Part shown: positions 1 to 13,337 of the stretch, one piece after another | Position numbering within the stretch: position 1 is the stretch's first letter | Layout: each line of letters opens with the position of its first letter | Source: Acidithiobacillus ferruginosus | Lineage (GTDB): Bacteria; Pseudomonadota; Gammaproteobacteria; Acidithiobacillales; Acidithiobacillaceae | Length of the DNA stretch: 13,337 bases | Reading direction: 5' to 3' | Assembly: GCF_018854495.1 (NCBI RefSeq) | Contig: NZ_JABBDR010000003.1 | Span: 1-13,337 of the forward strand | Made by a program: the position numbers and the translations under genes | The notes under the pieces: generated by a model | What the model was told of the DNA's origin: nothing | What the model saw: the letters and a program-made list of their open reading frames with translations, nothing else | Databases searched by the model: none

Positions 1-741
1 CGGGTGGGCGGAGAAGTGCTCGGTGTACGCCTCCTGACATACTACGGCGTGCCCGGCTATGTCGCCGGGGCCAGTGTCATGGTGGAAGTCACCCTGACCC
101 TGTTGAGCCAGTTCATCTTCACGCTGGCGGGGTTCATGGTGCTGATTTTTGCGGTCAGTGACCATCATCTGCAATTCCAGGTGGTATTTTTTCTGGCATT
201 GATCCTGCCGTTGCTCATGGCCTTTATCTGGGTGCAATATCGTTGGGGGCTATTCACGGTCCTGCAGATGCTGATGAAGAAGCTTCTGGGCGGTAAGGAC
301 CTGCTTGCGCTGATAGGAGAACCCCAGCGTCTGGATGCCGAAATCCGTCGGCTCTACGCACGTCGCTGGGGCCTGCTCCCGGCGAATTTCTGGCAACTGA
401 GCGGTCTGCTGGCGGGCACGGCGGAAGTCTGGTTCACCTTCTGGCTGCTGGGCCATCCTATCCCTTTCTGGGCAGCGCTACTTCTGGAAAGCCTCGGGCA
501 GGCCCTGCGCAGTATGGCGTTTCTGGTGCCGGGCGGACTGGGTGTGCAGGAGGGCGGCTTCATTCTGTTCGGCAGCGCGATCGGTGTCGGGCCTGATCTG
601 GCACTGGCCTTTTCCCTGACACGCCGCTTCCGCGAAACCCTGACGGGCATTCCGGTACTCTTGTCATGGCAAGCATTGGAAGGCCATCATATGCACCGCC
701 AGTGGCGGCAAATTCGTTCCAACGGGGAGGGCATTTCATGA
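1..741 (+). CDS. hpnL: HpnL-like integral membrane protein (UPF0104 / LPG-synthase TM family), 5'-truncated
   Basis: The reading frame is open from the first base, so the N-terminal part lies outside the window; 246 residues are visible. Several long hydrophobic segments are separated by short basic loops, as in inner-membrane proteins of the lysylphosphatidylglycerol-synthase transmembrane (UPF0104) family. The conserved motif [10 protein letters not shown] in the C-terminal third is typical of that family. The hopanoid-associated member is HpnL, whose biochemical role is not established; it is thought to act in hopanoid transport or modification. The family assignment is firm. The HpnL label rests on the motif plus hpnH and hpnM lying just downstream. 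The stop codon overlaps the next start (ATGA), which implies translational coupling to the ferritin-like gene. A GTG at base 4 is unlikely to be the true start because full family members are roughly 300 residues or more. Confidence 0.75.
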
Positions 742-1580
742 CGGCGATATCTTTGGATCCAGGGTCCGACGCCCATCGCGACTTGTTCTGCAAGTTCTTT
801 CACGATACGCATATTCATTATGATCCGCAGCATATGGATTGGCCGGAACTGGACGCGGAAACTGCGCAGCGGGTGAAGTCCCTGCCGTTCTGGGGCGAAG
901 CCGTCGCCACCGAAAGCGTGACGGCGCGTATGGTGCAAAGCATGGGTGAGCGGGAGCCGGACCCGGTGGTGCGAGCGGCGGTGGCCCTCGACGGGCAGGA
1001 GGAACAGCGCCATTCCGATCTGCTACGCGCCCTGGTACAGCATTATGGTATCAAAATTCCGCCATTACCTGCTCCGCCACAGGTGCGCGATCCGTACTGG
1101 GAGTTTCTCTATACGGGTTATGGCGAATGCCTGGATTCCTACTTTGCCTTCGGGTTGTTCGCTGCCGCCAAAGACTCGGGTTTCTTTCCGCCTGACCTGG
1201 TGAAGATCTTCGAGCCGGTCATGCAGGAAGAGGCGCGTCATATCATATTTTTTGTCAACTGGCTGAGTTGGCACCGCCGGCGGCTGCCCTGGCGGAAAAA
1301 AGTGACGCTCGAGCTCCAGCGCATTCAGGTGATTGTCCTGCAGGCCTGGGCGCGCATACAGACCGCCCGGGGACTACACGCGCATGAGGAAGAAAATTTT
1401 ACCCTGACCGGGCATGATCAGGTGAGTAAAGACGTCAGCCTGAAGCAGCTTCTTGCGCTCTGCCGCCAGGAAAATGACCGGCGTTTTGCGCCCTATGATG
1501 ATCGTCTGTTGCGCCCGAAGCTGGCGCCGCGGATTGCCAACATGCTGTTTTTCTTTTTGTCTCGGAGCAAGGCCGCCTGA
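738..1580 (+). CDS. Ferritin-like di-iron protein of the hopanoid locus
   Basis: A 280-residue soluble protein with no signal peptide. The ATG at 738 was chosen because GGGGAGG lies just upstream and the start overlaps the preceding stop. Four likely iron-ligand positions fit a ferritin-like four-helix carboxylate bridge: Glu59 in helix 1, ExxH at Glu89-His92 in helix 2, Glu130 in helix 3, and a second ExxH at Glu165-His168 in helix 4. The duplicated EE-x-RH signature (EEQRH and EEARH) strongly suggests a real di-iron site rather than a fold relic. Families with this site include oxygen-activating oxidases, hydroxylases, desaturases and rubrerythrin-like peroxidases; I cannot tell which applies. 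The C-terminal third is basic and helical, ending in a hydrophobic patch (LFFFL) that could touch the membrane. Its position between hpnL and hpnH suggests, as inference, a role in hopanoid or membrane-lipid modification or oxidative protection. Confidence 0.72.
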
Positions 1581-1592
1581 GGATTCGTCGCC

Positions 1593-1623
1593 TTGTCCCA
1601 CATACGGCTTGGTATGTTATACT
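1593..1623 (+). promoter_or_regulatory. Candidate sigma-70 promoter (extended -10) for hpnH
   Basis: The 105-base gap before hpnH contains TGTTATACT at 1615-1623, a near-consensus extended -10 element (TGnTATAAT). A weak -35-like TTGTCC lies at 1593-1598, 19 bases upstream of the -10 hexamer; the long spacer is tolerable for an extended -10 promoter. Transcription would start near 1630, giving a leader of about 55 bases. Assigned by eye; no transcript data. Confidence 0.5.
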
Positions 1624-1685
1624 GATTGAAGTCTATCGTTCATTATCCATATACGCTGCGTTGCGGCCAAGAGGGGTGTTTTGTC

Positions 1686-2789
1686 ATGGGTGTTCCTTTG
1701 ATTCAGAGCTATCGGGTAGGACGCTACATCCTGGCGCAGAAGCTGCAGGGGCGTAAGCGCTATCCTTTGGTGCTGATGCTGGAGCCATTGTTTCGCTGCA
1801 ACCTGGCCTGTTCGGGTTGCGGTAAGATCGACTATCCCGATGAAACCCTCGACAGGCGGCTGTCCGTCGAAGAATGTATCGGCGCTGCCGAGGAGTGCGG
1901 GGCTCCCATTGTCTCCATCGCTGGAGGCGAACCACTCATTCACAAGGATATGCCCGCAGTTGTGGAAGGCCTTGTCGAGCGTAAGCGCTTCGTCTACCTC
2001 TGCACCAATGCGTTGCTCCTCAAGAAGCGCATGGACGATTACCGGCCCTCGCCTTACCTGACTTTCTCGGTGCATCTGGACGGCAATGCGCATCGTCATG
2101 ATGATTCCGTGTGTCAGCCGGGTACCTATCAACGTGCTACGGAAGCCATTCGCGAAGCGGTGGGGAGGGGCTTCCGGGTTACGGTAAACTGCACCCTGTT
2201 TCAGGGGGAGGGCGCCGACGAGGTGGCCGCTTTCCTGGATGACTGCAAAGCACTGGGTGTGGAGGGCGTGACCATTTCGCCCGGATTTAATTATGAGCGC
2301 GCACCGCAGCAGGAGGTTTTTATCCAGCGGCGGGCCTCACGTCAGCTTTTCCGTGACATCTTCCGCATCGGCAAGGAGCGGAAGTCGCGCTGGAAGTTCA
2401 ACCAGTCCAGCCTTTTTCTGGATTTCCTGGCGGGTAACCAGAATTATCAGTGCACACCCTGGGGCAATCCGACACGCAACATCTTTGGCTGGCAGAAGCC
2501 TTGCTACCTCCTGGTGAGCGAAGGCTACGCGCAGACCTTCAATGAACTTATGGAAACGACGCCATGGGATAAATACGGAGTGGGCGTGAATGGTAAATGC
2601 GACCAGTGCCAGGTGCATTCCGGTTTCGAGCCGACGGCCGTCAACGACACCTTCGCCCACCCGCTGAAAGCCCTTAAAGTGGCCTTGCTGGGGCCACGCA
2701 CGGCCGGTCCCATGGCACCGGATATGCCGGTATCGCCCCCGGCTCAAGGTACCGAACACCCGGTTTTTCCTTTGCATGTAGAGCGCTGA
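1686..2789 (+). CDS. hpnH: HpnH, radical SAM adenosylhopane synthase
   Basis: HpnH joins the 5'-deoxyadenosyl group of S-adenosylmethionine to diploptene, forming adenosylhopane, the first step in making C35 extended (side-chain) hopanoids. The cluster motif CNLACSGC places the three [4Fe-4S] cysteines at 38, 42 and 45; it is followed by the SIAGGEPL segment of the SAM-binding region and the NQSSLFLDFLAGNQ and CTPWGNPTRN blocks that typify this family. Further cysteines lie near the C-terminus (CDQCQ). The start at 1686 gives 367 residues beginning MGVPLIQ, matching the usual HpnH N-terminus, with GAGGGG nine bases upstream. A TTG 60 bases further up is in frame but overlaps the promoter and adds a non-family extension. 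The C-terminal 40 residues are Pro-rich and look lineage-specific. Cytosolic, acting at the inner membrane. Confidence 0.93.
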   Translation: MGVPLIQSYRVGRYILAQKLQGRKRYPLVLMLEPLFRCNLACSGCGKIDYPDETLDRRLSVEECIGAAEECGAPIVSIAGGEPLIHKDMPAVVEGLVERKRFVYLCTNALLLKKRMDDYRPSPYLTFSVHLDGNAHRHDDSVCQPGTYQRATEAIREAVGRGFRVTVNCTLFQGEGADEVAAFLDDCKALGVEGVTISPGFNYERAPQQEVFIQRRASRQLFRDIFRIGKERKSRWKFNQSSLFLDFLAGNQNYQCTPWGNPTRNIFGWQKPCYLLVSEGYAQTFNELMETTPWDKYGVGVNGKCDQCQVHSGFEPTAVNDTFAHPLKALKVALLGPRTAGPMAPDMPVSPPAQGTEHPVFPLHVER

Positions 2790-2834
2790 AGGCGGTTCCG
2801 GAAAATTATCAGGTTCATGGTGAAGGGGGATTTC

Positions 2835-3494
2835 ATGCTCAGGAAAAGTCTGGTTATACTGCTGGCCTGCACCGTCAGTGGGATCGCTCCGGTCCTATCT
2901 GCCGCGGCGGTGACGGTGGCCGCACCTGCCACATCGTCCCATGGAGCGCCAGCGGTAGGCGGCACCCCGGACGCGACGATCAATACCCTGGATGCGGTAC
3001 TGCTGAAATCCATGCAAGGTGGTCGTCGCCTGGGTTACAGCGGCCGTTACCGGATCGTGGCTCCGGTGGTACAGAAGGTTTTTGATTACCGGCGAATCGC
3101 CGCCTTGACGCTGGGTGACTATTGGCAAAAGCTCAGCCCGGAACAACAAAACGAGTTTGTCGGGGTGCTCGCGGATTTTACCGCGGCCACCTACGCCGCG
3201 CGTTTCGACAGCTACAACGGCGAGCATTTTGCCATAGTGAGCAGTCAGGCATTGCAGCCCGGTGCGGAGGGGGTGTTCAGTACCTTTACGGAGCATAACG
3301 GTAAGGTGCATCATTTCGACTATATCCTGCAGAAAGACGGAGATCACTGGCGTATCGTCAATGTCGTCGCCGACGGGGTCAGTGACCTTTCCCTGCGGCG
3401 GGCGGAATATACCGAAACCATGCAGAAAAAGGGTTTTGCCGCACTGATTGCGCACCTGAAAGCGCAGATTGCCGGGTACGCCAAAGGGTCCTGA
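2835..3494 (+). CDS. hpnM: HpnM, periplasmic MlaC/Ttg2D-family lipid-binding protein
   Basis: A 219-residue exported protein. The N-terminus (MLRKSLVILLACTVSG, then a small-residue region ending near LSAAA) is a Sec signal peptide, followed by an Ala/Pro-rich linker. The mature domain has hallmarks of the MlaC/Ttg2D (toluene tolerance) family: a VFDYRRIAALTLG segment near the start, the helical W-x-KLSPEQQNEFV block, and C-terminal strands ending in HWRIVNVVADGVSD. MlaC carries phospholipid between inner and outer membranes; HpnM is its homologue in hopanoid clusters and is proposed to help move hopanoids. The ATG at 2835 is preferred because AAGGGGGA ends four bases before it; an in-frame ATG at 2817 lacks such a site. 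It lies 45 bases after hpnH, and its stop shares one base with the mlaA start, so the genes form one transcription unit. Confidence 0.85.
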   Translation: MLRKSLVILLACTVSGIAPVLSAAAVTVAAPATSSHGAPAVGGTPDATINTLDAVLLKSMQGGRRLGYSGRYRIVAPVVQKVFDYRRIAALTLGDYWQKLSPEQQNEFVGVLADFTAATYAARFDSYNGEHFAIVSSQALQPGAEGVFSTFTEHNGKVHHFDYILQKDGDHWRIVNVVADGVSDLSLRRAEYTETMQKKGFAALIAHLKAQIAGYAKGS

Positions 3495-4312
3495 TGATGC
3501 GATCGAGTATACATTTAACTAGGGTCGCGCTGACCATCGGTGTGTTGACCCTGTCGGGATGTGCGACGGTAAACGGGCCTCAGGGCGCTACGGGAAAACC
3601 CGTGGACCCGTTGGAGGCCGTCAACAGGCCGATGTTCCATCTGAATATGGGCCTTTATGATTATGTGCTGAAGCCCGTAGCCACCGGGTACAAGACCGTG
3701 ACCCCCGATTTTGTCCGCGAGGGCGTCAGCAATGTATTCTCCAATGTGGACATGCCCTATATTTTTATCAACGATTTTCTGCAGGGGCGTGGTCGACAGG
3801 GAATGGAGGATCTGAGCCGGTTCCTTGTCAATTCCGTGTTTGGTCTGGGTGGACTCTTCGACGTGGCGAACCGTCTGGATCTGCCCAACCACGAGAACAG
3901 CCTGGGGGTAACGCTGGGTGTCTGGGGGGTGCCGCAGGGGCCTTATCTGGTGCTGCCGTTTTATGGACCCAGTTCTCTGCGCAGCTTGCCCGGCCTGGCG
4001 ATGACGATTTTTACCGGGCCGGCATATTATCTGACTGTCAGTTCGGCCCAGTACGCCCTGACGGGTATGGGAATCATCAACAAGTCCTATGTCGAAGAGC
4101 CTAACATCCGGATGGTTCAGGAGGCTGTTAATCCTTATGTATTTATGCGCAACGCCTGGGAACAGCATGAGCAGTATCTGATATCCGGTGGGGCGGTCAG
4201 TAAAAACCAGTTGCTGGAGGGCCTGCAACTGCCGCCGCCGGCAAACGCCACACCCACACCCACACCCGGTGAAGCTTCCCCGAGCCACGAGAACAGGAAA
4301 GGAAAACCATAA
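3494..4312 (+). CDS. mlaA: MlaA/VacJ outer-membrane lipoprotein
   Basis: A 272-residue lipoprotein of the MlaA (VacJ) family, which removes misplaced phospholipid from the outer leaflet of the outer membrane and hands it to MlaC. A lipoprotein signal ends in the lipobox LSGC, with Cys23 the lipidated residue. Family motifs are clear: DPLEAVNR at 38-45, a central VDMPYIFINDFLQG block, RFLVNSVFGLGGLFDVA at 109-125, and GVWGVPQGPYLVLPFYGPSS. The C-terminus is longer than the common form and ends in a Pro/Thr-rich, probably disordered tail encoded partly by a short tandem repeat. Two adjacent ATGs exist (3494, 3497); the second has better spacing from AAAGGG. Pairing with hpnM suggests this MlaA partners with HpnM rather than a canonical MlaC. 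No mlaD, mlaE or mlaF gene is in view, so the inner-membrane partner must lie elsewhere. Confidence 0.92.
   Translation: MMRSSIHLTRVALTIGVLTLSGCATVNGPQGATGKPVDPLEAVNRPMFHLNMGLYDYVLKPVATGYKTVTPDFVREGVSNVFSNVDMPYIFINDFLQGRGRQGMEDLSRFLVNSVFGLGGLFDVANRLDLPNHENSLGVTLGVWGVPQGPYLVLPFYGPSSLRSLPGLAMTIFTGPAYYLTVSSAQYALTGMGIINKSYVEEPNIRMVQEAVNPYVFMRNAWEQHEQYLISGGAVSKNQLLEGLQLPPPANATPTPTPGEASPSHENRKGKP
4249..4266 (+). repeat. Short tandem repeat CACACC x3 in mlaA
   Basis: Three perfect copies of the hexamer CACACC lie inside the 3' end of mlaA and encode an alternating Thr-Pro tail. Because the unit is six bases, copy-number change would lengthen or shorten the tail without breaking the frame. Confidence 0.7.
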
Positions 4313-4314
4313 TT

Positions 4315-4602
4315 ATGGCATTCGATCAGGATACGGTGCGGCGCACGGCACATCTGGCCCGCATTGCGCTGCCGCAGACGGAGATACCCGCAGTGGCCGA
4401 TCAGTTGGAGCGCATCATGGGGCTGGTGGAAGAGTTGCGCGCGATCGAGACGACGGATGTCCCGATCATGGCCCATCCCCTTGACCTGGATCAGCCCCTG
4501 CGTCCGGATACGGTTGTCAATCAGGATCAGCGTGAGGTGCTCATGGCAAGTGCCCCGGCGGCTGAGCACGGGCTTTTTCTTGTCCCCAAAGTTATCGAGT
4601 AG
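4315..4602 (+). CDS. gatC: Aspartyl/glutamyl-tRNA amidotransferase subunit C
   Basis: A 95-residue protein of the usual GatC length, beginning MAFDQDTVRRTAHLARIAL. The family pattern shows throughout: an N-terminal helix with V..tA.LARIaL, a central LE.IMGLVEELRAIETTDVP segment, and a C-terminal LRPD...VLMASAP...GLFLVPKVIE. GatC is the small subunit that wraps around GatA and ties it to GatB in the GatCAB complex, which converts Glu-tRNA(Gln) to Gln-tRNA(Gln), and in some bacteria Asp-tRNA(Asn) to Asn-tRNA(Asn). It starts two bases after the mlaA stop, with AGGAAAGGA about 12 bases upstream, so no separate promoter fits in the gap; it is probably co-transcribed with the lipid genes unless a promoter lies inside mlaA. 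Confidence 0.95.
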   Translation: MAFDQDTVRRTAHLARIALPQTEIPAVADQLERIMGLVEELRAIETTDVPIMAHPLDLDQPLRPDTVVNQDQREVLMASAPAAEHGLFLVPKVIE

Positions 4603-4611
4603 GAGCCACCT

Positions 4612-6084
4612 TTGGAACTCCATGAATTCTCCCTGCGGGAACTCCGCCAGGGCTTGCGCAATCGGGATTTTTCTTCCGTGGAATTGACCACGGTGCTGCT
4701 GAAGCGGATCTCCGCCCTCAATCCGGCACTGAACGCCTTCGTCACGGTTACCGAGAGTGACGCGCTGGCCGCCGCCGCGACGGCAGATGCGCGACGTGCA
4801 GCCGGTGAGGATGGTCCCTTGCTTGGCATTCCCATGGCCCATAAGGATATCTTCTGCACAGCGGGGGTGCGCACCACGTGTGGCTCCAGGATGCTGGAGC
4901 ACTTTGTCGCGCCCTACAACGCCACCGTGGTGGAGCGGTTGACGGCAGAGGGAATGGTCATGCTCGGCAAACTGAACATGGACGAATTCGCCATGGGTTC
5001 TTCCAACGAGACCAGTTATTTTGGTCCGGTGCGTAACCCCTGGCATACCGGTATGGTACCCGGTGGTTCTTCGGGGGGTTCTGCCGCAGCGGTGGCTGCT
5101 GGGCTGGTGCCCGTGGCGACCGGCACCGATACCGGGGGGTCTATCCGTCAGCCCGCCGCCCTTTGTGGAATCACGGGCATCAAGCCGACCTACGGCCGGG
5201 TCTCCCGTTACGGCATGATCGCTTTTGCCTCCAGTCTGGATCAGGGCGGACCCATGGCGCGTAACGCCGAGGACTGCGCGCTGTTGCTGAACGTGATGGC
5301 CGCGCATGATCCGCGCGATTCCACCAGTCATCCGGCCGCCGCCAGTGATTTTTTACGCGGGCTGGAGCGTCCCTTGCAAGGTTTGCGGGTGGGCGTACCG
5401 GAAGAGTTTTTCGGCGTCGGTCTCGACCCGGAGGTGGCGGCCACGGTGCAGGCGGGTATCGCGGAACTCGCCCGCCAGGGCGCAGCCGTGCAGTCGATTC
5501 GGCTGCCCAATAATCCCCATGCGGTGAGCACGTACTACGTCCTGGCGCCGGCGGAAGCCTCCAGCAACTTGGCCCGTTTTGACGGTGTGCGCTACACCCA
5601 CCGGGCGCCGAATCCTGCGGATTTGACCGAGTTGTATCAGCAGAGCCGTTATGAGGGCTTTGGCGCGGAGGTGCGGCGACGGATTCTGGTAGGGACCTAC
5701 GTGCTTTCTGCGGGTTACTATGATGCCTATTATCGCAAGGCTCAGCAGGTGCGCAGCCTGATTCGCGAGGATTTTCGGCGGGCTTTTGCGGAAGTGGACG
5801 TGATCGTCGGGCCGACCACCCCGACTCCGGCCTTTCCGCTGGGTGCCAAAAATGCCGATCCGGTGGCCATGTATCTGGCGGATATTTATACCATCGCGGT
5901 GAATCTCGCGGGCATCCCCGCGCTCAGCGTTCCCTGTGGTTTCACTGCCGCGGGGTTGCCTGTGGGTATGCAGTTGATGGGGGATTATTTCGCCGATGAT
6001 CTGTTGCTGAACGTAGCCCATCGCTATCAGCAGGAAACCCAGTGGCACCGCGCACATCCGTCCGTGCATGCGAGGGAGGCATGA
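4612..6084 (+). CDS. gatA: Glutamyl-tRNA(Gln) amidotransferase subunit A
   Basis: A 490-residue amidase-signature protein, full length for GatA. It releases ammonia from glutamine and channels it to GatB. The Ser-cisSer-Lys triad is intact: Lys78 in GIPMAHKD, Ser153 in PGGSSGGS, and nucleophile Ser177 in [11 protein letters not shown]. The start is an uncommon TTG at 4612. It is supported by AGGAG at 4601-4605 with six-base spacing, by the protein reading [11 protein letters not shown] (the usual GatA beginning), and by the nearest ATG (4622) being out of frame. The gatC stop overlaps this ribosome binding site, implying coupled translation. The stop overlaps the region of the gatB start. Subunit A also takes part in recognising the enzyme complex with GatB and GatC; no missing residue was seen. 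Confidence 0.97.
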
Positions 6085-6086
6085 AT

Positions 6087-7517
6087 ATGGACTGGGAAGT
6101 CGTCATCGGCCTAGAAGTCCACGCCCAGCTCAATACCACCACGAAAATATTTTGCGGCTGTCCGACCGCTTTCGGGGCCGAGCCCAATCTGCATACCTGC
6201 CCAGTCTGCCTGGCCATGCCCGGTGCCCTGCCGGTCCTCAATGGGGCAGCGGTGGATAAGGCTATCGCTCTAGGGCTGGCGATTGGCGCGGAGCTGAATC
6301 GGCACAGTATTTTTGCCCGCAAGAACTACTTTTACCCCGATCTGCCCAAGGGCTATCAGATCAGCCAGTACGAGTTGCCCGTCGTCGGCAAGGGGGCACT
6401 GACGGTGCAGCTGCCTGACGGCGGGGAAAAGGTAGTGGGCGTGACCCGCGCTCACCTGGAAGAAGACGCCGGTAAATCACTTCACGAGGCCTTTATCGGG
6501 CAGTCCGGCATCGACCTGAACCGTGCGGGCACGCCGTTGCTGGAAATCGTGTCGGAGCCGGATATGCGCTCGTCGGTGGAGGCTGTGGCCTATCTCAAAA
6601 AACTGCATACCCTGGTGCGTTATCTGGATATTTGTGACGGCAATATGCAGGAAGGCTCCTTTCGTTGTGATGCCAACGTCTCCCTGCGGCGGCCGGGCGC
6701 CCCCTATGGAACCCGTGCCGAGATCAAGAATCTCAACTCTTTCCGGTTTCTGGAAAAGGCGATCGAATATGAGATCGTTCGCCAGCGCGATATCCTGGAG
6801 AGTGGCGGCCGGATTGTGCAGGAAACACGTCTCTATGACGCCAACCGCGACGAAACCCGCTCCATGCGCGGTAAAGAAGAAGCCAACGATTATCGCTATT
6901 TCCCCGACCCAGATCTGTTACCACTGGTCTTGGACGAGTCGCGTATCGAGCGGGTGCGGGAGACTCTCCCGGAGCTGCCCGATGCCAGGCGTATGCGGTT
7001 TATGCGTCAGTATGCCCTGCCGGCCTATGACGCCGGCGTACTCACCGCTGGCCGTACTCTGGCGGATTACTACGAGCAGGTAGCCGTCGGCGTGGATGGT
7101 AAATTGGCGGCGAACTGGGTCATGGGCGACCTGCTCGGGGCTCTCAACAAGGCGGGCGTTGAGCTTGAGGACTGTCCGGTCTCGGCCGGGAAACTGCGCC
7201 TGCTGGTCCAGCGTATCGAAGATCAAACGATCTCGGGCAAGATCGCCAAGGATATCTTTGACGAGCTTTTTCATCGTGGTGGTGAGGTGGATGCCATTAT
7301 TGACAGCCGGGGACTGCGGCAGATTACCGACGTGGCGGCCATTGCGGCGATGGTGGATGCCATTGTCACGGCCCATCCGCAACAGGCGGCCGACTTCCGC
7401 GCGGGGAAGGACAAACTGTTGGGCTTCTTCGTGGGTCAGGTGATGAAAGCCAGTCAGGGGAAGGCCAATCCTGATCAGGTAAACGCCATTCTGCTGGAGC
7501 ACCTGCAGAAGGGGTAG
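6087..7517 (+). CDS. gatB: Aspartyl/glutamyl-tRNA amidotransferase subunit B
   Basis: A 476-residue protein, the normal GatB length. GatB binds the misacylated tRNA, phosphorylates the glutamyl side chain with ATP and lets ammonia from GatA replace the phosphate. Four zinc-site cysteines are present at 23, 25, 38 and 41 (FCGC...CPVC), and the [12 protein letters not shown] and ATP-site blocks [16 protein letters not shown] are intact. The C-terminal third is the tRNA-binding helical/YqeY-like tail ([12 protein letters not shown]). The ATG at 6087 was chosen because GGGAGG lies seven bases upstream and [15 protein letters not shown] matches the family start; an ATG at 6081 sits too close to that site but would overlap the gatA stop as ATGA. 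Confidence 0.97.
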
Positions 7518-7541
7518 CAGGCAAGGTTTTGTTCGTGCCAA

Positions 7542-7571
7542 AAGGGGCATCCGGAACACCGGAGCCCCCTT
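7542..7571. terminator. GC-rich hairpin between convergent genes, probable bidirectional terminator
   Basis: A strong inverted repeat lies 24 bases after gatB and just past the end of the convergent SCP-2-like gene. The left arm 7542-7554 pairs with 7559-7571 around the loop AACA, with one bulge per arm. On the minus strand the hairpin is followed by TTTT; on the plus strand the following bases are only moderately T-rich. It is therefore a better factor-independent terminator for the minus-strand gene, and may also stop gatB transcripts. Confidence 0.55.
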
Positions 7572-7591
7572 GTTGTGTCCAGGTCAGCCGC

Positions 7592-8143
7592 TCAGGAAGC
7601 GGGAACCGTTGCGGGCACGTCCTTGACGAGTTTCAGGAAAGCACCGAACGGACCCATGTTTTCCATGGCTTCCATCTTCGGACCCTTGAACTTCAAGTCA
7701 CCCCACATCATGGCTACCATGGGCGAACCCATGTGGCGCCAGTTATGGGTAGTAGCCCACATTTTATAGTCGTAATTGTAGTTAAGTTTGGTGACTTTGA
7801 TGGGACCGCCGTAGATGCACTCGGCTTTGCCGCCCTTTAGAGCGACTTCGAGCTGTACGGGCGGAGTGGTTTTCATGTCGGAGTCGGAAACCTCCATGAC
7901 CTTGTAACCCTTACTACCGCTATTTTTGGCCCATGAGCCCGCGAGTTTTTCGGTCAATGTCGGGCTGTTGTTCCATGCGGTGCACAGATCCTGCGCCCAG
8001 GCCGGGGACATGAAAGCTGGGGGCGCAGCCGGCGCCTCGGCAGTATTTCCCGTAGCCCCAGAGGGGGCCCCCGCCGCCATAGCCATCGTTGGCCCCGCCA
8101 GGCTAAGCCCTAAAATGGCCGCCATTGTCATTTTTCTGAACAT
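7592..8143 (-). CDS. Exported small protein with SCP-2-like (sterol carrier) domain
   Basis: A 183-residue protein. The start at 8143 (MFRKMTMAAILGLSLAG) has GGAGGAGGGG immediately upstream; an ATG 15 bases earlier lies within that site and is unlikely. The N-terminus is a clear Sec signal peptide with cleavage near AMA-A, followed by an Ala/Pro linker. The mature part ends with a pattern like SCP-2 sterol-carrier proteins: a strand-rich centre, then GSPMVAMMWGDLKFKGPKME and a final amphipathic helix. SCP-2 domains hold sterols or fatty acyl groups in a hydrophobic tunnel. Two cysteines in the mature part (DLCTAW and AECIYG) could form a disulfide. Close to hopanoid and Mla genes, it might bind hopanoid or phospholipid in the periplasm; this is inference. 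The SCP-2 match is by eye and should be treated as moderate; the gene itself is sound. Confidence 0.7.
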   Translation of the reverse strand: MFRKMTMAAILGLSLAGPTMAMAAGAPSGATGNTAEAPAAPPAFMSPAWAQDLCTAWNNSPTLTEKLAGSWAKNSGSKGYKVMEVSDSDMKTTPPVQLEVALKGGKAECIYGGPIKVTKLNYNYDYKMWATTHNWRHMGSPMVAMMWGDLKFKGPKMEAMENMGPFGAFLKLVKDVPATVPAS

Positions 8144-8193
8144 CGACCCCTCCTCCATATTCGCTGTTTGCGCTCCATAGCGAGCGTGCGGGC

Positions 8194-8199
8194 AGTATA
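8194..8199 (-). promoter_or_regulatory. Candidate -10 element for the SCP-2-like gene
   Basis: Read on the minus strand this is TATACT, about 50 bases before the start codon. No convincing -35 hexamer sits at 16-18 bases; TTGGTG lies at about 21. The surrounding 8200-8280 is A/T-rich compared with the rest of the window, as expected for a shared divergent promoter zone. Confidence 0.3.
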
Positions 8200-8322
8200 G
8201 TCCCGGAACCTTATGGTTGACACCAAGGTATTTTTAATTGCAGGATAAATAACCAGAAAATAAGCATATAATATTTTAATGTGGGTTGGCGTTGCGTCAT
8301 TCCCATGAGGCGGCGCTTTCGC

Positions 8323-8338
8323 TACACTAGCGGGCCAC
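8323..8338 (+). promoter_or_regulatory. Candidate -10 and GC-rich discriminator for the tRNA-Ser gene
   Basis: TACACT at 8323-8328 is followed by a GC-rich stretch leading straight into the tRNA at 8339. A GC-rich discriminator is typical of stable-RNA promoters under stringent control. No good -35 is visible at the right spacing (TTGCGT at 8292 is too far), so this is tentative. A second TATAAT at 8267-8272 also lacks a partner. Confidence 0.3.
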
Positions 8339-8648
8339 GGAGGTGTGGCAGAGCGGTTGATTGCACCGGTCTTGTCCCCAATCGAGCCCCTGCCGGGAAA
8401 CGGGCAGGGTGACAGGAATCAAATTCGGCGAATCCCCTGGTTTATCCGAGGTAACGCCGAGCCAAGCCGGAAAGGTTCCGGAAGGTGTAGAGATCAGACG
8501 GTTCCCACCTACAGCCTTATGGCCATGGTGAAGGCATGATCCAGACTCCAAAAGGGCCCTCTTGGTCCTGTGGCGAAAGCCATGGTGGGTAAGGAAAACC
8601 GGCAGGGGTTAACGCCCCTCGTGAGTTCGAATCTCACCGCCTCCGCCA
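8339..8648 (+). tRNA. tRNA-Ser(UGA) interrupted by a group I intron
   Basis: Exon 1 is 8339-8373 and exon 2 is 8594-8648; joined they give a 90-nt class II tRNA with genome-encoded CCA. The acceptor stem pairs 8339-8345 with 8638-8644 (one G-U), the discriminator is G8645, and CCA is 8646-8648. The anticodon stem is CCGGU (8366-8370) with ACCGG (8598-8602). The spliced loop reads CUUGAAA, giving anticodon UGA, which decodes UCA and related serine codons. The long variable arm (AGGGG/GCCCC) after the anticodon arm marks a serine-type tRNA. The T arm is GTGAG-TTCGAAT-CTCAC at 8621-8637. The unspliced gene has a split anticodon (U34, then G35-A36) and cannot give a working tRNA; splicing is required. 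A standard scan that does not allow introns may miss it. Confidence 0.95.
8374..8593 (+). ncRNA. Group I self-splicing intron (IC3-like) inside tRNA-Ser(UGA)
   Basis: The 220-nt intron follows exon U8373 and ends in G8593, meeting both group I rules. P1 is three pairs: exon CUU 8371-8373 with GAG 8384-8386, including the U-G splice-site wobble. P10 is G8594-C8383 and A8595-U8382. P2 pairs 8388-8394 with 8403-8409. P3 pairs GGAAUC 8415-8420 with GGUUCC 8500-8505. P4 pairs 8424-8430 with 8455-8461. P6a is a hairpin at 8467-8481. P7 is GAUCA 8492-8496 with UGAUC 8537-8541, and G8492-C8541 is the expected guanosine-binding pair. A P9 hairpin with a GAAA tetraloop lies at 8571-8582. The core strings CAAAUUCGGCG, ACGCCGAGCCAAGC and GAAGGUGUAGAGA recall, from memory, the Azoarcus tRNA-Ile intron of subgroup IC3. 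It encodes no homing endonuclease. Confidence 0.92.
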
Positions 8649-8826
8649 CATAATTGAAGTAACATAATGATATTTAAGCGAGTTATTTTTATGTGGCAGG
8701 CAACGTCTGCCCTATCGTCTGCCCCGCTGATTTTGTAATGAACGGAAAGCTGGATGAGCATCCTCTGCCCTGTGGCCAGCCGTCGCATAAACATCAACGA
8801 CAACCACAAGACAAGGAACACCGCGC
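8649..8826. other. Intergenic stretch after tRNA-Ser
   Basis: A/T-rich at first (8649-8690), then mixed. A short GGCAG/CTGCC stem lies at 8695-8711 but has no T tract, so it is not a convincing terminator. AAGGA shortly before 8827 could be the old ribosome binding site of the phospholipase D remnant. No gene seen. Confidence 0.5.
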
Positions 8827-9341
8827 ATGCTCTACATTGAACCCCATGCTGGCCCCGCACCTATGGTTCAGGTGATCACCGATGCGCGGCACACGGTGGA
8901 CCTCAATGTTTACTACCTGTCGAGCAAGCCCATTTTATCAGCATTACGTCGCGCCCACGCCCGTGGCGTGAATGTCCGGGTGATTCTCGACCAGCATCAG
9001 TGCCGAAGATCAACGCAACGTCGCTGATCTGGAGCAGCACGGCGTGCAGGTGCGGCTAATGCCCAAGTCACCCATCTACATGCATGCCAAGGCGGAAATC
9101 GCTGGGGGATGAGGCTTTCATCGGGTCGGAAAATTACAGCACATCCTCTCTGGACGAAAACCGGGAAATGGGGCTGATCCTGCGTGGCCGTGAGGCCGCA
9201 CCGTTGCGGACGCAGTTTGACCAGGATTGGCGCCTGAAAACCTTATCGGCATCGGTCAATGGCTCTTCCAGACTGATGTCTTTCAGCAGCGAAAGCAAAT
9301 TTAGCTCCAGAGTTGGCACTGTTGTATCTGATCAACCGTGA
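8827..9341 (+). pseudogene. Frameshifted phospholipase D-like protein remnant
   Basis: Three consecutive reading frames together spell one phospholipase D-like (HKD family) protein. Frame one from 8827 gives MLYIEPHAGPAP...VDLNVYYLSSKPILSALRRAHARGVNVRVILDQHQ. Removing one base near 9001 continues as AEDQRNVADLEQHGVQVRLMP...YMHAKAEIAGG, containing the HxK of the catalytic motif. A second shift in the GGGGG run near 9104-9109 continues as DEAFIGSENYSTSSLDENREMGLIL, the typical region after HxK. The spacing from Lys to FIGSEN looks one residue short of the usual pattern, so the motif Asp may be displaced or lost. Homology ends near FDQDW (about 9235); the residues after that to 9341 look unrelated. 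No signal peptide is seen, unlike the exported endonuclease Nuc. Family function would be a phosphodiesterase (nuclease or phospholipase). Two sequencing errors in one gene are possible but less likely than real decay. Confidence 0.75.
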
Positions 9342-9601
9342 AGGGGTGTTTCCCCCTTGGATATACGAGAAACAACTCGATCATCATAAAATGCTGCGGT
9401 TTCTCGAACAGCTTTCGACGGGACGCAACCCTCATAGAGGCAGTTGCCGCTCATGACGCCTTTGGAATCCACCATAAGTACCTGTCTACCAGTTTTTGCC
9501 AATCGAAAGGCAGCGGGATAAGCCCCGCCACCCGCACCGATACACAGCAAAGGTACTTCCTGAATAGATATATTCGTAGTCTCCAATCCGCTAACGCCCA
9601 A
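9332..9601 (-). pseudogene. N-terminal fragment of a flavin disulfide reductase (lipoamide dehydrogenase / mercuric reductase type)
   Basis: The visible 89 codons contain the FAD-binding Rossmann start LLCIGAGGGAYPAAFRLAKTG, the strand-end acidic residue in VLMVDSKG, and the redox-active disulfide block GNCLYEGCVPSKAVRE. This is the diagnostic N-terminus of class I pyridine nucleotide-disulfide oxidoreductases, which are normally 450-480 residues long. The frame then stops after ETPLHG; the rest of the FAD domain, the NAD domain and the dimer interface are absent, and I could not recover them in other frames. There is no good ATG or ribosome binding site; the frame is continuous upstream, through a TAA at 9602-9604, with the small ORF at 9602-9706. 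It is a broken relic that cannot make a working enzyme. Confidence 0.72.
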
Positions 9602-9706
9602 TTACGTATTCAGTATAATACGGTGACCCAGCTTAACCAGGCTGCCGAGATCCTTCTTCTCGAAACGCAGGGTGATGCCCGATGAATCTTTCGCTAAAAT
9701 TTCCAT
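9602..9706 (-). CDS. Small ORF of 34 codons with a strong ribosome binding site
   Basis: The start ATG (9704-9706) is preceded by AGAGGAGG at a good spacing, the best ribosome binding site in this stretch. The product, MEILAKDSSGITLRFEKKDL plus 14 more residues, is charged and has no membrane segment or known motif I recognise. It lies about 70 bases after the ndh stop on the same strand and could be on its transcript. Its TAA is in frame with the flavin disulfide reductase fragment, so it may be the true N-terminus of a larger decayed gene rather than a complete small protein. Function unknown. Confidence 0.4.
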   Translation of the reverse strand: MEILAKDSSGITLRFEKKDLGSLVKLGHRIILNT

Positions 9707-9737
9707 GTGGCCTCCTCTTGATAGGAAAACCAATATT

Positions 9738-9765
9738 GCCAGGCCGGATTTTATGCCGGGATGGC
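9738..9765 (-). terminator. Weak hairpin after ndh, possible terminator
   Basis: GCCA 9738-9741 pairs with TGGC 9762-9765 and CCGG 9744-9747 with CCGG 9756-9759, separated by a 2x2 internal loop. On the minus strand the hairpin is followed by AATATTGGTTTT, a loose T-rich tail. It would end the GMC-MFS-ndh operon, but the stem is short. Confidence 0.35.
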
Positions 9766-9776
9766 TGGGTATAGGC

Positions 9777-11036
9777 TCACAGATCGGAAGAATCGGGAGG
9801 AGACCGAATGAGTTCCACGGCGGCGCCGTGGCGCAGGTAATCCGTTCCCCAGTCGAGCAGGGTGAGCAGGCGATTGCGGGTACCGATGATGCGGTAGAGG
9901 TGCAGGCCCAGCCAGAGCAGCCATGCGCTCCAGCCATGCCAGTACAGATGCCAGCGTTCGATCTGGCAGACGGCATCGAAACGGCCGAGGACGGCCATGC
10001 TGCCAGGGTCCCGGTAGGCGAAGGGGGAAGGGAGGGGGCGCCCTTGCCGTTGGGATTGCAGCACCAGGGCGGCGTGGCGGGCACTCTGCAGGGCAAAGGG
10101 CGCAACCTGGGGCCAAAACTCATCATCGCTGCCATAGGTCAGGTCACCGAGGATGAAGACCTCGGGGTGTCCCGGCAGGCGCAGGTGGGGATCGACGATG
10201 ATTCGCCCGCCGGGCCCCTTGGCGCCGGGCAGGGTGGCTGCCAGCGGATTGGCCGTTACGCCGGCGGTCCAGACCAGGGTATGGGCAGGAATGGCCGGGT
10301 CCGGCTGGCATTGCACGGTTTGCCCATCAAATCCCAGGACATGGGTGTGAAAGCGCAGTTGGGCGCCGAGTTTTTGCAGCTTGCCTGCGGCTTGGGCCTG
10401 GAGGGGGGCGGCAAAGCCGGGAAGCAGAGCTGCGCCGCCCTGCACCAACGTGACTTGCAGCTCTTCCAGGCGCAATTCCGGGTAGTCGCGGGGGAGCAAG
10501 ACGCGCACGAGTTCCAGCAGGGCAGCGCAAAATTCCACCCCGGTGGGGCCGCCTCCGGCAATGACGAAGCTGAGCCAGCGCCGCCGTTCGGCGGGGTCGG
10601 TGCAATGGCTGGCTGCTTCCAGGGCGCTGAAGGTGCGCGAACGGACCGCTTCCGCCGCTTCCATGCCTTTGAGCTGCAGGGCATGGCTGGCGATGGCGGC
10701 ATTGCCGAAAAAGTTGGTGACCGTGCCGAGGGCGATGAATAGGTAATCATAGGGAAGGACGTCACCGCCATCGAGAACGATCGAACGTTGGGGAAGGTCC
10801 AATCGGGCGACCCGCCCCAGGCGAAAATGCAGGCCGCCGCCGCGCAAGAGGCGCCTTTGCGGAGTGGCGATGGCCTCCGCCTGGAGATCTCCGGCAGCCA
10901 CTTGGTAGAGGAGAGGCTGGAAGAGATGATAGTTGCGCTGGTCGATAAGGGTCACCTCCAGCCCTTGCCCTCGGAGGGCGCGGGCGGCGGCGGTGCCGGC
11001 AAAACCGCCGCCGAGAATGAGGACACGTTCAGTCAT
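9777..11036 (-). CDS. ndh: Type II NADH dehydrogenase (NDH-2), single-subunit NAD(P)H:quinone oxidoreductase
   Basis: A 419-residue flavoprotein, the normal NDH-2 length. It passes electrons from NAD(P)H through FAD to quinone at the inner face of the membrane without pumping protons. The FAD-binding Rossmann motif is LGGGFAG at 8-14; the NAD-binding fold begins at IAGGGPTGVE (159-168); TLVWTAGV and VFILGDLTY are conserved family blocks. The C-terminus, with GWSAWLLWLGLHLYRI followed by RNRLLTLLDWGTDYL, is the amphipathic membrane anchor typical of NDH-2. At the end of the second NAD-domain strand, where NADH-specific enzymes usually have an acidic residue, there is Gln199 (TLVQGG), so NADPH use is possible. 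The start codon overlaps the MFS stop by eight bases (ATGACTGA). Sulfide:quinone reductase is unlikely because its catalytic cysteines are absent. Confidence 0.9.
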   Translation of the reverse strand: MTERVLILGGGFAGTAAARALRGQGLEVTLIDQRNYHLFQPLLYQVAAGDLQAEAIATPQRRLLRGGGLHFRLGRVARLDLPQRSIVLDGGDVLPYDYLFIALGTVTNFFGNAAIASHALQLKGMEAAEAVRSRTFSALEAASHCTDPAERRRWLSFVIAGGGPTGVEFCAALLELVRVLLPRDYPELRLEELQVTLVQGGAALLPGFAAPLQAQAAGKLQKLGAQLRFHTHVLGFDGQTVQCQPDPAIPAHTLVWTAGVTANPLAATLPGAKGPGGRIIVDPHLRLPGHPEVFILGDLTYGSDDEFWPQVAPFALQSARHAALVLQSQRQGRPLPSPFAYRDPGSMAVLGRFDAVCQIERWHLYWHGWSAWLLWLGLHLYRIIGTRNRLLTLLDWGTDYLRHGAAVELIRSPPDSSDL

Positions 11037-12186
11037 GGGGCCCGGCCCCTTGTGCACGGGCAGGCTGGCTATTGCGCCAGGCCAGCCAGAAGAGGGGGAT
11101 GGCCCAGAGGGCCGATAGGGTATAGATGGGACCGAGGCGGAGCAGATCCTGCAGGGGACCGAGCCCGAAGGAGCCGATGCCTTCGCCCACCATGAGGGCC
11201 CCGACCAGGAGCCCGGCCATCTGGGTGCCTTCCTGGGGGTGAGCCGCAATGCCGTAGGCCATGCTGTAGGGGTAGTAGATGCCGCAGGCGGCCCCGGCGG
11301 CGGTGAAGGCTATGAGCAGGGCGCTGGCGGTGATGAGTTGGGGGATGAGGAGGAAGCACGCGGCGATCCCCAGGGGGGCGAGCAGATAGACGATCCGGCG
11401 ATGCAGCAAGCGGTTGGGAATGAAGCCCAGGGCAAAGCGCGCGGCGGTCATGCCGCCCCAGAAAAGGGCCAGGGCGAGGGCGCCGCTGGCGGCGGGCAGG
11501 CCGCGGTTGACGCTGACCAGGATATTGGCCCAACTGCCGAAGCTGCCTTCGCAGATGGCGTAGATCAGCACGGCGCCGGCAAAGGGCAGCATGGAACGGC
11601 GCCAGGCGCGCAGTCCGCCCAGCTCCGCTGGACCCTCGGCGGCAATGGGCAGCAGGAGCAGGGCCAGCCAGGCAAGGGCGAGGAGGGCCGGCCAGCCGGC
11701 CCAGCCGATGCTGCTGCGAAAGCCTTCGAGGATCAGGGGCGAGATTGCGGTGGCGCCGCCGATGACGGCGTTGAGGATGGTCACCGCCGCTGCGGCGGCT
11801 CCGGCAAAGAGGAGGGAGGCCGAGCGGTTGATGGCGGCGTTGGTGAGGCCGAAGCCGATGCCGAGGAGGAGCGTTTCGGCAAGGATCAGTCCATACGCAA
11901 GACCGCTGCCCGCAAAGGCGGCGGCGACCAGCAGGAACATGGCGGCGGCGTTGCTCAACGCCCCCAGGCGAAAGACGCCGGAGCCGCCGAGACGGCTGTG
12001 GATGCCGCCGGCGGCCAGGGCGCTGAGGATGGCGCCGAGGATCTCGGGAAAATACAGGAATCCATAGGCGCTGCTGCCGAAAGCGTAAGGGGCCTGGTGC
12101 AGGATGTGGCCCAGGGCGGGGATCATGACGAAGGCTGCCCCCTGCAAAAAGCCCGCAGTGTAGACGGCGGTGGTGCCGCGTTTCAC
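11029..12186 (-). CDS. Major facilitator superfamily transporter
   Basis: A 385-residue protein with about 12 hydrophobic segments and short loops, the layout of an MFS permease. There is no signal peptide. A basic cytoplasmic stretch sits mid-protein after the sixth segment (LRAWRRSMLP), as in MFS carriers. I see no substrate-specific motif; the C-terminal half has many Gly/Ala positions typical of the superfamily. The start is GTG at 12186: it overlaps the stop of the upstream GMC gene as GTGA, and AGGGG lies in the preceding bases. Its own stop overlaps the ndh start. Being between an FAD oxidoreductase and NDH-2, it may import the substrate or export the product of that oxidoreductase, but this is guesswork. 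Sugar, organic-acid or drug transport are all possible. Confidence 0.82.
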   Translation of the reverse strand: MKRGTTAVYTAGFLQGAAFVMIPALGHILHQAPYAFGSSAYGFLYFPEILGAILSALAAGGIHSRLGGSGVFRLGALSNAAAMFLLVAAAFAGSGLAYGLILAETLLLGIGFGLTNAAINRSASLLFAGAAAAAVTILNAVIGGATAISPLILEGFRSSIGWAGWPALLALAWLALLLLPIAAEGPAELGGLRAWRRSMLPFAGAVLIYAICEGSFGSWANILVSVNRGLPAASGALALALFWGGMTAARFALGFIPNRLLHRRIVYLLAPLGIAACFLLIPQLITASALLIAFTAAGAACGIYYPYSMAYGIAAHPQEGTQMAGLLVGALMVGEGIGSFGLGPLQDLLRLGPIYTLSALWAIPLFWLAWRNSQPARAQGAGPHD

Positions 12187-13337
12187 GCCCAGGCCCCTGT
12201 TTTGAAGCGCTCGGCCAGATGCGCGGCGACGCGGATGGCATTGGCCATGATGGTGAGGGAGGGGTTGACCGCGCTGATGGAGGGCATGAAGGAGGCGTCT
12301 ACGACGTAGAGGTTGGCGAGGTCATGGGCCTTGCAAAAGGGATCGAGGACGCTGTCCTTGGGGTCTTCGCCAAAACGGCAGGTTCCCACCTGATGGGCAG
12401 TGGCGGAAATGCCCATGGCCTGAAAGAAGACCATGGGGAAGCCGGCCTGGTGGAGGATCCTGCGCCATTGGGCGCAGAGGCGCTGGTGGCTTTCGCGGTT
12501 TTTGGGCTGCCAGGCGAGGCGGATATGGCCATCGCTGTCGAGGGTGACCCGGTTGCTGGCGTCGGGCAGGTCTTCGGTGGTGAGCCACCAGTCTACGGAG
12601 TGGCTGGCGGTCCAGGCGCTGACGGGGATGGGGAGCAGGGGCTGTTGGGCATGGAGCAGCGCCGGAGTGACCTTGCCGAGATTCTGGATGTGGCCGAGGG
12701 GATAGGGATAATCGGGGTCGCCCGAGTCGTCGTAAAAATCGTTGATGGCCAGGGTCTTCTGGAAGACGGTGGTGTTTTCCTGAGCAGCATTGAGGGCCAT
12801 GCAGGCGCTATTGAGATGGCACATGTAGTTGCGCCCGACCTGATCGCTGCTGTTGGCGAGACCTTGGGGCGCGGTGGCATCGGCGGAGGCGAGGAGGAGG
12901 GCGGCGGAGTTTACGGCGCCGGCGGCGAGGACGACGACGCGGGCGCGCAGGGCGCCCTGATCGGTTTCCACACCTTCCACTCCCTTGCCGTCGGCGCCGC
13001 GCAGCAGGCGCAGGACGCGATGCCGGGTGAGTAGGCGGACGTTGGCGTGCGCCAGGGCGGGGGTGACGCCGCAGACTTCGGCATCGCCCTTGGCGCGCAG
13101 CATGCAGGGGAAGCCGTCACAGGTGGGGCAACGCACGCAGGGGCTATGGGCGGGGTCTTCATCGTGGCGCTGGAGGGCGAGGGGGAGGGGAAAGGGGTGC
13201 AACCCCATATTCCGCAATTTTTGCTCCAGGGCCGCGAGGGTGGGCTCATGGGGGAATGGGGGAAAGGCGAAGGCACCGCGGGGCGGTTCCAGGGGATCGG
13301 CACCGGCCTTGCCGTGGGTGAAGTACCATGCCTCGGC
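12183..13337 (-). CDS. GMC-family FAD oxidoreductase, 5' end outside the window
   Basis: The frame is open through the last base, so the N-terminal FAD-binding Rossmann motif is missing; 384 residues are visible, starting AEAWYFTHGKAGADPLEPP. The family is identified by VVVLAAGAVNSAALLLAS (FAD-domain segment), the HQVGTCRFG block and the C-terminal NLYVVDASFMPS...NPSLTIMANAIR. His315 and Asn358 of the visible part match the catalytic His-Asn pair of GMC oxidases and dehydrogenases. A cysteine cluster CVRCPTCDGFPC (Cys67, 70, 73, 78) could form disulfides or hold a metal or cluster; it is typical of a bacterial subgroup. GMC enzymes oxidise alcohols such as sugars, choline or sterols; the substrate here is unknown. 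It is the first visible gene of an operon with the MFS transporter and ndh, with which it could share electrons via quinone. GC content is high. Confidence 0.87.
   Translation of the reverse strand, partial: AEAWYFTHGKAGADPLEPPRGAFAFPPFPHEPTLAALEQKLRNMGLHPFPLPLALQRHDEDPAHSPCVRCPTCDGFPCMLRAKGDAEVCGVTPALAHANVRLLTRHRVLRLLRGADGKGVEGVETDQGALRARVVVLAAGAVNSAALLLASADATAPQGLANSSDQVGRNYMCHLNSACMALNAAQENTTVFQKTLAINDFYDDSGDPDYPYPLGHIQNLGKVTPALLHAQQPLLPIPVSAWTASHSVDWWLTTEDLPDASNRVTLDSDGHIRLAWQPKNRESHQRLCAQWRRILHQAGFPMVFFQAMGISATAHQVGTCRFGEDPKDSVLDPFCKAHDLANLYVVDASFMPSISAVNPSLTIMANAIRVAAHLAERFKTGAWA

What the first reader, a model, noticed from the sequence alone, without database searches (positions are those of the whole stretch)
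8339..8648. Group I intron splitting the anticodon of tRNA-Ser(UGA)
The tRNA exons join perfectly into a standard 90-nt serine tRNA, and the 220 nt between U34 and G35 fold into a group I core with P1, P3, P4, P7 and P10 pairings seen by eye. Bacterial tRNA group I introns that I recall are in tRNA-Leu(UAA), tRNA-Ile(CAU), tRNA-Arg(CCU) and tRNA-fMet; I do not recall a serine host, though I cannot search to be sure. Because UCA decoding depends on this tRNA, the cell may depend on the ribozyme.
Basis: partly seen in the sequence, partly recalled or inferred. Interest (0 to 1): 0.88.

Follow-up and report, generated by a model that had tools for sequence, protein, structure and literature searches.

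The report
Self-splicing intron in serine tRNA gene
In acid-loving Acidithiobacillus bacteria the gene for the serine tRNA that reads the codon UCA is cut in the middle of its anticodon by a small RNA that almost certainly splices itself out, so the cell probably needs a catalytic RNA to read one of its codons.

Summary
Bases 8339-8373 and 8594-8648 join into a 90-nt tRNA-Ser(UGA); a 220-nt intron (8374-8593) sits between U34 and G35. A covariance model built only from introns of other tRNAs finds it at 130 bits, E 2e-31, although Rfam's general model gives 14.3 bits against a cut-off of 50. Helices P3-P8, pseudoknot included, are 88-100% paired across hosts, with compensating changes. It is a group IC3-type intron. 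Of 29 genomes of the family, 16 have it, 12 have the uninterrupted gene, 1 has no match. In the window's draft genome and in one single-contig relative no other tRNA-Ser(UGA) was found; two relatives carry an intact second copy. The guide pairs with CUU^GA: C faces G35, where tRNA-Leu(UAA) introns have U facing A35. The serine introns are one group beside tRNA-Leu introns, so the intron probably moved from tRNA-Leu(UAA) to tRNA-Ser(UGA). A viral contig holds a second, separately derived tRNA-Ser(UGA) intron. No serine host was found in the papers searched. Splicing itself is untested.

The parts
8339..8373 (+). 5' exon of tRNA-Ser(UGA), ends ...CCGGUCUU (U34)
8374..8593 (+). group IC3-type intron, 220 nt, ends in G
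8594..8648 (+). 3' exon, starts G35-A36, encodes CCA
8371..8373 (+). P1, 5' side (exon CUU, positions 32-34; U34.G at the splice site), pairs with 8384-8386
   Evidence: 15 of 15 serine rows
8382..8386 (+). internal guide UCGAG: 8382-8383 = P10 side (pairs A36, G35), 8384-8386 = P1 side
8388..8409 (+). P2 hairpin with GAAA loop
8415..8420 (+). P3 5' strand, pairs with 8500-8505
   Evidence: 100% paired, 4 of 6 pairs changed on both sides
8426..8430 (+). P4 5' strand, pairs with 8455-8459
8434..8451 (+). P5
8461..8486 (+). P6 and P6a
8492..8496 (+). P7 5' strand GAUCA, pairs with 8537-8541 UGAUC (expected guanosine-binding helix)
   Evidence: 97.6% paired, 3 of 5 pairs changed on both sides
8506..8530 (+). 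P8
8545..8590 (+). P9 region, with P9b hairpin 8571-8582 (GAAA loop)
   Evidence: the outer P9 pairs are only 64% paired across other hosts

Best explanation
A small group IC3-type self-splicing intron, without a protein gene, interrupts the only tRNA-Ser(UGA) gene found in this Acidithiobacillus genome, between U34 and G35. The precursor RNA folds into the P3-P8 core. The guide UCGAG pairs with exon CUU (P1, with the U34.G wobble that marks the 5' splice site). By the known group I mechanism a guanosine bound in P7 attacks after U34, the guide then holds G35-A36 (P10), and U34 attacks after the last intron G, joining the anticodon UGA. Anatomy and conservation are shown; the two reaction steps are inferred. 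Origin (inferred): an ancestral tRNA-Leu(UAA) intron, whose guide UUGAG can also pair with CUU^GA through a G35.U wobble, entered tRNA-Ser(UGA) before the family's genera diverged; a U-to-C change in the guide then fixed it on the serine tRNA. It was later lost cleanly in some lineages.
For: Exact exon join. Non-serine model R3: window 130 bits, E 2e-31; 16 of 16 serine loci 122-131 bits; 0 of 12 intronless loci. Covariation on 17 introns of 6 tRNA types: 92.2% of cells paired against 29-45% with partners slid, 34 of 54 pairs changed on both sides, covariation score 0.452 against 0.151 shuffled, 0 of 500 shuffles reach it. 15 serine introns: 99.5% paired. Guide: 15 of 15 serine introns have a full match to CUU^GA and 0 of 15 to CUU^AA; 29 of 34 leucine(UAA) introns match CUU^AA and 30 of 34 also match CUU^GA. 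Serine introns form one group (split support 99) beside leucine introns. In the genus the gene is beside gatB with and without the intron, and the two states are two groups in the gatB tree (split supports 83 and 95). No second tRNA-Ser(UGA) found in own genome or in G003. UCA occurs once each in 3 of 6 window ORFs counted, gatB among them.
Against: No RNA data. Plain energy folding does not pick the core. Rfam's family score is far below its cut-off. The outer P9 pairs are poorly supported in other hosts (64%). G005 and G007 carry a second intact tRNA-Ser(UGA), so in them this gene may be dispensable. The direction Leu to Ser rests on a tree of 132 columns with many weak nodes.
Confidence: 0.92

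Rival explanations
1. A decayed insertion: the tRNA gene is a silent pseudogene and UCA is read by another tRNA, such as one on a mobile tRNA array or a modified isoacceptor.
For: G005 and G007 have second intact tRNA-Ser(UGA) genes; the own genome is a draft in 309 contigs and its list lacks tRNAs that must exist or that relatives have (Trp; initiator Met).
Against: Exons are intact and the core is kept in 15 of 15 full-length copies through divergence down to 82% DNA identity. No other UGA-anticodon serine tRNA was found in own genome or in single-contig G003.
Confidence: 0.05
2. The intron is real but is removed by proteins, as in archaea.
For: None beyond its place in the anticodon loop.
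Against: Full group I core with the P3/P7 pseudoknot, final G and guide pairing.
Confidence: 0.01
3. Origin by transfer from a phage tRNA or another non-leucine host, or repeated gain inside the family, in place of one leucine-to-serine move followed by losses.
For: Introns of this kind are common in viral contigs, one of them in tRNA-Ser(UGA); presence in the family is patchy; the Armatimonadetes tRNA-Arg intron L089 branches as near to the serine group as the gammaproteobacterial leucine introns do.
Against: The viral serine intron sits among viral introns, away from the Acidithiobacillus ones; the exact 18-base pattern with P7 GAUCA found nothing in viral contigs; the family copies form one group and the intronless genus members one clade.
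Confidence: 0.25

Closest known systems
Group I introns of tRNA-Leu(UAA) in proteobacteria (here Bradyrhizobium plasmid CP094621.1, Mycetohabitans rhizoxinica, Candidatus Vallotia tarda) and, as reviewed in print, cyanobacteria and plastids
   Same: Same insertion point (after U34), same P1 (CUU with GAG), same core motifs; 70% DNA identity over 46% of the query for Bradyrhizobium, core 77% identical to Mycetohabitans
   Different: Host tRNA; P10 base C facing G35 where leucine introns have U facing A35; P7 GAUCA/UGAUC where these three have GACUA/UAGUC, and gammaproteobacterial leucine introns GAGCA/UGCUC
Azoarcus tRNA-Ile(CAU) group IC3 intron (its sequence recalled only; its crystal structures are mentioned in PMC3984707, passage seen)
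   Same: Small IC3 core, GNRA loops on P2 and P9 (recalled)
   Different: Other tRNA and, as recalled, other place in the loop; not compared by any search here
tRNA-Arg(CCU) introns (here L134, L162 and others)
   Same: Same core family
   Different: Inserted after U36, guide UUGGG (L162, L163, L166, L170, L172)
Viral-contig tRNA-Ser(UGA) intron L352 (IMGVR_UViG_3300012979_000043)
   Same: Same tRNA, same U34|G35 site; C faces G35 (guide ACGAG, read by eye)
   Different: Different intron lineage (P7 GACUU/AAGUC), 224 nt, A36 unpaired in P10 by my reading, in a tRNA cluster with HNH endonuclease ORFs

Membership tests
Group I introns | P3/P7 pseudoknotted core with P4-P6 and P8 | tested here: met
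Group I introns | 5' splice site after a U paired with G in P1; guide continues into P10 | tested here: met
   U34.G, G35-C, A36-U; 15 of 15 serine rows
Group I introns | Intron ends in G | tested here: met
   15 of 15 full-length copies
Group I introns | Reaches the curated score of Rfam RF00028 | tested here: not met
   14.3 of 50 bits; of six other loci of this type one passed (51.1), three scored 29.1-49.7, two were not listed at E<=0.1. A score of one general model, not a structural feature of the class
Group I introns | Guanosine-dependent self-splicing | not testable with these tools
   needs RNA
Subgroup IC3 (bacterial tRNA introns) | Sequence and structure homology to tRNA-Leu/Arg/Ile introns, small size, no P5abc | tested here: met
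   Homology; no room for P5abc in 8434-8451. No IC3-specific reference model was run; the subgroup name of these tRNA introns is recalled, and absence of P5(a-d) in IC3 was seen in a passage of PMC11835236
tRNA-Leu(UAA) intron lineage | Lies within tRNA-Leu introns in a tree of cores | tested here: inconclusive
   Serine group beside gammaproteobacterial leucine introns and one Arg intron in both trees; deep nodes weak
Archaeal-type (BHB) tRNA introns | Bulge-helix-bulge at the exon-intron borders | not tested
   No motif test was run

The most novel reading that the evidence does not exclude
Bacterial tRNA group I introns change hosts by a guide that reads the anticodon loop: the leucine guide UUGAG tolerates tRNA-Ser(UGA) by one G.U wobble, so reverse splicing can seed that tRNA, and one base change then locks the intron to serine. 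This happened at least twice (Acidithiobacillaceae and a phage), and phage tRNA clusters, where such introns are frequent, are the reservoir.
Probability: 0.4. Interest if true: 0.7.

Novelty: new member of a known kind. Interest (0 to 1): 0.55.

Why it matters
It adds serine to the tRNA hosts of bacterial self-splicing introns and would make decoding of UCA depend on a ribozyme in a family of bacteria used in bioleaching. The gene is invisible to ordinary annotation: ARAGORN's default finds nothing, the Rfam model misses it, and tRNAscan-SE is stated by its authors not to be designed for such introns (PMC8450103, passages). Closely related species with and without the intron are a natural experiment on its cost. 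The guide comparison gives a simple test of how these introns move between tRNAs.

Tried and rejected
Rejected: pseudogene and protein-removed intron (see rivals). Gaps in the own-genome tRNA list (Trp, initiator Met, Ile-GAU, Ala-UGC) were suspected to be further split tRNAs: model R2 found one such intron in each of 16 family genomes and none in 13, always this gene; Trp is intact in G003; one of the two CAT tRNAs is 91% identical to a tRNA-Ile(CAU); the initiator tRNA of G022 lies right beside a 16S rRNA gene, so its absence at E<=1 from G000, G003 and G007 more likely reflects missing or withheld rRNA stretches, which I did not verify. Pattern hits L092, L098 and L101, and BLAST hit L083, have no R2 match at E up to 10: chance. 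ARAGORN labels were wrong for 15 of 53 bacterial loci (boundaries misplaced) and for an uncounted part of the viral ones, such as Tyr(ata); I relabelled them by reading the printed exons. Papers Tran 2015 and Alamos 2018 are not held. PMC5733544 claims tRNA-Arg, Gly and Lys group I introns of 22-49 nt in cyanobacteria (passages); too short for a group I core, so I do not count them.

In one search the script picks, for each intron, the allowed border with the best guide match. 75 loci were given, 70 gave a row (L105, L128, L136, L151, L157 did not), and 11 rows have a wrong border (L089, L131, L134, L135, L142, L143, L147, L155, L158, L165, L169; five of them leucine genes), so only the 15 serine and 34 leucine(UAA) rows are used as counts; their border is the ARAGORN one or was read from the exons. 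Chance level of that test: unrelated targets find a full match in 0 to 12 of the 34 leucine introns and 0 to 6 of the 15 serine introns.

Full report
OBSERVATION. The window holds a tRNA-Ser(UGA) gene in two pieces, 8339-8373 and 8594-8648, with 220 nt between U34 and G35. ARAGORN finds nothing by default and the whole split gene when introns are allowed. The gene lies downstream of gatC-gatA-gatB (Pfam) and of a 188-aa ORF on the other strand without a Pfam family.

IT IS A GROUP I INTRON. I therefore built models. R2 (17 introns, six of them serine) marks the window at 143.5 bits. R3, made without any serine intron, still gives 130 bits, E 2e-31, and nothing at E up to 10 in 12 intronless loci; it finds 16 of 16 serine loci at 122.5-131.4 bits. 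On a structure I wrote by hand, with the P3/P7 pseudoknot and P10, 915 cells of 17 introns from tRNA-Ser, Leu(UAA), Leu(CAA), Lys, Ile and Arg are 92.2% paired; sliding the partner gives 29-45%; 34 of 54 pairs change on both sides. P3 is paired in all 17 and its four variable pairs alternate among GC, CG, AU, UA and UG; P7 is 97.6% paired and its middle pairs alternate CG, UA, GC. P2 is 80% and outer P9 64% paired across hosts. Within the 15 serine copies 99.5% of cells pair, but most core pairs do not vary there; five of the seven pairs with two-sided changes are in P2. MAFFT made both alignments without the structure; the structure was drawn on the window sequence, which favours it against the slid controls.

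GUIDE AND HOST. The guide is UCGAG (8382-8386). In 15 of 15 full serine introns it, or UCGGG (two copies), matches CUU^GA completely; none has a full match to CUU^AA. Of 34 leucine(UAA) introns 29 match CUU^AA and 30 also match CUU^GA, because U can face G35; unrelated targets match in 0-12 of 34. Among 41 loops of the single-contig genome G003 (40 kinds found by RF00005 plus the split tRNA) only Leu(UAA) and Ser(UGA) begin CUU and continue with purine-A (read from the loop list); allowing wobble everywhere, 8 of 41 loops fit UUGAG at positions 32-36.

DISTRIBUTION. Of 29 genomes of the family, 16 have the intron (one, G011, cut by a contig end), 12 have the uninterrupted gene, one 69% complete genome has no match at E<=0.001. 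R2 finds the same 16, one match each. A scan of genome contigs with an 18-base core pattern gave 16 stretches: 12 are this gene (11 split genes by ARAGORN and L097, a 7405-base contig as long as the contig of truncated locus L040), one is a tRNA-Arg(UCU) intron (L089), three are chance. Titles of the 12: Acidithiobacillus ferrianus, ferriphilus, sulfuriphilus, ferrivorans and unnamed Acidithiobacillus or Proteobacteria MAGs. G007 has a contig of 2,982,397 bases, the size printed for A. ferrooxidans ATCC 23270 (PMC2621215, passages), so I take it to be that strain. In the genus the gene stands beside gatB with (10) and without (7) the intron. A gatB tree of the 19 loci whose fetched flank holds gatB (9 of 28 do not) separates intron-bearing and intronless genus members (split supports 83 and 95), with two intron-bearing members of another genus as root. 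One loss in the genus is the simplest reading; a gain is not excluded.

IS IT THE ONLY COPY? Own genome: 40 tRNAs by RF00005, serine anticodons GCU, GGA, CGA only. G003: 41 tRNAs, the same serine set. Both lists lack tRNAs that must exist (initiator Met, Ile-GAU, Ala-UGC), so some stretches are missing or withheld and the absence is strong but not complete. Of the 10 intron-bearing genus genomes, G005 and G007 have a second, intact tRNA-Ser(UGA) 78% and 70% identical to this one, inside tRNA clusters; in the other 8 none was found at E<=0.001. The 6 intron-bearing genomes outside the genus were not searched for such distant second copies. Printed work describes tRNA arrays on mobile elements of A. 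ferrooxidans and A. ferrivorans (PMC5468388 and PMC10322971, passages) and cites, by a title I saw in reference lists only, that the 300-kb segment with its tRNA set is dispensable in A. ferrooxidans. If so, the split gene must work in strains without it; that step is inference.

ORIGIN. In a tree of 75 cores the 16 serine introns are one group (split support 99) beside gammaproteobacterial leucine introns and one Armatimonadetes arginine intron. Deep nodes are weak. R2 rings at E<=0.001, weak and partial matches included, in 69 of 369 genomes of the class and 41 of 398 of the phylum (the two sets share some genomes). Of the 55 loci fetched from these two searches beyond the family, 53 gave a split tRNA; reading the exons gives Leu(UAA) 38, Arg(CCU) 8, Arg(UCU) 2, Lys(UUU) 2, Leu(CAA) 1, Ile(CAU) 1, Thr(UGU) 1, no serine (15 of the 53 ARAGORN labels were corrected by me: 10 to Leu, 1 to Arg, 2 to Lys, 1 to Ile, 1 to Thr).

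VIRAL CONTIGS. ARAGORN finds a split tRNA around the core in 59 of 80, some with doubtful labels. Over 155 loci of two scans my loop rule assigns 61 Leu(UAA) and 22 other believable hosts (Arg-UCU 7, Lys 6, CAU 5, Thr-UGU 2, Glu-UUC 1, Ser-UGA 1); 7 assignments look wrong and 65 failed. L352 holds tRNA-Ser(UGA) split at the same site by 224 nt, in a cluster of 12 tRNAs with HNH endonuclease ORFs. R3 scores it 104.9 bits. In the tree it lies among viral introns, not with the Acidithiobacillus ones, so serine was reached at least twice if that tree holds. Hausner et al. 2014 state that phage introns seen until then were all in protein genes despite many phage tRNAs (PMC3984707, passage). The contigs are computed viral calls; beyond the HNH hits I did not test that they are phages.

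LITERATURE. Ten full-text searches were made, in open-licence papers only. None of the listings or passages I read reports a group I intron in a bacterial tRNA-Ser. Hosts named in the passages are Leu(UAA), fMet, Ile and the doubtful short ones of PMC5733544; Arg(CCU) as a known host is recalled. Older subscription papers could hold a serine case.

Noticed in passing
L276-L430 (viral contigs): Group IC3-type introns are frequent in tRNA genes of viral contigs: 59 of 80 listed loci have a split tRNA by ARAGORN, mostly Leu(UAA).
   Followed up: partly
L352:3427-3740 (-): Viral tRNA-Ser(UGA) with a 224-nt intron at the same site, near HNH endonuclease ORFs 2513-3040 and 3783-4160; a second such intron core lies at 2267-2381.
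   Followed up: partly
L131, L145 (Lys UUU); L144, L146, L089 (Arg UCU); L118 (Leu CAA); L142 (probably Thr UGU): Bacterial tRNA hosts of this intron type beyond those named in the papers read; L089 is titled Armatimonadetes bacterium SZAS-2.
   Followed up: partly
L471 (Pelagibacter phage HTVC120P), L472, L474 (crAss-like phage cr116_1), L473 (735-kb uncultured phage): R2 matches of 98.1, 97.2 and 60, 47.7 and 120.7 bits in named phage records, with no intron annotated: between two capsid-protein CDSs (L471, L472) or just after a DNA polymerase I CDS with a second one downstream (L474); L473 has no annotation.
   Followed up: partly
L071 (CP094621.1): A tRNA-Leu(UAA) with this intron type is carried on a Bradyrhizobium plasmid typed as conjugative.
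   Followed up: no
G005:C77 and G007:C1 near 1033800 (L205, L206); also intronless G015 and G016 (L203, L204): tRNA clusters in Acidithiobacillus carry a second tRNA-Ser(UGA), intronless, together with many other tRNAs.
   Followed up: partly
G000, G003, G007: No initiator tRNA was found at E<=1 although G022 has it beside a 16S rRNA gene; probably missing or withheld rRNA stretches.
   Followed up: partly
window 9332-9601 (-): An 89-aa ORF matching only positions 4-56 of the 291-position Pyr_redox_2 profile, perhaps a gene remnant; not found beside the tRNA in the other 27 fetched loci.
   Followed up: no
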